Shown here: positions 1 through 64,000 of the stretch, in pieces
Numbering within the stretch: position 1 is the first letter of the stretch
How the letters are laid out: every line of letters starts with the position of its first letter
Origin: Marinobacter qingdaonensis
GTDB lineage: Bacteria > Pseudomonadota > Gammaproteobacteria > Pseudomonadales > Oleiphilaceae
Length of the DNA: 64,000 bases
Reading direction: 5' to 3'
Assembly (NCBI RefSeq): GCF_034555935.1
Contig: NZ_JAYDCJ010000003.1
Location: forward strand, 2,542,001-2,606,000
Translations under genes and position numbers: made by a program
The notes under the pieces: generated by a model
Told to the model about the DNA's origin: nothing
Databases searched by the model: none
What the model saw: the letters and a program-made list of their open reading frames with translations, nothing else

Positions 1-746
1 ATTTCGTCCAGGAACGAGTTCTTGGTGAGCAGGGTGAGGGTGGCAAAGCCACCGATCACATTGGCCGTCACCGGCAGCGCCAGGTGCCAGAAATAGTCGC
101 CGACCTTCTGGTACCAGGTAAGTTCGTCGAAATTGGACGAGGTCAGTCCCCGCAGCGGGAACCAGTCAAAGTAGCTGCCGCCGGCGAACAGAACGATCAG
201 CAGGATCGCGAACAGGAAGCCGGGAATGGCGTAGCCCACCACGATGGCGGAGCTGCTCCAGACGTCAAAGCGGGAGCCGTCCGTGACCGCCTTGCGGATG
301 CCCAGGGGGATGGAAATGAGATAGATGATCAGGGTAGACCACAGGCCCAGGGAGATGGACACCGGCATCTTTTCCAGGATCAGGTCGGTCACGCTCTTTT
401 CCCGGAAAAAGGAATCGCCGAAATTGAAGGTGGCGTAGTCGCCGAGCATTTTCAGGAAGCGTTCGTGAGGCGGCTTGTCGAAGCCGTACATGACTTCGAT
501 CTCCCGCAGCAGCTCTTCCGGTATGCCGCGCGAGCCCCGGCTGTCCCCCGAGGCGCTGGACACTTCGCCCCCGGCATCGCCGCCGGAGGCGCGGGCCAGG
601 GCGCTGCCGCCGTGACCTTCCATCTCGGCAATCAGCTGCTCGACCGGGCCCCCGGGGGCGGCCTGGACGATCACGAAGTTGAGCAGCATTATCCCGATCA
701 GGGTCGGGATAATGAGCGCCAGCCTTCGGATAATATAGATGCCCAT
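1..746 (-). CDS. yejB: YejB-type ABC transporter permease (partial)
   Basis: Inner-membrane permease of a YejABEF-type oligopeptide/microcin C importer. It reads leftward from the ATG at 746 and is still open at base 1, so the C-terminus is missing. The N-terminus ([18 protein letters not shown]) is the classic first membrane helix of a DppB/OppB-type permease. It is followed by a long periplasmic insert (roughly residues 30-115) that is typical of YejB, then further membrane helices with a [12 protein letters not shown] segment. It lies 46 bp downstream of the binding-protein gene on the same strand, which supports one operon. The YejB rather than OppB assignment rests on the insert and on the neighbouring YejA-like protein. 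Confidence 0.85.
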
Positions 747-792
747 TTAGCGGGGAGTTCCTTCCGTTACAGCGAGGGTCAGAATCAACGGC

Positions 793-2622
793 TCAGGGCT
801 TTACCCACCAGTTGTCCAGGTCGACCCCGTTCTTGGGTGTCATCTGCGGGCGTTGCAGGTGCCGCCAGTAGGCCACCCGATCCTTGGCCAGGTGCCAATG
901 GGGAACGACGTAATGGCCGTGCAACAGCACCCGGTCCAGCGCCCGTACCCGTTGCACCAGCTCGTCCCGATCCGGCGCCTGGATTACCTGGCGCACCAGA
1001 TCGTCGATCACCGGGCTGTTCACGCCCATGTAATTGCGGGAGCCGATGGCGTCTACGTTGGCCGAGTGCCAGTACTCGCGCTGTTCGTTGCCGGGGGAAT
1101 CGGACTGGGGCATCACCTGGGTGATCATGTCGAAGTCGAACTCGCGCACCCGTTGCACGTACTGGTTGGAATCCACCAGGCGAACCGAAACCTCGATGCC
1201 GAGTTTGGCCAGGTTGTTCTTGAACGGCAGAACCACCCGTTCGAAGCTCTTCTGGAACAGCAGGATTTCGAACGCCAGCGGCGTCCCGGTTTCGGTGTGG
1301 GTCAGTTTGCCGTCCTTGATGGCGTACCCGGCCGAGCGGAGCAGTTCCAGTGCGCGCCGCAGATTTTGCCGGACTCCTTGCTGGCCATCGGTTACCGGTG
1401 GCTGGTAGGTCTCGCTGAACACTTCGGGGGGCAGCTGGTCCCGGTAGGCCTCCAGCAGTTCCAGTTCACGGCCCTCGGGTAGCCCGGAGGAGGCCAGTTC
1501 GCTGTTCTCGAAATAGCTGTCGGTGCGGGTGTACTGACCGTAAAACAGGTTGCGGTTGGCCCATTCGAAGTCGAAGGCGTAGGCAAGGGCCTGCCGTACC
1601 CGAGGATCGCTGAACTTGTCCCGGCGGGTGTTGAATACAAACCCCTGCATCCCGGTTGGGCGCTGGTGGTCGATGGCTTCGGTCACAATCTTGCCACTGT
1701 CGAATTTCGGGCCGGCGTAGGCGGTGGCCCAGTTTTTGGCGGATGTTTCCACCCGGAAGTCGAAATTGCCGGCCTTAAAGGCTTCCAATGCCACCGTGTC
1801 GTCGGTGTAGTAGTCGTAGCGGATCTGGTCGAAGTTGAACCGGCCCTTGCGAACGCCCAGGTCCTTGGCCCAGTAGTCTTCCACCCGCTGGTAGACAATG
1901 GAACGACCGGCCTCAAAATCACCAATCCGGTAGGGGCCGCTGCCCAGGGGTGGGGTCAAGCCGTTCCCGCCAAAGTCCCGGTCGGCCCAGTAGTGCGCGG
2001 GCAACACCGGCATCTGTCCCAGGATCAGCGGCAGTTCCCGGTTGGTGGTGGGTTTGAAGTCGAAGCGCACCCGCTGTGGCGTCACGGCCGTGACCGAGGC
2101 GACATCGGCGTAGTAGTTGCGGAAGAACGGATGCCCTTTGGTGGTCAGGGTCTCGAACGAGAATTTCACATCTTCCGCGGTAATCGGTTCGCCGTCGTGG
2201 AACCGGGCCTGCTCGCGCAGATTGAAGACCACGTAGCTGCGATCCTCCGGGGTCTCCATGGATTCCGCGATCAGGCCGTAGGCCGAAAACGGCTCATCGT
2301 CGGACGACTCCATCAGGGTGTCGTACAGGTAGGTGTTGATGCCAGCGGCGGCGACACCCCGGATGTCGAACGGGTTGAACGAATCGAAGCCATTGGCAAC
2401 CACGGCCATCTTCAGGGTTCCGCCCTTGGGCGCGTCCGCGTTTACGTAGTCGAAGTGCGAGAAGCCTTCGGGGTATTTGGGCTCACCGTGCATGGCCATG
2501 CCGTGACGGGGTTCGGCCGGGCCGGTGTTGTGGTCATCGGCGAGGACCGGCGGCATCAGAGCCAGGGAGGCGAGAAAGGGGAGAATCGGTTTCAGGTATG
2601 AGGCTGTCCGTTTGCTTGTCAT
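793..2622 (-). CDS. yejA: Extracellular solute-binding protein, YejA-like (peptide importer)
   Basis: Periplasmic substrate-binding protein (SBP family 5) that would deliver oligopeptides to the YejB-containing importer encoded just downstream. I chose the ATG at 2622 because it begins a clean signal peptide (MTSKRTASYLKPILPFLASL... ending near AlaAsp at residue 29). A longer reading from 2688 would add 22 charged residues ahead of it. The mature part has the YejA-like start with HGMAMHGEPKYPEGFSHFDYVN, the GSGPYRIGDFE segment and the C-terminal WHLAKDRVAYW region. Length (609 residues) matches YejA. The leader carries a 10-bp hairpin, described separately. Exact substrate is not shown. Confidence 0.88.
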   Translation of the reverse strand: MTSKRTASYLKPILPFLASLALMPPVLADDHNTGPAEPRHGMAMHGEPKYPEGFSHFDYVNADAPKGGTLKMAVVANGFDSFNPFDIRGVAAAGINTYLYDTLMESSDDEPFSAYGLIAESMETPEDRSYVVFNLREQARFHDGEPITAEDVKFSFETLTTKGHPFFRNYYADVASVTAVTPQRVRFDFKPTTNRELPLILGQMPVLPAHYWADRDFGGNGLTPPLGSGPYRIGDFEAGRSIVYQRVEDYWAKDLGVRKGRFNFDQIRYDYYTDDTVALEAFKAGNFDFRVETSAKNWATAYAGPKFDSGKIVTEAIDHQRPTGMQGFVFNTRRDKFSDPRVRQALAYAFDFEWANRNLFYGQYTRTDSYFENSELASSGLPEGRELELLEAYRDQLPPEVFSETYQPPVTDGQQGVRQNLRRALELLRSAGYAIKDGKLTHTETGTPLAFEILLFQKSFERVVLPFKNNLAKLGIEVSVRLVDSNQYVQRVREFDFDMITQVMPQSDSPGNEQREYWHSANVDAIGSRNYMGVNSPVIDDLVRQVIQAPDRDELVQRVRALDRVLLHGHYVVPHWHLAKDRVAYWRHLQRPQMTPKNGVDLDNWWVKP

Positions 2623-2651
2623 AGGTCTCGCACGTTCCGGGGTGTCAGGCC

Positions 2652-2677
2652 GGCGCCCCGAATCCCGTCGGGGCGCC
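2652..2677 (-). promoter_or_regulatory. Strong hairpin in the yejA leader / mltD-yejA spacer
   Basis: Perfect 10-bp inverted repeat: ggcgccccga (2652-2661), six-base loop, tcggggcgcc (2668-2677). It lies between the mltD stop and the yejA start, both on the minus strand. No T-run follows it on the minus strand, so it is not a standard intrinsic terminator. It could be a leader structure, an mRNA-stabilising element or a processing site between the two genes. Confidence 0.5.
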
Positions 2678-2745
2678 TCAGGTTCCATTATGAACCCTTA
2701 TGATTCTTGTAGTTAGGGAAAGTTCCTGCACCGGCATACTGGCGA

Positions 2746-4500
2746 TCAGGGACTGTTCCGTATATCCACGTAGAGTACCAGACTTTGTCCGGGTTGCAGA
2801 TAACGTGAGGTGTTCAGGTCGTTCCAGCTTGCGATGTCCTGCACATTCACGGAAAACCGGTTGGCGATTGACGACAGGTTGTCGCCCTTGCGGACCCGGT
2901 ACCCGACCTTGCGGACCATGGCCTTGCCACGGCTGCTGCTAGCCGCCGCCACACTTGGTTGCGCGGTCTTGGACCAGATCACCAGTTCCTTGCCGGGAAT
3001 CAGTGGGTCGCCGGGCGCCATGCCATTCCAGGCGGCCACCTCGCGGACCGAGACCCGGTGGTCCCGGGCAATGTCCCAGAAGGTGTCGCCCCGGCGCACG
3101 GTGTAGCGGACCTTGTTGCCATCCCGTTTGCGCTCCTGTTTGCGTTCGAGGCGCTGGGAGGCACTGAGCGCGTAGGTGTCGGAGCCCTTACTGGCCGACG
3201 GAATCATCAGGCGCTGGCCGACGCGGATCAGGTCGGTGTTCAGCTTGTTCACCTGCTGGATCACCGACGGCGTGGTGGAGAATTTGCGGGCAATGGTGAT
3301 CAGGCTGTCCCCGGATTGCACCTTGTAGTTGCGCCAGGACACCCGCTGGTTGGCCGGTATCTTTGCCAGCGCGGCGCGGAAGGTGTCGGCGTTTTCCCGC
3401 GGCACCAGCAGCCGGTGCGGGCCGTCCGGATTGGTCGCCCAGCGATTGTAGGTCGGGTTCAGCAGATAGATCTCATCCACGTCGACGTCCGCCAGTTCCG
3501 CCGCCTGGGCGAGGTCCAGCTGGGAGCCGGTCTTCACGATCTCGAAATACGGCTTGTTCTCCAGCGGCGGCAACTCAATACCATAGGCTTCTGGCTGGTC
3601 AAAGATCTTGGCCAGGGCGATCAGCTTGGGCACATAGTGGCGGGTTTCCCGGGGCAGCTCGAGCGACCAGAAATCCTGGGGCCGGTTCAGCTTCCGATTG
3701 CGGCGCATGGCGCTGGACACGGTACCACCGCCGCTGTTGTAGGCAGCCAGCGCCAGGGTGTAGTCGCCGTCGAACCGTTTGGCCAGGCGGTCGAGGTAGG
3801 TCAGGGCGGCATCGGTGGCTGCGACCACGTCCCGGCGATCGTCATGCCACCAGCTCTGGGTCAGACCGAAGTACTTGCCGGTAGAGGGAATGAACTGCCA
3901 CAGCCCGGCCGCGCGACCGTGGGAGTAGGCAAACGGATCGAAGGCGCTCTCAACCACGGGCAACAGCGCAAACTCTGTCGGCAGATCGCGTTTCTCAATC
4001 TCACCGATGATGTAGTGCAGGTAACGACTGCCCCGGTCCACCACCCGGTTGATGTAGCCGGGGTGACTGGCGTACCAGTTCAGCTGGTCGCGCACCCGCT
4101 CATTGTCGACGTCATGGTTGAGGGCGAAGCCGGCCCGCAGTCGGGTCCAGAGATCTTCCTGTGCGGCGTCGGTCTCGGTCGGCTGCTGCTCGGGGTCGTC
4201 CAGTTTGGCCCGGGCGTCCCGTGCGGTGGTGCGCAACTCCGGCGCGATGGCGTCATCCAGGGGGCTGTCGGCGGTGGCGTCTTCGCCGTCACCGGCGACC
4301 ACCGATTGCTTCAGTTCCTCATCCCCGGTGGCGACCGTCACTTCTTCGGATTCCAGCGGGTTGGTTTCGCCCTCGTCGGTATCGTCGTCACTGAACCAGG
4401 CCGTGGGGCTGTCCCAGTCCTCCACGGGCTGATTCAGGAGACTACAGCCGGTGGCCAACGCCCCGGCGAACACGAGTAAAGACCATCTTTTGACGGACAT
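2746..4500 (-). CDS. mltD: Membrane-bound lytic murein transglycosylase D
   Basis: Outer-membrane lipoprotein that cleaves the MurNAc-GlcNAc bond of peptidoglycan. The lipobox LATGC at residues 15-19 gives Cys19 as the lipidation site. An acidic, low-complexity linker follows to about residue 110. The SLT catalytic domain (about 140-290) carries the ALLPVVESAFDPFAYS motif with the catalytic Glu and the GLWQFIPSTGK motif. Three LysM repeats follow (about 392-440, 465-512 and 530-580), each starting with a YxVxxGDxxxxIA-type motif; E. coli MltD usually has two. The gene is 156 bp downstream of gloB on the same strand, as in Pseudomonas. Its ribosome-binding site is buried in a hairpin (4507-4533). 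Confidence 0.95.
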   Translation of the reverse strand: MSVKRWSLLVFAGALATGCSLLNQPVEDWDSPTAWFSDDDTDEGETNPLESEEVTVATGDEELKQSVVAGDGEDATADSPLDDAIAPELRTTARDARAKLDDPEQQPTETDAAQEDLWTRLRAGFALNHDVDNERVRDQLNWYASHPGYINRVVDRGSRYLHYIIGEIEKRDLPTEFALLPVVESAFDPFAYSHGRAAGLWQFIPSTGKYFGLTQSWWHDDRRDVVAATDAALTYLDRLAKRFDGDYTLALAAYNSGGGTVSSAMRRNRKLNRPQDFWSLELPRETRHYVPKLIALAKIFDQPEAYGIELPPLENKPYFEIVKTGSQLDLAQAAELADVDVDEIYLLNPTYNRWATNPDGPHRLLVPRENADTFRAALAKIPANQRVSWRNYKVQSGDSLITIARKFSTTPSVIQQVNKLNTDLIRVGQRLMIPSASKGSDTYALSASQRLERKQERKRDGNKVRYTVRRGDTFWDIARDHRVSVREVAAWNGMAPGDPLIPGKELVIWSKTAQPSVAAASSSRGKAMVRKVGYRVRKGDNLSSIANRFSVNVQDIASWNDLNTSRYLQPGQSLVLYVDIRNSP

Positions 4501-4506
4501 AGAATA

Positions 4507-4533
4507 CTTCCGGCTTACAGTTGAAGCCGGAAG
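4507..4533 (-). promoter_or_regulatory. Hairpin sequestering the mltD ribosome-binding site
   Basis: On the minus strand the sequence just before mltD forms a perfect 10-bp stem, CTTCCGGCTT with AAGCCGGAAG, around a 7-base loop. The 3' arm contains the Shine-Dalgarno GGAAG, six bases before the ATG. The SD would therefore be paired when the stem is folded. No T-run follows, so it is not a terminator. The likely role is translational control of the hydrolase. Confidence 0.55.
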
Positions 4534-4656
4534 ATCTGTCGCGAAATCCGGCCTGTCTAATGGGTGACTGTCACAAAATTGGAACGATTCTATGGGAGCC
4601 CTTTTCGGAGGGTCAAGAATCCGCTCGTTACGTCCTTGAGAGGATTTGTTAACCGC

Positions 4657-5451
4657 CTAAAAGTTATCCTTGCCGTGGCGAATGGCGGCGAAGATGGCGT
4701 TGTCCGAATCGGCCGGCAGTCCGTGAGTGGCGCAGTAATTCCGGGCGGCATCAACCACGGCGGGGTCGTCCCAGCGCAGGAACGGGTTCAGTCTTTTTTC
4801 CTCGGCCAGCACCGACGGTACCGTCGCTTCACCACGCTCGCGCCGCTCCTGACACCGTGCTTCAAAGTCCTTGAGGCCCTGGTCGTTGGGCAGCCAACTG
4901 CGGGCGAACTTCAGATTCGCCAGGGTGTACTCGTGCGCACAGTACACCGCGGTTTTTTCCGGAAGCGCCCGCAGGGTCTGCAGCGACTGGCGCATCTGCG
5001 CGGGTTTGCCTTCGAACAGCCGGCCGCAGCCGCACACAAACAGGGTGTCGCCGCAAAACAGCACCGGTCGCCCGTTGATCTCGGTGTCGGAGAAATAGGC
5101 GATGTGGTCCAGGGTGTGGCCGGGCACGCCCAGTACCTGGAAGGTCATGCCTTCCCAGCTCACTTCGTCACCGGGGCGAACGGTACTGGTGCAGCCCTTG
5201 AATGGGGAGTCTGCAGGACCGGTTACCTGGCACTCGGGGAAGGCCTTCATCAGCTGGCTCACGCCACCGACATGGTCGGGGTGGTGGTGAGTGATCAGGA
5301 TGGTGTCGAGGACCAGCCCCTGCTCGGCCAGGCGATCAACCACCGGATCGGCCTGGCCGGGGTCAACGACCAGCGCCTTGCCATTGTCAGGGTTGGACAG
5401 GCACCAGATGTAATTGTCGCTAAAGGCCGGAATGGCGGAGATGGTCAACAT
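4657..5451 (-). CDS. gloB: Hydroxyacylglutathione hydrolase (glyoxalase II)
   Basis: Cytoplasmic metallo-beta-lactamase-fold enzyme that hydrolyses S-D-lactoylglutathione to D-lactate and glutathione, the second step of methylglyoxal detoxification. From the ATG at 5451 the protein begins [16 protein letters not shown], the standard GloB start; a possible ATG six codons upstream is less family-like. The metal-binding THHHPDH motif is at residues 54-60, with further ligands in [12 protein letters not shown] and [18 protein letters not shown]. Length 264 aa is normal. It is divergent from the methyltransferase gene at 5545, the same order as in E. coli and Pseudomonas. Confidence 0.95.
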
Positions 5452-5544
5452 AAAACCCCACATGTGCAAAACGAGTGTGCCTGATATGATAGATCATTAC
5501 AGACATGGCCCCAACAGCGGGCCCTGGTTGCTGGAGCGGACGGT

Positions 5545-6339
5545 GTGAAAGAGCCTGGCGTCATCAATTACCCGGTACGACACGAAAGTTTCGAGCGGTG
5601 GTTCGGCACCCCGCTTGGTCGGGCATTGCTGGCCGATCAACGGGCCATGCTCGACCACGAGCTGGCGCGACTCACCGGCGCGCGCCAGATCCAGGTCGGG
5701 GTCAGCCACCGCCTGCCGCTGGCGACCGGAACGGATTTCGTCCAGCGGATCATGACCACGCCCCGGTGGCACCCACACATCCCGGATGGAGTGACGGTCT
5801 GTGCCGCCCACGAACTGCCGTTTCCCGGTGATTCCATGGACCTGGTGATCCTGCATCACAGCGCCGATTTCAGTCAGTACCCCCATGAAGTGATCCGGGA
5901 AGCCGCCAGGGTGTTGAGAGGCGAGGGCACCATTGCGTTGATGGGCTTCAACCCGATGAGCCTGTGGGGACTGCGTCGGCTCGTTTCCCGGCATCGGGAA
6001 GGTCCGTGGGGTGGTCGGTTCCTGCTGCGTGGGCGCATGGAGGACTGGCTGCATCTGCTGGGCTTCAATGTCGAGGCGTCGGTCACCCGGTTCTTCCGGT
6101 TGCCTATGCAGCGCAGTGGCCGGCGGCCCCTGGACGGGCTCGATGCCCGCCTCGCGGGAAACCGAATCCTGCCTGTTGGCGCCTATTACTGTATCCTTGC
6201 GAAAAAACGCGTATACGCGGGTCTGCCCCGCCGACCGCCGTGGCGACAGGCCAAGGTGATCTCCTTGTCCGGCACCCGCACCGTTGGCGCCTCCCGGGGC
6301 TGTGCGCAACGGCAGTTCCTGCCTGGAAAATCCGATTAA
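5545..6339 (+). CDS. SAM-dependent methyltransferase (YafS-like)
   Basis: Class I S-adenosylmethionine methyltransferase fold. The segment with PFPGDSMDLVILHHSADFSQYPHEVIREAARVL matches motifs around strands 4-5 of Methyltransf_11 proteins; the usual N-terminal glycine-rich SAM loop is weak. Start is a GTG at 5545 in the gloB-facing spacer. Its position between gloB and rnhA is the conserved place of E. coli yafS and Pseudomonas PA1814. Substrate is unknown. The last 30 residues are basic and not obviously part of the fold. Confidence 0.8.
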   Translation: MKEPGVINYPVRHESFERWFGTPLGRALLADQRAMLDHELARLTGARQIQVGVSHRLPLATGTDFVQRIMTTPRWHPHIPDGVTVCAAHELPFPGDSMDLVILHHSADFSQYPHEVIREAARVLRGEGTIALMGFNPMSLWGLRRLVSRHREGPWGGRFLLRGRMEDWLHLLGFNVEASVTRFFRLPMQRSGRRPLDGLDARLAGNRILPVGAYYCILAKKRVYAGLPRRPPWRQAKVISLSGTRTVGASRGCAQRQFLPGKSD

Positions 6340-6360
6340 ATACGACCGATAGGAGTAACC

Positions 6361-6804
6361 ATGTCCGGCAAGGTGATTCTGTACACCGACGGCGCCTGTA
6401 AAGGGAACCCTGGCCCCGGTGGCTGGGGCGTGGTCTTGCGCTACGGCGATGTGCGCAAGACCCTGCACGGTGGTGAGCGCAACACCACCAACAACCGAAT
6501 GGAGCTGATGGCGGCCATCCGCGGCCTGGCGGCGCTGAAACGCCCGTGCGACGTGGAGCTGTACACCGACTCCCAGTACGTTCGCAAAGGCATCACCGAA
6601 TGGTTGTCGGGCTGGAAGCGCAACGGCTGGAAAACCGCCGCCAAGAAGCCGGTCAAGAACGACGATCTGTGGCGCGAGCTGGACGCCGAGACGGCCAGGC
6701 ACCGGGTCAACTGGCACTGGGTCAAGGGCCACGCCGGTATTCCCGACAATGAACTGGCCGATGAACTGGCAAATCAGGGCGTGGCCGAGCTGGCCAGCGC
6801 CTGA
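6361..6804 (+). CDS. rnhA: Ribonuclease HI
   Basis: Degrades RNA in RNA:DNA hybrids (R-loops, Okazaki primers). All catalytic residues are at their E. coli numbers: Asp10 (LYTDGAC), Glu48 (NRMELMAA), Asp70 (LYTDSQYV) and the C-terminal [11 protein letters not shown]. Length 147 aa is typical. The start has the SD AGGAGTAACC directly upstream. It is followed after 28 bp by dnaQ on the same strand, whereas in E. coli the two genes are divergent. Confidence 0.98.
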
Positions 6805-6832
6805 CACCGAAGACACCGGGCAAGACTGAGTT

Positions 6833-7543
6833 ATGAGACAAATAGTACTGGATACAGAAACCACCGGTATCGACCCTAACGAGGGCCACCGGATCATCGA
6901 GATCGGGTGCGTGGAAGTGGTCGAACGCCAGCTCACCGGGCGCAACTACCACGTGTACATCAACCCTGAGCGGGAGGTGGAGGCGGAAGCCATCACCGTG
7001 CACGGGATCACCAACGAGTTTCTCGCGGACAAACCCAAGTTCGCTGAGATCGCCAACGACTTCTTCGAGTTCATCAAGGGCGCGGAGCTGGTCATCCATA
7101 ACGCGGCGTTCGACGTCGGCTTCATGGATGCGGAATTCGCGCGCTTGAAGCCGGTGCGCAAAACTGCGGACCACTGTGGCATCGTTGACTCCCTGGCCAT
7201 TGCCCGGAAGAAGCACCCGGGCCAGAAGAACAGCCTGGACGCCCTCTGTAAGCGGTACGGTGTCGACAACAGCAATCGTGAGCTGCACGGCGCCTTGCTG
7301 GACGCCGAGATCCTGGCCGATGTCTATCTGCTGCTGACCGGCGGTCAGACCGCCCTGTCCCTGGACGCCGGAGCCGAAGGGGGAAGCGGTACCGGAGGGA
7401 TTCGCCGATTGCCCAGCGACCGTTCGCCGTTAACGGTGATTCAGGCGTCGGACGATGAGAGCGAAGCCCATGAGGAGTTCATGGCCATGCTGGAAAAGCA
7501 GGCTGGCGGTACGGTCTGGGGCAAGCTTCAGCAGGGCGATTGA
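6833..7543 (+). CDS. dnaQ: DNA polymerase III epsilon subunit (proofreading exonuclease)
   Basis: 3'-5' proofreading exonuclease of the replicative polymerase. DEDDh motifs are present: Asp7/Glu9 in LDTETTGID, HNAAFDVGFMD (Exo II) and HGALLDAEILAD (Exo III). QTALSL at residues 172-177 matches the beta-clamp binding motif that ends the catalytic domain in E. coli epsilon. The remaining C-terminal tail, which would contact the alpha subunit, is poorly conserved. 236 aa is normal. It is co-directional with rnhA and probably co-transcribed. Confidence 0.97.
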   Translation: MRQIVLDTETTGIDPNEGHRIIEIGCVEVVERQLTGRNYHVYINPEREVEAEAITVHGITNEFLADKPKFAEIANDFFEFIKGAELVIHNAAFDVGFMDAEFARLKPVRKTADHCGIVDSLAIARKKHPGQKNSLDALCKRYGVDNSNRELHGALLDAEILADVYLLLTGGQTALSLDAGAEGGSGTGGIRRLPSDRSPLTVIQASDDESEAHEEFMAMLEKQAGGTVWGKLQQGD

Positions 7544-7584
7544 GGGTCGGGCCGGTGTGTACCAAATGTTACATTCCGGCTTTC

Positions 7585-7612
7585 TTGAGCTACATGAGTT
7601 TTATGTTATAAG
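7585..7612 (+). promoter_or_regulatory. Candidate sigma-70 promoter for fimL
   Basis: TTGAGC at 7585-7590 and TATAAG at 7607-7612, 16-bp spacer, 164 bp ahead of the fimL ATG. It lies in the A+T-rich part of the only sizeable spacer in this plus-strand block. It was picked by eye from the consensus. Confidence 0.4.
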
Positions 7613-7775
7613 TAATGACAAGTTCGCCAGTTTTAGCGGACGTTCGCCCCGTTTTTTACGGGCAGGCCGGAAAGGGTTGAACCGGCTCACAACAATAAAC
7701 GCCTGTCAGTTTACCGGACGGGCTGCAGTCACGGTTTAGGACGCGGTAGTCTCCGCACAATAACAGGAAGCGTTT

Positions 7776-9482
7776 ATGGTTCAATCGTCTCTGGCGACGA
7801 AATCGCAGTCGTTTGATTTGGTGAAGAGCGAAATAGAGCAAACCATCAAACAGGCCGAATCCAGTCTCGAGCGCTTCCAGGAAAACCGTGAGAGCGGTGA
7901 AGACCTCCAGAATTGCGTGGACTTCCTGAATCAGTTGCGCGGCATCTTCATCCTGGTGGAGCTGCGGGGCGGCACCCTGCTGTGTCAGGAAGCGGTCAGC
8001 ATGGCCAACGACGTCCCCGTCGGCGCCAACGACGACAAAAACATCCTCCTGACCACCCTCAACAGCGCGCTCTTCATCCTGCGGCGCTACGTGGAGTATT
8101 ACCACCAACAGCGTGAGGACCATCCGGAACTGTTGTTGCCGGTGATCAATGACCTGCGCGAAGCCCGCCGGGAAAAACCCTATCCCGAATCCTGTTTCTT
8201 TGACGTCGATGTGAAAGAGCGGCCGGACTTCTGCGCCGGGCTGAGTCTGCAGCCATTCGATGGCGACGACGCGGAATACGAGGTGATGGCCCGGCGCATG
8301 CGACTGACCCTGCAGGTGGCGTTGCTGAGTATCCTGCGCGATCGTAACGATGTGGTCAGCAAGAAGCTGGTGGGGCGGGCAGCCCGAGGCCTGGCGCGGT
8401 TGTGCCAGGGCGCACCCATGGGACAGCTGTGGTGCCTGGTGTCGATCGTCGCCGACACCATGCTCGACCGGGCCATGGGGTTCACCAAGGCGCGCAAGCG
8501 CATGCTCATGCGTATTGAAAAATATGCCCGGGAGGTGGTCTACGTTGGCAAGGTGGCCACCGCCAAGGACGCCCCGGACTCCCTGGTTCGGGATCTGGTC
8601 TACCTGCTGTATCGCAGTGGCTCCGCCAACCCCGAGGTCACCGCGGTGCTGTCGGCCTACCAGTTGGCGCCGACGGACTTCCCGGACGCAATACTCGAGG
8701 CCCATGCCCGGCGCCTCTACGGCCCAGGGACCGATGTGCTCAAGTCGTTGTCGGACGCCCTGCAGGACGAACTGAATCAGCTGAAGGACAAGCTGGACAT
8801 CATCGAACGCGGCATCGAACCGGACCTGGCCGAGCTGTCGTCCATCGCCGACGCTCTGGACCGCCTGGCCAACACCCTGGTGATGCTGGACCTCAGCAAG
8901 CTCGCGGGCGTGTCCCGGGATGAGGCCAAGCGCCTGCGCACCTGGGAAGCAGAGTCCCGGCTGCCCGGCGATGAGGAGCTGTACCGGCTGGCGGATTCGG
9001 TGCTGGGCATCGAAGACGCCATCGTCCAGATTGTGACCCGGGGCATCACCTCGGAGACCGACGCGCTGGCCAACAGCCAGCTGGGTCGGGACGAGTCGGT
9101 GTACCTGCGCGAAGCTCTGTTTGTGGTAGCCGACGAGGCACGCGGCGCGCTGACCCTGGCGAAACGGGCCATCACCGCGTTCATGGAATCGGATTACGAC
9201 AAACTGCACCTGGCCAATCTGCCTAGCACCCTGCACAGCATCTGGGGCGGATTGCAGATGGTCAACGACCCCTCGGCGGCGACCGTGCTCGAGCGGGTGG
9301 CCGGGTCGATCCAGGAACGATTGCTGGACGCCCGGGAGGCGCCGCCGATGCAGGTGCTGGAAGCGCTGGCGGACGCGCTTACCTCCCTCGAGTACTACAT
9401 TGAAAGCATTGGTCAGCGGGAGGAGCGGAATGCCGACCTGCTCAAGCTGGCTGAAACCTCCCTGGACGACGTAGGCCTTTAA
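7776..9482 (+). CDS. fimL: FimL-like regulator of type IV pili / cAMP signalling
   Basis: The 568-residue all-helical protein resembles P. aeruginosa FimL (about 560 aa), a homologue of the N-terminal part of the chemosensory kinase ChpA. FimL supports twitching motility and cAMP production through the adenylate cyclase CyaB and the Pil-Chp complex. Features seen: N-terminal SEIEQTIKQAESSLERF helix, an Hpt-like helical core lacking an obvious phospho-acceptor His, and a C-terminal SLEYYIESIGQ segment. Context helps: fimL also lies near rnhA-dnaQ in Pseudomonas. The start at 7776 has SD AGGAAG. A partial ChpA paralogue is the main alternative. Confidence 0.78.
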   Translation: MVQSSLATKSQSFDLVKSEIEQTIKQAESSLERFQENRESGEDLQNCVDFLNQLRGIFILVELRGGTLLCQEAVSMANDVPVGANDDKNILLTTLNSALFILRRYVEYYHQQREDHPELLLPVINDLREARREKPYPESCFFDVDVKERPDFCAGLSLQPFDGDDAEYEVMARRMRLTLQVALLSILRDRNDVVSKKLVGRAARGLARLCQGAPMGQLWCLVSIVADTMLDRAMGFTKARKRMLMRIEKYAREVVYVGKVATAKDAPDSLVRDLVYLLYRSGSANPEVTAVLSAYQLAPTDFPDAILEAHARRLYGPGTDVLKSLSDALQDELNQLKDKLDIIERGIEPDLAELSSIADALDRLANTLVMLDLSKLAGVSRDEAKRLRTWEAESRLPGDEELYRLADSVLGIEDAIVQIVTRGITSETDALANSQLGRDESVYLREALFVVADEARGALTLAKRAITAFMESDYDKLHLANLPSTLHSIWGGLQMVNDPSAATVLERVAGSIQERLLDAREAPPMQVLEALADALTSLEYYIESIGQREERNADLLKLAETSLDDVGL

Positions 9483-9487
9483 CTCCC

Positions 9488-10135
9488 ATGTCCCACGATC
9501 TTGCAACCATGGTGCTGGGCGCGTTCGGAGCGCTGCTGGTGATCCTGGGACTGCTGTTCTTCCTCCGGCCCCGATGGCTGCTGGGCTGGCTCAAGGGCAT
9601 GGCGGTTTTTGCCATTATTGTGTTTGGTCTGTACAGCCTGGTGATTGCGGTCAACGTTGCCGGCTATCAGTCGTTGGCGGGTATGCAGACGGTGGCGACC
9701 ATTTCCATCCAGCGTCAGGGCGAGCAGGTCTGGCTGGTGACCATGAAGCCGCGCGATGACAAGAACCTGACGGAAACCCTGCGTGGCGATCAGTGGCAAC
9801 TGGATGCCCGCATTATCCGGTTTTCCGGGCCATTGCGGTGGCTGGGCATAGCGCCGGGTTATCGGCTCGAGCGGCTGGGTGGGCGGTACACGTCGCTGGA
9901 GCAGGAACGGACCGCGCCGCGGACGATAATTGGCCTGGGCGACCGGTTCTGGCTGGATTTGTGGGAGCTGGATCGCGAGTTCAATATGCCGTTCGTAGAG
10001 GGTGTGTATGGCAACGCCACGTTCATGCCCATGCGGGACGGTGCGGTGTTTGACGTGCGGCTGTCGGCCTCCGGGCTGGTGGCCGTGCCGATGAACGAGC
10101 AGGCGAGGGAAGCGGTCGAACGCTGGGACGAGTAA
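9488..10135 (+). CDS. Uncharacterised membrane protein
   Basis: 215 residues. Two hydrophobic segments sit at the N-terminus (about 8-28 and 37-57). A periplasm-sized beta-rich domain follows, with ISIQRQGEQVWLVTMKPRD and the hydrophilic block RLGGRYTSLEQE. It begins 5 bp after fimL and is almost certainly co-transcribed with it, ending at a strong terminator. Similar proteins are sometimes labelled multidrug efflux, but I see nothing transporter-like here. Role unknown; linkage to FimL suggests, without proving, a surface or pilus-related role. Confidence 0.7.
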   Translation: MSHDLATMVLGAFGALLVILGLLFFLRPRWLLGWLKGMAVFAIIVFGLYSLVIAVNVAGYQSLAGMQTVATISIQRQGEQVWLVTMKPRDDKNLTETLRGDQWQLDARIIRFSGPLRWLGIAPGYRLERLGGRYTSLEQERTAPRTIIGLGDRFWLDLWELDREFNMPFVEGVYGNATFMPMRDGAVFDVRLSASGLVAVPMNEQAREAVERWDE

Positions 10136-10151
10136 TGGTGAGGGTTCAGGC

Positions 10152-10183
10152 AAAAAAAACCTGCGCAGTGCGCAGGTTTTTTT
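10152..10183. terminator. Bidirectional intrinsic terminator
   Basis: Stem cctgcgc/gcgcagg flanked by an A-run on the left and a T-run on the right, so it can stop both the plus-strand gene ending at 10135 and the minus-strand gene ending at 10198. Confidence 0.9.
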
Positions 10184-10197
10184 GTTCGTCTGAGCAA

Positions 10198-10512
10198 TCA
10201 GCCCATCTTGAACAGTTCGCCCAGCTTGGTAGCCAGCATCATGTCGCCTTCAGCACGCAGCTGACCGGCCATGAACGCCTGCATGCCGTCAGTCTCGCCG
10301 GATACGATACCCTGCAGAGTCTCAGAGTTCATGATCAGGGTGACAGAAGGATCGTCGTGGGCGCCTTCGTGCAGTTTGCAGGTGCCATCGTTGATGACCA
10401 GGTGATAGGTCTTGTCGTCTTCGATGTCGAACTGGAAAACCAGATCCAGGCCCTGTGCGGCGTCTGCGTTGAAGTTCTGTTCGAGCTGTTCGAATACCTG
10501 AGCTACAGACAT
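10198..10512 (-). CDS. SCP2 sterol-binding domain protein
   Basis: 104-residue single-domain protein of the SCP2 (sterol carrier) family, which binds lipids or fatty-acyl-CoA in a hydrophobic tunnel. Characteristic elements are the DLVFQFDIEDDKTYHLVINDGTC strands and MQAFMAGQLRAEGDMMLATKLGELF at the C-terminus. It is a single-gene unit, convergent with the membrane-protein gene and divergent from sohB. In lipid-degrading marine bacteria such proteins are thought to shuttle acyl-CoA; the ligand is not shown here. Confidence 0.92.
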   Translation of the reverse strand: MSVAQVFEQLEQNFNADAAQGLDLVFQFDIEDDKTYHLVINDGTCKLHEGAHDDPSVTLIMNSETLQGIVSGETDGMQAFMAGQLRAEGDMMLATKLGELFKMG

Positions 10513-10742
10513 TGTTCTACCCTTTTGATGGTTGTCTTGTCATGGTGACGGCTTCAATGTCCCTGGCTCTTGGAGCCTGATCGGGGCTGTGGGTCTGGAG
10601 CCGACTCGCCATCCGACTTTATGGTTAGAGTCTGCAAGTGTCAAGCTCGGTCGAACGCTTGTTTTAATTTTTTCGTTCTGCTTATCACCCTAAATTCGGT
10701 AAGTTACACTCTGTTGTTTTCAATACCATCTGGAGAAGCACT

Positions 10743-11807
10743 TTGGAGTTCCTGACAGAATACGGTTTGTTCCTCGCCAAGGTTGTCACCTTCGCCGTGG
10801 CCGTCATCGTGGTCGTGGCGGTCATCGTCGCCTCGGCCCAGAAAGATCGCGAGGACCACGGCAGCGACGGCGAACTGAAAATTCGCAAGCTGAATGAGAA
10901 GTACACCAAGCTGCGGGAGGCCATTCAGGCCAGATTGATGTCGGGTTCCGAACGCAAGGCCTTTGCCAAGGCCCGCAAGAAGGAAGAGAAAGCCAGGAAG
11001 AAGGCAGAGAAGGCCCAGCACAAAGACGGCGCGGAGGCCCGGGAGCCAACCGCCCGAGTGTTCGTGCTGGATTTCGATGGCGATATCAAAGCCAGCGACA
11101 CCGACCCTCTGCGCCGTGCCATCACCGCGGTACTCAGCGTGGCTGATGCCGAGCGCGACGAAGTGGTCATTCGCCTGGAAAGCGGCGGCGGGCTGGTGCA
11201 CTCCTATGGTTTGGCGGCCGCCCAGCTCGACCGCGTCCGGAGCAAGGGCATTAAATTGACCGCGTGCGTCGACAAGGTCGCCGCCAGTGGCGGCTACATG
11301 ATGGCCTGTGTTGCCGACCGGATCGTGGCCTCGCCGTTCGCCATCCTGGGGTCGATTGGCGTGGTCGCCCAACTGCCGAATTTCCATCGCCTGCTCAAGA
11401 AAAACGACGTCGATTTCGAGGTGCTGACCGCCGGCGAGCATAAGCGGACCATGACGGTGTTTGGTGAAAACACCGACAAGGGGCGTCAGAAATTCCTCGA
11501 AGACCTTGAGGACACCCATGTGCTGTTCAAGGAATACGTCAGTGAACGTCGGCCCAGTGTCGACATCGGTGCCGTGGCCAACGGCGACATCTGGTTCGGC
11601 AAGCGGGCGCTGGATGTGAACCTGATCGACGAGATCAAGACCTCAGACGAATATCTGATTGAGGCCTGTGATCGCGCCGACGTAGTCTCGGTGGCGTACC
11701 AGCGCAAGCGCTCGCTGCCCGAGAAGCTTGGCCTGGCAACCAGCGCTGCGCTTGAGCATACCGTGTGGCGGGTGTTGAGCGCATTTAGGAACCAGAACAT
11801 TCACTAG
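10743..11807 (+). CDS. sohB: SohB-type S49 signal peptide peptidase / periplasmic protease
   Basis: Membrane-anchored serine protease of family S49. The start is TTG at 10743: it gives MEFLTEYGLFLAKVVTF, matching the family N-terminus, and has GGAG about 9 bases upstream. One membrane helix (about 10-32) is followed by a very basic Lys/Glu/Ala linker (about 68-98) and the S49 domain. The catalytic dyad is Ser182 in KVAASGGYMMA and Lys234 in GEHKRTMT. 354 aa agrees with E. coli SohB. It is 23 bp ahead of acuI. Confidence 0.93.
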   Translation: MEFLTEYGLFLAKVVTFAVAVIVVVAVIVASAQKDREDHGSDGELKIRKLNEKYTKLREAIQARLMSGSERKAFAKARKKEEKARKKAEKAQHKDGAEAREPTARVFVLDFDGDIKASDTDPLRRAITAVLSVADAERDEVVIRLESGGGLVHSYGLAAAQLDRVRSKGIKLTACVDKVAASGGYMMACVADRIVASPFAILGSIGVVAQLPNFHRLLKKNDVDFEVLTAGEHKRTMTVFGENTDKGRQKFLEDLEDTHVLFKEYVSERRPSVDIGAVANGDIWFGKRALDVNLIDEIKTSDEYLIEACDRADVVSVAYQRKRSLPEKLGLATSAALEHTVWRVLSAFRNQNIH

Positions 11808-11830
11808 CACAACAAGGGTGGGGAACAACG

Positions 11831-12829
11831 ATGACAGCGAACACCGAGTACAAAGCCTGGCGGGTTGAAGAGCAGGACGGCGCCTACGTCGGCCGCGAGC
11901 AGACCCTGAACACCGCGGACCTGCCGGATGGCGAGGTACTGATTCGGGTTTCCCACTCCTCCCTGAATTACAAGGACGCGCTGTCGGCGTCCGGTAACAA
12001 GGGGGTGACCCGCAGCTATCCCCATACCCCGGGCGTCGATGCCGCCGGAGAGGTGGTCGAGTCAGCGGTGGCCAACTTCACCCCGGGTAGCCAGGTGATC
12101 GTGACCGGTTTTGACCTGGGGATGAACACCGATGGCGGGTTCGGCGAATTCATCCGGGTGCCGGCGGCCTGGTGCGTGCCCATGCCGGCGGGCTGGAATG
12201 CCCGGACCGCCATGATCTATGGCACGGCGGGCCTGACCGCCGGTCTTTGCGTCCAGAAGCTGTTGACCATGGGCGCCGCCCCCGAGCAAGGGCCGGTGGC
12301 GGTTTCCGGTGCCAGCGGTGCGGTTGGCAGTGTCGCGGTGGAGCTGCTGGCCAAGCTGGGCTTCGACGTCGTGGCCATCAGCGGCAAAGCCGAGCACGAA
12401 GCCGAACTCAAGCGGCTGGGCGCGAACGAGGTGGTCGGTCGCGACGCCCTGGCGGAATCCAAGAAGCCGCTGGTGAAACCGGTCTTTGCCAATGCCGTGG
12501 ATACCGTGGGTGGTAATCCGCTGGCAGAGCTGCTGAAGCAGATCCAGCCCGGTGGTTCGGTGGCCTGCTGTGGCCTGGTTGCCGGCCCGCAGCTGCCAAC
12601 CACGGTCTTGCCGTTCATTCTGCGCGGGGTCAATCTGCTCGGCGTCGACTCGGTGGAAATCCCCCTGGCGGACAAGCGCCAGGTCTGGGGCAAGCTGTCT
12701 CAGGATTGGGCCTGCACGGCCACCGAGGCATCGGCCCGGGACATCGGTCGGGGTGAGCTGGACTCGGCCCTGAAAGCGTTTCTCGAGGGGGCCTCGGCCG
12801 GTAAGATCGTACTCGATCACCAGCGCTGA
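11831..12829 (+). CDS. acuI: YhdH/AcuI-type acrylyl-CoA reductase (MDR family)
   Basis: NADPH-dependent medium-chain reductase without structural zinc. Family YhdH/YhfP, whose best-studied members (AcuI) reduce acrylyl-CoA to propionyl-CoA; in marine bacteria this detoxifies acrylate from DMSP. Seen: HSSLNYKDALSASG near residue 40, the TPGVDAAGEV block, the Rossmann loop GASGAVGSVAVELL near 157-170, and the C-terminal GKIVLDH. 332 aa is typical. Acrylyl-CoA as the real substrate is family-level inference; no other DMSP genes are in view. Confidence 0.85.
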   Translation: MTANTEYKAWRVEEQDGAYVGREQTLNTADLPDGEVLIRVSHSSLNYKDALSASGNKGVTRSYPHTPGVDAAGEVVESAVANFTPGSQVIVTGFDLGMNTDGGFGEFIRVPAAWCVPMPAGWNARTAMIYGTAGLTAGLCVQKLLTMGAAPEQGPVAVSGASGAVGSVAVELLAKLGFDVVAISGKAEHEAELKRLGANEVVGRDALAESKKPLVKPVFANAVDTVGGNPLAELLKQIQPGGSVACCGLVAGPQLPTTVLPFILRGVNLLGVDSVEIPLADKRQVWGKLSQDWACTATEASARDIGRGELDSALKAFLEGASAGKIVLDHQR

Positions 12830-12861
12830 GGGCGGGGCCGCGTTATTGGCCACCCGAAACG

Positions 12862-12893
12862 AAAAAAGCCTGCCGTCATGGCAGGCTTTTTTT
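12862..12893. terminator. Bidirectional intrinsic terminator
   Basis: A-run, stem agcctgcc/ggcaggct around gtcat, then a T-run of seven. It sits between the convergent acuI and DUF934 genes and can serve both. Confidence 0.92.
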
Positions 12894-12913
12894 GTGTCTG
12901 ACGGTGCGTCCTA

Positions 12914-13420
12914 TCAGGACGCGCGACGCCGGAACAGGGGTTGATCCGTGTCGGTCGCCGCCTGGTAGCCCTGGCTGAAGAAGTTCAGGCAGCGGGCCGC
13001 CTTGTTGATGTCCTTGTCCGGACGCAGGGCGTAGCTGTCGAAACCGCAACGCTTCATGAACTGAAGCTGGTCCAGCAGCACGTCGCCAATGGCGCGCAGC
13101 TCGTTGCTGTAACCAAAACGTTCGCGCAGCAGCCGGGCGATGCTGTAGCCGCGTCCGTCGCTGAACTTGGGGAAATTGACGGCGATCACCGGCAGCTCGT
13201 TGACCTTGTCGGCCAGGATCTCGGGCTCGTCGTGGCTGTCGAACCAGACGCCGATGTCGGCGCGACCGGCAAAGTGCTCGTAACCGGCAACCCAGAGGTC
13301 GGCCGGGATCAGGGCGTTCTGCTGGGCCGGAATGTCCAGCGACTCGCCTTCCGCCGGCCGGGCAACAACCAGCCAGTCATCCTGACGGATGCTGCCATCG
13401 TGGGAAATTACTTCAGGCAT
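12914..13420 (-). CDS. DUF934 protein, sulfite-reductase partner
   Basis: 168-residue protein of family DUF934 (COG3749, oxidoreductase-linked). From the ATG at 13420 it reads MPEVISHDGSIRQDDWLVV. Conserved parts are IGVWFDSHDEPE, VNFPKFSDGRGYSIARLLRERFGY and the GDVLLDQLQFMKRCGFDSY block. It overlaps the end of cysI by 8 bases, so translation is coupled. The cysI-DUF934 pair is fixed in Pseudomonas and relatives, implying a helper role in sulfite reduction. The biochemical role is not known to me. Confidence 0.9.
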   Translation of the reverse strand: MPEVISHDGSIRQDDWLVVARPAEGESLDIPAQQNALIPADLWVAGYEHFAGRADIGVWFDSHDEPEILADKVNELPVIAVNFPKFSDGRGYSIARLLRERFGYSNELRAIGDVLLDQLQFMKRCGFDSYALRPDKDINKAARCLNFFSQGYQAATDTDQPLFRRRAS

Positions 13421-15065
13421 AGACCCGCTCCTTGAAAGGATCAATTCCAACGCGACGGTAGGTGTCGAGGAAGGTTTCTTCCTCGGTCCGCTTGTCGACG
13501 TACACATCAATGATTTTGGCGATGACGTCCGGCATGTCCTCGCGGGCGAACGACGGCCCGAGAATCTTGCCAATGGTGGCGTCGTGGTGGGACGAACCGC
13601 CCAGGCTGATCTGGTAGAACTCCTCGCCTTTCTTGTCGACCCCCAGCACGCCAATGTTGCCTACGTGGTGGTGGCCACAGGCGTTCATGCAACCGGAGAT
13701 GTTCAGGTCGATGTTGCCCAGGTCGTACAGGAAGTCCAGGTCGTCAAAGCGGCGCTGGATGGCTTCCGCCACCGGAATCGATTTGGCGTTGGCCAGGGCG
13801 CAGTAGTCGCCACCGGGGCAGCAGATCACGTCGGTCAGAGTGTTCAGGTTGGCGGTGCCAAACCCTTTGGGCACCAGGGCCTGCCAGAGTTCAAACAGCT
13901 GATCCTGACGCACGTCGGCCAGCACGACGTTCTGCTGGTGGGTAACCCGCACCTCGCCGAAGCTGTACTGGTCCGCCAGATCGGCAATCTGTTCCAGCTG
14001 GCGATCGGTGACGTCGCCCGGCGGTGTGCCGGTTTCCTTGATGGTCAGGGTTACGATGGCGTACCCGGGCTTTTTGTGGGTATCGACGTTGTGGCTCAGC
14101 CACTGGTCAAAGTCCCGGTTCTCGAAGCGCTGCTTGGCCAGCAGGTCGGTGGCATTATCCAGAGCGGCGTAGGCCGGCTCGGTGAAGAAGCCCTGGATTC
14201 GGTCAATGGCGTCCGGGGTCAGCCGGGTCGGGGAGTCCTTTATATGCTCCCACTCAGCCTCGACCTTCTCGGCGAAGCCTTCCGGGGTCAGGGCCTTGAC
14301 CAGGATCTTGATCCGGGCCTTGAACTTGTTGTCGCGACGGCCGTAGCGGTTGTACACCCGCAGTACCGCTTCCAGATAGGTCAGCAGGTCCAGTTCCGGC
14401 AGGAACTCCCGGATTACCGGCCCAACCATCGGGGTACGGCCCAGGCCGCCGCCCACGTGCACCCGGAAACCGAGTTCGCCGGCGTCGTTGCGAACCATCT
14501 GCAGGCCGATGTCGTGGACCTGAATGGCGGCGCGGTCGGTTTTCTCGGACGCGTTCACCGCGACCTTGAACTTCCGTGGCAGAAACGCGAATTCCGGATG
14601 GAAGGTCGACCACTGGCGGATGATCTCGCAGTAGGGCCGAGGATCGGCGATTTCATCCGACTGAACGCCGGAAAACTGATCGGTGGTGGTGTTACGGATG
14701 CAATTGCCGCTGGTCTGGTTGGCGTGCATTTCCACTTCCGCCAGTTCCGACAGAATGTCAGGCACATCTTCCAGTTCCGGCCAGTTCAGCTGAACGTTCT
14801 GCCGGGTGGTGAAATGGGCGTAGCCCTTGTCGTAATCCCGGCTGATGCGGGCCAGGCGGCGCAACTGATCAGAGCGCAGCATGCCGTAAGGCACGGCAAT
14901 CCGCAGCATGGGCGCCAGACGCTGAACGTAGAGCCCGTTCTGCAGGCGCAGCGGGAGAAATTCTTCCTCGGCAAGCTCACCGGCCAGGGCTCGCTCGGTT
15001 TGATCCCGGAATTGGGCAACCCGTTCGGCGGCAATTTGCCGATCGTGTTCATCGTATACGTACAT
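13413..15065 (-). CDS. cysI: Sulfite reductase hemoprotein (nitrite/sulfite reductase family)
   Basis: Siroheme/[4Fe-4S] enzyme that reduces sulfite to sulfide with six electrons in cysteine biosynthesis. Two half-domains are visible, with QRLAPMLRIAVPYGML and HFTTRQNVQLNW in the first, and THQQNVVLADV in the second. Cluster ligands lie in DVICCPGGDYCALA (about 412-420) and SGCMNACGHHH (about 455-463). 550 aa. An RNTTTD segment resembles the substrate-binding arginine region. A nitrite reductase function is possible, but the DUF934 partner argues for sulfite. The upstream A+T-rich region (15130-15190) probably holds the promoter. Confidence 0.93.
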   Translation of the reverse strand: MYVYDEHDRQIAAERVAQFRDQTERALAGELAEEEFLPLRLQNGLYVQRLAPMLRIAVPYGMLRSDQLRRLARISRDYDKGYAHFTTRQNVQLNWPELEDVPDILSELAEVEMHANQTSGNCIRNTTTDQFSGVQSDEIADPRPYCEIIRQWSTFHPEFAFLPRKFKVAVNASEKTDRAAIQVHDIGLQMVRNDAGELGFRVHVGGGLGRTPMVGPVIREFLPELDLLTYLEAVLRVYNRYGRRDNKFKARIKILVKALTPEGFAEKVEAEWEHIKDSPTRLTPDAIDRIQGFFTEPAYAALDNATDLLAKQRFENRDFDQWLSHNVDTHKKPGYAIVTLTIKETGTPPGDVTDRQLEQIADLADQYSFGEVRVTHQQNVVLADVRQDQLFELWQALVPKGFGTANLNTLTDVICCPGGDYCALANAKSIPVAEAIQRRFDDLDFLYDLGNIDLNISGCMNACGHHHVGNIGVLGVDKKGEEFYQISLGGSSHHDATIGKILGPSFAREDMPDVIAKIIDVYVDKRTEEETFLDTYRRVGIDPFKERVYA

Positions 15066-15324
15066 AGGGAACGTCCTGATTCAAAGCGTCGTGACGGCCG
15101 GCCAGGGGCGGGCCTTATATCTGCCCGGCAGGATATCACCGCGCTATTATTCTTAAAATGATTATTTCTAAATATGTTTATCGATTGAGGCGATATACAG
15201 CCCGGGCGGGAAACTGGACGAATCGGGGGTTTGGGGCTTTACTGAAAGGAGGCTCGGGCCGTGCGTCCGGCGCCTCCCTTAATAACAATAATTTGACGAG
15301 TACAGCATCCAACGAGGAAGCACG

Positions 15325-15429
15325 ATGAAAAAATCCGCGCATTCAGACAGCCAGGTTGACGCTGTAGCAGCTGTATTGCTGGTACTGCTTGTGGTCGCGT
15401 TCGCTGTGGTCTGGGTTTCCGGCCAGTAG
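15325..15429 (+). CDS. Small single-pass membrane protein, 34 aa
   Basis: Reads MKKSAHSDSQVDAVAAVLLV... and ends VSGQ: a charged N-terminus, then one 20-residue helix of Val/Leu/Ala. A good SD (GAGGAA) stands 6 bases before the ATG. Its stop is directly next to the end of the minus-strand DUF2970 gene, which also carries a C-terminal membrane helix. No family recognised. The SD and the amphipathic/hydrophobic layout are the only support. Confidence 0.5.
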   Translation: MKKSAHSDSQVDAVAAVLLVLLVVAFAVVWVSGQ

Positions 15430-15430
15430 C

Positions 15431-15661
15431 TTACTGGTTCGCCAGCACCATCTGCACGATCAGAATCAGCCCCACCACAAAGCCTGCGGTGAACAGCACC
15501 CCGGCGATGATATAGGGCCAGGGGCTGTGGCTTGAGAAATCCTCTTCCCGGCGCTTGTCCGACTGGACGCCGAACGCGCCGGCGAGAATACTCTGCATGA
15601 CTTTCAGAACCCCGGGACTGGTCCGGTGTTGCTTGTCGTCGGTCTTGGATTGGCCGGTCAT
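15431..15661 (-). CDS. DUF2970 membrane protein
   Basis: 76-residue protein from the ATG at 15661 (MTGQSKTDDKQ). The DUF2970 core PGVLKVMQSILAGAFGVQSDKRREEDF is followed by a single C-terminal membrane helix (ITAGVLFTAGFVVGLIL-like). It lies 38 bp downstream of metH on the same strand. Function is unknown. The SVLAAFFGVQ-like amphipathic motif plus tail helix is the family signature. Confidence 0.85.
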   Translation of the reverse strand: MTGQSKTDDKQHRTSPGVLKVMQSILAGAFGVQSDKRREEDFSSHSPWPYIIAGVLFTAGFVVGLILIVQMVLANQ

Positions 15662-15699
15662 TGCTGCACTCGCTTCAGGTGACGGCGCCGCCCCGAGTG

Positions 15700-19398
<3,699 letters not shown>

Positions 19399-19560
19399 AT
19401 CAATACTTCCGGGTGTCGTTTGTAACGTCGTATTTGTGCCAATGGCGCGGGATCATAGCAAAAATGCCGGGGCCCGTCTTAGTACGAATCACGATTATCT
19501 TGGACTGTTCCGGCAGCCCATTGCGTCACCCCGTCGTAGGTAAAAGTCTGTACCTGCAGA

Positions 19561-19585
19561 AAGACCTAGTATTTTACTTGGTCTT
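19561..19585. promoter_or_regulatory. IscR-like operator upstream of nfuA
   Basis: 25-bp imperfect dyad: AAGACC-T-AGTA-TTT-TACT-T-GGTCTT. Its core CCTAGTATTTTACTTGG closely resembles the gammaproteobacterial type 1 IscR box (CCGAGTA-WWW-TACTCGG). It lies 57 bp ahead of nfuA, just upstream of a TAAAAT -10 candidate at 19607-19612, where a bound repressor would block the promoter. P. aeruginosa nfuA is known to be under IscR control. Confidence 0.6.
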
Positions 19586-19641
19586 TCATGTTCTGACGAA
19601 GTCCCTTAAAATAAATTCAAACTTTCAAATGGGTTGAAAAC

Positions 19642-20229
19642 ATGGCACTGGTTACTGTGACAGATCCCGCACGGGATTATCTTGCGCAACTGATCGACAA
19701 GCAGGATGTAGAAGGCATGGGCGTTCGTATCTTCGTGACCCAGCCCGGCACCAAGAACGCCGAGACCTGTCTGGCCTACTGCCCGCCCAACGAAGTGGTT
19801 CCCACCGACGAGCAGCTGGACCTGGGCAAGTTCACCCTGTACCTGGACCACAACTCGGTTCCGTTCCTTGAGGAAGCCTTCGTTGACTACTCCAAGGACC
19901 AGATGGGCGGTCAATTGACCATCAAGGCGCCCAACGCCAAGGTTCCCAAGGTGGACGACGACGCGCCTCTACCGGACCGGGTCAACTACGTCCTGGCTTC
20001 GGAAATCAATCCCAACCTGGCGGCCCACGGCGGTGACGTGTCGCTGGTGGAAATCGTGGATGAGTCGGTCGCGGTACTGCGCTTCGGTGGCGGTTGCCAG
20101 GGCTGCTCCGCAGTCAGTCTGACCCTGAAGCAGGGTGTCGAGACCACCCTCAAGGAGCGGGTGCCGGAGATCACCGCGGTTCGGGATGTGACCGACCACT
20201 CCAACACCGAGAACGCCTACTACCAGTAA
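19642..20229 (+). CDS. nfuA: Fe-S biogenesis protein NfuA
   Basis: Fe-S carrier protein. The N-terminal degenerate A-type domain (about 1-95) lacks the full A-type cysteine set, though some Cys remain (ETCLAYCPP). The C-terminal Nfu domain has the cluster-binding CQGC at Cys152 and Cys155 in [19 protein letters not shown]. 195 aa as in Pseudomonas. It is divergent from metH and preceded by an IscR-like box, which would induce it when Fe-S clusters are limiting or damaged. Confidence 0.97.
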
Positions 20230-20471
20230 TCCCCCCGGTGGCCGGCCGCCGTGGTACTGGAAAACGCGGTGGGAGGGACGCGCACGGCGTGCGCATTCCT
20301 TACTGCCGCATCAGCGCCCCCGTCGAGGCGGTGCGGCCAATGTTGAATCCTTTCAAATATCCCAGAATCAGTCACATACACTGAGCAACGCCGTTGTTAC
20401 CATGGTGCAACCGGTCGTCGGTATGGTGCTTTTTGCTCGCTGGCTGTTCGTTCCTGATTTCGGGGTTTCAT

Positions 20472-21671
20472 TTGCTCGACCTTGCGCTTTTATCATTGCC
20501 CGCCATGGCGGCGGTCGTTGGCTGGTTTACCAACTGGCTGGCGATACAGATGTCGTTCTACCCGGTCCAGTTCATGGGCGTGGGTGTCATCGGCTGGCAG
20601 GGTGTTATTCCGCGCAAGGCGGAGAAAATGGCCCACATCTGCATTGATCGCACCCTGCAGCAGTTTGGCGATCTCAATTCGGTCTACCGCAAGCTTGAAC
20701 CCCAACGCATCGTTGAACAGATTATCTCCCAAGTAACGCCCCGCCTCGATGAGTACATCGACGAGGTCATGTATGAGATCCAGCCGGTGCTCTGGGACAA
20801 CCTCCCGTTATTCCTGCGCCGCCGGATCTACCAGTGGGCGCGTGAGCAATTGCCATCCCGGGTCGAGGAGCTGGTTGAGGACTTCGGCGACGACCTGGAC
20901 GATCTCGTGGATCTCAAGGCCCTGCTCAGTCGGGAGCTGGTCAAGCACCCGGATCTGATGAACCGGATATTCAAGCAGGCCGGTGCCGTGGAGTTGCAGT
21001 CGGTGATCAACCGCGGTGCGGTGATCGGTGGTCTGCTCGGCGCCGCGCTGGTGCCACTCTGGACCCGCTATCCCGAGCCCTGGCTGCTGCCCCTGGGCGG
21101 TTTCGCGGTGGGCTTTGTGACCAACTGGATCGCGATCAATCTTATCTTTGCCCCAGTGCGACCCCGACGCATCCTGTTCTGGCGTATCCAGGGGCTGTTT
21201 TTGCGCCGTCAGCCGGAAATCAGCGAGGTTTGGGCGCGACTGGTGGCGGAAGAGCTGATCACGGTCGAGAAGGTCGCTGACGCCATGCTCAATGGTCGCC
21301 ACGGCGATCGCACCCGGGCCATCATCCAGAAGCATCTGCGGCCGCTGCTCGACAACTCGGCGGTGATGAAGCTGACGGCCCAGGTCACTGTGGGCATGAC
21401 CGGCTACACCGAGCTGAAAAAAGCGATGAACCAGAAGGCCGTGCTGGCGACAAGGGATGTGTTCAGCGATCCGGGCTTCAATCGAGAGCGGGCGCCGGTA
21501 GTGGCCGAGGTGCTGTCCAGTCAGATGAAGGCGCTGCGGCCCAGCGAATTCCAGGACATTCTCCGTCCGGCATTCCGGGAGGAAGAGGTTCGGCTGATGT
21601 TTGTCGGCGGCGTGTTCGGCGCGCTGGCGGGTTTTGCGCAGTTCTTTGCCCTGATGTATTGGGGCGGCTAA
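20472..21671 (+). CDS. DUF445 family membrane protein
   Basis: Inner-membrane protein of family DUF445. The N-terminal helix MAAVVGWFTNWLAIQM with FYPVQF and its repeat FVTNWIAINLIFAPV near residue 220 are the duplicated DUF445 membrane motifs. Between and after them lie long helical cytosolic/periplasmic segments. The C-terminal helix is FGALAGFAQFFALMYW. There is no in-frame ATG: I prefer TTG at 20472 (MLDLALLSLP) with a GGGG tract about 8 bases upstream; a TTG at 20394 would add 26 residues. Role unknown. Confidence 0.8.
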   Translation: MLDLALLSLPAMAAVVGWFTNWLAIQMSFYPVQFMGVGVIGWQGVIPRKAEKMAHICIDRTLQQFGDLNSVYRKLEPQRIVEQIISQVTPRLDEYIDEVMYEIQPVLWDNLPLFLRRRIYQWAREQLPSRVEELVEDFGDDLDDLVDLKALLSRELVKHPDLMNRIFKQAGAVELQSVINRGAVIGGLLGAALVPLWTRYPEPWLLPLGGFAVGFVTNWIAINLIFAPVRPRRILFWRIQGLFLRRQPEISEVWARLVAEELITVEKVADAMLNGRHGDRTRAIIQKHLRPLLDNSAVMKLTAQVTVGMTGYTELKKAMNQKAVLATRDVFSDPGFNRERAPVVAEVLSSQMKALRPSEFQDILRPAFREEEVRLMFVGGVFGALAGFAQFFALMYWGG

Positions 21672-21704
21672 TTTATCGGAGCCCCTGGGGCGAGGAGCGT
21701 CGGG

Positions 21705-22070
21705 ATGCCGGCATGGGAATGGTTGTTGGGCCAGGTTCTGGCGACGGCAGCGACCGTTGGTTTGGTGCTGTTCGGTTTTTGGCGGTGGGTGATTCGTCCG
21801 CACCTTGACCGCAAAGTTGCGGAGCTGATTGCCGCCACGGAGACGGTCGAAGCCCGAGTCGCCACGGGTGTTAAGCGGGGCGCCGCCGAGGCCCTGCGGG
21901 AATTGCCAGAGAACGCCCTGGACGGCGCCACGGTCAAGGAATCGACCCGACAATTTCTGAAATTCGGGTCCGGCTTGTTCGAAAATGGCCTGAGCAGTTT
22001 TCTGGGCAGTGCCGCCGACCTGGAGCGAAAGGCATCAGGTCGGCCGCGGGGCGAGTCCCCCGCGGACTAA
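21705..22070 (+). CDS. Small membrane-anchored protein, unknown function
   Basis: 121 residues. One N-terminal membrane helix (about 8-27) leads into a cytosolic-type amphipathic stretch (RKVAELIAATETVEARVATGVKRGAAEALREL) and a Gly/Ser/Phe-rich tail. It is 33 bp downstream of the DUF445 gene, probably the same transcript. The helix-rich tail could be a coiled coil or a membrane-curving segment. No family recognised. Confidence 0.6.
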   Translation: MPAWEWLLGQVLATAATVGLVLFGFWRWVIRPHLDRKVAELIAATETVEARVATGVKRGAAEALRELPENALDGATVKESTRQFLKFGSGLFENGLSSFLGSAADLERKASGRPRGESPAD

Positions 22071-22077
22071 CTCGGCG

Positions 22078-22404
22078 CTACAAGCAGTTGGTGGGGCGGG
22101 GCAATCCCGCAATCCGGCAGGCTGTTTTCGCCGGCGTTCCTGGAAACAGTTGCATCAGGTAGATGCTGTTGCCTTTCTCCTCGCCAAACGCCTCTTTCAC
22201 CGCTTTGACAAACAGCCGATTGGAGGGCGGCGACATTTCATGCTCTTCATAAAAATCACGCAGGAAGTAAATGATTTCCCAGTGATTTTCATCGAGAGTC
22301 AAGCTGTCCTCCGCGGCGATCTCCAAGGCCACGTCCGGCCGCCAGGCGTCGGCATCTTCCAGAAACCCTTCGTTATTCCGTATCGGTTGCGTCGGTTTGG
22401 TCAT
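22078..22404 (-). CDS. tusE: TusE/DsrC sulfur-relay protein
   Basis: Sulfur carrier that receives persulfide from TusBCD and passes it to MnmA for 2-thiouridine at tRNA wobble position 34. The DsrC/TusE signature is in the C-terminal arm: Cys107 is penultimate, in GLPRPTNCL, and Cys96 lies eleven residues before it, the DsrC CysA/CysB spacing. 108 aa is normal. It follows tusB by 3 bp on the same strand. Having both cysteines is DsrC-like, but no dsrAB is in view. Confidence 0.95.
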   Translation of the reverse strand: MTKPTQPIRNNEGFLEDADAWRPDVALEIAAEDSLTLDENHWEIIYFLRDFYEEHEMSPPSNRLFVKAVKEAFGEEKGNSIYLMQLFPGTPAKTACRIAGLPRPTNCL

Positions 22405-22407
22405 TGC

Positions 22408-22689
22408 TCACCAGCTGATTACGCGTTTGGCTTCGAGGGTCAGTTCCACTAAATCAGGATAGTCGATTGGCTGCACGGTCGCGCCCGTGGCCGACAAGCC
22501 CCGGGCAGACAGGTCCGTACGCAGGGCGTAGACCCGCTCCAGGCCAAAAGGCTGGCCGCCGGCCAGGGCCAGCACGCCGTTCTCGGTCAGGGCCAGCGCA
22601 TCGTCGGGCCCGAGCATGCCCAGGCATTCACGAAAACGGGGGTGCTCCGGGGTCTTGTTCAGGATGTGCAGGGTATGGATCACGTTCAT
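22408..22689 (-). CDS. tusB: TusB sulfur-relay subunit
   Basis: Small DsrH-family subunit of the TusBCD heterohexamer. From the ATG at 22689 it reads MNVIHTLHILNKTPEHPRF, the typical TusB start, and is 93 aa long. It contains DALALTENGVLALAGG. Divergent in sequence, as TusB usually is; position between tusC and tusE settles the call. A longer in-frame reading from 22785 would overlap tusC and is rejected. Confidence 0.88.
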   Translation of the reverse strand: MNVIHTLHILNKTPEHPRFRECLGMLGPDDALALTENGVLALAGGQPFGLERVYALRTDLSARGLSATGATVQPIDYPDLVELTLEAKRVISW

Positions 22690-22717
22690 TCCTATGGGTT
22701 GGGGCGCAGCGGTCAGG

Positions 22718-23068
22718 TCAGGCTGAAAAGGCGGTTTGATCGAACTGGGACAAAAGTTGCGCATCGGCGTCGACCAGGGTGACACCCGCTGCCATGTCTC
22801 CGGCGTCCAAGCCGAGCCGCTGGCAGGAGGCCCGATCGGCCATCACCGCCTCAATCCCGAACACCGGCGCGGCCGCCAGGTTCTTGGCCACGGATTTCTG
22901 GTCAATGCCCGCCGGATCCTGATCCTTGCGCAGCCAGCTGACGCCAGCACCGGTGAACAGCAGGGAGACCGGCTGGTCGAAGGCCGCCAGGGAAAAGGCC
23001 ATGTCCAGCGCCTCACGGCCGGCCCAGGTGCCGTAGGCAGGTTGGTCTATCACGATGAGCATGCCCAT
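22718..23068 (-). CDS. tusC: TusC sulfur-relay subunit
   Basis: DsrF-family subunit, 116 aa. Key blocks are YGTWAGREALDMAFSLAAFDQPVSLLFTGAGVSWL and the IEAVMADRASCQRLGL segment. It forms the core of TusBCD with TusD and TusB. It lies 6 bp downstream of tusD and 28 bp upstream of tusB. The order tusD-C-B-E followed by the absence of tusA nearby is normal in Pseudomonas-like genomes. Confidence 0.92.
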   Translation of the reverse strand: MGMLIVIDQPAYGTWAGREALDMAFSLAAFDQPVSLLFTGAGVSWLRKDQDPAGIDQKSVAKNLAAAPVFGIEAVMADRASCQRLGLDAGDMAAGVTLVDADAQLLSQFDQTAFSA

Positions 23069-23074
23069 GCCTCG

Positions 23075-23488
23075 TTACCCCCCGTGGAAGTAGAGCGTTC
23101 TGGTGGACTTGACGGTGCCTTCCACCCATTCGCCGAGTCCAGCAATGCTGAATGGTGATAGCAGGTTGCTGGCGGTCAGTTCGTAACGTTTCTGTTCGCC
23201 TTCGTCCACCAGCCCGCGCCGGAGCGCTGAGGCGATGCAGGCGATGCCCGCGACCTTGTGGTCCGTCAGAAACCGGGCCCAGGCGTTCGGCCAGTGGGTC
23301 TCGTCCGATGGCGGTGTGACGAGCGCCGAGGCGAGGTGGACGCCGTCACCGTAGAGAAACACCCGGTCGATGCGATGGCGCGCGGCTACCGCCGCCCTGG
23401 CGAAACTGAGTGCCGTCTGCGGCGCCTGGGACGAATAGGGCGCGCCGGTGATTACCAGGGTAAAGGAATGCTGGTCGGTATCGGTCAT
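23075..23488 (-). CDS. tusD: TusD sulfur-relay subunit
   Basis: DsrE-family subunit that accepts the persulfide from TusA. The active Cys84 lies in GIACIASALRRG. The N-terminus SFTLVITGAPYSSQAPQTALSFARAAVAA is the DsrE fold start, and FLYGDGVHLAS follows. 137 aa. First gene of the tusDCBE run; the promoter should lie in 23489-23522, just past the BI-1 terminator. Confidence 0.94.
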   Translation of the reverse strand: MTDTDQHSFTLVITGAPYSSQAPQTALSFARAAVAARHRIDRVFLYGDGVHLASALVTPPSDETHWPNAWARFLTDHKVAGIACIASALRRGLVDEGEQKRYELTASNLLSPFSIAGLGEWVEGTVKSTRTLYFHGG

Positions 23489-23522
23489 GGTGTCGTGGTC
23501 GGGTGAAAATTTAAGTGTACTG

Positions 23523-23552
23523 AAAGCAAAAGCCCCGGCAAGGGCCGGGGCT
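23523..23552 (-). terminator. Intrinsic terminator after the BI-1 gene
   Basis: Perfect 9-bp stem agccccggc/gccggggct with a 4-base loop. On the minus strand it is followed by TTTTGCTTT. It separates the BI-1 gene from tusD. Confidence 0.85.
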
Positions 23553-23576
23553 TATTGCAACGGTGCGGAGCCGGGC

Positions 23577-24275
23577 TCAGTCTTCGCCGCTAAAGGCGGA
23601 GAGCAGGTGCAGCAGGCTCACGAACAGGTTGTAGATCGAGACGTACAGACCGACGGTCGCGATGATGTAGTTACGCTCGCCGCCTTTGATGATCTGACTG
23701 GTCTCGAACAGAATCATGATCGAGGCAAAGATGGTGAAGCCAGCAGACACCGCCAGGTGCAGAACCGAGCTTTCCATGAAGAAGGCCAGCAGCATCGCGC
23801 CAATCAGCACGAACGCGCCTGCGGTCAGGAAGCTGGACAGGAAGCTGAAGTCCTTCTTGGTGATGATCGCGGTGGCGGACAGGCCGACGAAGGCAACCGC
23901 GGTCAAGGTCAGGGCCTGGGCGACAATCTGGGACGCGCCTGCGGCCACGAATGCGCCGATGATTGGCCCCAGGGTGTATCCCATGAAGCCGGTCAGAGCG
24001 AAGGTGGTCACGATACCCCAGGGGCTATTCTTGAGCTTGTAGGTCGCGAACAGCAGGCCGATGTACCCGACAATGGTGATCAGAAAGCCGGGGTGAGTGC
24101 CGTTCATGTTGAAGAACGCGGTCACGGCCGAGAAGGCCAGGGTCATGCCCAGCAGCATGTAGGTGTTACGCAGCACCTTCATTGCATCAGCGCTGATACC
24201 CGTGGTCGCACGCTCTGTCTGAGGGGCAGAATAGGCACTCTGGGTGTTCTGAACGCCGAATCGTCTGTCTTCCAT
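23577..24275 (-). CDS. yccA: Bax inhibitor-1/YccA family membrane protein
   Basis: Seven-helix inner-membrane protein of the BI-1 family. E. coli YccA is a substrate and modulator of the FtsH protease and protects SecY. From the ATG at 24275 (SD GGAG) it begins MEDRRFGVQNTQSAYS, a soluble tail, then seven hydrophobic segments from about residue 35. The family signature GFMGYTLGPIIG and the C-terminal NLFVSLLHLLSAFSGED, with the acidic end, are present. 232 aa. It lies next to tus genes, as yccA lies beside tusE in E. coli. Confidence 0.95.
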   Translation of the reverse strand: MEDRRFGVQNTQSAYSAPQTERATTGISADAMKVLRNTYMLLGMTLAFSAVTAFFNMNGTHPGFLITIVGYIGLLFATYKLKNSPWGIVTTFALTGFMGYTLGPIIGAFVAAGASQIVAQALTLTAVAFVGLSATAIITKKDFSFLSSFLTAGAFVLIGAMLLAFFMESSVLHLAVSAGFTIFASIMILFETSQIIKGGERNYIIATVGLYVSIYNLFVSLLHLLSAFSGED

Positions 24276-24421
24276 TGTGATCTCCGTTAAAAACGTCTGG
24301 ATACTGTTTCCCATCATAGTGTCAGAAACGCAACTTTCAATCGTTTACGACAAGAATCTGTGCCGCGGATTCCATTAAAAGCCCGTAATGTTGGAAAGTC
24401 CGGTCGGTTTTATGCAGGGCG

Positions 24422-24449
24422 TTGACAGCGCAGGCAATTCCGGTATCAT
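24422..24449 (+). promoter_or_regulatory. Promoter of tRNA-Ser
   Basis: TTGACA at 24422-24427, 16-bp spacer, TATCAT at 24444-24449. This places transcription start about 25-30 bp before the mature tRNA. Near-consensus -35 as expected for a stable RNA gene. Confidence 0.7.
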
Positions 24450-24484
24450 GCACACCGCTGTCGAGACGGCGGCAATGGAAAATT

Positions 24485-24575
24485 GGTGGGCTGGCAGAGT
24501 GGCTGAATGCAGCGGTCTTGAAAACCGCCGAAGGTTAATAGCCTTCCCGGGGTTCGAATCCCTGGCCCACCGCCA
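24485..24575 (+). tRNA. tRNA-Ser (anticodon UGA)
   Basis: Acceptor GGTGGGC pairs with GCCCACC, discriminator G, encoded CCA at 24573-24575. The anticodon loop CTTGAAA in the stem gcggt/accgc gives anticodon TGA. A long variable arm (about cgaaggttaatagccttcc) marks it as a class II serine tRNA, and the T-arm carries GGTTCGAATCC. Its 3' end is the left attachment site of the element that follows; the gene is intact. Confidence 0.97.
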
Positions 24576-24581
24576 TTTTCC
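24561..24581 (+). repeat. attL direct repeat
   Basis: 21-bp core beginning cctggcccaccgccattttc, exactly repeated at 33834-33854. It covers the 3' part of the tRNA-Ser acceptor arm, CCA and six bases beyond, so the tRNA is regenerated on insertion. Confidence 0.93.
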
Positions 24582-24680
24582 CTTCTAAATCAGTTTCTTA
24601 CCCTCCAAAATCAGCTCTGGCCCCCAACGCGGCCCACATCCTCATTGCGCTTCATTCCTAACCGAAAAACGGAGGCGTAC

Positions 24681-25130
24681 ATGATGATTTCAGCAGCATC
24701 CCCAATCAATTCCAACTGCGAAAAATACTTCGGCAAGTGCAAAGAAACCGGCGCGATTGTTTACCGATTTCGCGGCCACGACTTTGGCAATGGTTGTGTC
24801 GATTCAGACGAGTCGCCAATCTGGATTAGGGATGATAGCGCTCCAATGAATAGACCATTTGAGTCTGAGCTATTGCTTCTGCCGGAGATTGACCGGACCC
24901 AAAGTCATGATCCCAGCCGTAATAGGGAAACTGTGCTCGAGCAGATCCGAGAGCGGATGCTGGAAGCGGAGGTTTTGATGATTGCGCTGGCAAATCCTCG
25001 CACCTACCAGCACTCCGATTCTGAGGACGTTTTGATTACTGCAATGGCGGAGAAGGCCAGGGAGTACCAGAGTGCCGCGGCTGGGGCTATGGAGCTCCTA
25101 ACAAACGATCCAGAGCCCTGGAAGGGGTAA
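24681..25130 (+). CDS. Element protein of unknown function
   Basis: 149 residues from the ATG at 24681, which has a strong SD (GGAGG) 7 bases upstream. N-terminal half has CEKYFGKCKETGAIVYRFRGHDFGNGC, with Cys residues spaced as if for metal or disulfide bonding. The C-terminal half is helical and acidic (ETVLEQIRERMLEAEVLMIALANPRTY). It is the only plus-strand gene of the element and has its own terminator, which suggests independent expression and possibly a host-benefit or regulatory role. No family recognised. Confidence 0.6.
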   Translation: MMISAASPINSNCEKYFGKCKETGAIVYRFRGHDFGNGCVDSDESPIWIRDDSAPMNRPFESELLLLPEIDRTQSHDPSRNRETVLEQIRERMLEAEVLMIALANPRTYQHSDSEDVLITAMAEKAREYQSAAAGAMELLTNDPEPWKG

Positions 25131-25146
25131 GGCCAGCCAGCATAGG

Positions 25147-25164
25147 GCCCCGGTCTCCCGGGGC
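25147..25164 (+). terminator. Terminator after the plus-strand element gene
   Basis: 7-bp stem gccccgg/cccgggg-c around a 4-base loop, followed by TTTG and a pyrimidine tract on the plus strand. Confidence 0.7.
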
Positions 25165-25186
25165 TTTGCCTTCTCTTATTTCACTG

Positions 25187-25519
25187 TCACCAATCTGTAT
25201 AGATGGCGATGGTCACTCTGGGGTGGTCTAGCGGGAGATAGAGGCTTTTCACTTCCGCTGCCAAAATCTGCCCGCCCTCGGCCAGTCTCTTGGTTAAGCT
25301 CGCTGCCAGTCTCTTCTTGATGTAGCCGATCTGCACTTCGACTTTCATAAACAAGCTGTACCAGCCCCGGACTTTTAGATAGACCGCGATGGCGTTGGGA
25401 TCATAGGGGTTGTTGGGCTCAGGAGAGAGAACAATCTCAGTTCCAGGTTTTGCACACAGCCTGATCTTATTGGCCCTTCCTTCAAAGCCGGTTCCGGCAA
25501 CGATCGCATCGTATCGCAT
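25187..25519 (-). CDS. Stand-alone HIRAN domain protein
   Basis: 110 residues from the ATG at 25519, with SD AGGAGG. Begins MRYDAIVAGTGFEGR and contains LCAKPGTEIVLSPEPNNPYDPNAIAVYLK...IGYIKKRLAASL, the HIRAN fold signature (NPYDxNAI, lGyl). HIRAN domains bind 3' single-stranded DNA ends in repair helicases such as HLTF, and free-standing copies occur in phages and mobile elements. It could aid replication, repair or packaging of the element. It is the leftmost minus-strand gene. Confidence 0.82.
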   Translation of the reverse strand: MRYDAIVAGTGFEGRANKIRLCAKPGTEIVLSPEPNNPYDPNAIAVYLKVRGWYSLFMKVEVQIGYIKKRLAASLTKRLAEGGQILAAEVKSLYLPLDHPRVTIAIYTDW

Positions 25520-25695
25520 GAGTATCCTCCTTGAATGGCTCACGCAAAAGTGTAGCTGCCTATCTCTGTGTTTCCAGATAGTAAAAGGTAAGTCCGGAAT
25601 GTGAATTTTGTGGGGAGATAAATATTCCTGGTTGCACGGTCTAGGTTCGGGGGCTCACCGTTAGCGATGCCACCCCCTGCCCATTGGGCCCTAAA

Positions 25696-27756
25696 TCAGC
25701 GGCCCTGCCGTCTCATTCCGTAAACCGATTCGTACGTTTTCGACGCTCTGCCACCATTAAGCGCATCAGCAACCACCACATCGATTACCCATTGCCCGTT
25801 ATCGTTCTGCCTGGCCTGCACTGAGCCGGCCTTGTCCGGGTTCTCGGTGATGTTCACGATCGGGGCGTCAGTGGAGGCACCACGCATCCTCTCCGATGCC
25901 AAGAACGCATCCAGGTTATCCGCCTGTGGTGCAGTTAACACGCGCTCGTCCTTGTCCAGCAACCATGTCCCTTCGCGTGGTACTCGGTCGATGCCGTCGT
26001 GAGCCATGCCAGTGAGGGACAGGCCCTTAGCAAGTGTTGTCGTGGTAAGGAGCGCCGCGGACGCGGGGCCAACGTTCGCGCCACCCGTCGCCAGTGCTGC
26101 CATGGCGGCAGGGCCGGCCCATGCCGCGCCTACGGTTTCGGCCTGAGCAATCGATGCCGTGGTGGCACTGGATCCCATGACCGCTTGTACCGCTTGCAGC
26201 GCCAGCCATTGGGCCGCCATCTGACCGATGGAGTTAACGACAGAGCGTAGGATAGTTTCGCCAATCCCCTCGAGCGCATCATCCAGGGTCTGGGCATCAA
26301 AGATGACCGACTCAAACGCATTCCCGAAACCGGTGGTGAAGTTGTCGACAACGGTTTTGCTCAGCTCGTCGAAGTTCTGCAAGTTCTCCTCGGCTGAGTC
26401 CATCCACTTGTCCCAGTAGGACAGCTCGATATCTTCCCCGCCGGTGTCAGAGCCGACCGATCCGCCAGCGCCCTCAGAATCGTCTGTGCCGGCCATCGGC
26501 CCTTTTGGGGTAACGGTAACGCCCATGGCTGACCGGATACGCTCGTTGGCCTCCTCAGTGAGCCTGGCGGCCTCGTCGGATTTCTCCCGGGCCTCGTCCA
26601 CGAATTGCTCGAACATGGTGGAGGGCAGCGGGGCCATCAGTGTGTTGTGAATGTCGTTCCAGCCTTCCTCAATTGCGCCTTTGGTCAGGGCAATCTCCTG
26701 GCGGATATCGTCACCGGGTAGGGCAATCAGATCCAGGTCGATCCCGGGCAGGGCATTGAGGGCAGAAATAATCTGATTGGCGGCCTCCACGGGCAGCTCG
26801 ACGGCATCCCGGTAGATGGTGAGCAGGATCTTTTTGACGTTGAGCCCCAGGATGGCCACGGCGCTCCCGGTTACGTCGATGACCCGATTCACCCCTTCCA
26901 CGGCATCGGCCACAAAGCCGGCAGCCTCGATGATGGCGTTAAAGCCGTCCTCCACGGCTTCCTCCATGCCGCCCACATCCTTGGCGGACTGAAGGAACAG
27001 ATCGGAGACGGCGGAGACAATCGGGGCGACCTGCACGGCCATCTGCTGGCCTACGGCGTCCATTAGCAGGCCGGTGCGGCCAAAGGCGTCATTCGCTTGC
27101 TCGACCTTGATGGCATCCACGGTGTCCAGGGCCAGGCCAAACGCTTCGACTTCCTGGCGGTAGGCCCGGATCGCATCCCCGCCTTGCATGAAGAATTGCG
27201 CGGCTTCCTTCTGTTCAAACCCGAGTTGCTGGGCATACCGGGCGGCTTCCTGAGCCGATGCGCCAGAGTCCCGGATCGCGTCGGCAATGCGGGCCACCCG
27301 TTCATCGGCATCCAGGCCGGAGAGTTCTTCCAGATTGAGGTTCAGCGCGTCCACGGTCTGGGCGGCCTCACCCGATCCCATCTCAGCGGCCCCCAGGCGA
27401 CGGTTAAGCCGTGCCAAGGATTCCTCGTAGCCATTCACCCCGGATTCATCGAAGGCAAAGCCCAGGGCGGTCACAGAGTCGTAGGTGGTGTTAAGGGAGC
27501 GGGCCAGCTTGTTCTGAGCGTCGATGGACTTGAGACTGCTGACGGTGAGGGCGGTTAGGGCAGCGGCCCCAGTGGCAGTGGCGGCGGTTGTTGCCTTGCC
27601 TACGGCCATGAGCCCGTTGCTGACTTTCTCCATGTCGCGCTCGACTTGCTTGCGCCATTTTTTGGATTGGCGCTCGGCCTTGTCCATACCCTGAACAAAA
27701 CCACCCGTGCGGGCTACGAGATCGATCGTAAGTTGGCCAAGTGACTTAGAAGCCAT
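25696..27756 (-). CDS. Phage tail tape-measure protein
   Basis: 686 residues. Starts LGQLTIDLVARTGGFVQGMDKAERQSKKWRKQVERDMEKV, the coiled-coil start of many siphophage tape measures. Long Ala-rich helical stretches, a hydrophobic segment near 300-330 and the GMAHDGIDRVPREGTWLLDKDERVL motif at about 600-620 follow; the latter is typical of the C-terminal region of tape measures in Pseudomonas- and lambda-like phages. It sets tail length and aids DNA ejection. No other tail gene flanks it. The frame is intact. Upstream lies a 252-bp gap, downstream the HIRAN gene. Confidence 0.87.
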   Translation of the reverse strand: MASKSLGQLTIDLVARTGGFVQGMDKAERQSKKWRKQVERDMEKVSNGLMAVGKATTAATATGAAALTALTVSSLKSIDAQNKLARSLNTTYDSVTALGFAFDESGVNGYEESLARLNRRLGAAEMGSGEAAQTVDALNLNLEELSGLDADERVARIADAIRDSGASAQEAARYAQQLGFEQKEAAQFFMQGGDAIRAYRQEVEAFGLALDTVDAIKVEQANDAFGRTGLLMDAVGQQMAVQVAPIVSAVSDLFLQSAKDVGGMEEAVEDGFNAIIEAAGFVADAVEGVNRVIDVTGSAVAILGLNVKKILLTIYRDAVELPVEAANQIISALNALPGIDLDLIALPGDDIRQEIALTKGAIEEGWNDIHNTLMAPLPSTMFEQFVDEAREKSDEAARLTEEANERIRSAMGVTVTPKGPMAGTDDSEGAGGSVGSDTGGEDIELSYWDKWMDSAEENLQNFDELSKTVVDNFTTGFGNAFESVIFDAQTLDDALEGIGETILRSVVNSIGQMAAQWLALQAVQAVMGSSATTASIAQAETVGAAWAGPAAMAALATGGANVGPASAALLTTTTLAKGLSLTGMAHDGIDRVPREGTWLLDKDERVLTAPQADNLDAFLASERMRGASTDAPIVNITENPDKAGSVQARQNDNGQWVIDVVVADALNGGRASKTYESVYGMRRQGR

Positions 27757-28008
27757 GGGTCTACCTCATGAAATTTGTGATACCTATTGATTGGTGATAT
27801 CTCATAGAAAACGTTTTGAAGTGAGTTAGGAAACACACGAAAGTTTGGCGGCGGCATTCGCCGGGAAGGCCTGAGATCGTCGATACACCCCCGGGGAGTA
27901 GGGGTGCTGGTCGTGGGCCGCTCAGAGGTTCGGCCCCACCAGCTCTCGGGGTTTTGGGCTGCCTGAAGTGCCGGGCACTCGCCGAGTAATCCCAGCTGAC
28001 ACATTCCT
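27757..28008 (-). other. Gap between protease and tape-measure genes
   Basis: 252 bp with no convincing gene. One reading frame from 28004 runs into the tape-measure gene but has its SD fused to the ATG and a Pro/Arg-rich product. The GC-rich part (27880-27990) could be a remnant of a deleted structural gene, or leader sequence with a promoter for the tape measure. Confidence 0.4.
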
Positions 28009-28521
28009 TTACGCCGCCTCTAGCCGCGATGCCATGAAGCGTCGAAGCATTCTGTTCCGGGCGGCCTGGTTGTCATGGGTAGCGGTGCGGGCGGACACGG
28101 TGCTAGCGGGATAGGCCGGCAGTGCGACGGTGCTTATCTCCACCAAGCTCACATCGATCAATGTGCGCTCAATCTCACCGCTCGACGTTTCGCGCCACTT
28201 CTCGCCAGCTGCGCCATTGATGAAAAACGAGAAGGACATGCTGGCGAGGTCGCCACGCCTAACCAATTCATGGATGTCGCGCCCCAATGAGCTGTCAGGC
28301 AATGCCAGATCGAAGTGTAAGCCGCGGCTATCCTCGGACAGCTTCAGGGTGCCGCTACGGGTCGATCCGAGAACATCCGCCATGCTGTGGTGATGGACAG
28401 CAAACACGGGATGACCATCGCGCAAGGTACGGGCAAACGCTCCCGGCGCGATGATTTCGCGGAAGCCGCCCAGGTCTACAGAGCGGCTATTGAATACGGC
28501 AGCGTGCCCGGTGATCTTCAT
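28009..28521 (-). CDS. HK97-family prohead protease (S78)
   Basis: 170 residues. Begins MKITGHAAVFNSRSVDLGGFREIIAPGAFARTL, the diagnostic start of the S78 prohead protease. The catalytic His is in FAVHHHSMADVLGST (about 40-55), and the Ser in ASMSFSFFI (about 93-101). VSLVEISTVALPAYP is the last conserved block. In full phages it matures the capsid by cleaving scaffold and the delta domain of the major capsid protein; here no capsid gene is present. Overlaps the upstream 80-aa gene by 4 bases (ATGA). Confidence 0.93.
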   Translation of the reverse strand: MKITGHAAVFNSRSVDLGGFREIIAPGAFARTLRDGHPVFAVHHHSMADVLGSTRSGTLKLSEDSRGLHFDLALPDSSLGRDIHELVRRGDLASMSFSFFINGAAGEKWRETSSGEIERTLIDVSLVEISTVALPAYPASTVSARTATHDNQAARNRMLRRFMASRLEAA

Positions 28522-28760
28522 GTGCTGGCATCCATGTCCAGGCCGCAGCGGCGTAGCTCACCGGATACGCGCTCGACTTCAGCCGCCCACCGCATTCCCG
28601 CTTCCTCGGTCTCAGCTGCCTCCATCTTCTCCCTGGCCTCAATCAGTCGGGCCAACATCCACTTCCGGGCCAAAGGGTGGCGAGCCAGCCCCGTGTATTG
28701 AGCCTTATCGGAGGCGGTCATACATGAGCGGGTGCCCGCTTCTGCTCGTTCGATCTTCAT
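28518..28760 (-). CDS. Small element protein, unknown
   Basis: 80 residues, helical, with YTGLARHPLARKWMLARLIEAREKMEAAETEEAGMRWAAEVERV. Coupled by 4-base and 1-base overlaps to the protease and the coiled-coil gene. Its position directly ahead of the protease suggests an assembly or regulatory partner. No family recognised. Confidence 0.62.
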   Translation of the reverse strand: MKIERAEAGTRSCMTASDKAQYTGLARHPLARKWMLARLIEAREKMEAAETEEAGMRWAAEVERVSGELRRCGLDMDAST

Positions 28761-29314
28761 TACGCAGCCTCCATAGCTTCCCGGATGCCGAGTTCGATCA
28801 TTAGTTGTTTGCTCTGATTGCCCTCGGGGTAGGTCATGGAGGCCAGAGCGCGGATGGTGTCGGGGTTAAACGTGATGCGCTGTCCGATTTGCGCTGCGTA
28901 CTGGCGAGCCTGGATCACCTCACGGGCCATCTGCCTGGATTCCTCTAGCATGGCCTGGGCCTTCGCTGCCTGGTCGAGTGCTTTATCCAGGGTCTTGCGG
29001 TGCTTGCTGGTGGCCTTTACCGCTTCCTCGCCCTGGGCAATCTTAATCGCCCGGTGTAGTTCGCTCTGTTGGCGGTGAAGCATCATGCTCTCGTCCTCGA
29101 GGTCCGACTCCGCCTGACGTACGGCGCGTAGTTCCTCAAGGTCGCCCGTGCCCATGGCGTTCTCCACATCGGTCTTTTTGGCCTTGAGCTCGGTCTCAAC
29201 TTCCTGGATCCGTTGGCTCACCTCTCGCTTAAGCTCCAGCAGATCCACCGCTGAGGCATTTTCCTTGATTGCCTCGGCAGCCCGTTGGGTCACGCTTTTA
29301 CGCTTCATAATCAT
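28760..29314 (-). CDS. Coiled-coil protein of the protease operon
   Basis: 184 residues, almost entirely charged helix (LLELKREVSQRIQEVETELKAKK, then the long Gln/Glu/Lys stretch to about 130), with a short globular end containing FNPDTIRALASMTYPEGN. A long coiled coil immediately beside a prohead protease is what a scaffold or capsid-size protein would look like, but no sequence family supports that. SD is weak; starts MIMKRK, and the second ATG (29308) is also possible. Confidence 0.65.
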   Translation of the reverse strand: MIMKRKSVTQRAAEAIKENASAVDLLELKREVSQRIQEVETELKAKKTDVENAMGTGDLEELRAVRQAESDLEDESMMLHRQQSELHRAIKIAQGEEAVKATSKHRKTLDKALDQAAKAQAMLEESRQMAREVIQARQYAAQIGQRITFNPDTIRALASMTYPEGNQSKQLMIELGIREAMEAA

Positions 29315-29481
29315 TGCGTTGATTCCTTTTGGTTGAGGAGGTCTAGCTGTGCCAGCCAGCCGGCGGCCATGGTGTCGCCCTGTTCTGCCTTCTCGCGAAG
29401 GAGTTGGTAGTAGCCACGGACGGCCTTGCGGCTCGGCTTGATGTTACGGCTGCCACGTGGGCGGCCACGGGTGCTTGCCAT
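29311..29481 (-). CDS. Small basic protein (GRPRGSRN motif)
   Basis: 56 residues from the ATG at 29481, SD GAGG. The N-terminus MASTRGRPRGSRNIKPSRKA holds an AT-hook-like GRPRGSRN motif, and the C-terminal part is helical (YYQLLREKAEQGDTMAAGWLAQL). The motif suggests DNA minor-groove binding. First gene of the four-gene run that ends with the prohead protease, each pair overlapping. Similar small proteins precede terminase or head genes in some phages, which I cannot verify here. Confidence 0.6.
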   Translation of the reverse strand: MASTRGRPRGSRNIKPSRKAVRGYYQLLREKAEQGDTMAAGWLAQLDLLNQKESTQ

Positions 29482-29574
29482 GATGTAGTCCTCTCTGTTC
29501 AATATGTGCTCAATTATACCAAAATACTGGTTATAAACACAGTATAGATTGCTTTTTATCCAATAAATGAGCAA

Positions 29575-29600
29575 TAAAAAACCCCGGTTCTTGGCCGGGG
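29575..29600 (-). terminator. Terminator after the 79-aa element gene
   Basis: Stem ccccgg/ccgggg. On the minus strand it is followed by a run of six T. It lies 25 bp past the gene ending at 29625. Confidence 0.8.
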
Positions 29601-29624
29601 CTTCGGATTATTGCTGAAACAGGA

Positions 29625-29864
29625 TCAATTGATTTCGTTTGGCTTGGGTTTTCGTGGTCGGGTGGACTCCCAGGGCTTGAGGTCGTCCATCAGGCTGTCG
29701 CACACAGAGTCCGGAAACAGCTTTTCATGTTTGGCCAGCATGACCATTCCAACGGCTGCGCCTTTGAGCAACACGAAGTCTTGATGGCCAGGGATGTACA
29801 TCGTTTTCAGGATCCCCGCCAAGGGATGATCCGGATAGGTGAGAATGAACTGGTCAACGGTCAT
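29625..29864 (-). CDS. Small element protein, unknown
   Basis: 79 residues: MTVDQFILTYPDHPLAGILKTMYIPG then LLKGAAVGMVMLAKHEKLFPDSVCDSLMDDLKPWE and a basic, Pro-rich tail. It has its own terminator and lies just downstream (minus strand) of the palindrome array. No family recognised. Confidence 0.6.
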   Translation of the reverse strand: MTVDQFILTYPDHPLAGILKTMYIPGHQDFVLLKGAAVGMVMLAKHEKLFPDSVCDSLMDDLKPWESTRPRKPKPNEIN

Positions 29865-29976
29865 TGTGAGCCCCCTATGGATTGCGAAGGTTTCGACCCG
29901 CGTGTGCCTTCCTGGCGGTCATGATTCCAACAGCCAAGCCTAAAGAATGAAGATAAGGTGTGGCTTAAGTAGGTGT

Positions 29977-30111
29977 GGTGTAAAAACGACACCTCTGGAT
30001 TCCCGAAAACCCGCTTACAGGTGTCAAAAACGACACCTCTGACTCTCGAAATCATGCCCAATGGTGTAAAAACGACACCTCTGGAGGTGCTACAGGTGTC
30101 GAAATTCCACC
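29977..30111. repeat. Array of palindromic repeats, 43-bp period (candidate origin or operator)
   Basis: Three near-identical copies of ggtgtaaaaacgacacctct start at 29977, 30020 and 30063, exactly 43 bp apart. The middle copy has one extra C. A degenerate fourth copy starts at 30095. Each unit is itself an imperfect palindrome (GGTGT-N7-ACACC). The array lies immediately after the putative replication gene (30123-30518). The spacing of about four helical turns puts all sites on one DNA face, as in iteron origins or cooperative operators. Confidence 0.75.
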
Positions 30112-30122
30112 GGATGATTTTT

Positions 30123-30518
30123 TTATGCTGCCTTGCTTTGGTCATCTGAGATTTCCTCCCAATCATTGGTTGGTTCTCGGTGTCGCCAACACGGCATCCA
30201 GGTGAGACGCCAGGTCCGGGTTTTAGAATGCGTCCGGGAGCTGAAAAGGCTTTCGTCGATCTTCACGATGAAGCCTGCCTCCTCGAGCTCCTTGAAGGCC
30301 CGCATTGCTGTTTTCCGCGAACATGGGATCTTGGCTTCGGCCTCTCTCACTCCATAGTCCACCGGCCCTCTGGGGGACCAATGCGTTTGCAATAACATCA
30401 TCAGTGCTTTCGCTTGGGGCGACAGATTGAGATAGGCTTCCGACGCCAGTAATCGGCGCTGGATGGCGACTACACCCCCCTTCTTATCGAAGGGGAGTCT
30501 TGGTTTGTTTTTCGCCAT
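30123..30518 (-). CDS. Winged-helix protein, probable replication initiator or regulator
   Basis: 131 residues. LLASEAYLNLSPQAKALMMLLQTHWSPRGPVDYGVREAEAKIPCSRKTAMRAFKELEEAGFIVKIDE is a winged-helix domain like those of phage/plasmid replication proteins (RepA_N/phage_rep_O-like). The C-terminus is basic, Trp-rich, then acidic. It lies beside the palindrome array, as iteron-type Rep genes do, but it is short for an initiator and lacks a primase or helicase domain. It could instead be the repressor that binds those repeats. Confidence 0.6.
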   Translation of the reverse strand: MAKNKPRLPFDKKGGVVAIQRRLLASEAYLNLSPQAKALMMLLQTHWSPRGPVDYGVREAEAKIPCSRKTAMRAFKELEEAGFIVKIDESLFSSRTHSKTRTWRLTWMPCWRHREPTNDWEEISDDQSKAA

Positions 30519-30556
30519 AGGGCGTCACCCCTGCGGCTCTGAGAGGTATGTAGGGA

Positions 30557-30949
30557 TCATCCGGCGGCCCTCCTTGCCTCATAGGCATCGAGCAATGCCT
30601 GGGCTCTCTCCCGAGACTCCGGCTTCAGGTGGTAAACGCCGGGGCGTGTCTTGAAGCCGTCGCGGTCGATCACTTCAATCCGCTGGGTTTTAATCTGAAT
30701 CAGGAAATCGTGCCGCAATTGGCCGACATACTCCGGGCCGTTGGTAGTGCCTGCCACGCGATCGGCTTCGAGCCGGGGCAGGGGGCCAGCCAAGAGCCGC
30801 TGAAGCAATCGGACGTGCCGAGGGCTCAATTGCACGGCGAGGATTAACAGGCTGCTGTGGTTGTGGTTATACTGCGCGTGAGTACCAAGTGCTTTTTCTG
30901 AGCTCTCGACCAGGTTGCCGCCGGCGGGAGCTTTCTTTTCCTCAGTCAT
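30557..30949 (-). CDS. Element protein with possible DNA-binding fold
   Basis: 130 residues. Low-complexity N-terminal 35 residues, then LSPRHVRLLQRLLAGPLPRLEADRVAGTTNGPEYVGQLRHDFLIQI, which reads as a winged-helix (GPEYVxxLR recognition helix) and ends in RERAQALLDAYEARRAAG. Third gene of the run starting with the AlpA-like gene (1-base overlap with the 71-aa gene upstream). Function unknown; probable DNA binding is inference. Confidence 0.6.
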   Translation of the reverse strand: MTEEKKAPAGGNLVESSEKALGTHAQYNHNHSSLLILAVQLSPRHVRLLQRLLAGPLPRLEADRVAGTTNGPEYVGQLRHDFLIQIKTQRIEVIDRDGFKTRPGVYHLKPESRERAQALLDAYEARRAAG

Positions 30950-31164
30950 TACTTTCCCTCCCTCTCTTCGATCCAGCTAAACAGCTCCTCGAGTGCGACG
31001 ACTTTGCAGCCGCTAACACGCTCGATTCTGAGCTCGCCCAGAGAAACAGCATCGGTTACTTCCGATGCGGTCAGGTTCATCGTGCGGGGTACTTCGGATA
31101 GGGCTAGGTATTGCTGGCGGCCTCGGAAGAACCAGCCGGGCTGAACGGATTGGTTGGTTTTCAT
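30949..31164 (-). CDS. Small element protein (MerR/excisionase-like?)
   Basis: 71 residues. YLALSEVPRTMNLTASEVTDAVSLGELRIERVSGCKVVALEELFSWIEE resembles the helix-turn-helix plus wing of excisionase/MerR-type proteins. It overlaps the AlpA-like gene by 4 bases and the next gene by 1. Possibly a second directionality or regulatory factor. No firm family. Confidence 0.58.
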   Translation of the reverse strand: MKTNQSVQPGWFFRGRQQYLALSEVPRTMNLTASEVTDAVSLGELRIERVSGCKVVALEELFSWIEEREGK

Positions 31165-31355
31165 GCCGCTGCCTCCTTGCTGGCTTCCCAGGCTTCGATC
31201 TCTGAGAGCTTCCAGCGGGTGCAGTTCGGGCCAAGCTTTATAGGGGAGGGGAACGTACCTTTCTTTGCCCAGCGCCAGGGTGTGACACGGGAGACTTGGT
31301 AGCGAAGGGCTAAGTCCAAGTCCGAAACATACTTCTCTGCCAAATCACGGTTCAT
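31161..31355 (-). CDS. AlpA-family regulator/excisionase
   Basis: 64 residues: a HTH of the AlpA/Phage_AlpA type with YQVSRVTPWRWAKKGTFPSPIKLGPNCTRWKLSEIEAW. This is the standard signature (S..T..RW...G.FP.P......RW...ei..W). AlpA proteins activate integrase or act as excisionases in P4-like satellites. First gene of a four-gene minus-strand run; the upstream region 31356-31482 contains repeats. Confidence 0.92.
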   Translation of the reverse strand: MNRDLAEKYVSDLDLALRYQVSRVTPWRWAKKGTFPSPIKLGPNCTRWKLSEIEAWEASKEAAA

Positions 31356-31425
31356 CGTTGTGCCTCATGTGATTTCGTTTAACACATGGGCAGTTAGCCA
31401 GCGGAATGAACGGCTTGAGACGCCT

Positions 31426-31488
31426 CTCCAGTGGACTAAGAGCAGTTTCCAATGGATAAAGAACAGTCTCCTGTGGAGACTGCTATCT
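31426..31488. repeat. Three degenerate 21-bp tandem repeats upstream of the AlpA-like gene
   Basis: ctccagtggactaagagcag, ttccaatggataaagaacag and ctcctgtggagactgctatc begin at 31426, 31447 and 31468, exactly 21 bp apart. A repeating ctcc.rtgga core is visible. They lie upstream of the AlpA-like gene and may be binding sites for it or for the integrase. The third copy is partly explained by the terminator hairpin. Confidence 0.4.
31461..31482 (-). terminator. Terminator of the integrase operon
   Basis: Perfect stem cagtctcc/ggagactg around tgt (31464-31482), directly after the stop of the gene ending at 31483. On the minus strand it is followed by TTCTTT. Confidence 0.65.
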
Positions 31489-32370
31489 CAGCTTAATACC
31501 ATTGTCCTTGGCGTACTTCCGAATCCAGTTTGTGATTGTTCGGGGCTCGTATTCATGGCCTCTAGCTTCGAGCCAGTCAGCATAATAGACACCGGCTTTT
31601 TCGGCGCTTCGGAATTCGCTTTTTCTCTTGCTCCAATCTTGCGTAACAAGTTGCACCGCCTCGTTTCGTTTGGCATGTCTCCCAGAATTCATCGACTGGG
31701 ATTTCCTCCTTTTTTGGCATTCGTCTCTTAGTTCTATATTTCTTTTAGTGCGGTTATAAGCGTCGATCTTTTCAAACCAGTGGGTTACCCAGTCATAATC
31801 GAGCCCTCCAGCATCACCGAAAGAAACGCCGATGAGAGTAGTGTCTAGGTGTGAGAGGGTAAAATAGGCCGCTAGAAGTTCCCGATCGTATGGGAAACAC
31901 TCAATATCCATCTGTAAACACTGTTGTTCGCATATGTCGTCAAGCATCACCAGGCTGGGCTCGATTGCGGAATGCGCCCAGAACCCCCTAGGGTCAACGG
32001 TTATAGGTGGAAGCTCCGTAATGGGCTCGGCTGCTTCTGACAAGAGTATTAAACGGCCATCGGTAATCAGCTTATCGAACATCTCCTTCATACTGTTGAA
32101 AACCTTAACCATCTCCGAGGGATAGCGCTCCCTTAACTCCTTAAACGATTCGGTAGTAATCTCCCCGTCTTCCACCTTTGATCTCACAACATCGAAGGCT
32201 CTTTTGCCCGCTTCCCAAAGAATAGGATCGGAAATCGGTTTTTCATCAAACCCGGTCATGATGAACGTCTTATTCTGCTCTCCCTCTTCTCCTTCGCGAA
32301 AGGACTTGATCGGGTCGAACGACCAGTCGTAGGTTCTTTGAGCTGGCAGTTTCAATTCTTTATTGCTCAT
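31483..32370 (-). CDS. Unknown protein coupled to the integrase
   Basis: 295 residues from the ATG at 32370 (MSNKELKLPAQ). It overlaps the integrase stop by 4 bases (ATGA), so the two are translated together. Composition is markedly A+T rich compared with the chromosome. The N-terminal 200 residues have no recognisable motif. The C-terminal 75 (RHAKRNEAVQLVTQDW...AGVYYADWLEARGHEYEPRTITNWIRKYAKDNGIKLR) look like a HTH domain common at the end of phage-associated proteins. May be a recombination or regulation partner, or cargo. Confidence 0.65.
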   Translation of the reverse strand: MSNKELKLPAQRTYDWSFDPIKSFREGEEGEQNKTFIMTGFDEKPISDPILWEAGKRAFDVVRSKVEDGEITTESFKELRERYPSEMVKVFNSMKEMFDKLITDGRLILLSEAAEPITELPPITVDPRGFWAHSAIEPSLVMLDDICEQQCLQMDIECFPYDRELLAAYFTLSHLDTTLIGVSFGDAGGLDYDWVTHWFEKIDAYNRTKRNIELRDECQKRRKSQSMNSGRHAKRNEAVQLVTQDWSKRKSEFRSAEKAGVYYADWLEARGHEYEPRTITNWIRKYAKDNGIKLR

Positions 32371-33665
32371 GCTTTGCTCTCCCCAATGGCTACCACCTTG
32401 CCGGATTCTTTCTTGGTCTCGCCGTGCAAACAGAACTGCGCCCAATCCGCCATCAGTAGCCGACGCTTGTCTATCAGCTCTGAGCGGGCGTAGGCGGCCC
32501 TTGTGGCGTCACTGTTGACGTGGGCTAGGGCGAGCTCCGAAACCTCGTCAGCATACGCCGTGTGCTCCCGGGCCCAATCCTTGAACGTGGATCGGAAGCC
32601 GTGGGCGGTTACTTTCTGATCCATTCGCTTGAGCAAGGCGGAAAGGAAATTGTTTGAGGGAATATCCCCCTTTGGCCCCGGAAAAATCAGGGCTTCAGGC
32701 TTGCCGAGTTCCATGGATTCCAGGAGCTTCACAGCTGCATCGGTCAGCGGGACGCGGTGTTCCTTTCCTGATTTCATGCGATCCGCTGGCACGGTCCACA
32801 GCTTTCGCTTGAGGTCTACTTCCTGCCAGGTCACACCGGGCTTTCCAATGCGCTTGTCGCCAATCACCTCGTTGGTTCGGGCAGCAGTGAGAATCAGGAA
32901 CTCGAGAGCGCGGGCCGCTGTGCCGGTGCGCTTTTGCAAATCAGTCATAAACTCCGGCATCTGTTCGACCGGCAGGGCAGAGTGGTGATTCTTCTTTTTG
33001 ATTTTCTCGGGCGATGGATAGACTTCATCCAGATAGCCCTGCCACCGAGCAGGGTTGTCGTTGGACCGATAGCCGTGAATTGCGCACCATCCGAGAATGT
33101 TCTCGATCCTGGCCCTGACGCGGTTGGCCGTCTCGGTTTTCGTTTCCCAGATCGGATCCAGCACCAACTTAATGTGTGACAGCTCAATCTCTCGAACTGG
33201 CACCTTGCCAATGTGCGGGACGGCGTAGGTATTGAGGCTATTCTTCCACTGCTGCGCCTGCCTCGGGTTTTTGAATTCCTTCTCTTTCATCTTGATGTAT
33301 TCATCCATGGCGGCGACAAAGGTTAGGGTGCTGATTTGTTCCGCCAGCAGAGCCCGCTTTAACGCTCGTTTCTCTTCCAGTGGGTCTACCCCTTCCCGGA
33401 TCTTTTCTTTCACCTCACGGGCTTTCTCTCGCGCCTGTGCGAGTGAAATCTCTGGGTACGGGCCAAGGCCAACGTCTCGGCGCTTAATTCCGATTTTGGT
33501 TCTCAGTATCCAGAGCTTGGAGCCGGAGGGCGTGACTTTAAGAAGCAGGCCGGAAACTCCGCCAACCGGATAGCGGACCTCAATAGCTTTTCCGGATTTC
33601 GGGTCTACCCTGTGGGAGAGGCGCTTTACCTCAATTGGCGTAAGTTCCTTGGCAATCTTTGGCAT
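32367..33665 (-). CDS. int: P4-type tyrosine integrase
   Basis: 432 residues. The N-terminal DUF4102 arm-binding domain (PKIAKELTPIEVKRLSHRVDPKSG, then LLLKVTPSGSKLWILR) is followed by a SAM-like core-binding domain and the catalytic domain. Catalytic residues: Arg in LTAARTNEVIG, the HGFR motif (TAHGFRSTFKDWA), the LAH block and the Tyr in RAAYARSELIDKRR. This family integrates at tRNA 3' ends, consistent with the tRNA-Ser target. It lies about 170 bp inside the right attachment repeat and reads inward. Confidence 0.96.
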   Translation of the reverse strand: MPKIAKELTPIEVKRLSHRVDPKSGKAIEVRYPVGGVSGLLLKVTPSGSKLWILRTKIGIKRRDVGLGPYPEISLAQAREKAREVKEKIREGVDPLEEKRALKRALLAEQISTLTFVAAMDEYIKMKEKEFKNPRQAQQWKNSLNTYAVPHIGKVPVREIELSHIKLVLDPIWETKTETANRVRARIENILGWCAIHGYRSNDNPARWQGYLDEVYPSPEKIKKKNHHSALPVEQMPEFMTDLQKRTGTAARALEFLILTAARTNEVIGDKRIGKPGVTWQEVDLKRKLWTVPADRMKSGKEHRVPLTDAAVKLLESMELGKPEALIFPGPKGDIPSNNFLSALLKRMDQKVTAHGFRSTFKDWAREHTAYADEVSELALAHVNSDATRAAYARSELIDKRRLLMADWAQFCLHGETKKESGKVVAIGESKA

Positions 33666-33995
33666 CGAAAAAGCCCACTATTTGGCCCACAAAAAATGTT
33701 GTCATTCGATGCTACATGGTGCTACGCTGCGTTACAAGTGCTTGAGGATGAAATTCGTTAAGGCGCTGTTTTTGATAGGTAATTTGCTTTTTATAGGCGG
33801 GAAAAACAAGTGCTTAGGTGGTGAGTTAGTATTCCTGGCCCACCGCCATTTTCCTCCCCTTCTAGTATTTGCACCCCGTTTTTTCGATCGTCGTTGAATC
33901 CCCGACAACCCGGTTAATACCGTTGCTTGCATCTGATCCGAATCGGTGTGGCGATGAGTTGTGGCTAAGCGTGACCGCCAGCCTGCGGGCGAGGT
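33666..33995. other. Right end of element and junction
   Basis: No gene. Holds the integrase upstream region, two copies of acaagtgctt(g)agg (33734-33747 and 33806-33818) that could be integrase arm sites, the attR repeat and about 140 bp of chromosomal spacer downstream of pxpA. Confidence 0.6.
33834..33854 (+). repeat. attR direct repeat
   Basis: Exact second copy of the 21-bp core at 24561-24581. The flanking bases differ on both sides, so the repeat is precisely 21 bp. Confidence 0.93.
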
Positions 33996-34736
33996 TCAGG
34001 TGGCCGGGGTTTTCAGTGCTTCCCGAATGGCTCGAACGGCTTCGAGTGCGCTTTCGTTGTCCCCGTGCACGCAAAGGCTGTGCGCCGGCAGGTCCAGCCA
34101 ACGGCCGTTGATGCTGAAGACGCCGCCTTTCTCGGCGAACGACAGGGCCTGATCGACAATGATCTTGGTGTCGGTGTGGACCGCGCCTTGTTGGGCTCGG
34201 GGCACCAACAGGCCTTCATCGGTGTAGGCGCGATCGGCAAAGGCTTCCAGCAATACTGGCACGCCGGCCTGCTCGACAATCGCGATCTGCTCCCGGTATC
34301 GACAGCTGACCGGCATCATCAGGGGCAGGTCGTGGCGGTAGTCGTGCACCGCCTCGGCCACGGCCCGCAGCAGGGCGTCGTCGCGCATCATGTCGTTGTT
34401 CAGGGCGCCGTGGGGTTTCACGTAGCTGATGTGGGTTTTTTCCGCCCGGCACATGCCGTCCAGTGCGCCCATCTGGTACAGCATCAGGGCGTGAATCTCT
34501 TCCGCGGAGTGGGCGATGGAGCGGCGGCCAAACCCCGCCAGGTCGTGATAGGAGGGGTGGGCGCCGATCTCCACCTCGTGCTGGGCCGCCAGGGCGACCG
34601 TACGCCGGATGACCATCGGGTCGGCAGCGTGGAAGCCACAGGCCACGTTGGCCATGTCGATCAGGGGCATTACCGCGTCGTCCTGGCCCATCTGCCAGGC
34701 GCCGTAACTCTCACCAAGATCGCAGTTCAGCTTCAT
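33996..34736 (-). CDS. pxpA: 5-oxoprolinase subunit A (LamB/YcsF family)
   Basis: PxpA removes 5-oxoproline damage product together with PxpBC by ATP-dependent opening to glutamate. Starts MKLNCDLGESYGAWQMGQDDAVMPLIDMANVACGFHAADP, the family signature; ISYVKPHGALNNDMM and YTDEGLLVPR are further conserved blocks. 246 aa is normal. It follows hemH after 3 bp. pxpB/pxpC are not next to it, unlike in most genomes. Confidence 0.95.
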   Translation of the reverse strand: MKLNCDLGESYGAWQMGQDDAVMPLIDMANVACGFHAADPMVIRRTVALAAQHEVEIGAHPSYHDLAGFGRRSIAHSAEEIHALMLYQMGALDGMCRAEKTHISYVKPHGALNNDMMRDDALLRAVAEAVHDYRHDLPLMMPVSCRYREQIAIVEQAGVPVLLEAFADRAYTDEGLLVPRAQQGAVHTDTKIIVDQALSFAEKGGVFSINGRWLDLPAHSLCVHGDNESALEAVRAIREALKTPAT

Positions 34737-34739
34737 GAC

Positions 34740-35849
34740 TCACACATCCCGGCCCGGAAACGTGGCCTCCTTTCGGTGATCCGCCAGCTGCTGGCGCTCG
34801 GCCAGCTGGTCCGGATCGTTACGCGGAACGGTCCAGCCCTGTAGGTTGTCTTCGATGAGCTGCACCAGCGCCTCAATGTGTCCAGGCGTGGCGTTCAGCG
34901 CCGGAATGTAGCTGAAGCGCTGGCCGCCGGCCTCCATGAAGTAGTCACGGTTTTCCTCGTCGATTTCCTCGACCGTTTCCAGGCAGTCGGAGGAAAAGCC
35001 GGGGCAGAACACATCAATAGATTTTACACCTTTTTCCGGCAGGGACTTCAGTGTTTCGTCGGTGTAGGGCTTCAGCCACTCCTCCCGACCGAAACGGGAC
35101 TGGAAGGTGGTGAGGTAGTCCTCCTCCGACAGGCCCAGGCGCTGGGCCAGGAGCCGTGAGGTCTTATGGCACTCGCAATGGTAGGGATCACCCTTGAGCA
35201 GGTATTTCAGGGGCACCCCGTGGTACGACAACACCAACTTGTCGTTCCGGCCATGGTTGGCCCAATGCGCTTCGATGTGCCGGGCCATGGCTTCGATGTA
35301 GGGCGGGTAATCCGGGTAGTGGGACACGAACCGCAGGTCGGGTAGCCAGCGGCGTTGCCGGAAGTCATTGGAAATGGCATCGAAGGTGGACGCCGAGGTC
35401 GATGCCGAATACTGGGGGTACAGGGGCAGGACCAGCAGTTTGCGGACGCCCTGTTCCTGCATCTCGTCCAGCACCTTGGGGATCGACGGGTTGCCATAGC
35501 GCATGGCAAACCCGACCACCACGTTGGTGCCGTATTTCTTCTTGAGTGCCTCGCGAATACCGTCCGCCTGCCGGGCGGTGTGGATCAGCAGTGGTGATCC
35601 CTCGGGCTCCCAGATGCCGGCATAGGCTTTGGCGCTGCGGCGGGGCCGAATGCGCAGGATGACGCCGTGCAGGATCAGCCACCACAGGGGCCGGGGCACC
35701 TCCACCACGCGAGGATCAGACAGGAATTCAGCCAGGTAGCGACGCAGTGCCGACGGGGTCGGGGCGTCCGGAGTACCCAGATTGGTGACCAGCACCCCGA
35801 GGCGCTCCGGCTGTCCGTGACTGAAGTTGGCTGAACCTTTGAACTGCAT
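34740..35849 (-). CDS. hemH: Ferrochelatase
   Basis: Inserts Fe2+ into protoporphyrin IX, the last step of protoheme synthesis. From the ATG at 35849 it reads MQFKGSANFSHGQPERLGVLVTNLGTPDAPTPSALRRYLAEFLSDPRVVE. Active-site blocks: LSYHGVPLKYLLKGDPYHCECHKTS with the metal-inserting His, and CPGFSSDCLETVEEI with the conserved Glu. 369 aa, close to the E. coli enzyme with a longer N-terminus. A reading from 35948 would add 33 unconserved residues. Confidence 0.96.
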   Translation of the reverse strand: MQFKGSANFSHGQPERLGVLVTNLGTPDAPTPSALRRYLAEFLSDPRVVEVPRPLWWLILHGVILRIRPRRSAKAYAGIWEPEGSPLLIHTARQADGIREALKKKYGTNVVVGFAMRYGNPSIPKVLDEMQEQGVRKLLVLPLYPQYSASTSASTFDAISNDFRQRRWLPDLRFVSHYPDYPPYIEAMARHIEAHWANHGRNDKLVLSYHGVPLKYLLKGDPYHCECHKTSRLLAQRLGLSEEDYLTTFQSRFGREEWLKPYTDETLKSLPEKGVKSIDVFCPGFSSDCLETVEEIDEENRDYFMEAGGQRFSYIPALNATPGHIEALVQLIEDNLQGWTVPRNDPDQLAERQQLADHRKEATFPGRDV

Positions 35850-35892
35850 AGATGTTACCCGTTGACTGGCGAGCTGATTGGACGTGCGCCCG

Positions 35893-36324
35893 TTATTGAT
35901 GGGCGCTGGACTGCTGGGCCAGGCGAGGTGCCAGGCCGCTGATGTCATAACCTGCGTTCCGGGCCTTGGTGAAGATTTCCTGGGCGGAGGTGTCGCGCGC
36001 GGCGCTCAATGCCCAAAGAACGGTACACCGTGTTCCCGAACGGCAGAAGGCCAATACGGGTTTTTCAGCAGCGCGGATCATCGGCGCAAACCGGTCGATG
36101 TCGTCGTCGGTGATGTTGCCGGATTCCACCGGCATGTATACCCATTCGAGTCCGTGTTCCCGGGCCGCCGCTTCGATATCCGCCATGGCGGGTTGGCCGA
36201 ACTCCTCCTGGTCAGGGCGGTTGGCCACGAGGGTCTTGAAGCCCAACCGAGCGGCTTCGGCCACGTCGGCGACGGAAAGTTGCGGGGCGACCGAGATCGA
36301 GTCGTCGATTTTTCTGAAATCCAT
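35893..36324 (-). CDS. TIGR01244 sulfur-transferase / DSP-like phosphatase domain protein
   Basis: 143 residues of the phosphatase-fold domain that is fused to persulfide dioxygenase in BLH proteins (TIGR01244). Starts MDFRKIDDSISVAPQLSVADVAEAARLGFKTLVANRPD. The P-loop AFCRSGTRC (about 93-101) holds the active Cys. In BigR-type operons this domain acts in sulfide detoxification. The YeeE/YedE pair just upstream on the same strand (95 bp) supports a sulfur role. Confidence 0.85.
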   Translation of the reverse strand: MDFRKIDDSISVAPQLSVADVAEAARLGFKTLVANRPDQEEFGQPAMADIEAAAREHGLEWVYMPVESGNITDDDIDRFAPMIRAAEKPVLAFCRSGTRCTVLWALSAARDTSAQEIFTKARNAGYDISGLAPRLAQQSSAHQ

Positions 36325-36419
36325 GGGTCATCGTCTCCAAAATTCGGATGGCTCACCGCTATGATCGCACAGGCGACCGCGGCTGTCAGAACGTCGGCCG
36401 GTCAAGGTAGCAGAAAAGC

Positions 36420-36845
36420 TCAGGATTTTGCCCGCCGACGCTCAATCACCTCGAAAACGGCCATGCCGGCAACCATCGCAACGACGAACACCAGGGCCTT
36501 GAGCTCGCCCGCGCCCAAGGCCACCAGGCCGGGGCCGGGGCAAAACCCGGCCAGGCCCCAGCCCACCCCAAAGGTAAGGCCGCCAAACACCAGCCGCTTG
36601 TCAATCCGGGTGTTGGTGGGCAGGCTGATCGAGGCGCCCAGGAACGACAGGGTGCGCCGCCGGGCCACGGCAACGCCGATCACGCCGACCATAATTGCCC
36701 CGACCATGACCAGGGCCAGCGAGGGATCCCAGGGGCCGGCCAGATCAAGAAATCCGAGCACCTTGTCCGGGTTGGCCATTCCGGAAATCAGCAGGCCCAG
36801 ACCGAACACCAGTCCAGCCAGCAGTGATGCGAACGCGTAGGCCAT
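36420..36845 (-). CDS. YeeE/YedE-family permease half (DUF6691)
   Basis: 141 residues from the ATG at 36845. Four hydrophobic segments, with the family motifs GLLISGMANPDKVLGFLDLAG and GWGLAGFCPGPGLVALG, where the Cys is the presumed sulfur-handling residue. Such two-gene permeases (like PmpAB) are thought to move sulfur compounds such as thiosulfate or sulfide across the inner membrane. It follows the partner gene by 4 bp. In-frame upstream sequence to 37043 lies inside the partner gene and was rejected. Confidence 0.9.
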   Translation of the reverse strand: MAYAFASLLAGLVFGLGLLISGMANPDKVLGFLDLAGPWDPSLALVMVGAIMVGVIGVAVARRRTLSFLGASISLPTNTRIDKRLVFGGLTFGVGWGLAGFCPGPGLVALGAGELKALVFVVAMVAGMAVFEVIERRRAKS

Positions 36846-36849
36846 GGTT

Positions 36850-37284
36850 TCAGCCCTCCAGCAAATGACGAATGAGATAAACCGTGGCGAATCCGGCCGC
36901 CATGAAGGTGAGGGTGGCGGCCAGGGATCTCGGCGACAACCGGGACAGCCCGCAAACCCCGTGCCCGCTGGTGCAGCCGGATCCGTAGCGCGTGCCAAGG
37001 CCGACCAGCAGACCGGCAAGAACCAACGTTGGGTAGTCCGCATCGATCTGTATGGGGGGTAGGGTTGAGAACAGCAGCCACAGCGCTGGCGTTGCCATCA
37101 GCCCCACCAGGAACGCCAGCCGCCAGAGGGTATCGCCGCGGACCGGGCGCAGGCAGCCCGCCAGTATGCCGCTGATGCCGGCGATGCGGCCGTTAAGCAG
37201 TAGCAGGCCGGCGGCAGCAAGTCCGATCAGGCTGCCGCCAATCAGCGCGGTCCAGGGGGTGAATTCGGTCCAGGCAATGGTCAT
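36850..37284 (-). CDS. YeeE/YedE-family permease half
   Basis: 144 residues from the ATG at 37284 (MTIAWTEFTPWTALIGG); a TTG five codons upstream is possible. Four to five hydrophobic segments and the GTRYGSGCTSGHGVCGLSRLSPRS motif with two Cys, the YeeE/YedE signature. First gene of the sulfur-related run that continues with the second half and the TIGR01244 protein. It has an SD GGAG. An intrinsic terminator lies in its upstream region. Confidence 0.92.
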   Translation of the reverse strand: MTIAWTEFTPWTALIGGSLIGLAAAGLLLLNGRIAGISGILAGCLRPVRGDTLWRLAFLVGLMATPALWLLFSTLPPIQIDADYPTLVLAGLLVGLGTRYGSGCTSGHGVCGLSRLSPRSLAATLTFMAAGFATVYLIRHLLEG

Positions 37285-37622
37285 AGCAAGGGTCTCCAAT
37301 TCCTCAAGGGAATATGCATATAAGTGGAGACGATCCTAGCAAAAAAAAGCCCGACACAGGGTGTCGGGCAGAGGCGTGCGAGTAGTATCCATGAAAGACT
37401 TCCAGACAAACCGGCGTCCGCAGAGACACCGGTAAAGGGAAGTATTGACTATAAAATGAACACTTCAAGCGATCGTCTCAAACCTTTGAAAACATTTTTT
37501 CATATTGAATGCCTGTTTATACTGCGGCCTGATAGGGCGCGGCTCACAGGCTGACTGAAATCGGCCGGTCACTGTAATACAATAGAGACTCATAGCATCA
37601 TTCCATCCCCTGAGGTTCTTAC
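37285..37622. other. Spacer between YeeE operon and phasin
   Basis: 338 bp without a gene. Holds a minus-strand terminator hairpin (37341-37369) that has no annotated gene in front of it, an A+T-rich segment (37440-37520), and TACAAT near 37579 as a possible -10 for the phasin gene. Confidence 0.5.
37341..37369 (-). terminator. Orphan minus-strand terminator
   Basis: Perfect 9-bp stem gcccgacac/gtgtcgggc (37349-37369) followed on the minus strand by eight T. No annotated gene ends here. It lies 57 bp upstream of the YeeE start, so it is either an attenuator for that operon or the end of a small RNA in 37370-37600. Confidence 0.7.
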
Positions 37623-38036
37623 ATGTCTGACGAAAACGACAAAAAGCCGGAAAACGATCCGCAACTGGCCGCCAAGATCAAGGATTCCGCGCGCCAGATC
37701 TGGCTGGCCGGCCTCGGGGCGTACACCAAGGCGGAAGAAGACACCGGCCGGTTCTTCGAGCGCCTGGTTCAGGAAGGCGAACAGCTTGAGAACAAGACCC
37801 GGGGTGTGGTCGAGAAACAGATCAAGTCGGTCGAAGATCGGGTCGGGGATGTGCGCGAGCGGGCCACCGGCACCTGGGACAAGCTAGAATCCCTCTTTGA
37901 TCAGCGCGTATCCGGTGCACTTCGCCGTTTGGGCATCCACCGCCGCGAGGAGATTGAAGCCCTGGAGCGTCGGATTGCCGTGCTCGAAAGTGAGTTGTCG
38001 CGCCTGCAGGGCAAGTCGGGCGACGACGAAGAGTAA
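37623..38036 (+). CDS. Phasin-family protein
   Basis: 137 residues. KIKDSARQIWLAGLGAYTKAEEDTGRFFERLVQEGEQLENKTR is the phasin_2/PhaI-PhaF signature. After it comes a helical, charged tail (REEIEALERRIAVLESELSRLQGK) ending acidic. Phasins coat polyhydroxyalkanoate granules and bind DNA in the PhaF type, but the Lys/Ala-rich DNA-binding repeats of PhaF are missing, so this is PhaI-like. SD GAGG. It faces a TetR gene across a short gap. Confidence 0.9.
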   Translation: MSDENDKKPENDPQLAAKIKDSARQIWLAGLGAYTKAEEDTGRFFERLVQEGEQLENKTRGVVEKQIKSVEDRVGDVRERATGTWDKLESLFDQRVSGALRRLGIHRREEIEALERRIAVLESELSRLQGKSGDDEE

Positions 38037-38053
38037 GTCCCGCCGGGGCGGCT

Positions 38054-38683
38054 CTAGAGGTAGTCCCGGCTCATCAGCCGGGCCTGATCCTGGTCGTCGG
38101 CCGTGAGGTACGGGATGACCAGGTGCATCATCTGATAGACGCCCCGCCCGGGGTCCACGGCTTCCCGATCGTCCAGGTGGGAAAGCGTATCAAAACTACT
38201 CCAATAACAGGCAGTTAGCGTAAGCTGCTCACAAAGTGCCTGAAGTTGTTCTGAGCCAATTTCCATCATCTTCTGACGCCGGAAACTTTCACAGATCACC
38301 GAAAACGCCGTGGTTTTCCGGGCCCGCAGGCGCCGGAACCGGCCCTGCAGTTGCTCGTACCGGGACAGTACATTGACCAGGTCCTGGTAAATGAACCGGT
38401 AGCGAGCCACGGTTTCGAACAGCAGGTGCAGGAAAAAGCCCTGCTGGTCGAGGCTGATGTCGACGTCTTCCGGTACCGCCAGCAGATCCAGCATTTCCTC
38501 TTCGAACCGGCCAAACAGTTCGTCGACGATGTCGCCCTTGCTCTTGAAGTGGTAGTAGAGATTGCCCGGGCTGATATCGAGCTCGTCCGAGATCAGCAGG
38601 GTGGTGACGTTGGGTTCGCCGACGCTGTTGAACAGGGCAAGACTGGTATCGAGAATGCGGTCGCGGGTTTTGATTTTTTTCAT
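38054..38683 (-). CDS. TetR-family regulator
   Basis: 209 residues. N-terminal HTH with TRDRILDTSLALFNSVGEPNVTTLLISDELDISPGNLYYHFKSKGDIVDELF, the TetR signature. C-terminal ligand domain is of the DUF5915-like/PhaD type, with FLHLLFETVARYRFIYQDLVNVLSR. PhaD controls PHA genes in Pseudomonas and binds an acyl-CoA; the phasin gene next door supports, without proving, such a role. It is convergent with the phasin gene. Confidence 0.88.
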   Translation of the reverse strand: MKKIKTRDRILDTSLALFNSVGEPNVTTLLISDELDISPGNLYYHFKSKGDIVDELFGRFEEEMLDLLAVPEDVDISLDQQGFFLHLLFETVARYRFIYQDLVNVLSRYEQLQGRFRRLRARKTTAFSVICESFRRQKMMEIGSEQLQALCEQLTLTACYWSSFDTLSHLDDREAVDPGRGVYQMMHLVIPYLTADDQDQARLMSRDYL

Positions 38684-38701
38684 GTCGCGGCCGGCCCGGG
38701 C

Positions 38702-39514
38702 TCAGAGTTCAAAGGTTGCCCACACGGGGCAGTGGTCCGAGGGCCGCTCCATGCCCCGGATGTCGTAGGAAACGCCCGCCGTTCGGGCCTTCGGCAGCAG
38801 GTCTTCGCTGGCCATGATCAGATCAATTCTCAGACCCCGCTTGGGCTCCCGCTCAAAGCCCTTGCTGCGATAGTCAAACCAGCTGAAGGTGTCGGCTTCG
38901 TTCGGGTGCAGATGGCGGAAAACGTCGGTAAAGCCCCGGGCTTCGACCTGACCCAGCCATTCGCGCTCCTCGGGCAGGAAGCTGCACTTGCCGGAACGAA
39001 GCCAGCGCTTGGCGTTGTCGGCGCCGATGCCAATGTCCTTGTCCGTGGGCGAGATGTTCATGTCGCCCATCACCACCACGTGACCGCCGTGCGCCTTCAA
39101 CTCATCGAGGTAGGCCATGAGGTCGGCGTAGAACTTCTCTTTGGCGGGAAACTTCACCGGATGGTCGCGGCTTTCGCCCTGGGGAAAATAGCCGTTCACC
39201 ACGGTCAGCGGCTCGCCATTCACCGTGAAGTGCCCGGTGATCAGCCGACGCTGCACATCGTCGTCGTCCCAGGGGTAGCCCTTGCGCACGCTCTCCGGGG
39301 CCATTCGGGAGAGCAGGGCGACGCCGTAGTGGGTTTTCTGACCATGAAAATGCACGTGGTAACCCAGCTCGCGAATATCCTCCTCCGGAAACTCCTCATC
39401 GCGGACCTTGGTTTCCTGCAACCCGATGAAATCCGGGTTCAGCGCTTCGATGACGGCCTCAAGCTGATGCAGGCGGGTGCGAATACTGTTTACGTTGAAG
39501 GACACGAACATCAT
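38702..39514 (-). CDS. xthA: Exodeoxyribonuclease III
   Basis: AP endonuclease / 3'-5' exonuclease of base-excision repair. Full set of EEP-fold motifs: FNVNSIRTRLHQL, LQETKV (metal Glu), NGYFPQGES, VVMGDMNISPTDKDIG (catalytic Asp/Asn), YDIRGMERPSDHCPVWATFEL with the catalytic His. 270 aa. Starts MMFVSF; the second ATG may be used. It is 18 bp upstream of the TetR gene on the same strand. Confidence 0.97.
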   Translation of the reverse strand: MMFVSFNVNSIRTRLHQLEAVIEALNPDFIGLQETKVRDEEFPEEDIRELGYHVHFHGQKTHYGVALLSRMAPESVRKGYPWDDDDVQRRLITGHFTVNGEPLTVVNGYFPQGESRDHPVKFPAKEKFYADLMAYLDELKAHGGHVVVMGDMNISPTDKDIGIGADNAKRWLRSGKCSFLPEEREWLGQVEARGFTDVFRHLHPNEADTFSWFDYRSKGFEREPKRGLRIDLIMASEDLLPKARTAGVSYDIRGMERPSDHCPVWATFEL

Positions 39515-39595
39515 TGGTGCAGTTTCTCCGGCGTTGGATCCGCCCGGAGTTTAACACAAGGAGCCCGGGGCGCCGCTTTGGCACCGGTGACGGAT

Positions 39596-40345
39596 TCAGG
39601 GAGTCAGTTCACAATCCGGCCAGATCTCCACCGAATAGCGAATGTGGGCGGTGTGATTGGTGTCCTCATCCTTGCGGATGTTGGTGAGGCCATAGTAGTC
39701 GGTCAGCGCGCCGTTGCCGTCGTAACCCAGCACTATGGGGTCAACGAGAAAGCGCAGGACCATACCGGTCGGGCGGATCTGCAGCACCTGCTCGGCGGTG
39801 ATTCGGGAACTGTCAGCCGGCTCGAGCACAAAGCCGTAGTGCTCGCCGCGTGTCGGTCCGAGAAAGCGGAAGGGAACAGCCTCGCCCGCCAGCACTGAAT
39901 CCCAGTGCCGGCGCACGAAGTTGTCGAACCCGGCGTCCACCACCAGGTCCTGGCCGAACGCCACGTCGAAGCTGCGTTCCCGGCCTTCCGGTGTGCGCCA
40001 GTCAATCGTCAGATTCGAGACCGACGGGTAGGTGATGCGCAGGGTCTCGCCAAAATCCGGTTGGCGAAAATCCACCGCCGGCCGGATGACCGAATCTTGA
40101 TAGGTCAGGTCCTTGGTGGCGAACTCCGCCTCACTCTCAGGTTTGACATAGCCAATCCGGTGGGATTGAGGCCGAAATACCCCTTCCTGGCAGGACCCGT
40201 TGACCTGGTGCTGTTCCAGGTAGATGAGGTCGCCCGCGTCGGTCCGGGCCGATCCGGTGAAACGCATCTCGGCAGCTGCTGCCAGGGCGGGGCCCGCGGC
40301 CAGAAGCAGGGTGGTGGTCCAGAATGTGGTCCGATGGCCCATCAT
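39596..40345 (-). CDS. Secreted protein of unknown function, end of lipid operon
   Basis: 249 residues with a signal peptide (TTFWTTTLLLAAGPALAAAAE, cleavage near residue 25). The mature part is beta-rich: FTGSARTDAGDLIYLEQHQVNGSC, ITYPSVSNLTIDWRTPEGRERSFDVAFGQDLVVDAGFD. Many Tyr/Asp and the LRFLVDPIVLGYDGNGALTDYYG block suggest a lipid-binding beta sheet. Overlaps the DUF2878 gene by 4 bases. No family recognised. Likely periplasmic partner of the membrane-modifying enzymes upstream. Confidence 0.72.
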   Translation of the reverse strand: MMGHRTTFWTTTLLLAAGPALAAAAEMRFTGSARTDAGDLIYLEQHQVNGSCQEGVFRPQSHRIGYVKPESEAEFATKDLTYQDSVIRPAVDFRQPDFGETLRITYPSVSNLTIDWRTPEGRERSFDVAFGQDLVVDAGFDNFVRRHWDSVLAGEAVPFRFLGPTRGEHYGFVLEPADSSRITAEQVLQIRPTGMVLRFLVDPIVLGYDGNGALTDYYGLTNIRKDEDTNHTAHIRYSVEIWPDCELTP

Positions 40346-40863
40346 GGCTGCAACTCCGGATACAGCGATTTGCGCAGAAACAACAGCAAGGGAAACACGA
40401 CCAGCCAGCCCAGCGCCAATGCCAGCAACGACGGAATAAGCTCCGGCAGGGTGACCGCACCCAGTTTGCTGGCGGACCAGTAGGCAAAGGGGCCAGCCAT
40501 GGGCGCCAGGACAAAGGCCAGCCACACCCGCCGGCTGATCCAGTTCAGGGAGTGGCTCAGGGTGGTCATGAAAATGGCCCAGATGGCGACCAGCCAGGGC
40601 GGCGTCAGAACGACCTCGCCCTGGGTGCTGGCCAGAATACCGGTTCGGAACCACAGCAGGTCCAGGGCCGCTCCCACCACTGTGCCCAGGCCAATAAACT
40701 GGAGCTCGCTGAACCGTTTCTGGCTGACCAGGACAAAATGCGCCACCAGAAACAGCAGCACCAGGCCCGCGGCCAGCAGGCCGGGGTACAGCACGCAGAT
40801 CAGCCAACCGACCTGAAAGCAGGCGAAGTTCAGCACATTGCGGGCAGTTTCTGAACGGATCAT
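40342..40863 (-). CDS. DUF2878 membrane protein
   Basis: 173 residues with five to six hydrophobic segments. VLNFACFQVGWLICVLYP and FIGLGTVVGAALDLLWFRTGIL, then APMAGPFAYWSASKLG, are the DUF2878 marks. Function unknown, but the family is regularly found beside CFA-synthase-like and DUF1365 genes, as here. Overlaps neighbours by 4 bases on both sides. Confidence 0.88.
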   Translation of the reverse strand: MIRSETARNVLNFACFQVGWLICVLYPGLLAAGLVLLFLVAHFVLVSQKRFSELQFIGLGTVVGAALDLLWFRTGILASTQGEVVLTPPWLVAIWAIFMTTLSHSLNWISRRVWLAFVLAPMAGPFAYWSASKLGAVTLPELIPSLLALALGWLVVFPLLLFLRKSLYPELQP

Positions 40864-42131
40864 TGGCTCAACAGATTCGCACGTTTGTTAAACGGCTTGG
40901 CCAGCAGAATCTGGGAGACGCCGATGGCGCGCTCACTGAAGCCGGCCTCGCAGTAGGCGAAGTAGAAATGCCAGAGCCGTCGGAACGCCTCGTCGTAGCC
41001 CTGGGCATCCAGTTCGCTGGCCTGGGCCATGAATCGCTGGCACCAGTCCCGCAGGGTACGGGCGTAGTGAAAGCCGATGTCCTCGGCATGAGTCAGCACC
41101 AGGTTGCTCTGGGAGCGCACGGACTCCAGGATGGCGCCAAACGAGGGAATGAAGCTACCGGGGAAGATGAATCGCTGGATGAAATCGACGTTGCGCAGGG
41201 CGCGCAGGTAGCGCTGTTCCGGCATGTTGATGGCCTGGATCAACGCCAGCCCGTCGGGCTTGAGCAGGGTGCTGATCTGGGCCAGGTAGCTGTCGAGGAA
41301 CTGCGGACCCACGGCCTCGATCATCTCGATGGACACCAGCTTGTCAAACTGGCCCTGCAGATCCCGGTAATCATCAAACAGCAGGGTGATGCGGTCGTCC
41401 AGACCTTCTTCCTGCACGCGCGTCTTGGCCAGCTCGAGCTGTTCCCGGGATATAGTAGTGGTGGTGACGTGGCAGCCGTAATGCTTGGCGGCGTGGATCG
41501 CGAAACCACCCCAGCCGGTCCCGATTTCGATGACCCGGTCTCCGGGTTGGAGGTCAAGCTTGCGGCAGATGGTGTCCAGCTTGAACACCGCGGCTTCTTC
41601 CAGGCTGGCCTCGTCGGACGGGTAAATCGCCGAGGAGTACATCATGGTCGGGTCGAGAAAGCGCTCAAACAGGTCGTTGCCCAGGTCGTAGTGGGCGCTG
41701 ATGTTTTTGCGGGAACCTTCACGGGTGTTGCGGTTGAGCCAGTGCAGGCCCTTGAGCGCCGGTTTGGTGACCCAGCTGTAGCGGTCCTCGAACTCGTTCA
41801 TGCGGTCGACGTTGCGGGTGAAAAAACGCAACAGGGACACCAGATCCGGTGACGACCAGTCGCCGCTGACAAAGGCTTCGGCTGCGCCGACGCTGCCGCC
41901 GGTGAGCAGGTCACGCCAGGTACTGTGATGGTGGATGACCAGTTCAGCGGCCTGGAAGTCAGGGTCACCGTCGCCAAACACCAGGTCTTCCTGGCCGGAC
42001 TCCCGAACCGTCAGCCGACCGTGCTCCAGACGGTTGAGCTGCTGCACCACCAAGGATTTGGCGATGCGGCTGGCCAACGGGGTGGTTTCCGATGCCCGGT
42101 TCGATTCGATCGAGGTATTCAGGTTCTCCAT
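40860..42131 (-). CDS. Cyclopropane-fatty-acid-synthase-family methyltransferase
   Basis: 423 residues. Methylates or cyclopropanates unsaturated acyl chains of phospholipids using SAM. NISAHYDLGNDLFERFLDPTMMYSSAIY (about 144-172) is the CFA signature and VIEIGTGWGGFAIHAA (about 201-216) binds SAM; LVSIEMIEAVG follows. Could make cyclopropane, or a methylated or furan fatty-acid precursor as Cfa-like enzymes in some proteobacteria do. It overlaps DUF1365 by 13 bases. No separate cfa is in view. Confidence 0.92.
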   Translation of the reverse strand: MENLNTSIESNRASETTPLASRIAKSLVVQQLNRLEHGRLTVRESGQEDLVFGDGDPDFQAAELVIHHHSTWRDLLTGGSVGAAEAFVSGDWSSPDLVSLLRFFTRNVDRMNEFEDRYSWVTKPALKGLHWLNRNTREGSRKNISAHYDLGNDLFERFLDPTMMYSSAIYPSDEASLEEAAVFKLDTICRKLDLQPGDRVIEIGTGWGGFAIHAAKHYGCHVTTTTISREQLELAKTRVQEEGLDDRITLLFDDYRDLQGQFDKLVSIEMIEAVGPQFLDSYLAQISTLLKPDGLALIQAINMPEQRYLRALRNVDFIQRFIFPGSFIPSFGAILESVRSQSNLVLTHAEDIGFHYARTLRDWCQRFMAQASELDAQGYDEAFRRLWHFYFAYCEAGFSERAIGVSQILLAKPFNKRANLLSQ

Positions 42132-43003
42132 GAACTTACCCTTCCACGCTTCTGGTTATTGTCTCCGGCGCTGGTGATGTCCAGTCCCGAGTCGTCGATG
42201 CCCCGTCGATGGGCGGGATCGTCTGCGGCCAGCTTGTCCGGATGGGTGTAGAACGGCGCCCCCTTCAGCTTCAGCTTCAGGGCGTGCCAGTAGATCCCGG
42301 CGGTTACCTTGAGAGCTTCCAGCGGAAACTTCCGCAGACTTCTATGTACCTCTTTACGGGTGAGGGGGGTCCGCCGGACCACCAAGGTGGCATCAAAATG
42401 CTTCTTTTCCCCCTCCACCACGTTCATGTGGATGCGCAGCTCCGGGCCCCGGAAGCTGAAGGTCCACTGATAGTCCTGTTCCATGCCGTTGAACGGAGAA
42501 ACGTGGAAGCGTTTCTGGAAACCGAACCGTTCACTGCGCCAGCCGGCCGACGTAGGCTCGGCGCCGGTGGTCTCCAGGCAGTACACGTGGCGCTCGTGCC
42601 ACGGTGTGTTGGTGATCTGGGCGACGATCACCTTGGGCACCGCACCCTCGTGGGGCTCAGCGCCTGCCGCGTAGCAGAAATAGAAACTGACCGGGTTAAA
42701 CACGTACCCGAAATACCGGGGATGGGTGATCAGCTCAATACGGCCGTCGGGACGCCAGCCGGTGGCCTTGGCGACGTGGCGGCGCAGGGCCGGGGACAGG
42801 TCGCCGGCCTCGGGTCGGAAGTAGTCGCGGCGGCGCAGGGACAGCCAGTTGAACCGTTCGAGAGAAAACCAGGGGCTGACCGAGGTCACTTGGTCCCACT
42901 CATCAACGTCCAGCGCCAGCATGCCGGTGCTGTACTCGAACTCGTGGCCGACCGGAATCTTGCGCCGGTGGCGTACGGACCCTTCCAGCCAGTGCGAGTT
43001 CAT
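42119..43003 (-). CDS. DUF1365 protein
   Basis: 294 residues. The family blocks are SHWLEGSVRHRRKIPVGHEFEYSTGMLALDVDE at the N-terminus, HPRYFGYVFNPVSFYFCY and VVAQITNTPWHERHVYCLE. The function of DUF1365 is not known to me; it occurs almost always between an FAD oxidoreductase and a CFA-like methyltransferase, as here. The stop falls 2 bp short of the upstream gene. The product has no signal peptide. Confidence 0.92.
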   Translation of the reverse strand: MNSHWLEGSVRHRRKIPVGHEFEYSTGMLALDVDEWDQVTSVSPWFSLERFNWLSLRRRDYFRPEAGDLSPALRRHVAKATGWRPDGRIELITHPRYFGYVFNPVSFYFCYAAGAEPHEGAVPKVIVAQITNTPWHERHVYCLETTGAEPTSAGWRSERFGFQKRFHVSPFNGMEQDYQWTFSFRGPELRIHMNVVEGEKKHFDATLVVRRTPLTRKEVHRSLRKFPLEALKVTAGIYWHALKLKLKGAPFYTHPDKLAADDPAHRRGIDDSGLDITSAGDNNQKRGRVSSWRT

Positions 43004-43005
43004 GG

Positions 43006-44271
43006 CTAGAGCCCCAGCCCGAAGGCCTCGGTCACCCGCAGCGCGCTGCGTACACCGTCTTCGTGGAAGCCGTTAAACCAGTAGGCCCCGCAGAAATGGG
43101 TGCGATTGCGGTTGCCGATCTCGTCGTACCGGTTCTGCGCGGCGACCGCCTCCATCGTGAATACCGGGTGGGCATAGCGGAACTGCTTGATGATGCGCTC
43201 CGGCGCGATGTCCCGGGTCCGGTTCAGGGTGACGCAAAAGGTTTCCGCGGCCTCGTCGAAGTTCTGCAGGATGTTCATGTTGTAGGTGACCGACACCGGC
43301 TCGGTGTTGTGGGCCGGGATGAAGTAGTTCCAGGCCGCCCAGGCGCGTTTGTTGGAGGGCAGTACCCGGCTGTCGGTGTGCAGGACCACTTCATTGTCCT
43401 GGTAGCCGATGGCTCCCAGGACGTCCGACTCCTGCGCAGTGGCATCCGCCAGCATGGCCAGGGCCTGGTCGCTGTGGCAGGCCAGCACCACCTGGTCGAA
43501 GCGGTGCTCCTGGCCGCCGACGGCCACGGTCACGCCGGAGTCGTCGCGTCGGACTGATTCCACCGGGCTGTTCAGGTGGGTGCGATCGCCCAGGCGCTCC
43601 ATCATCTTGTCCACGTATTGGGACGAGCCGCCTGAGATGACCCGCCAGGTGGGACGGTCGTCGACCGAGAGCATGCCGTGGTTGTTGAAGAACTGGAGAA
43701 AGAACCGGATGGGGAACTGCTCGAGTACAATCTCCGGGGCCGACCAGATGGCCGCGCCCATGGGCACGATGTAGTAGTTCCGGAAGTAGCGGGAATAGCC
43801 GTTGCGGTTCAGGTACCCGCCCAGGGTTTCCTCGTTGGAAATGGAGCCCGCTTCCAGATCCGCCCGGGTTTCCCGGTTGAAGCGCAGGATTTCCTGAACC
43901 ATTTTCAGGAATTTCAGATTGAAGACGTTCTTTCTCTGCGCGAACAGGGTGTTGAGACTGGTGCCATTGTACTGCAGGCCCGTGGCGCTGCTGTCGACGC
44001 TGAAACTCATGTCGCTGACTTCCGACGGCACCCCGAGTCGCTCCATCAGGCGAATAAAATTGGGGTAGGTCCAGTCGTTGAATACGATGAAACCGGTGTT
44101 CACCGGCCAGGTGCGGCCGCCGGCCTCGACCTGCTCGGTATTGGTGTGTCCGCCGGCGTAGTCACCGGCCTCAAACAACTGCACATCATGCTTTTCGGCC
44201 AGAAGCCAGGCTGCCGTGAGGCCGGACACGCCGGCGCCGATGACAGCAATACGCTGACGGTCGTTAGTCAT
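43006..44271 (-). CDS. FAD-dependent amine-oxidase-like oxidoreductase
   Basis: 421 residues. N-terminal GAGVSGLTAAWLLAEKHDVQLFEAGDYAGGHTNT is the dinucleotide-binding GxGxxG of the amine oxidase/phytoene-desaturase superfamily. Conserved further parts are NTGFIVFNDWTYPNFIRLMERLGV and the C-terminal FCGAYWFNGFHEDGVRSAL. Probably acts on an acyl chain made by the methyltransferase or desaturase in this operon. The 4-base overlap with the SDR gene shows coupling. Confidence 0.9.
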   Translation of the reverse strand: MTNDRQRIAVIGAGVSGLTAAWLLAEKHDVQLFEAGDYAGGHTNTEQVEAGGRTWPVNTGFIVFNDWTYPNFIRLMERLGVPSEVSDMSFSVDSSATGLQYNGTSLNTLFAQRKNVFNLKFLKMVQEILRFNRETRADLEAGSISNEETLGGYLNRNGYSRYFRNYYIVPMGAAIWSAPEIVLEQFPIRFFLQFFNNHGMLSVDDRPTWRVISGGSSQYVDKMMERLGDRTHLNSPVESVRRDDSGVTVAVGGQEHRFDQVVLACHSDQALAMLADATAQESDVLGAIGYQDNEVVLHTDSRVLPSNKRAWAAWNYFIPAHNTEPVSVTYNMNILQNFDEAAETFCVTLNRTRDIAPERIIKQFRYAHPVFTMEAVAAQNRYDEIGNRNRTHFCGAYWFNGFHEDGVRSALRVTEAFGLGL

Positions 44272-45068
44272 CCACTATTTCCCTGTTGGTTGGTGCTCTT
44301 TCTTGCCATGCCTGCCGCCATTCGGTCTTTCAGTGCCTGCGGCAGGGCACCCAGGGTCCTGAGCATCCAGGTGAAGCGCTTGGGAAAGGCGATTTCATTT
44401 TTGCCTTTGGCCAGGCCACTGACGATGAGCTCGGCGGCGGCGTCTGCGGACACCAGAAACGGCATGGGAAAATCGTTGCGGTCGGTGAGCGGTGTTTTCA
44501 CAAACCCGGGGGATACCACCACCACATCGATCCCCTCGGCCGCCAGGTCTGCGCGGAGGGCCTGGGCCATGTAGGTGAGGGCGGCCTTGGAAGCGCCATA
44601 GCCTTCGGCCCGCCCGAACGGAAACCACCAGGCCGAGGAGCTGACGATCACCAGGGTGGCGGGCAGGCCCTTGGCGCGGGTCCGGCGCAGTGCTGGCAAT
44701 GCGATCTCCACGCTGCGGGCGGTCCCGATCACGTTGGTATGTATGTTCTTTTCAATGACGTCGCTGTCGTAGTTGGCGACATCGAGGTACTCGCAGGTGC
44801 CGGCGTTCAGAATGGCCATGTTCAGGTCGCCCTGGTCCTCGAGGACGTTGGCGATGGCCGCCAGATCGTCTTTGCTGGTGGTGTCGCCGACCGTCACCTG
44901 GATCCGTTCTGGCGCCAGGGCCTTCAACGCCTCCAGCGGCTGCTGCCGCCGGCCGGTGATGGTCAGGCGATGACCGCCGCGGGCCAACGCCTGGGTCACG
45001 GCCTCGCCGATGCCCGAGCTGGCGCCGGTGATCCAGATGTTGGAGTGACTCTGCAAACGCTCGCTCAT
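44268..45068 (-). CDS. Short-chain dehydrogenase/reductase
   Basis: 266 residues of the classical SDR fold. NAD(P) motif WITGASSGIGEAV (about 12-24), NAG in MAILNAGTCEY, catalytic Ser in VSSSAWW, and YGASKAAL with the Tyr-Lys pair near residue 158. C-terminus is basic. Expected to oxidise or reduce a hydroxy or keto lipid in this operon. Substrate unknown. Confidence 0.9.
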   Translation of the reverse strand: MSERLQSHSNIWITGASSGIGEAVTQALARGGHRLTITGRRQQPLEALKALAPERIQVTVGDTTSKDDLAAIANVLEDQGDLNMAILNAGTCEYLDVANYDSDVIEKNIHTNVIGTARSVEIALPALRRTRAKGLPATLVIVSSSAWWFPFGRAEGYGASKAALTYMAQALRADLAAEGIDVVVVSPGFVKTPLTDRNDFPMPFLVSADAAAELIVSGLAKGKNEIAFPKRFTWMLRTLGALPQALKDRMAAGMARKSTNQQGNSG

Positions 45069-45532
45069 CCGGCGTATCCTTTTACCATGCGAATCACGCG
45101 ACCCACCAAGGGCAGGTGCTCGTACAGAAGCTGCCCCGCGTCGAAATAGTCCCGGTGGTAGTTAACCTTGCCGTCGGCGATGCCCAGATGGCTGACACCC
45201 TCGACCCGGATCTCGCGGCCTTTGTTGATGCGTTTATGGCGCAGGTGCATCACCCAGGGCACCATGGCGCGGTCACCGTTGACCACGGGTTCCGAGAAAT
45301 CGAACCGGCAACTGATGGCGTTGGCGTAGGCACCGGCAAAATAGCGGGTCAGCTCATCCAGCCCCTGGGCCGAACCCAGGGGATCCTGGAATCGCACATC
45401 CTCACTGTACACATCTGGCAACTTGTTCAGATTGCCTTTGTCCAGCCGATTAAACAGAGTCTGGAAGCGCTCCAGGGTGGCTGGCACGGCGGCATTCTTG
45501 GAACCGACTTCAACGGCTGAGGCGGTGGTCAT
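45065..45532 (-). CDS. NTF2-like (SnoaL-type) protein
   Basis: 155 residues from the ATG at 45532 (MTTASAVEVG). SnoaL/NTF2 cone fold: LERFQTLFNRLDKGNLNKLPDVYSEDVRFQDPLGSAQGLDELTRYF, ending DYFDAGQLLYEHLPLVGRVIRMVKG. Often an isomerase, hydratase or binding protein in such clusters. It has a YHRDYFD metal/active-type motif. Overlaps the desaturase and the SDR by 4 bases each. Confidence 0.88.
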   Translation of the reverse strand: MTTASAVEVGSKNAAVPATLERFQTLFNRLDKGNLNKLPDVYSEDVRFQDPLGSAQGLDELTRYFAGAYANAISCRFDFSEPVVNGDRAMVPWVMHLRHKRINKGREIRVEGVSHLGIADGKVNYHRDYFDAGQLLYEHLPLVGRVIRMVKGYAG

Positions 45533-46491
45533 GATCGTGTCCTCCGCATGTTGTCCAGTTGGCGGGTTTCTTCCTGAATGTGCTTGGGAATCGGGTTGAG
45601 TTCCCAGATGATGCCGAGGCGGGACAGCAACCACAGGCCATACCACGTCACATCAATTTCATACCACCGGAAGCCCTGGCGCACGGACTGCGGCCAGCGA
45701 TGGTGATTGTTGTGCCAACCCTCACCCAGGGTGAGCAGGGCCAGCCAGAAGTTGTTGCGGCTGCCGTCCGAGGTCTCGAAGCGCCGCGAGCCCCAGACGT
45801 GAGACAGCGAATTGATCGACACGGTGGCGTGGAACAGGGCCACGGTGGAGATAAAGAAGCCCCACACCAGCAGCTGCAGACCGTTGGTGCCAAGGCCCGG
45901 CGCCCACAGTGCCAGCGCCTCACCCAGCAGGTAGATGGCTACCGCTGCGATGGCGGGCACGACCGAATCGAAGCGGTTAATGAACTTGAGCTCCGGGTAC
46001 TTCAGCCAGTCCCGCACCCGTCGCTCGTCCATGGCAAAGCCAGCATCGCAGGTGAACCAACCGACGTGAGACCACCAGAAGCCACCTTGGTGCGGCGAGT
46101 GCAGATCCTGCTCCTGGTCCGAATGCTGATGGTGATGCCGGTGGTGGGCGGCCCACCACAGCGGACCGCGCTGGGCGGCACTGGCCCCCAGCAGGGCAAA
46201 GACAAATTGCGCGGGCCGGCTGGTTTTGAAGGTCTTGTGGGCGAAGTAGCGGTGGTAGAAGCCGGTAATGGCGAACATTCGCACCAGAAAGAAACCGAAC
46301 GCGAACAGCGCCGCGAAGGTACTGACGCCGGTAAACAATGCCAGCAGACACGCCAGATGGAGGGCAAGAAAAGGAATAACTCGAATAAAGTTAAAGGATC
46401 GGGAGCTCGTGTCCATGTGATCCGAACCAGCAGACGAGTCGAACCATCTCAGAATGTTTGTAAGCCAATTTTGCACTCGGGTCATACCCAT
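45529..46491 (-). CDS. Acyl-CoA/acyl-lipid desaturase
   Basis: 320 residues. Membrane di-iron fatty-acid desaturase with the three His boxes HRYFAH, HRHHHQHSD and HNNHH. Four membrane helices lie in the middle. Delta-9-type regioselectivity is common in this branch (HRYFAHKTFKTSR start). First gene of the eight-gene operon. The promoter should lie in the 110-bp spacer shared with the divergent renalase-like gene. Starts MGMTRVQNW; an ATG two codons later is possible. Confidence 0.93.
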   Translation of the reverse strand: MGMTRVQNWLTNILRWFDSSAGSDHMDTSSRSFNFIRVIPFLALHLACLLALFTGVSTFAALFAFGFFLVRMFAITGFYHRYFAHKTFKTSRPAQFVFALLGASAAQRGPLWWAAHHRHHHQHSDQEQDLHSPHQGGFWWSHVGWFTCDAGFAMDERRVRDWLKYPELKFINRFDSVVPAIAAVAIYLLGEALALWAPGLGTNGLQLLVWGFFISTVALFHATVSINSLSHVWGSRRFETSDGSRNNFWLALLTLGEGWHNNHHRWPQSVRQGFRWYEIDVTWYGLWLLSRLGIIWELNPIPKHIQEETRQLDNMRRTRS

Positions 46492-46601
46492 TTAGCCTTT
46501 GTTAACAACGATAAATCCTTGCAGCGTTTCCTCAACTGCCGCCGAGAAAACGATTCGTGGGGTAGTACGATTTACCGAACCTGATTGGATGCACATAAAC
46601 C

Positions 46602-47621
46602 ATGATTAATCAGTCCTCTTTGCCTACCGATATACGCCGAATTGCCATCGTCGGTTCAGGCCTCGCCGGGTTGACCGCTGGAATCCAGCTCAAGCAACTG
46701 GGCCATGACGTAACCCTGTTCGAGAAGAGTCGGGGCCCGGGCGGCCGGCTGGCGGCCAAGCGGGTGACCGGCGGATCCGCCGATATTGGCGCCCAGTACT
46801 TTACCGCCCGCAACCCGGAATTCCTGCCATTCCTGTCGGCCTATGCCGGAGAGGCCAGTTTTTCGGTCTGGCATGGCCGGTTTGGCTACCGGGACGAGCA
46901 GGGCAACTGGGATCGATTCCCGGAGGAGTCCCGATACGTGGGGACCCCACGCATGACCGCCATCACCCGGGCATTGTCCGCGCATGTGCCGGTAGTGGCC
47001 GAAACCCGCATCGAACGCCTAGAGCGTGAGCGCAGCCAGTGGACGCTCGTCGACACCGTCGGCAACCGGCACGAGCCGTTTGACCAGGTGATCATTACCG
47101 CCCCGCCGGCCCAGGCCCGGGCGTTGATGGCAGAGAGTGATCTGGCGGACCTGGCCAGCCACCTGGACGACCCGGTACAACGGGTCCTGCCGTGCTGGGC
47201 GGTCGCGGCCCATTTTGTCCAGCCGCCCTGGACCCGGCATGAAGGAATGCGGGTCCAGCATCCGGTGCTCTATTGGATCGCCAACAATTCCAGCAAGCCT
47301 GGCCGCGAGGATACCGGGCAGTGGTGGGTGCTGCACGCCGGGCCGGAATGGACCGCGGACCACGTGGACACGCCGCCGGAGCAGGTCGCCACCCAGATGA
47401 TTGAGGCCTTCCGGGAGCTGGCGGGGTTCCAGGCCGAGCCCGACGCCGTGGTCACCCATCGCTGGCTTTATGCCCGATCCGAGGACGGCGAACGGCCGGG
47501 CCATCTGTGGTTTGCTGATCACAACCTGGGCGTGGCCGGGGATTGGCTCGACGGCGGGCGGGTCGAAGGCGCATTCAACAGCGCCCGCAGCCTGGTTGCC
47601 GCCATGGTGGCGTCGGCCTGA
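46602..47621 (+). CDS. Renalase-like FAD/NAD(P) oxidoreductase
   Basis: 339 residues. N-terminal IAIVGSGLAGLTAGIQLKQLGHDVTLFEKSRGPGGRLAAKR binds FAD; ADIGAQYFTARNPEF and the C-terminal GDWLDGGRVEGAFNSA are the renalase-like signatures. Some bacterial renalases oxidise isomeric (2- or 6-) dihydro-NAD(P). Divergent from the lipid operon, so may share regulation. An SD is not clear; the ATG at 46602 is the first in frame. Confidence 0.88.
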   Translation: MINQSSLPTDIRRIAIVGSGLAGLTAGIQLKQLGHDVTLFEKSRGPGGRLAAKRVTGGSADIGAQYFTARNPEFLPFLSAYAGEASFSVWHGRFGYRDEQGNWDRFPEESRYVGTPRMTAITRALSAHVPVVAETRIERLERERSQWTLVDTVGNRHEPFDQVIITAPPAQARALMAESDLADLASHLDDPVQRVLPCWAVAAHFVQPPWTRHEGMRVQHPVLYWIANNSSKPGREDTGQWWVLHAGPEWTADHVDTPPEQVATQMIEAFRELAGFQAEPDAVVTHRWLYARSEDGERPGHLWFADHNLGVAGDWLDGGRVEGAFNSARSLVAAMVASA

Positions 47622-47627
47622 GTTGGC

Positions 47628-49112
47628 TTACTCGGTCAGACCGTCGCCCGCCTGGGTGGTAACGGCCGGGCGGGCGTAGAAGTGGGTGATGGTGCCGTCA
47701 CCGAATTTGCTGAAAAAGGCGCTGACGTCGGTAATCTTTTTCAGAGATCGGGTCCGATTGATGGGATCCCTCGACAACACCTTGATGCCGTTGAAATTGT
47801 CTTGGATGTTGGAGAACCGGGCGCGCATCGAGCAGGTCACCACGTCGGTCGGCGCCAGGCCGAGCTTGCTGGCCAGCCAGCGACTGTGGCGTTCGATCTG
47901 GGGCCCGGCCAGGTCTTCCCGGGTATCCAGGTGGTCGAGCTTGACCCGATTCACGATGCAGAAGGAAAAGCTCCGGGGATTGCCGCGGGCGACCTTTCGG
48001 AATGCCTCCCAGAAAAAGTTGTCGGTCAGTTCGGCGAAATACCGCATGTCGCTCAGGCAGGTATCCACCCAGTGGAAATTATCCGGGACCTCCAGCACCT
48101 CGTTGATGGCCTCGCGCAGGAGCCAGTCAAAGCCCAGCGCAGTTTTGTGGGCGTAGACCTTGCGGTACATCTGGTGCCGGCTGTAGACGAAATCCTCCAG
48201 GGCGCCCAGGCCCTTCTGGGTGATGGCCAACCCCAGCCAGGGCTCCGACACGTCCCAGCCAAAGCGCAGGTTGCTGACCAGGTGGTCCAGATTGAACCCG
48301 CCGATGGTCACCGAGGAATGGAATCCGTCCCGCAGCATGTAATCGGCCCGATCGGCATCGATTTCACCGGAGACAATGGATTTCAGCAGATCCATCACCA
48401 TGCGCGGGATGTCGCTGTTGATCAGGGCGCCGGATTTGGCGTCTTCACCGGCGATGAACTGCCAGAAGGTGTGGGCGTGGCGCTGGAAGGTCGCACTCGG
48501 CAACACGTCGGTGGTCTCCATGATGCCGATGACGTCCTGGCTGAAGAGGCCGGCGCCATGGAGATCGACCTGGGACAGCACCTCGTGGGCGACCCGCACC
48601 GAATAATGTTCGTGCTCGAGCTCCTCCGGCTCTTCCCGGTGGTAGAGCGAATAGTCGACCCCGGCCCAGAGATCGGCAAAGCGCCCCGGGCGGGACATCA
48701 GGTCGCGAATCCGGCGGGCCTGGGTGAACTGGTGCGAGAAGCTGGAATGGCCGCTGTCGTGCAGCAGGCAGCCCAGGCGGATCACCTTGGCCAGGTAGTC
48801 GATGGCATCGAGCTGACTCAGGCTCAGATCGGTCTGTTCGCTGAGCTGGCGCTCCCGCAGGTAGGCGTCGATCATGGCTCGGAACATGCGGGTGCCAACG
48901 TGCATCACGCCAATGCTGTGCAGAAACCGGGAGTGGGTGGCGCCGGGAAACACCAGGCTCAGGATGTCGTTCTGGCAGATGTTGCGCAGTCGCTGGAACA
49001 GGGGGTGGTCGATGACCTGGATTTCGTGCCGATACAGCGGAATGCCGCCATGAACCGGATCCATGATCAGCTTGTCGTAGGCTCCCAGCAAGTCGTTTAC
49101 GGCCCGTCGCAT
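47628..49112 (-). CDS. HD-domain phosphohydrolase (dNTPase-like)
   Basis: 494 residues. MDPVHGGIPLYRHEIQVIDHPLFQRLRNICQNDILSLVFPGATHSRFLHSIGVMHVG and LGCLLHDSGHSSFSHQFTQ hold the His and HD metal ligands, with a further Asp in SGEIDADRADYMLRDGF. The closest fold is the SAMHD1/YdhJ group of HD hydrolases. dGTPase-type function is possible; the ligand is not shown. Convergent with the renalase-like gene. Confidence 0.9.
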   Translation of the reverse strand: MRRAVNDLLGAYDKLIMDPVHGGIPLYRHEIQVIDHPLFQRLRNICQNDILSLVFPGATHSRFLHSIGVMHVGTRMFRAMIDAYLRERQLSEQTDLSLSQLDAIDYLAKVIRLGCLLHDSGHSSFSHQFTQARRIRDLMSRPGRFADLWAGVDYSLYHREEPEELEHEHYSVRVAHEVLSQVDLHGAGLFSQDVIGIMETTDVLPSATFQRHAHTFWQFIAGEDAKSGALINSDIPRMVMDLLKSIVSGEIDADRADYMLRDGFHSSVTIGGFNLDHLVSNLRFGWDVSEPWLGLAITQKGLGALEDFVYSRHQMYRKVYAHKTALGFDWLLREAINEVLEVPDNFHWVDTCLSDMRYFAELTDNFFWEAFRKVARGNPRSFSFCIVNRVKLDHLDTREDLAGPQIERHSRWLASKLGLAPTDVVTCSMRARFSNIQDNFNGIKVLSRDPINRTRSLKKITDVSAFFSKFGDGTITHFYARPAVTTQAGDGLTE

Positions 49113-49226
49113 CGCTCACAATCCCCCAAATTCCTGAATCTGGCCTTGTTATATCACAGGGTCGTGCCAGAATAGGCGTATTGATCCGGATTTTTCTTTT
49201 ATCGCTGGTAGTTTAGGGCAGCCGCC

Positions 49227-50435
49227 ATGACCTCGCGCACTGAGCGCATACTGATTATTGATGCCGATGAACAGGCCCGAACGGATCTCGCCCGGTATCT
49301 GGAAGCCCGCGGCTTTTATGTGTCCGGTTACGCCGGCCTCTCATCCGCCAAGACCCTGTTCGATGAGAACATCCCCGACGTCATCTTCGCCGACCTGCCG
49401 CCGGAGGCCATCAAGGACCTGGCGCGTCGGCTGGAAGAGGCAGAAACCCTCACCCCCATTGTGTGCTGCTCAGACAGCGAGTCCAGCGCCGACGTGGTGC
49501 GCGCGCTCCGGGCCGGGGCGGCGGATTTCGTGCTCAAGCCCTGCAATGACGACAAGGGCGCCCTGGATGACGTCATCGAGAAGCTGTTCGACCGGGTGCG
49601 GGTGAATCGACTGAACCAGCTCTACCGGCACGAGCTGGAGGAAGCCAATCGGGACCTTCGCAACGGCATTTCCGAGCTGCGCGCCGACCAGCGCGCCGGC
49701 CGCAAGGTCCAGTTGCGAATGCTGCCGGAACGGGAACAGGACCTGGTGGGCCTGCACGTTGACCACCTGATCAAGCCCTCGCTGTACCTCAGTGGTGATT
49801 TCCTGGATTACTTCCGGATTTCCGAGGACCAGGTCCTGGTCTACATCGCTGACGTGTCCGGCCATGGCGCCAGCTCCGCGTTCGTGACCGTTTTGCTGAA
49901 GAACCTCACCAATCGTCTGCAGCGTAACCTGCGCCGGCATTCCAGCGACGATATCCTGTACCCGGATCGGTTCCTGGAGCGGATCAACTCGGAACTGCTG
50001 GACACGGGGCTCGGCAAACACGTAACCGTTTTCGTTGGCATCATTTCGGTCAAAGAGCGTACATTGAAGTATGCGGTCGGGGCGCATTTCCCCATGCCCA
50101 TCTTGTCGTTCGAGGGCGGGGAAACCCGGTTCCTGGAAGGCAGCGGGTTACCGGTAGGGCTGTTTGAAACGCCCAAATGGGAGGTGTACGAGGTACCGCT
50201 GGCACAGCCTTTCCGTCTGACGCTGTTTTCGGATGGCATTTTGGAGGTGATTTCCGCCAAAAGCCTCGACGAAAAGGAGAGCACACTACTTGAACTCGTG
50301 TCGGGAGGTCGTCACACTATCGCTTCCTTGAGCGAGGCTCTGAATCTCGACGCGATCACGGAATTACCGGACGATATAGCTATCGTGTCGGTTACTGATT
50401 CCATACTCGGATCTGACAACACGTCGTCGAAATAG
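49227..50435 (+). CDS. hsbR: Response regulator with PP2C (SpoIIE) phosphatase domain, HsbR-like
   Basis: 402 residues: receiver domain (about 5-125) with phospho-acceptor Asp56 in DVIFADLPPE and LKPC with the conserved Lys near 107, then a linker helix and a PP2C domain (about 170-395) with IADVSGHGASSAFVT and LFSDGILEV. It dephosphorylates the STAS protein encoded next. The same two-gene arrangement is HsbR-HsbA in P. aeruginosa, which links a kinase cascade to the switch between swimming and biofilm. Symbol is by arrangement and domain order only. Confidence 0.82.
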   Translation: MTSRTERILIIDADEQARTDLARYLEARGFYVSGYAGLSSAKTLFDENIPDVIFADLPPEAIKDLARRLEEAETLTPIVCCSDSESSADVVRALRAGAADFVLKPCNDDKGALDDVIEKLFDRVRVNRLNQLYRHELEEANRDLRNGISELRADQRAGRKVQLRMLPEREQDLVGLHVDHLIKPSLYLSGDFLDYFRISEDQVLVYIADVSGHGASSAFVTVLLKNLTNRLQRNLRRHSSDDILYPDRFLERINSELLDTGLGKHVTVFVGIISVKERTLKYAVGAHFPMPILSFEGGETRFLEGSGLPVGLFETPKWEVYEVPLAQPFRLTLFSDGILEVISAKSLDEKESTLLELVSGGRHTIASLSEALNLDAITELPDDIAIVSVTDSILGSDNTSSK

Positions 50436-50449
50436 TGGCAGTGTGAAAC

Positions 50450-50941
50450 ATGGCTGGTTACAAGATCCTGCAAGCTGAAAAACAGGGCATTTATGTCCTG
50501 AAGTTTATTGGGGAAATCCGGCTGAACCTGTGTTCGACGCTGGACAATCTGGTTGAGTCCATCACCCAGGATCCGCATTTCAAGACCGTGGTGATCGATC
50601 TCACCGAAACTGAGATCATCGACAGCACCACGCTCGGCCTGCTGGCCAAGATCGCCATGGCGGCCCAGCAACAGAGCCATTTCCTGCCCACACTGATCTC
50701 CACCAATCCGGACGTTACCCGCATTATCACATCCATGGGGTTCGACAAGATTTTCATCATTGTCCGTGAACCCGCCTCCCGCATCGAAGAACTCGAAGAG
50801 ATCCCGGTCCTGAAAGCGAGCGAACAGCAGGTTCGCGACAAGGTGCTGGACGCCCATAAGGTGCTTATGGGCATGAACAGCCGAAACCGGGAAGAGTTCA
50901 AGAACCTGGTGCGCGCACTGGAATGTGAAGAACCCGGCTGA
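50450..50941 (+). CDS. hsbA: STAS-domain anti-sigma factor antagonist, HsbA-like
   Basis: 163 residues. N-terminal STAS domain with LIDLTETEIIDSTTLGLLAKIA; Ser59 is the expected phospho-site. A C-terminal helical extension (residues 115-163) is longer than in SpoIIAA but like HsbA. It lies 14 bp after the phosphatase gene. In P. aeruginosa HsbA binds FlgM when dephosphorylated and the diguanylate cyclase HsbD when phosphorylated; no flgM is in view here. Confidence 0.85.
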   Translation: MAGYKILQAEKQGIYVLKFIGEIRLNLCSTLDNLVESITQDPHFKTVVIDLTETEIIDSTTLGLLAKIAMAAQQQSHFLPTLISTNPDVTRIITSMGFDKIFIIVREPASRIEELEEIPVLKASEQQVRDKVLDAHKVLMGMNSRNREEFKNLVRALECEEPG

Positions 50942-50999
50942 AGCGGCGCCGCCCCCACGCAGGCGCCGGATGTCTCACCCGATCTGACAACATAATGGA

Positions 51000-52073
51000 A
51001 TGACTATGCCAGAACAGAACGCGCCCCAAACCGATGGGGCCAAGGGCCCGACCCATGATGTGGCGGTCCTCGGCGGCGGCAGCTTTGGCACTGCCATGGC
51101 CAAGGTGCTGGGCGAGAATGGGCATCGCGTGCATTTCTGGATGCGCGACGCCGGCCAGGTCGATGAGATCAACCGGACCCGGATCAACAGCCGCTACATG
51201 CCGGATGTGGAGCTGACCGGGGACCTGCTGCCGACCACCGACCTCGCCGAAGCGGTCGGCAAGGCGGAAATCGTGTTCGTCGCCATTCCCAGCAAGGCGT
51301 TCCGCGCCGTGATTCGTGAGCACAGCGGCGAATTCCGGGACGGACAGATCGTCATCAGCCTGACCAAGGGCATTGAAGAGCACGGCTTCAAGCTGATGAG
51401 CGAGATCCTGCAGGAGGAAATTCCGCGCTGCCGCATTGGGGTGCTGAGCGGCCCGAATCTCGCCAGCGAAATTGTCAGCCGCGATCTGACCGCCACGGTC
51501 ATTGCCGCCAAGGATCCGGATGTCCGCCGGACGGTTCAGGACCTGCTTGGCTGCGAGTATTTCCGGGTTTACGCCAACGTCGACATCTACGGCGTTGAAC
51601 TCGCCGGTGCCCTGAAAAACATCTACGCCATTGTCGCCGGCCTGGCCTCGGCCCTGGAGATGGGGGAAAACGCCAAGGCCATGCTGATTACCCGTGGGCT
51701 GGCGGAAATGAGCCGATTCGCCGTCAGCCTGGGCGCCAACCCGATGACCTTCATGGGGCTGGCGGGCGTCGGCGACCTGATCGTGACCTGCACCTCGGCC
51801 AAGAGCCGGAACTTCCGGGTTGGCTACGCCGTCGGCAAGGGCCAGAATCTGGATGATGCCGTGAACGAGCTGGGCCAGGTGGCTGAGGGCATCTACACCC
51901 TGAAACTGGTCAAGGAAAAGTCCGAGGCCATTGGCATCTACATGCCCCTGGTTCGCGGCCTGTACGAGATCCTGTACGGGACGGCCTCCATCAAGGCGGT
52001 GATCAACAGTCTGATGCTGTCGGTGCAGAATTCGGATGTGGAATTCATCCTGCCGCGTACCATCAGCCAGTAA
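51000..52073 (+). CDS. gpsA: Glycerol-3-phosphate dehydrogenase [NAD(P)+]
   Basis: Reduces DHAP to sn-glycerol 3-phosphate, the start of phospholipid synthesis. NAD motif VAVLGGGSFGTAMAKVLGENG (about 21-40), the catalytic Lys in GVELAGALKNIYAIVAG and LAGVGDLIVTCTSAKSRN. 357 aa, including a short N-terminal extension. Start uncertain between ATG 51000 and 51006. Followed after 23 bp by sixA. Confidence 0.97.
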   Translation: MTMPEQNAPQTDGAKGPTHDVAVLGGGSFGTAMAKVLGENGHRVHFWMRDAGQVDEINRTRINSRYMPDVELTGDLLPTTDLAEAVGKAEIVFVAIPSKAFRAVIREHSGEFRDGQIVISLTKGIEEHGFKLMSEILQEEIPRCRIGVLSGPNLASEIVSRDLTATVIAAKDPDVRRTVQDLLGCEYFRVYANVDIYGVELAGALKNIYAIVAGLASALEMGENAKAMLITRGLAEMSRFAVSLGANPMTFMGLAGVGDLIVTCTSAKSRNFRVGYAVGKGQNLDDAVNELGQVAEGIYTLKLVKEKSEAIGIYMPLVRGLYEILYGTASIKAVINSLMLSVQNSDVEFILPRTISQ

Positions 52074-52096
52074 CGGCCAGAAGGGGAGGATAAGTC

Positions 52097-52546
52097 GTGG
52101 AGTTGCTCATCATGCGTCACGGCGAGGCGGGGTGGCACACCCTGGATCAGGAACGCGAACTGACCGAGACCGGTCGTCTGCATGTGGCGGAAGCAGCCGC
52201 CCAGATCGCGGAATCACCCTGGCGGCCGAAACTGATCTGGAGCAGCCCCTTTGTCCGGGCCAGGGAAACAGCGGCCATCGTGTCTGAAATCCTGAATTGC
52301 CCGGTCGAGGAACGCCCGTTCCTGACCCCCGATGACGACCCAGGTCAATGCCTGGATGCGCTGCTGGACACGGACATCTCACCTCTGATGATTGTCTCCC
52401 ACATGCCGCTGGTCGGCAGCCTGGCGACATTGCTGGTGGATGCGCACCGTAATGGCATTCCGTTCATGACGTCCCAGGCCGTGATGCTTGACATGCCGGT
52501 GGTCGGCCCGGGCTGCGCCGACTTGAAAGCCCAGTTTCTGCCCTGA
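52097..52546 (+). CDS. sixA: Phosphohistidine phosphatase SixA
   Basis: 149 residues from a GTG with a strong SD (GGGGAGGA). MELLIMRHGEAGWH puts the catalytic His at residue 8 as in E. coli SixA, and VSHMPLVGSLA holds the second His. SixA dephosphorylates His-phosphorylated proteins such as PtsP/NPr. WSSPFVRARETAAIV is the standard middle block. gpsA-sixA is a common pairing. Confidence 0.93.
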   Translation: MELLIMRHGEAGWHTLDQERELTETGRLHVAEAAAQIAESPWRPKLIWSSPFVRARETAAIVSEILNCPVEERPFLTPDDDPGQCLDALLDTDISPLMIVSHMPLVGSLATLLVDAHRNGIPFMTSQAVMLDMPVVGPGCADLKAQFLP

Positions 52547-52588
52547 TGTCTCCGGTATCAGGCACCGTTCACCAACCGAAAAAACCTT

Positions 52589-53485
52589 ATGTACAGTTTT
52601 CCCATCGATTACATCGAGCCGGTTTTCCGCCCGCCAAGCGAGGCGAAATCGCTGATTCTCCCGGTCACAAATGGCTGCTCCTGGAACAAGTGCAGCTTTT
52701 GCGAAATGTACACCCAGCCGCAGAAGAAGTTCCGGGCCCGCAAGCCGGAGGATGTACGCCAGGACATCGCCAAGGCGGCACAGAGCCTGGGTGGGGTGCG
52801 CCGGGTGTTCCTGGCCGATGGCGACGCCATGGTGCTGCCGACCCGGCGGCTGCTGGAGATCCTTGCCGACCTGAAAGCCGCGTTTCCGGATCTGCAGCGG
52901 GTATCTAGCTACTGCCTGCCGCGCAATCTGGCCCGCAAATCCGTGGAGGAGCTGGCGGAACTCAAGGCAGCGGGGCTGCAGATCCTGTATGTCGGTATGG
53001 AGTCCGGTGACGATGAGGTCCTGAGCCGGGTGAACAAGGGGGAAACCTGGGAGTCGACCCGCTCGGCCCTGTGCAAGATCAAGGAAGCGGGGCTGACCAG
53101 CTCGGTCATGGTGCTCAATGGCCTTGGCGGCGAGGCACTGTCTCGTCAGCACGCCATCAACACCGCGAAGCTGTGCAACGAAACCCAGCCGGATTACCTG
53201 TCCACCCTGGTGGTCAGCTTTCCGCAGGGCGAGGAACGCTTCCGCGCCGCCTTCGGGGAGGACTTTGCACCCCTGTCCCAGCAGGGATTGTTCGAGGAAA
53301 TTCGTCTCTTCCTGGAGCATCTGGAACTGGATCGGACGGTGTTCCGCAGTGACCATGCGTCGAACTACCTGGTGCTGAAGGGCAACCTGGGCCGGGACAA
53401 GCAGAAGCTGCTGGACCAGGTCAATGTCGCCATCGCCAACCCGGGCGCTGCGCCGCTACGGGCGGAGTGGATGCGCGGTTTGTAA
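52589..53485 (+). CDS. Radical SAM protein with CX4CX2C motif
   Basis: 298 residues, no further domain. Fe-S ligands Cys30, Cys35 and Cys38 in NGCSWNKCSFCEMY give a CX4CX2C spacing rather than the usual CX3CX2C. The SAM-side Gly/Glu motif is ILYVGMESGDDEVLSRVNKGET. VSFPQGEERFRAAFGEDF follows. Resembles the COG1032-type family of unknown substrate (sometimes called YgiQ-like/oxidoreductase). It lies 42 bp after sixA and 22 bp before the DUF1285 gene. Confidence 0.87.
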   Translation: MYSFPIDYIEPVFRPPSEAKSLILPVTNGCSWNKCSFCEMYTQPQKKFRARKPEDVRQDIAKAAQSLGGVRRVFLADGDAMVLPTRRLLEILADLKAAFPDLQRVSSYCLPRNLARKSVEELAELKAAGLQILYVGMESGDDEVLSRVNKGETWESTRSALCKIKEAGLTSSVMVLNGLGGEALSRQHAINTAKLCNETQPDYLSTLVVSFPQGEERFRAAFGEDFAPLSQQGLFEEIRLFLEHLELDRTVFRSDHASNYLVLKGNLGRDKQKLLDQVNVAIANPGAAPLRAEWMRGL

Positions 53486-53507
53486 GTCAGAGTCGTGGAG
53501 TCGGTTT

Positions 53508-54074
53508 ATGAAACAGAACCCGGAAAAGCTGGCGGAACAGGTGAAACAGGCGGTGAAGAATCCCGGCCGGCCCCCGCTTGAGACCTGGAACCCGGAACTG
53601 TCCGGCGATATGGACCTGCGCATCGCCCGGGACGGGCAATGGATTTATCAGGGTGAGCCGCTGGCGCGAGAGGCCATCGTCCGGTTGTTTGCCTCCATCC
53701 TTCGTCGGGAACAGGATGGCGAGCATTACCTGGTGACCCCGGTCGAGAAGTGGCGCATCCAGGTTGAGGACACACCGTTGCTGGCGCATTCCCTGGAGGT
53801 TACCAGTGTTGACGGCCAGCAGGCGCTGAGCCTGACCACCAACGTGGGCGAAACCCTGGCCGTGGGGCAGAGCCACCCGCTGGAGGTTGGGGTCTATCCG
53901 AACACGGACGAGCCCCGGCCGATCATCCACGTGCGCCACGGTGTCACCGCCCGGCTGGTGACGGCCGCCTTCTACGACCTGGTGGAGCACGTGGAAGAGC
54001 GTGAAACCGAAGCCGGCCGCGTTTTCGGCGTCGTCAGCCAAGGAAATTTCTACGAAATCGGGCAGGGTGGTTGA
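53508..54074 (+). CDS. DUF1285 protein
   Basis: 188 residues from the ATG at 53508 (MKQNPEKLAEQVKQ). The DUF1285 core is PPLETWNPELSGDMDLRIARDGQWIYQGEPLAREAIVRLFASILRRE. The later block YPNTDEPRPIIHVRHGVTARLVTAAFYDLVEHV is also a family mark. Two beta-sandwich repeats are predicted. Function unknown. It follows the radical SAM gene closely. Confidence 0.92.
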   Translation: MKQNPEKLAEQVKQAVKNPGRPPLETWNPELSGDMDLRIARDGQWIYQGEPLAREAIVRLFASILRREQDGEHYLVTPVEKWRIQVEDTPLLAHSLEVTSVDGQQALSLTTNVGETLAVGQSHPLEVGVYPNTDEPRPIIHVRHGVTARLVTAAFYDLVEHVEERETEAGRVFGVVSQGNFYEIGQGG

Positions 54075-54274
54075 AAACCCGTACCCAGGCCCCATCCTTT
54101 ACGGTAGAAAACGCACTCTCTCAGTTGTTAAACTGTGTTTTCTTACTTGTTATGAGCCTGGCTCTCTAACGAGGCCCGGTGGTCGTTAGTCCCTCTGTGC
54201 AGTCTGGCTGTCCAAGATCACTTTCGATTGCCCAAATTCAATTAAACAGTCATTGCGACACGCAAGGAGATCAC

Positions 54275-54736
54275 ATGGCCCAACCTCGTGTTGTCACCAT
54301 CCATTACACGCTCACCAACGATCAGGGAGAGCAGCTTGACTCCTCCCGTGTAGAAGGTCGTGAGCCTCTGTCTTACCTGGAAGGTGCTCAGAACATCATC
54401 GGTGGACTGGAAAGTGCACTGAACGAAAAGAACGCTGGCGATCAGGTGAAAGTATCTGTTGAGCCGGCTGAAGGATACGGTGAAGTGAACGAAGAGCTGG
54501 TTCAGCCGGTACCGCGTTCTGCATTTGAAGGCGTCGATACCATCGAGCCGGGCATGCAGTTCCAAGCCCAGACTCCGGGCGGCCCCCAGGTGGTTCGCGT
54601 GGTTGAAGTTGGCGACGAAACCGTCACCATCGACGCCAACCACCCGCTGGCTGGCCAGACCCTGCACTTCGACGTGGAAGTTGTCGAAGCGCGCGAAGCG
54701 ACTGACGAAGAGAAAGAGCACGGTCACGCTCACTAA
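54275..54736 (+). CDS. slyD: SlyD-like FKBP peptidyl-prolyl isomerase
   Basis: 153 residues from the ATG at 54275 (SD AAGGAG). MAQPRVVTIHYTLTNDQGEQLDSSRVEGREPLSYLEGAQNIIGGLESAL is the FKBP half; YGEVNEELVQPVPRSAFE.. is the IF chaperone insert and DANHPLAGQTLHFDVEVVEAREAT the last part. The C-terminus is only EHGHAH, so it lacks the long His-rich nickel tail of E. coli SlyD. FkpB-like is the alternative. It lies alone before a terminator. Confidence 0.88.
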   Translation: MAQPRVVTIHYTLTNDQGEQLDSSRVEGREPLSYLEGAQNIIGGLESALNEKNAGDQVKVSVEPAEGYGEVNEELVQPVPRSAFEGVDTIEPGMQFQAQTPGGPQVVRVVEVGDETVTIDANHPLAGQTLHFDVEVVEAREATDEEKEHGHAH

Positions 54737-54758
54737 GCTCTTTGCAGCGCTCGTAAAG

Positions 54759-54785
54759 AACGGCTCCTTCGGGAGCCGTTTTTTT
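54759..54785 (+). terminator. Terminator after slyD
   Basis: Stem aacggctcc/ggagccgtt around ttcg, then five T. Reads on the plus strand. Confidence 0.92.
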
Positions 54786-54819
54786 GTGCCCGGAGAAACG
54801 GCGAGCACAACATTCGGGC

Positions 54820-54849
54820 AAAAAAAAGACGGCCCCGAGAGGCCGTCTT
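54820..54849 (-). terminator. Terminator after ETF-QO
   Basis: Stem aagacggcc/ggccgtctt (54826-54849), with an A-run to its left that becomes a T-run on the minus strand. Ends the ETF-QO transcript. Confidence 0.92.
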
Positions 54850-54864
54850 GTCCGGAATCCGAAC

Positions 54865-56517
54865 TTACATGTTCGGGTAGTTGGGGCCGCCGCCGCCTTC
54901 CGGGGTCACCCAGTTGATGTTCTGGGCAGGATCCTTGATGTCGCAGGTCTTGCAGTGAACACAGTTCTGGGCGTTGATCTGGAACTTCTTGCCGCTGCCG
55001 TCGTCTTTTTCGACCACTTCGTAAACGCCGGCCGGGCAGTAGCGCTGCGCCGGTTCGTCGTATTTCGGAAGGTTTTCGTTCAGCGGAATGTCCGGGTCCG
55101 TCAGCTTCAGGTGAACCGGCTGATCTTCCTCATGGTTGGTGTTGGAAATGAACACCGAGGACAGGCGGTCGAAGGTCAGCTTGTTGTCCGGCTTCGGATA
55201 GCTGATCTTCTTGGACTCGGACGCCGGCTTCAGGGTGGCGTAATCCGGAACCGTGTCGTGGAAGGTGATCGGCAGGCTGCCACGCAGGATGTTCTGCTCG
55301 AAGAACGCGATGGCGCCGCCAACGACGTTGCCGAACTTGTGCATGGCCGGACCGAAGTTACGCTCGGCGTACAGCTCCTTGTACAGCCAGCTGTCCTCGA
55401 ACCGCTGCTGGAAGCTGGTGATCTCTTCGCCGTTCTTGCCTTCCTTCAGCGCTTCAAACACCGCTTCCGCGCCCAGCAGGCCGGACTTCATGGCGGTGTG
55501 GGAACCCTTGATCTTGGAGCTGTTCAGGGTGCCGGCGTCACATCCCAGCAGCAGGCCGCCCGGGAAGCTCATCTTTGGCAGGGCGTTGTAGCCACCCTTG
55601 GAAATGGCACGGGCGCCGTAGGAGACGCGCTTGCCGCCTTCCAGGTATTTGCTGATTTCCGGGTGCAGCTTCAGGCGCTGGAATTCCTCGAACGGGCTCA
55701 GGTGCGGGTTGCTGTACGACAGGTCGGTGATCAGGCCGACGTACACCTGGCCGTTTTCCAGGTGGTACAGGAAGGAGCCGCCGGTGCTGCCACTTTCATT
55801 CAGCGGCCAGCCGGTGGTGTGGACCACGAGGCCTGGCTCGTGCTTGGCCGGGTCGATGTCCCACAGCTCCTTGATGCCGATGCCGTAGTGCTGCGGGTCC
55901 TTGCCTTCGTCCAGCTTGAAGTCGTTGATCAGGCGCTTGCCCAGGTGGCCGCGGCAACCCTCGGTGAACAGGGTGTACTTGGCGCGCAGCTCCATGCCCG
56001 GCATGTAGCCGTCTTTCTCGGAACCGTCACGGGCCACGCCCATGTCGCCGGTGATGATGCCTTTGACCTGACCGTCTTCAATGATGGTCTCGGACGCGGC
56101 AAAGCCCGGGTAGACTTCCACGCCCAGCTGCTCGGCCTGTTCGGCCAGCCAGCGGCACAGGTTGCCCAGGCTGATGATGTAGTTGCCGTGGTTGTGCATG
56201 TTCTTGGGCACAAACCCGTTCGGGATCTTGGTCGCCTTTTCCTGGTTCTTCAGCAGGAAAATGTCGTCGCGGGTGACCGGCGTGTTCAGCGGGGCACCTT
56301 TCTCTTTCCAGTCCGGGAAGAGTTCATTGAGGGCAGTGGGCTCGAATACGGTACCGGCCAGAATGTGCGCGCCGATTTCGGAACCTTTCTCTACCACACA
56401 GACGGTCAGTTCTTCGCCGGCTTCCTGCGCCAGTTGCATGACGCGACAGGCTGCCGAGAGGCCCGCAGGGCCGCCGCCGACGATCAGAACATCAAATTCC
56501 ATCGATTCGCGTTCCAC
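54865..56517 (-). CDS. Electron transfer flavoprotein-ubiquinone oxidoreductase
   Basis: 550 residues. Inner-membrane flavo-Fe-S enzyme that passes electrons from acyl-CoA dehydrogenases, via ETF, to ubiquinone. FAD motif DVLIVGGGPAGLSAACRVMQ, the quinone-site block, and a C-terminal 4Fe-4S site with CVHCKTCDIKDPAQNINW. The start is GTG at 56517: it has a good SD (AGGAG) and gives MERESMEFDVL, matching Pseudomonas. Divergent from etfBA around a PsrA-like palindrome. Confidence 0.97.
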   Translation of the reverse strand: MERESMEFDVLIVGGGPAGLSAACRVMQLAQEAGEELTVCVVEKGSEIGAHILAGTVFEPTALNELFPDWKEKGAPLNTPVTRDDIFLLKNQEKATKIPNGFVPKNMHNHGNYIISLGNLCRWLAEQAEQLGVEVYPGFAASETIIEDGQVKGIITGDMGVARDGSEKDGYMPGMELRAKYTLFTEGCRGHLGKRLINDFKLDEGKDPQHYGIGIKELWDIDPAKHEPGLVVHTTGWPLNESGSTGGSFLYHLENGQVYVGLITDLSYSNPHLSPFEEFQRLKLHPEISKYLEGGKRVSYGARAISKGGYNALPKMSFPGGLLLGCDAGTLNSSKIKGSHTAMKSGLLGAEAVFEALKEGKNGEEITSFQQRFEDSWLYKELYAERNFGPAMHKFGNVVGGAIAFFEQNILRGSLPITFHDTVPDYATLKPASESKKISYPKPDNKLTFDRLSSVFISNTNHEEDQPVHLKLTDPDIPLNENLPKYDEPAQRYCPAGVYEVVEKDDGSGKKFQINAQNCVHCKTCDIKDPAQNINWVTPEGGGGPNYPNM

Positions 56518-57041
56518 GTTGGTCTCCTCACACTTCTTTAATGGATATTATGTGCCCGCAGGCGAATTCAGAGGCGTCATCATACCGGTAATAGTGCCTA
56601 TAGACGACTGCCCGAAGCCGGCCCGGCCGACTGTTTCAAGAAAGGATATCGTATTTGAAGAATCAAACAAACGTTTGTTTGAAATTCTCCCCATCCTTTG
56701 GCATTGTACGTGAACACCGAAACATCGTGTGTTTTGAGTCGTTTTTTAGTATCGTCTCATTTGCCGGGCCGAGTCAACTGCGGTCCATTGGCTTGAAAAA
56801 CGCTCCTGGCGCGTCGGGCGGGGCTATTGACCCGTTCATCCTTTGCCTGCAGTATTAGTCCGCCGTGACAGCAGGCCCCGCGTGAGGAAGCTGTTTGTAA
56901 CGTTCGGAGTGTCTTCCCATAATTCGGAACACGCCGAAACGAGAGGAATCAAGAATGCTCCGATATCCGCAGCTGCGGGGTCGCGAAGAGAGTGTTTCTG
57001 ATTGCGAGTCTTTAAACCCATCGTAGAAGAACGAGGAATCT
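56518..57041. other. Long divergent spacer between ETF-QO and etfB
   Basis: 524 bp, no gene supported. Holds the 20-bp palindrome at 56663-56682 and A+T-rich stretches on both sides that must contain the two promoters. The rest (56780-57020) has no recognised signal. Confidence 0.6.
56663..56682. promoter_or_regulatory. Perfect 20-bp palindrome, PsrA/FadR-type operator
   Basis: tcaaacaaacgtttgtttga, perfectly symmetric. Its CAAAC/GTTTG half-sites match the Pseudomonas PsrA motif (G/C-AAAC, short spacer, GTTT-G/C). It lies 146 bp from the ETF-QO start and 360 bp from etfB. PsrA is a fatty-acid-responsive TetR repressor known to act on beta-oxidation and etf genes, so one site could control both divergent genes. 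Confidence 0.7.
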
Positions 57042-57791
57042 ATGAAGGTTCTGGTCGCTGTAAAACGAGTAATCGACTACAACGTAAAGGTGCGCGTCAA
57101 GCCGGACAACACCGGCGTTGATCTCGCCAACGTCAAGATGGCAATGAACCCGTTCTGCGAAATCGCGGTTGAAGAAGCGGTTCGTCTGAAAGAGAAGGGT
57201 GTTGCCAGTGAAATCGTGGTGGTCTCCATCGGCCCGAAAGCTGCGCAGGAGCAAATCCGGACCGCCCTGGCACTGGGTGCCGACCGTGGTATCCACGTGG
57301 AAACCGACGAAGAGGTTCAGTCTCTCGAAGCGGCCAAGCTGCTGAAAAGCGTTGTCGAGAAGGAAGAGCCGAAGCTGGTTATCCTCGGCAAGCAATCCAT
57401 CGATTCCGACAACAACCAGACCGGCCAGATGCTGGCCGCGCTGACCGGCATGGGTCAGGGCACCTTCGCCTCCGAAGTGGTTGTTGACGGCGAAAAGGTT
57501 AACGTTACCCGTGAGGTTGACGGTGGTCTGATGACTGTATCCCTCAACCTGCCGGCGGTAGTCACCACAGACCTGCGTCTGAACGAGCCGCGTTACGCTT
57601 CCCTGCCGAACATCATGAAGGCCAAGAAGAAGCCGCTCGAGTCTGTGAGCCCGGCCGATCTGGGTGTCGACCTGGCACCGCGCCTGTCCACCCTGAAGGT
57701 TGAAGCACCGGCTGCCCGTCAGGCGGGTGTGAAGGTGGCAGACGTTGCTGAGCTGGTCGATAAACTGAAGAACGAAGCGAAGGTGATCTAA
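57042..57791 (+). CDS. etfB: Electron transfer flavoprotein beta subunit
   Basis: 249 residues. Forms the heterodimer with EtfA that carries electrons from acyl-CoA dehydrogenases to ETF-QO. Starts [22 protein letters not shown]; the AMP-binding/ETF-beta signature [25 protein letters not shown] is at about 183-207. SD GAGGAA. Stops one base before etfA begins. Confidence 0.97.
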
Positions 57792-58733
57792 ATGAGCATC
57801 CTTGTAATTGCTGAACATGACAACAGCAGCCTGAAGCAGGCTACCCTGAATGTTGTAGCGGCGGCCAAGGCCATCGGCGGTGACATCGACGTCCTGGTGG
57901 CCGGCGAGAACTGCGGTGCCGTTGCTGAAGCAGCTGCCAAGGCTGAAGGCGTAAACAAGGTACTGGTTGCCGACAACGCCGCTTACGGTCACTTCCTGGC
58001 TGAAAACCTGGGCGAGCTGGTTGCCGAAGTGGGCAAGGGCTACAGCCACATCCTGGCCGCCGCCGGTACCACCGGTAAGGACTTCATGCCGCGCGTTGCT
58101 GCGCTGCTGGACGTGGCCCAGGTATCCGACATCATCCGTGTTGAGTCCGAAGACACCTTCGTACGCCCGATCTACGCGGGTAACGCCATCGCCACCGTCA
58201 AGGCCGGCGACAGCATCAAGGTCGTGACCGTACGTCCGACCGGCTTCGATCCGGTAGCCGCCGAAGGCGGTTCCGCTGCCGTTGAACAACTGGACGTGGT
58301 CAAGGACGCCGGTATCTCTGCCTTCGTCAGCGAGCAGAAAGCCGAGTCCGATCGTCCGGATCTGGCCAGCGCCGGTGTGGTTATCTCCGGTGGTCGTGGC
58401 ATGCAGAACGGCGACAACTTCAAGATGCTGGAGAAGGTTGCCGACCTGCTGGGCGCAGCGGTAGGTGCCTCGCGCGCCGCGGTTGACGCCGGCTTCGTAC
58501 CGAACGACATGCAGGTTGGTCAGACCGGTAAGATCGTTGCCCCGCAGCTGTACGTGGCCGTGGGCATCTCCGGCGCCATCCAGCACCTGGCCGGTATGTC
58601 TGACTCCAAGGTGATCGTCGCGATCAACAAGGACGAAGAAGCACCGATCTTCCAGGTGGCCGACTACGGTCTGGTCGCGGACCTGTTCGAAGCGGTTCCG
58701 CAGCTGGAAGAAGAGCTGAAGAAAGTCCTGTAA
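57792..58733 (+). CDS. etfA: Electron transfer flavoprotein alpha subunit
   Basis: 313 residues. FAD-binding C-terminal domain with [37 protein letters not shown] and the ETF-alpha signature [36 protein letters not shown]-terminal ETF domain is normal. Directly coupled to etfB; ends at a strong terminator. Confidence 0.97.
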
Positions 58734-58750
58734 ACTTTCCGACGCTTGAG

Positions 58751-58774
58751 AAAAGGCACCTCCGGGTGCCTTTT
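58751..58774 (+). terminator. Terminator of etfBA
   Basis: Stem aaaaggcacc/ggtgcctttt around tccg, followed by further T. It lies 17 bp past the etfA stop. Confidence 0.93.
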
Positions 58775-58835
58775 TTATTGGCCGGCTATAAACTGTGCCG
58801 GCGCCCTTGATTCATCTCACTTCCGGATTATCACC

Positions 58836-59678
58836 ATGCCCCTTGCTGCGTTTGATCAACTGGCCTGTCCACTCGATGGCGTCCCCCTGGCCCAGGACGG
58901 ACAAAGTTGGCGCTGCGCTTCCGGCCACAGCTTTGACATTGCCCGCCAGGGCTACGTGCACCTGCTGCCGGTTCAGAAAAAGCGCAGCCGCGAACCGGGT
59001 GACAGCAAGGAGATGGTGGCGGCGCGGCGCCGTTTCCTCGAAACCGGTGGCTATGAGCCGGTCTCGGATGCGGTGAACCGGGTGGTGACGGCTGGCTTGG
59101 CGGTGCAGCCGGTCTGGCGCATCCTCGACGCCGGAAGCGGGGAGGGCTACTACACCGGTCGGCTCGCCGAGGCGTTGTCGGGGCAGACGGAACTGCAGGT
59201 GTTGGGGCTGGATATTTCCAAGTGGGCGGTCCAGTCCGCGGCCAAACGTTACAAAGACCTCAGCTGGGTGGTTGCCAGCAACGCCAATCTGCCGGTGTTG
59301 CCGGAGGCGGTGGATGCCCTGCTGTCGCTCTTTGGTTTCCCGGTGTACGGAGAGTTCGCACGGGTGCTCAAGCCCGGTGGGCTGCTGCTCCAGGTGGACA
59401 CCGGGCCGGACCACCTCCGGGAATTGCGGGAAATCATCTACCCCGAGCTGAAACCCGCGAAGGCCGAGCAGTCAACCTGCCCGGAAGGCTTCCGGAGCCT
59501 GGGTGCTGAGTCGGTGCGTTACCCGCTAACCGTCGAGGGCCAGGACCGTATCTCGGATCTCCTGGCGATGACGCCCCACGGTTACCGGGCGACGGAAGAC
59601 GGCCGGCGGCGGGCGGCCGAATTGACGGGCTTGACCGTGACCGTAGACGTGACGATCAGAACCTTCGAAAAACACTGA
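58836..59678 (+). CDS. rlmA: 23S rRNA (guanine-N1)-methyltransferase RlmA
   Basis: 280 residues from the ATG at 58836. RlmA methylates G745 of 23S rRNA. The Zn-domain blocks are ACPLDG, WRCASGHSFD, ARQGYVHLLPVQKKRSREPGDSKEMVAARRRFLETGGYEP. The SAM site is ILDAGSGEGYYTGRLAEAL. In the zinc site the second Cys of the usual CPLC is Asp (CPLDG), so one metal ligand differs. The C-terminus is standard. It is convergent with the next gene. Confidence 0.93.
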   Translation: MPLAAFDQLACPLDGVPLAQDGQSWRCASGHSFDIARQGYVHLLPVQKKRSREPGDSKEMVAARRRFLETGGYEPVSDAVNRVVTAGLAVQPVWRILDAGSGEGYYTGRLAEALSGQTELQVLGLDISKWAVQSAAKRYKDLSWVVASNANLPVLPEAVDALLSLFGFPVYGEFARVLKPGGLLLQVDTGPDHLRELREIIYPELKPAKAEQSTCPEGFRSLGAESVRYPLTVEGQDRISDLLAMTPHGYRATEDGRRRAAELTGLTVTVDVTIRTFEKH

Positions 59679-59688
59679 GGCCCGACAG

Positions 59689-60168
59689 TCAGTCGGACCG
59701 GTCCTGGTTCGAACGGCCGGAAGGCTGCTGGGTCGCGATGCGTTTTTCGGCCTTGCCGATGATCAGGGTGTCGGCCAGGATGTGCAGCGCCTTATTGGTG
59801 GTGCGCACGGTCTTGTAGATGGTTTCGCTGGTCTGATCGTGGGTCTTACGGGCCTTGCGGGCGCTTTCCCGGAATTCCTCATCCCGGGAGAAGTGGTCGA
59901 TCAGGCCGAAGGTGGTGTTGGAAATGGCCTTGTGGACCTTCTCCACCGCGCTGGCGCCGCCGGAGACCGTGTCTTCGAGCAGTCGGGCCCGGTTGCGCAC
60001 TTCCAGCAGGTCCATCCGGCTTTTCTGGATGGCGCTGTGGGCCGCAATCCGGTGGGCGTTCAGGGCCCGGACATCACGCCGGGCTGCCAAGAGCAGCCGA
60101 TAGCAGGCCACCGACAAAAACAGGGTGACGACCAGAAGCGTAGTGGGAATCAGCAGGGTTAGATTCAT
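59689..60168 (-). CDS. Membrane-anchored helical protein, unknown
   Basis: 159 residues: one N-terminal membrane helix (TLLIPTTLLVVTLFLSVACYRLLL), then a long charged helix with KVHKAISNTTFGLIDHF and DEEFRESARKARKTHDQTSETIYKTVRTTNKALHI, coiled-coil-like. It lies 14 bp after the next minus-strand gene, which has the same layout. Possibly a pair of interacting anchored proteins. No family recognised. Confidence 0.7.
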   Translation of the reverse strand: MNLTLLIPTTLLVVTLFLSVACYRLLLAARRDVRALNAHRIAAHSAIQKSRMDLLEVRNRARLLEDTVSGGASAVEKVHKAISNTTFGLIDHFSRDEEFRESARKARKTHDQTSETIYKTVRTTNKALHILADTLIIGKAEKRIATQQPSGRSNQDRSD

Positions 60169-60182
60169 CGGGACGGACCCTC

Positions 60183-60512
60183 TTAGCGATACTCGATGTG
60201 CATTTCTACATCAATTTCGCGCTCAGCCAGTTCGGCCTCCAGCTCTCGCATGACCTCCTGGTAGACCATCTTGCGAACCATGACCGGCAAGCGGTCGGCC
60301 AGGACCCGCGCCGAACGGGATTCCCGTTTGGCAATGGCAATCGGGTCCAGCACCCGGAGCGTCAATACCAGTTCTGGATCCTGGTCCGAGTCGCCGAGGG
60401 CCTCGGCATCCATCATATGATTGATCATTTTACGCTGCTCGCGCACCTGCCAGAACAGGAAGCCGCTGACTAGGGCAAGGATCAGGCTTGCGATCACCAG
60501 GACAGTGGTCAA
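60183..60512 (-). CDS. Membrane-anchored protein, unknown, TTG start
   Basis: 109 residues. There is no in-frame ATG ahead of the membrane helix. TTG at 60512 has GGAGG six bases upstream and gives MTTVLVIASLILALVSGFLFWQVREQRKMINHMMDAEAL. The rest is charged (VLADRLPVMVRKMVYQEVMRELEAELAEREIDVEMHIEYR). Ends just before the 159-aa gene. An ATG-start alternative would lose the helix. Family not recognised. Confidence 0.6.
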   Translation of the reverse strand: MTTVLVIASLILALVSGFLFWQVREQRKMINHMMDAEALGDSDQDPELVLTLRVLDPIAIAKRESRSARVLADRLPVMVRKMVYQEVMRELEAELAEREIDVEMHIEYR

Positions 60513-60718
60513 CTCCAACCTCCAGGGTATTGTTATGAAATCCGCCCCAGTTTGCCTGACAAACCAGGACAAACGATTGGCCCTGACGACGAGTATTGCC
60601 GGGTCTGATGTGAACCCGGAATAGGCCCGCAAACTCAAGAATTACATTTGCAGACTGGTGACTGGCTATGCAGAATCAAGGAGTTAAGCGCCAAGGACTC
60701 TCACGCAAGGAATCGACT

Positions 60719-61135
60719 ATGGTCTGGTTCAAGGCTTTCATCGCCGGTTTTCTCGCCACCCTGGTATTCCATCAGGGCCTGTTCATGCTGTTTTACCTGG
60801 GCGGCGCCGTACCTATGGCCCCGTTTAACCTCACTCCGGTACCGCCCCTTGGGGTACCATCGGTGCTTTCTCTGGCCTTTTTCGGCGGCCTTTGGGGCAT
60901 GCTGCTCTGGCTGATCGTCGGTCGCACGACCGGTGCGTTCCATTGGTTCGGCCACATTGTGCTGGGCGCCATCGGTCCCACGGCCGTGGCCATGCTGCTG
61001 GTGTTTCCGCTCAAAGGCCTGGACGTCTCAGCCCAGACCTGGATTGGCGGCCTGATCCTGAACGGTTTCTGGGGGCTGGGCGTTGCCGTGTTCATGGGAT
61101 TACTGGGGGCCCGGGCGCCCCGTCAAGAACTCTGA
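60719..61135 (+). CDS. Four-helix membrane protein, unknown
   Basis: 138 residues from the ATG at 60719, which has AAGGA eight bases upstream. Four hydrophobic segments: FKAFIAGFLATLVFHQGLFMLFYL, VLSLAFFGGLWGMLLWLIVG, IVLGAIGPTAVAMLLVF and GGLILNGFWGLGVAVFMGLL. Function unknown. It precedes the saccharopine-fold gene by 27 bp on the same strand, so may share its promoter. Confidence 0.78.
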   Translation: MVWFKAFIAGFLATLVFHQGLFMLFYLGGAVPMAPFNLTPVPPLGVPSVLSLAFFGGLWGMLLWLIVGRTTGAFHWFGHIVLGAIGPTAVAMLLVFPLKGLDVSAQTWIGGLILNGFWGLGVAVFMGLLGARAPRQEL

Positions 61136-61162
61136 TTACCAACTTTTCGCAAAGGATGAGCA

Positions 61163-62404
61163 ATGACTAAATCTGCGGACGCGACCTACGACATCGTCGT
61201 TTTCGGGGCCACCAGCTTTGTTGGCCAGATCCTCTCCCGTTACCTGCTTGAGACCTACGGCCTAGGCAAGTCCCTGAACTGGGCCATCGCGGGCCGGTCC
61301 GAGGCCAAACTCAATACCCTGAAGTCCGAACTGGGCAGCGCGGCCAGCAAGCTACCGGTGATCCTGGCTGACGCCGGCGACGAGCAGGCGCTTCAAGCCA
61401 TGTGCGCCCAGACCCGGGTGATCATCTCCACGGTGGGCCCTTACGCCCTGTATGGCGAACCCCTGGTCCGCGCCTGCGTGCGCACGGGGACCGACTACTG
61501 CGACCTGACCGGTGAGGTGCAGTGGATTCGCAAGATGGTGGATCGCTACGAAGAGGAAGCCAAGGCCTCCGGAGCCCGGATTGTCCACTGCTGTGGCTTC
61601 GACTCCATTCCCTCCGACATGGGGGTCTGGTTCCTGCAGGAAAAGGCCGAGCAGACCTTTGGCGCGCCATGCCGGGACGTCCGGATGCGGGTGAAGGCGG
61701 CCAAGGGCGAGTTCTCCGGTGGCACAGTGGCGTCCATGATGAACATCGCCAATGAAGCCGCCGCCGACCCGAAACTGCGCAAGGAGCTGGCCAACCCGTT
61801 CTCGATCTGCCCGCCGGAACACCGGTCCAAGACCCGTCAGCCGAGCCTGAAAGGCGCCGAGTACGACAAGACCTTTGACGTCTGGCTGGCACCGTTCGTG
61901 ATGGGCGCCATCAACACCCGCATCGTGCATCGCTCGAACGCGCTGCAGGAAGCTCGCTACGGCAAGGAATTCACCTACGACGAGGCCATGATGACCGGTC
62001 GCGGCGTCAAGGGTCGGCTTGCCGCCTATGGCATTACCGGCGGCCTGGGCGCCTTCTTTACCGCCTCGGCCATCAAGCCGACTCGTTGGCTGGTGGAAAA
62101 GTTCGTGCCCCAGCCGGGTGAGGGCCCGAGCCCGGAAGCCCAGAAAGCCGGCTTCTTTGACCTGCGCTTTGTGGGTCGAACCGAGGATGGCAAAACCATC
62201 ATCACCAAGGTGACCGGGGACCGGGATCCGGGCTATGGCTCCACCGGCAAGATGTTGGGCGAGGCCGGTATGTGCCTGGCGTTTGATGTGCCGGCAGAAC
62301 GGGAAGGGGGGTTCTGGACGCCGTCTTCCTTGCTGGACGGCCAGTTGCTGGAGCGGCTCACCAGCAAAGCCGGCCTGACCTTCGAGGTGCTGGAAACCCG
62401 CTGA
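61163..62404 (+). CDS. Saccharopine-dehydrogenase-fold oxidoreductase
   Basis: 413 residues. Rossmann motif IVVFGATSFVGQILSRYL (about 10-27), then YALYGEPLVRACVRTGTDYCDLTGEVQW. The family includes mycobacterial trans-acting enoyl reductases that work on phthiocerol lipids. The FDSIPSDMGVW block fits that branch. Likely reduces a lipid or polyketide intermediate; the substrate here is unknown. SD AAGGATGAG. Confidence 0.9.
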   Translation: MTKSADATYDIVVFGATSFVGQILSRYLLETYGLGKSLNWAIAGRSEAKLNTLKSELGSAASKLPVILADAGDEQALQAMCAQTRVIISTVGPYALYGEPLVRACVRTGTDYCDLTGEVQWIRKMVDRYEEEAKASGARIVHCCGFDSIPSDMGVWFLQEKAEQTFGAPCRDVRMRVKAAKGEFSGGTVASMMNIANEAAADPKLRKELANPFSICPPEHRSKTRQPSLKGAEYDKTFDVWLAPFVMGAINTRIVHRSNALQEARYGKEFTYDEAMMTGRGVKGRLAAYGITGGLGAFFTASAIKPTRWLVEKFVPQPGEGPSPEAQKAGFFDLRFVGRTEDGKTIITKVTGDRDPGYGSTGKMLGEAGMCLAFDVPAEREGGFWTPSSLLDGQLLERLTSKAGLTFEVLETR

Positions 62405-62408
62405 GGGC

Positions 62409-64000
62409 TCAGGACGTCAGATGCAGCACACGGTCGGTGTCCGGCAGGGCATCGGGCCCGTGTGCCAGCGCAATCAGGCTGCGGCCGGCCAGCCAGTCTG
62501 CCAGCCTGGGCCGAATCCGGGCCCGGGTGGCGGCGTCCACGCCGGTGAAGGGCTCATCCAGAACAATCAAAGGCGCCGGGCTCAACAGTACCCGGGCCAG
62601 GGCGACTCGCCGGGCCTCGCCGCCCGACAGTGTGCTGCCGGCGCTGCCGAGCCAGCAGTCCAATCGATCCGGTTCCGTCGCGAACCGTTCTCCCAGTTCC
62701 ACCAGTTCCAGTACCCGCCAACAGTCTGACTCACTGGCCGCTGGATTACCCAGCAGCAGGTTCGCTCGCAGGGTGTCTTCAAACAGCACGGTGCGCTGGG
62801 TGAGGTAGCCCACCGGCAGCCGTTTCACTCGGCCTTTGCACGGCTCGAGCAGGCCGACCAGAACGTCAGCCAGGGTCGACTTGCCGCTACCCGAGTGACC
62901 GATGATACCCAGGCGCTCGCCGCGGGCCAGTTGCAGTTTGAAATGGGTGAACAGCGGCGCACAACCGGGGTGCCGCACAGCCAGTCCGGTGGCCACCAGT
63001 GCCTGGGCGCCCGGTGGCGCTTCCGGTGTCGCTTGGGTGCCATCCGGGGCGGGCGCGGTATCCCGATTCAGACGCCGGGCCGAAGCGATGGTGGCGCCCA
63101 GTCGGCCAAAGGGGTCCGGCAGGGCGGCAAAGCTCTCGGCCAGTCCGAGCAGGGCGATGGGCAACAGCACCAGCACCGGACCGGAGACCAGGCCCTGGGC
63201 ATACAGCTGAAAGCCGAGCCAGAGCGCCACAACCGCGGCCAGATTGATCAACAGGTGCGACAACGCCTGGTTCCAGCCGGTGCGCCGGTCCACCCGGGCT
63301 TGTTGCCGGGCCAGGGCGTGCGCCTGCCGCATCAGCCAGGCCCCATGTTTGCCTTCGCGCCCGGCGGCGTTCAGTTCCGCTTGCCCCTCCAGATGTTCGA
63401 TGACCGCCGCCCGCAGCTGCTCCTCACGATCGCTCTGGCGTTCGCTGATGGCACCCGTCCGCACCCAGGTAGCCAGGGTTGCGATCAGCAAGGCGAGCGC
63501 CAGCAGCAGTGCCACCGTCAGGGCCGTGGTGGTATCGAACAGGGTAGCGGTCAGGATCGCCAGCGCCAGGGCGACCAAACCGGCCAGCACCGTGGGGGCA
63601 ATCAGACGCAGGAACAGGGTGTCCAGCGCGTCCACGTCGCTGATCAGACGGGTGAGCCAGTGCGCGCCGGTGCGCTCGGCCCGGCGCGGTCGGCTCGCCC
63701 CGGCGAGGTGTCGGAACAGGGTGACACGGATGCTGGTAAGCAGGCGCAGCACGGTGTCGTGGTTGTACAGGCGTTCCAGATAGCGTCCGACGGTGCGGCT
63801 CAGGGCGAAGAAACGGATAGCGCCCCCGGGTGTATACAGGTCGATGGTGGCCGCCAATCCGGCAGCCAGCGCCAGGCCAACCATTGCGGTTTCGGTAATG
63901 AACCAGCCCGACGTGGCAAGCAGCGCAATGCCCGAAGCCAGGGTAAGCAGCATCAGCAGGGCGCCCATCACCAGTCGCCCGGGTCGCTGGAAGATCAGGC
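62409..64000 (-). CDS. cydC: CydC, ABC exporter for cytochrome bd assembly (partial)
   Basis: Half of the CydDC cysteine/glutathione exporter required to assemble cytochrome bd. The ATPase part is complete: Walker A GHSGSGKSTLADV, signature LSGGEARRVALARVLL, Walker B LIVLDEPFTGVD and switch LIALAHG. The membrane part has SGWFITETAMVG and FALSRTVGRYLERLYNHDTVLRLL, typical of CydC. The reading frame stays open to the window end, so the N-terminal residues are missing. It is convergent with the saccharopine-fold gene. Confidence 0.88.
   Translation of the reverse strand, partial: LIFQRPGRLVMGALLMLLTLASGIALLATSGWFITETAMVGLALAAGLAATIDLYTPGGAIRFFALSRTVGRYLERLYNHDTVLRLLTSIRVTLFRHLAGASRPRRAERTGAHWLTRLISDVDALDTLFLRLIAPTVLAGLVALALAILTATLFDTTTALTVALLLALALLIATLATWVRTGAISERQSDREEQLRAAVIEHLEGQAELNAAGREGKHGAWLMRQAHALARQQARVDRRTGWNQALSHLLINLAAVVALWLGFQLYAQGLVSGPVLVLLPIALLGLAESFAALPDPFGRLGATIASARRLNRDTAPAPDGTQATPEAPPGAQALVATGLAVRHPGCAPLFTHFKLQLARGERLGIIGHSGSGKSTLADVLVGLLEPCKGRVKRLPVGYLTQRTVLFEDTLRANLLLGNPAASESDCWRVLELVELGERFATEPDRLDCWLGSAGSTLSGGEARRVALARVLLSPAPLIVLDEPFTGVDAATRARIRPRLADWLAGRSLIALAHGPDALPDTDRVLHLTS

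What the first reader, a model, noticed from the sequence alone, without database searches (positions are those of the whole stretch)
24561..33854. 9.3-kb tRNA-Ser element with satellite architecture: integrase, AlpA, replication array, prohead protease and tape measure, but no capsid
Seen: exact 21-bp att repeats at both ends, intact integrase, AlpA-like regulator, overlapping operons and no broken frames. Known: PICIs, cfPICIs, P4-like elements and PICMIs carry an integrase, AlpA-like regulator, replication genes and sometimes a few structural genes, and use a helper phage. Inference: this is a satellite rather than decay, because the missing genes (capsid, portal, terminase, lysis) are exactly those a helper could provide.
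Basis: partly seen in the sequence, partly recalled or inferred. Interest (0 to 1): 0.85.

Follow-up and report, generated by a model that had tools for sequence, protein, structure and literature searches.

The report
Phage satellite with head-protease module
A 9.3-kb piece of DNA inserted in a serine tRNA gene of a bacterium looks like a phage satellite, a parasite of phages, and belongs to a small group that keeps a phage head-maturation protease and two partner genes but no capsid gene; this member also carries a tail tape-measure gene.

Summary
Window 24561-33854 is a 9,273-bp tRNA-Ser element: exact 21-bp att repeats, intact integrase, AlpA, an HTH gene followed by iteron-like repeats, an HK97-type prohead protease and a 686-aa tape measure protein. 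No capsid, portal or terminase was found in the ORFs scanned. It is unlikely to be decay. Three further elements (7.3-9.06 kb, three other tRNA genes) lie in genomes of the Haliea family, with other integrases and replication genes but the same core in the same order: orf184, orf80, protease (protease 70-81% identical; pN far below pS). In those three a cos-like block and a terminase small subunit follow the protease; here the tape measure takes that place and a cos-like block is only weakly visible. The protease clade has 35 sequences; a capped IMG/VR scan found none. Best reading: a PICI-like, helper-dependent satellite whose core diverts head assembly or packaging of an HK97/cos-type siphophage. 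The head step and the tape measure's role are inferred; no helper is resident. It fails cf-PICI and PICMI tests. Putative E. coli satellites with tape measures are in print (PMC10448857), with capsid but without protease. New variant of a known kind.

The parts
24485..24575 (+). tRNA-Ser(tga), integration target
   Evidence: ARAGORN; present in 120 of 124 genus genomes
24561..24581 (+). att copy overlapping the tRNA 3' end (21 bp exact)
24645..25130 (+). orf161, unknown cargo, only gene assigned to the + strand
   Evidence: open frame; no Pfam/PHROG/PADLOC/NCBIfam match
25187..25543 (-). HIRAN-domain protein, probable cargo
   Evidence: Pfam 3.8e-11; phrog_23559 1.3e-42; 58-59% over 95% of its length to genes of 6 Pseudomonas phage records (8 records with any match); weak PADLOC PDC-M03B 6.7e-4
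25696..27756 (-). tape measure protein, 686 aa, lacking a charged, probably helical segment near residue 441
   Evidence: phrog_2854 4.4e-94; same gap in P0131 (84%) and P0132 (76%)
27757..28008 (-). intergenic stretch in the position of the relatives' cos-like block; weak similarity, best at about 27800-27900
   Evidence: vs L155 element 1 of 500 shuffles, vs L062 91, vs L156 180, vs phage 16-3 85 of 500; vs phage Psp6 1 of 1000, vs TC7 37 of 1000; none of five profile searches ranked it first
28009..28521 (-). HK97-type prohead protease (S78), 170 aa; core gene
   Evidence: Pfam 2.4e-43; H43, H45, S96, E128 the same in 35 of 35 of the clade
28518..28760 (-). orf80, core gene
   Evidence: 65-71% to the three relatives; no match in 50,697 phage records at E 0.1
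28760..29314 (-). orf184, core gene, predicted long helical hairpin
   Evidence: 54-66% to the three relatives; AF2 mean pLDDT 84; no match in phage or plasmid records at E 0.01
29311..29481 (-). orf57, small gene coupled to orf184
   Evidence: open frame, ATGA overlap with orf184
29625..29864 (-). orf79, unknown
   Evidence: open frame; no family match
29976..30085 (.). three palindromic iteron-like repeats (GGTGT-N7-ACACC in the two exact copies), candidate replication origin
   Evidence: immediately 3' of the HTH_36 gene
30123..30518 (-). 131-aa HTH_36 protein, possible replication initiator
   Evidence: Pfam HTH_36 1.8e-6 over cut-off; weak PHROG replication-initiation matches (best 3.4e-4)
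30557..30949 (-). orf130, unknown
   Evidence: open frame; no family match
30949..31164 (-). orf71, unknown, coupled to alpA
   Evidence: ATGA overlap; no match better than E 0.04
31161..31355 (-). AlpA-type regulator/excisionase
   Evidence: Pfam 1.7e-6; phrog_66 1.4e-8
31483..32370 (-). orf295, gene overlapping the integrase by ATGA
   Evidence: no family match
32367..33665 (-). tyrosine integrase, 432 aa
   Evidence: Pfam; phrog_1 1.6e-41; 42% to the integrase of L156
33834..33854 (+). att copy at the far end (21 bp exact)

Best explanation
It is an intact, integrated phage satellite of PICI-like build (probability about 0.85). Proposed cycle: a helper phage of the HK97 head / cos packaging type enters and switches on alpA; AlpA with the integrase excises the element from tRNA-Ser; the HTH_36 protein starts replication at the iteron-like repeats; the coupled core orf184-orf80-protease acts on the helper's assembling head (orf184 as a helical scaffold-like partner, matured by the satellite's own protease), and the element DNA is cut and packaged by the helper's terminase at a cos-like site. 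In this member the tape measure stands where its relatives have the terminase small subunit and would be built into, or compete in, helper tails. Shown: the anatomy, the group, the core's conservation and constraint, the cos-like block of the relatives.
For: Complete element with tRNA att repeats and no broken frame. Three other elements of 9,055, 9,035 and 7,305 bp at tRNA-Arg(tct), tRNA-Arg(cct) and tRNA-Ser(gga) with the core in the same order. Integrases and replication genes differ (primase/helicase-type genes in two, small genes followed by repeats in two), so the core is what is retained. pN 0.11-0.25 against pS 0.53-0.82 in 13 pairwise core comparisons. Protease clade of 35 (P0010-P0044), 183 bits against 151 for the next sequence; four putative active-site residues the same in 35 of 35. 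orf184 and orf80 without match in phage records. Terminase small subunit in the three relatives (phrog_83, 4.7e-16, 2.8e-13, 5.7e-21). The cos-like block before it matches the stretch before the small terminase of phages Psp6 and TC7: 0 of 1000 shuffles in 4 of 6 comparisons, 1 and 7 in the other two. Short tape measure kept in two further sequences at 76 and 84% identity.
Against: No excision, particle or transfer data. No helper in this genome: no Terminase_4 and no TerL_ATPase match. AlpA was found in the window and L156 only; the window's AlpA has no tblastn match in L062 (E 0.1) or L155 (E 0.01). The window's own cos-like block is weak and was not picked out by profile search. Its terminase small subunit is missing. 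The tape measure has no tblastn match in the three other elements, so it may be a passenger. The orf184 model has no significant structural match, and the idea that orf184 derives from the HK97 capsid's N-terminal domain had no support.
Confidence: 0.72

Rival explanations
1. A decaying HK97-type prophage that lost capsid, portal, terminase and lysis genes and happens to keep protease and tape measure.
For: Protease and tape measure are phage families; no terminase remains; GC mosaic.
Against: Frames intact and coupled. The same three-gene core sits in three other elements with other integrases and in other tRNA genes. orf184 and orf80 have no match in phage records. pN much lower than pS.
Confidence: 0.08
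2. A satellite in which the tape measure is a recent passenger from recombination with a helper phage and plays no part; the element has lost its terminase small subunit and is now immobile.
For: The tape measure lies where the relatives have cos-like block and terminase small subunit; its GC matches the host, not the rest of the element; the cos-like block is weak; no match in the three relatives.
Against: The 686-aa frame is intact and a form with the same gap is kept in two other sequences at 76 and 84% identity, so it is under selection somewhere; a GAGGT stretch stands shortly before the ATG; tape measures occur in other putative satellites (PMC10448857).
Confidence: 0.27
3. The protease module is not for the satellite's own heads but is an anti-phage weapon: protease and orf184 misprocess or block the helper's procapsid, and the tape measure disturbs tails or distracts tape-measure-directed defences.
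For: Tail assembly is blocked by PICI-encoded Tai proteins (PMC11364771), and the prophage protein Tab recognises the invading phage's tape measure protein (PMC10884400). A PD-T7-4-like gene lies in the Haliea element (1.2e-10) and a HIRAN gene here.
Against: In three of four elements the module abuts a cos-like block and a terminase small subunit, i.e. packaging genes, which defence alone does not need.
Confidence: 0.2
4. An integrative element moved by other means (for example generalised transduction), with phage-like genes as cargo.
For: No helper known.
Against: No conjugation or mobilisation family among the scanned ORFs; cos-like block and terminase small subunit in relatives.
Confidence: 0.05

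Closest known systems
Gram-negative PICI (EcCICFT073 type; PMC6092414, abstract line, passages and section 6 read)
   Same: Integrase, AlpA, transcription in one direction, repeats immediately 3' of a replication-type gene, about 9-10 kb, helper cos or own small terminase for packaging, accessory cargo
   Different: HK97-type protease with orf184/orf80 as a core module, tape measure; replication gene is a small HTH_36 protein, not a primase; second att-like copies show other islands at this tRNA in 3 of 124 genus genomes
Putative E. coli satellites with RepA_N genes (224 elements; PMC10448857, passages read)
   Same: att-flanked, many next to tRNAs, encode putative tape measure proteins without most tail genes
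   Different: Those encode major capsid and decoration proteins and lack prohead protease, terminase and AlpA; here protease and AlpA but no capsid. No sequence comparison made
cf-PICI (capsid-forming PICI; definition read in PMC10690885 passages)
   Same: Prohead protease; small terminase in the three relatives
   Different: No major capsid, portal, connectors, large terminase or HNH found
PICMI (PMC10803314, passages read)
   Same: AlpA, a gene overlapping int by ATGA, very small, Gammaproteobacteria
   Different: No primase found in the window's element, not at fis, carries head and tail genes
SaPI capsid redirection, Rcm of SaPIpT1028 (PMC12409344, abstract and one passage read)
   Same: A satellite-encoded multi-helical protein acting on the helper's head assembly, as proposed here for orf184
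   Different: No sequence test made against Rcm; here coupled to a protease, action unproven
P4 / Sid
   Same: Small tRNA-borne satellite, cos packaging by helper (recalled; Sid and cos also in PMC10690885 passages)
   Different: No P4 family appeared in the scans; Sid itself not tested

Membership tests
cf-PICI | Encodes capsid, portal, connectors, both terminase subunits and HNH besides the protease | tested here: not met
   Only the protease found among 16 scanned ORFs of the window's element; protease and small terminase only among 30 scanned proteins of the relatives
PICMI | int, alpA and primase together (fis-adjacent in the typical form) | tested here: not met
   int and AlpA met; no primase family match in the element, and the site is tRNA-Ser; criteria from PMC10803314
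PICMI | No genes for capsid remodelling; packaged as concatemer | not testable with these tools
   needs particles; the element does carry a head protease
Gram-negative PICI | int plus AlpA-type regulator, one transcription direction | tested here: met
   orf161 at the end is the exception
Gram-negative PICI | Replication initiator with iterons immediately 3' | tested here: inconclusive
   HTH_36 protein with three repeats directly 3'; PICIs show two iteron sets around an AT-rich region, not checked
Gram-negative PICI | att site never used by temperate prophages in the species | tested here: inconclusive
   Second att-like copies in 3 of 124 genus genomes, other species; one interval looks phage-like by eye (L201)
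Gram-negative PICI | Genes exclusive to PICIs | tested here: inconclusive
   orf184 and orf80 have no phage match, but PICI gene sets themselves were not searched
Gram-negative PICI | Phage-dependent induction, interference and packaging into infectious particles | not testable with these tools
   bench work
E. coli RepA_N satellites of PMC10448857 | Major capsid and decoration proteins, RepA_N initiator; no prohead protease or AlpA | tested here: not met
   the window's element has protease and AlpA, and no capsid or RepA_N family was found; features from passages
P4-like satellite | P4 alpha, Sid, Psu, Delta genes (recalled) | not tested
   no P4 model was searched by name; no such family appeared

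The most novel reading that the evidence does not exclude
A satellite class that rebuilds both ends of its helper's particle: its own protease and helical partners redirect head assembly without a capsid gene of its own, and in this branch its own shortened tape measure sets tail length, giving satellite particles that can be told from helper particles by head and tail size.
Probability: 0.25. Interest if true: 0.8.

Novelty: new variant of a known kind. Interest (0 to 1): 0.57.

Why it matters
Known satellites steal whole heads, shrink them with scaffold-like proteins, or make their own capsids. A group that keeps the head protease but not the capsid points to a further way of diverting head assembly, and its tape measure, together with those of the putative E. 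coli satellites in print, raises the question whether satellites also act on tail length. The group is recognisable by three genes, so it can be searched for and tested in harmless environmental bacteria.

Tried and rejected
Decay of a prophage: judged unlikely because of the three relatives and intact coupled frames. orf184 as a remnant of the HK97 capsid N-terminal domain: profile comparison with three capsid N-termini gave a probability of 0.1%. Fold of orf184: no Foldseek match at E <= 1e-3 in PDB or BFVD; the top ten PDB rows are ESCRT-III/Vipp1-type helical proteins with rmsd of 8.5 or more and are not used. Weak orf184-like matches in 5 of 96 other genomes (27-29% over 74-107 residues, E 1.5e-4 to 0.001): fetched, no other element protein beside them at E 0.01, left aside. 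Resident helper: none by Terminase_4 or TerL_ATPase. Tape measure in the genus: 11 of 100 genomes with a match, own included, best other 53% over 194 residues. Window cos block by profile: five models, none ranked it first; one placed it fourth at E 4.7. Size numerology: four copies of 9,273, 9,055 or 9,035 bp, or five of 7,305 bp, fall at 36.1-37.1 kb, near two contigs of 37,096 and 37,626 bases that hold related tape measures; post hoc, given no weight.

Literature (one library of open-licence PMC papers): 0 papers for phage satellite + tape measure + prohead protease, 0 for satellites + helper phage + prohead protease, 0 for satellite + Marinobacter + phage-inducible, 6 for satellites + helper phage + tape measure. 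PMC10448857 was seen as 12 of 20 places.
Full report
What is there. Window 24561-33854 is bounded by an exact 21-bp repeat whose left copy covers the 3' end of tRNA-Ser(tga) at 24485-24575. This 21-mer occurs twice in the 64 kb; the four other repeated 21-mers of the window lie in the iteron-like repeats inside the element. Reading on the minus strand from the far end: integrase, orf295 (ATGA overlap with the integrase), AlpA, orf71, orf130, a 131-aa HTH_36 protein, three palindromic repeats, orf79, orf57, orf184, orf80, an HK97-type prohead protease, a 252-bp gap, a 686-aa tape measure protein, a HIRAN protein; orf161 lies on the plus strand at the tRNA end. No capsid, portal, terminase or lysis gene was seen in the 16 ORFs scanned (10 of them also); the smaller overlapping ORFs were not scanned. 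The protease-tape measure part has host-like GC (0.60-0.61) while much of the rest has 0.51-0.56.

Relatives. A protein search with orf184 gave 9 proteins, the window's own included, one from a Haliea sp. MAG. A genome scan with their alignment found one locus, L062. In 97 genomes near the window's, orf184 found itself and five weak matches. A protein search with the protease gave 1318 matches, of which 120 are listed; the first 35 (P0010-P0044, 53-100% identical to the window's in the alignment, 168-187 aa, down to 183 bits) stand apart from the rest (151 bits and less). Of the 34 others, 24 have a longest contig under 10 kb, so most come without context. With the profile of these 35: 2 of 390 genomes of the order are at clade level (own and the Haliea genome; six others match at 1e-35 to 1e-39); 3 of 140 genomes of the Haliea genome's family (G538, G854, G961; a fourth at 3e-32); 1 of 124 of the genus (own; four others at 1e-34 to 1e-43); 1 of 369 of the class at E <= 1e-45 (own). 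orf184 profile: 1 of 369 of the class (own). The group is rare in sampled genomes.

Three relatives with both ends. L062 (Haliea): 68-bp repeats (97%) 9,055 bp apart at tRNA-Arg(tct). L155 (G854): exact 53-bp repeats 9,035 bp apart at tRNA-Arg(cct). All three have orf184 (66, 60, 54% to the window), orf80 (71, 66, 65%) and protease (81, 78, 70%) in that order, next to each other. The window's integrase aligns with that of L062 over only 62 residues by tblastn, has no match at E 0.01 in L155, and is 42% identical to that of L156. L062 and L155 carry primase/helicase-type genes (AAA_25 in both); L156 carries an AlpA (7.6e-21) and a 142-aa gene without family match that is followed by direct repeats. 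AlpA was not found by tblastn in L062 and L155. So the integration and replication parts differ while the three-gene core stays. I scanned 30 proteins of the three elements against PHROGs (not the core genes of L155 and L156, nor some small ORFs): the head and packaging matches are the protease of L062 and the three small terminases. In 13 pairwise comparisons of core genes pN was 0.11-0.25 and pS 0.53-0.82 (the orf184 genes of L155 and L156 were left out of this count). The first 440 codons of the tape measure against that of viral contig L008 give pN 0.29, pS 0.79 (427 codons aligned). H43, H45, S96 and E128 of the protease are the same in 35 of 35; their catalytic role is recalled, not tested.

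Packaging. In the three relatives a terminase small subunit follows the protease (phrog_83: 4.7e-16 in L062, 2.8e-13 in L155, 5.7e-21 in L156. Pfam Terminase_4: over cut-off only in L156). The gap before it holds a block of about 90 bp shared by L155 and L156 (79% over 94 bp, E 3e-13). The same kind of block lies directly before the small terminase gene of Pseudomonas phages Psp6 and TC7: shuffles reaching the score, out of 1000, were 0 (L155/Psp6), 0 (L155/TC7), 0 (L156/Psp6), 0 (L156/TC7), 1 (L062/Psp6), 7 (L062/TC7). In Rhizobium phage 16-3 the record annotates a cohesive end just before base 1, and the small terminase gene starts at base 46, with a similar G-rich stretch upstream; L062 against it 2 of 500 shuffles, L155 28 of 500, L156 120 of 500. 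I therefore call the block cos-like. In the window the matching gap gives 1 of 500 against L155, 91 against L062, 180 against L156 and 85 against 16-3, 1 of 1000 against Psp6 and 37 of 1000 against TC7; profile searches of the whole window did not put it first. The window's packaging site is thus a suggestion only, and its small terminase is missing.

The tape measure. Its closest relatives are P0131 (684 aa, 84%) and P0132 (682 aa, 76%); the next five (P0133-P0137) have 738-749 aa and 52-57% over the part aligned. The window's protein, P0131 and P0132 lack a charged, probably helical stretch that the other six of the nine sequences aligned have at that place; L007, L008, L009 and L011 have it too. 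P0138, P0139 and P0143, of 662-702 aa and 49-51%, show that short length as such is not unique. P0131 and P0132 have longest contigs of 17.3 and 4.1 kb, which no tool here gives, so whether they lie on satellites is open. The three other elements have no tblastn match to it. Putative E. coli satellites with tape measure genes, with capsid and without protease, are described in PMC10448857 (passages).

orf184. The predicted model (9 sequences, mean pLDDT 84, pTM 0.54) is a long helical hairpin (helices 22-56 and 59-142) with short helices before and after it; no significant structural match was found. A scaffold-like role is inference from shape, coupling to the protease and the lack of a capsid gene; the SaPI protein Rcm is described as multi-helical and as interacting with the major capsid protein (PMC12409344, abstract), which makes the idea reasonable but no more.

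Site. The tRNA was found in 120 of 124 genus genomes. Of the 30 loci returned (29 relatives and the window), two relatives show bi1 - tRNA-Ser - pxpA close together, as the window would without the element (L181, L194); in the other 27 pxpA has no match within the stretch held, and I did not follow them. The names bi1 and pxpA are mine by recall. Second att-like copies lie 25 kb (G128), 61 kb (G003) and 129 kb (G004) from the tRNA; the stretches fetched (all of the first interval, parts of the others) share no protein with the window's or the Haliea element at E <= 1e-3.

How it most likely works. As given under best explanation. Shown here: anatomy, group, exchange of modules around a conserved core, constraint on the core, cos-like block in three relatives. 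Inferred: helper type (from protease, small terminase and cos-like block), induction by the helper through AlpA as in EcCICFT073 and PICMI (PMC6092414 and PMC10803314, passages), head diversion, tail effect. The strain has no resident HK97-type terminase, so the helper would have to come from outside.

Place among known things. It works like a PICI; it meets some Gram-negative PICI features, and fails the cf-PICI and PICMI tests (see table). No paper describing this protease-centred group came up in searches of an open-licence library; papers outside it were not searched.

Noticed in passing
L062:11970-12716: The Haliea element carries a DUF4145 protein that matches PADLOC's PD-T7-4 defence model at 1.2e-10 and phrog_1305 (DNA binding protein) at 8.3e-35.
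   Followed up: partly
L062:12755-13183: A minus-strand ORF near the end of the Haliea element matches the anti-termination protein Q-like family phrog_79 at 1.3e-14, a possible link to late phage gene control.
   Followed up: no
L054 (G100:C14:62000-81000), about 4.2-13.4 kb: A genome of the same genus holds what looks like a cf-PICI: integrase, AlpA-like gene, capsid-, protease-, portal-, TerS- and TerL-like genes in that order (read by eye, only the protease tested).
   Followed up: partly
Chance coincidence among some 34 x 119 lengths is not negligible.
   Followed up: no
G000:C1:536044-536412 (L059): The window's genome has another prophage-like region (by eye) with a distant S78-type protease (32%); the genome lacks the HK97-type terminase families.
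   Followed up: partly
L199 (G128:C1:102000-121900): The same tRNA-Ser in a sister species is next to a 25-kb island whose 1217-aa gene resembles BREX BrxC by recall; not searched.
   Followed up: no
window 25187-25543: The HIRAN protein has 58-59% identical relatives in 6 Pseudomonas phage records, so the gene occurs in phages as well as here.
   Followed up: partly
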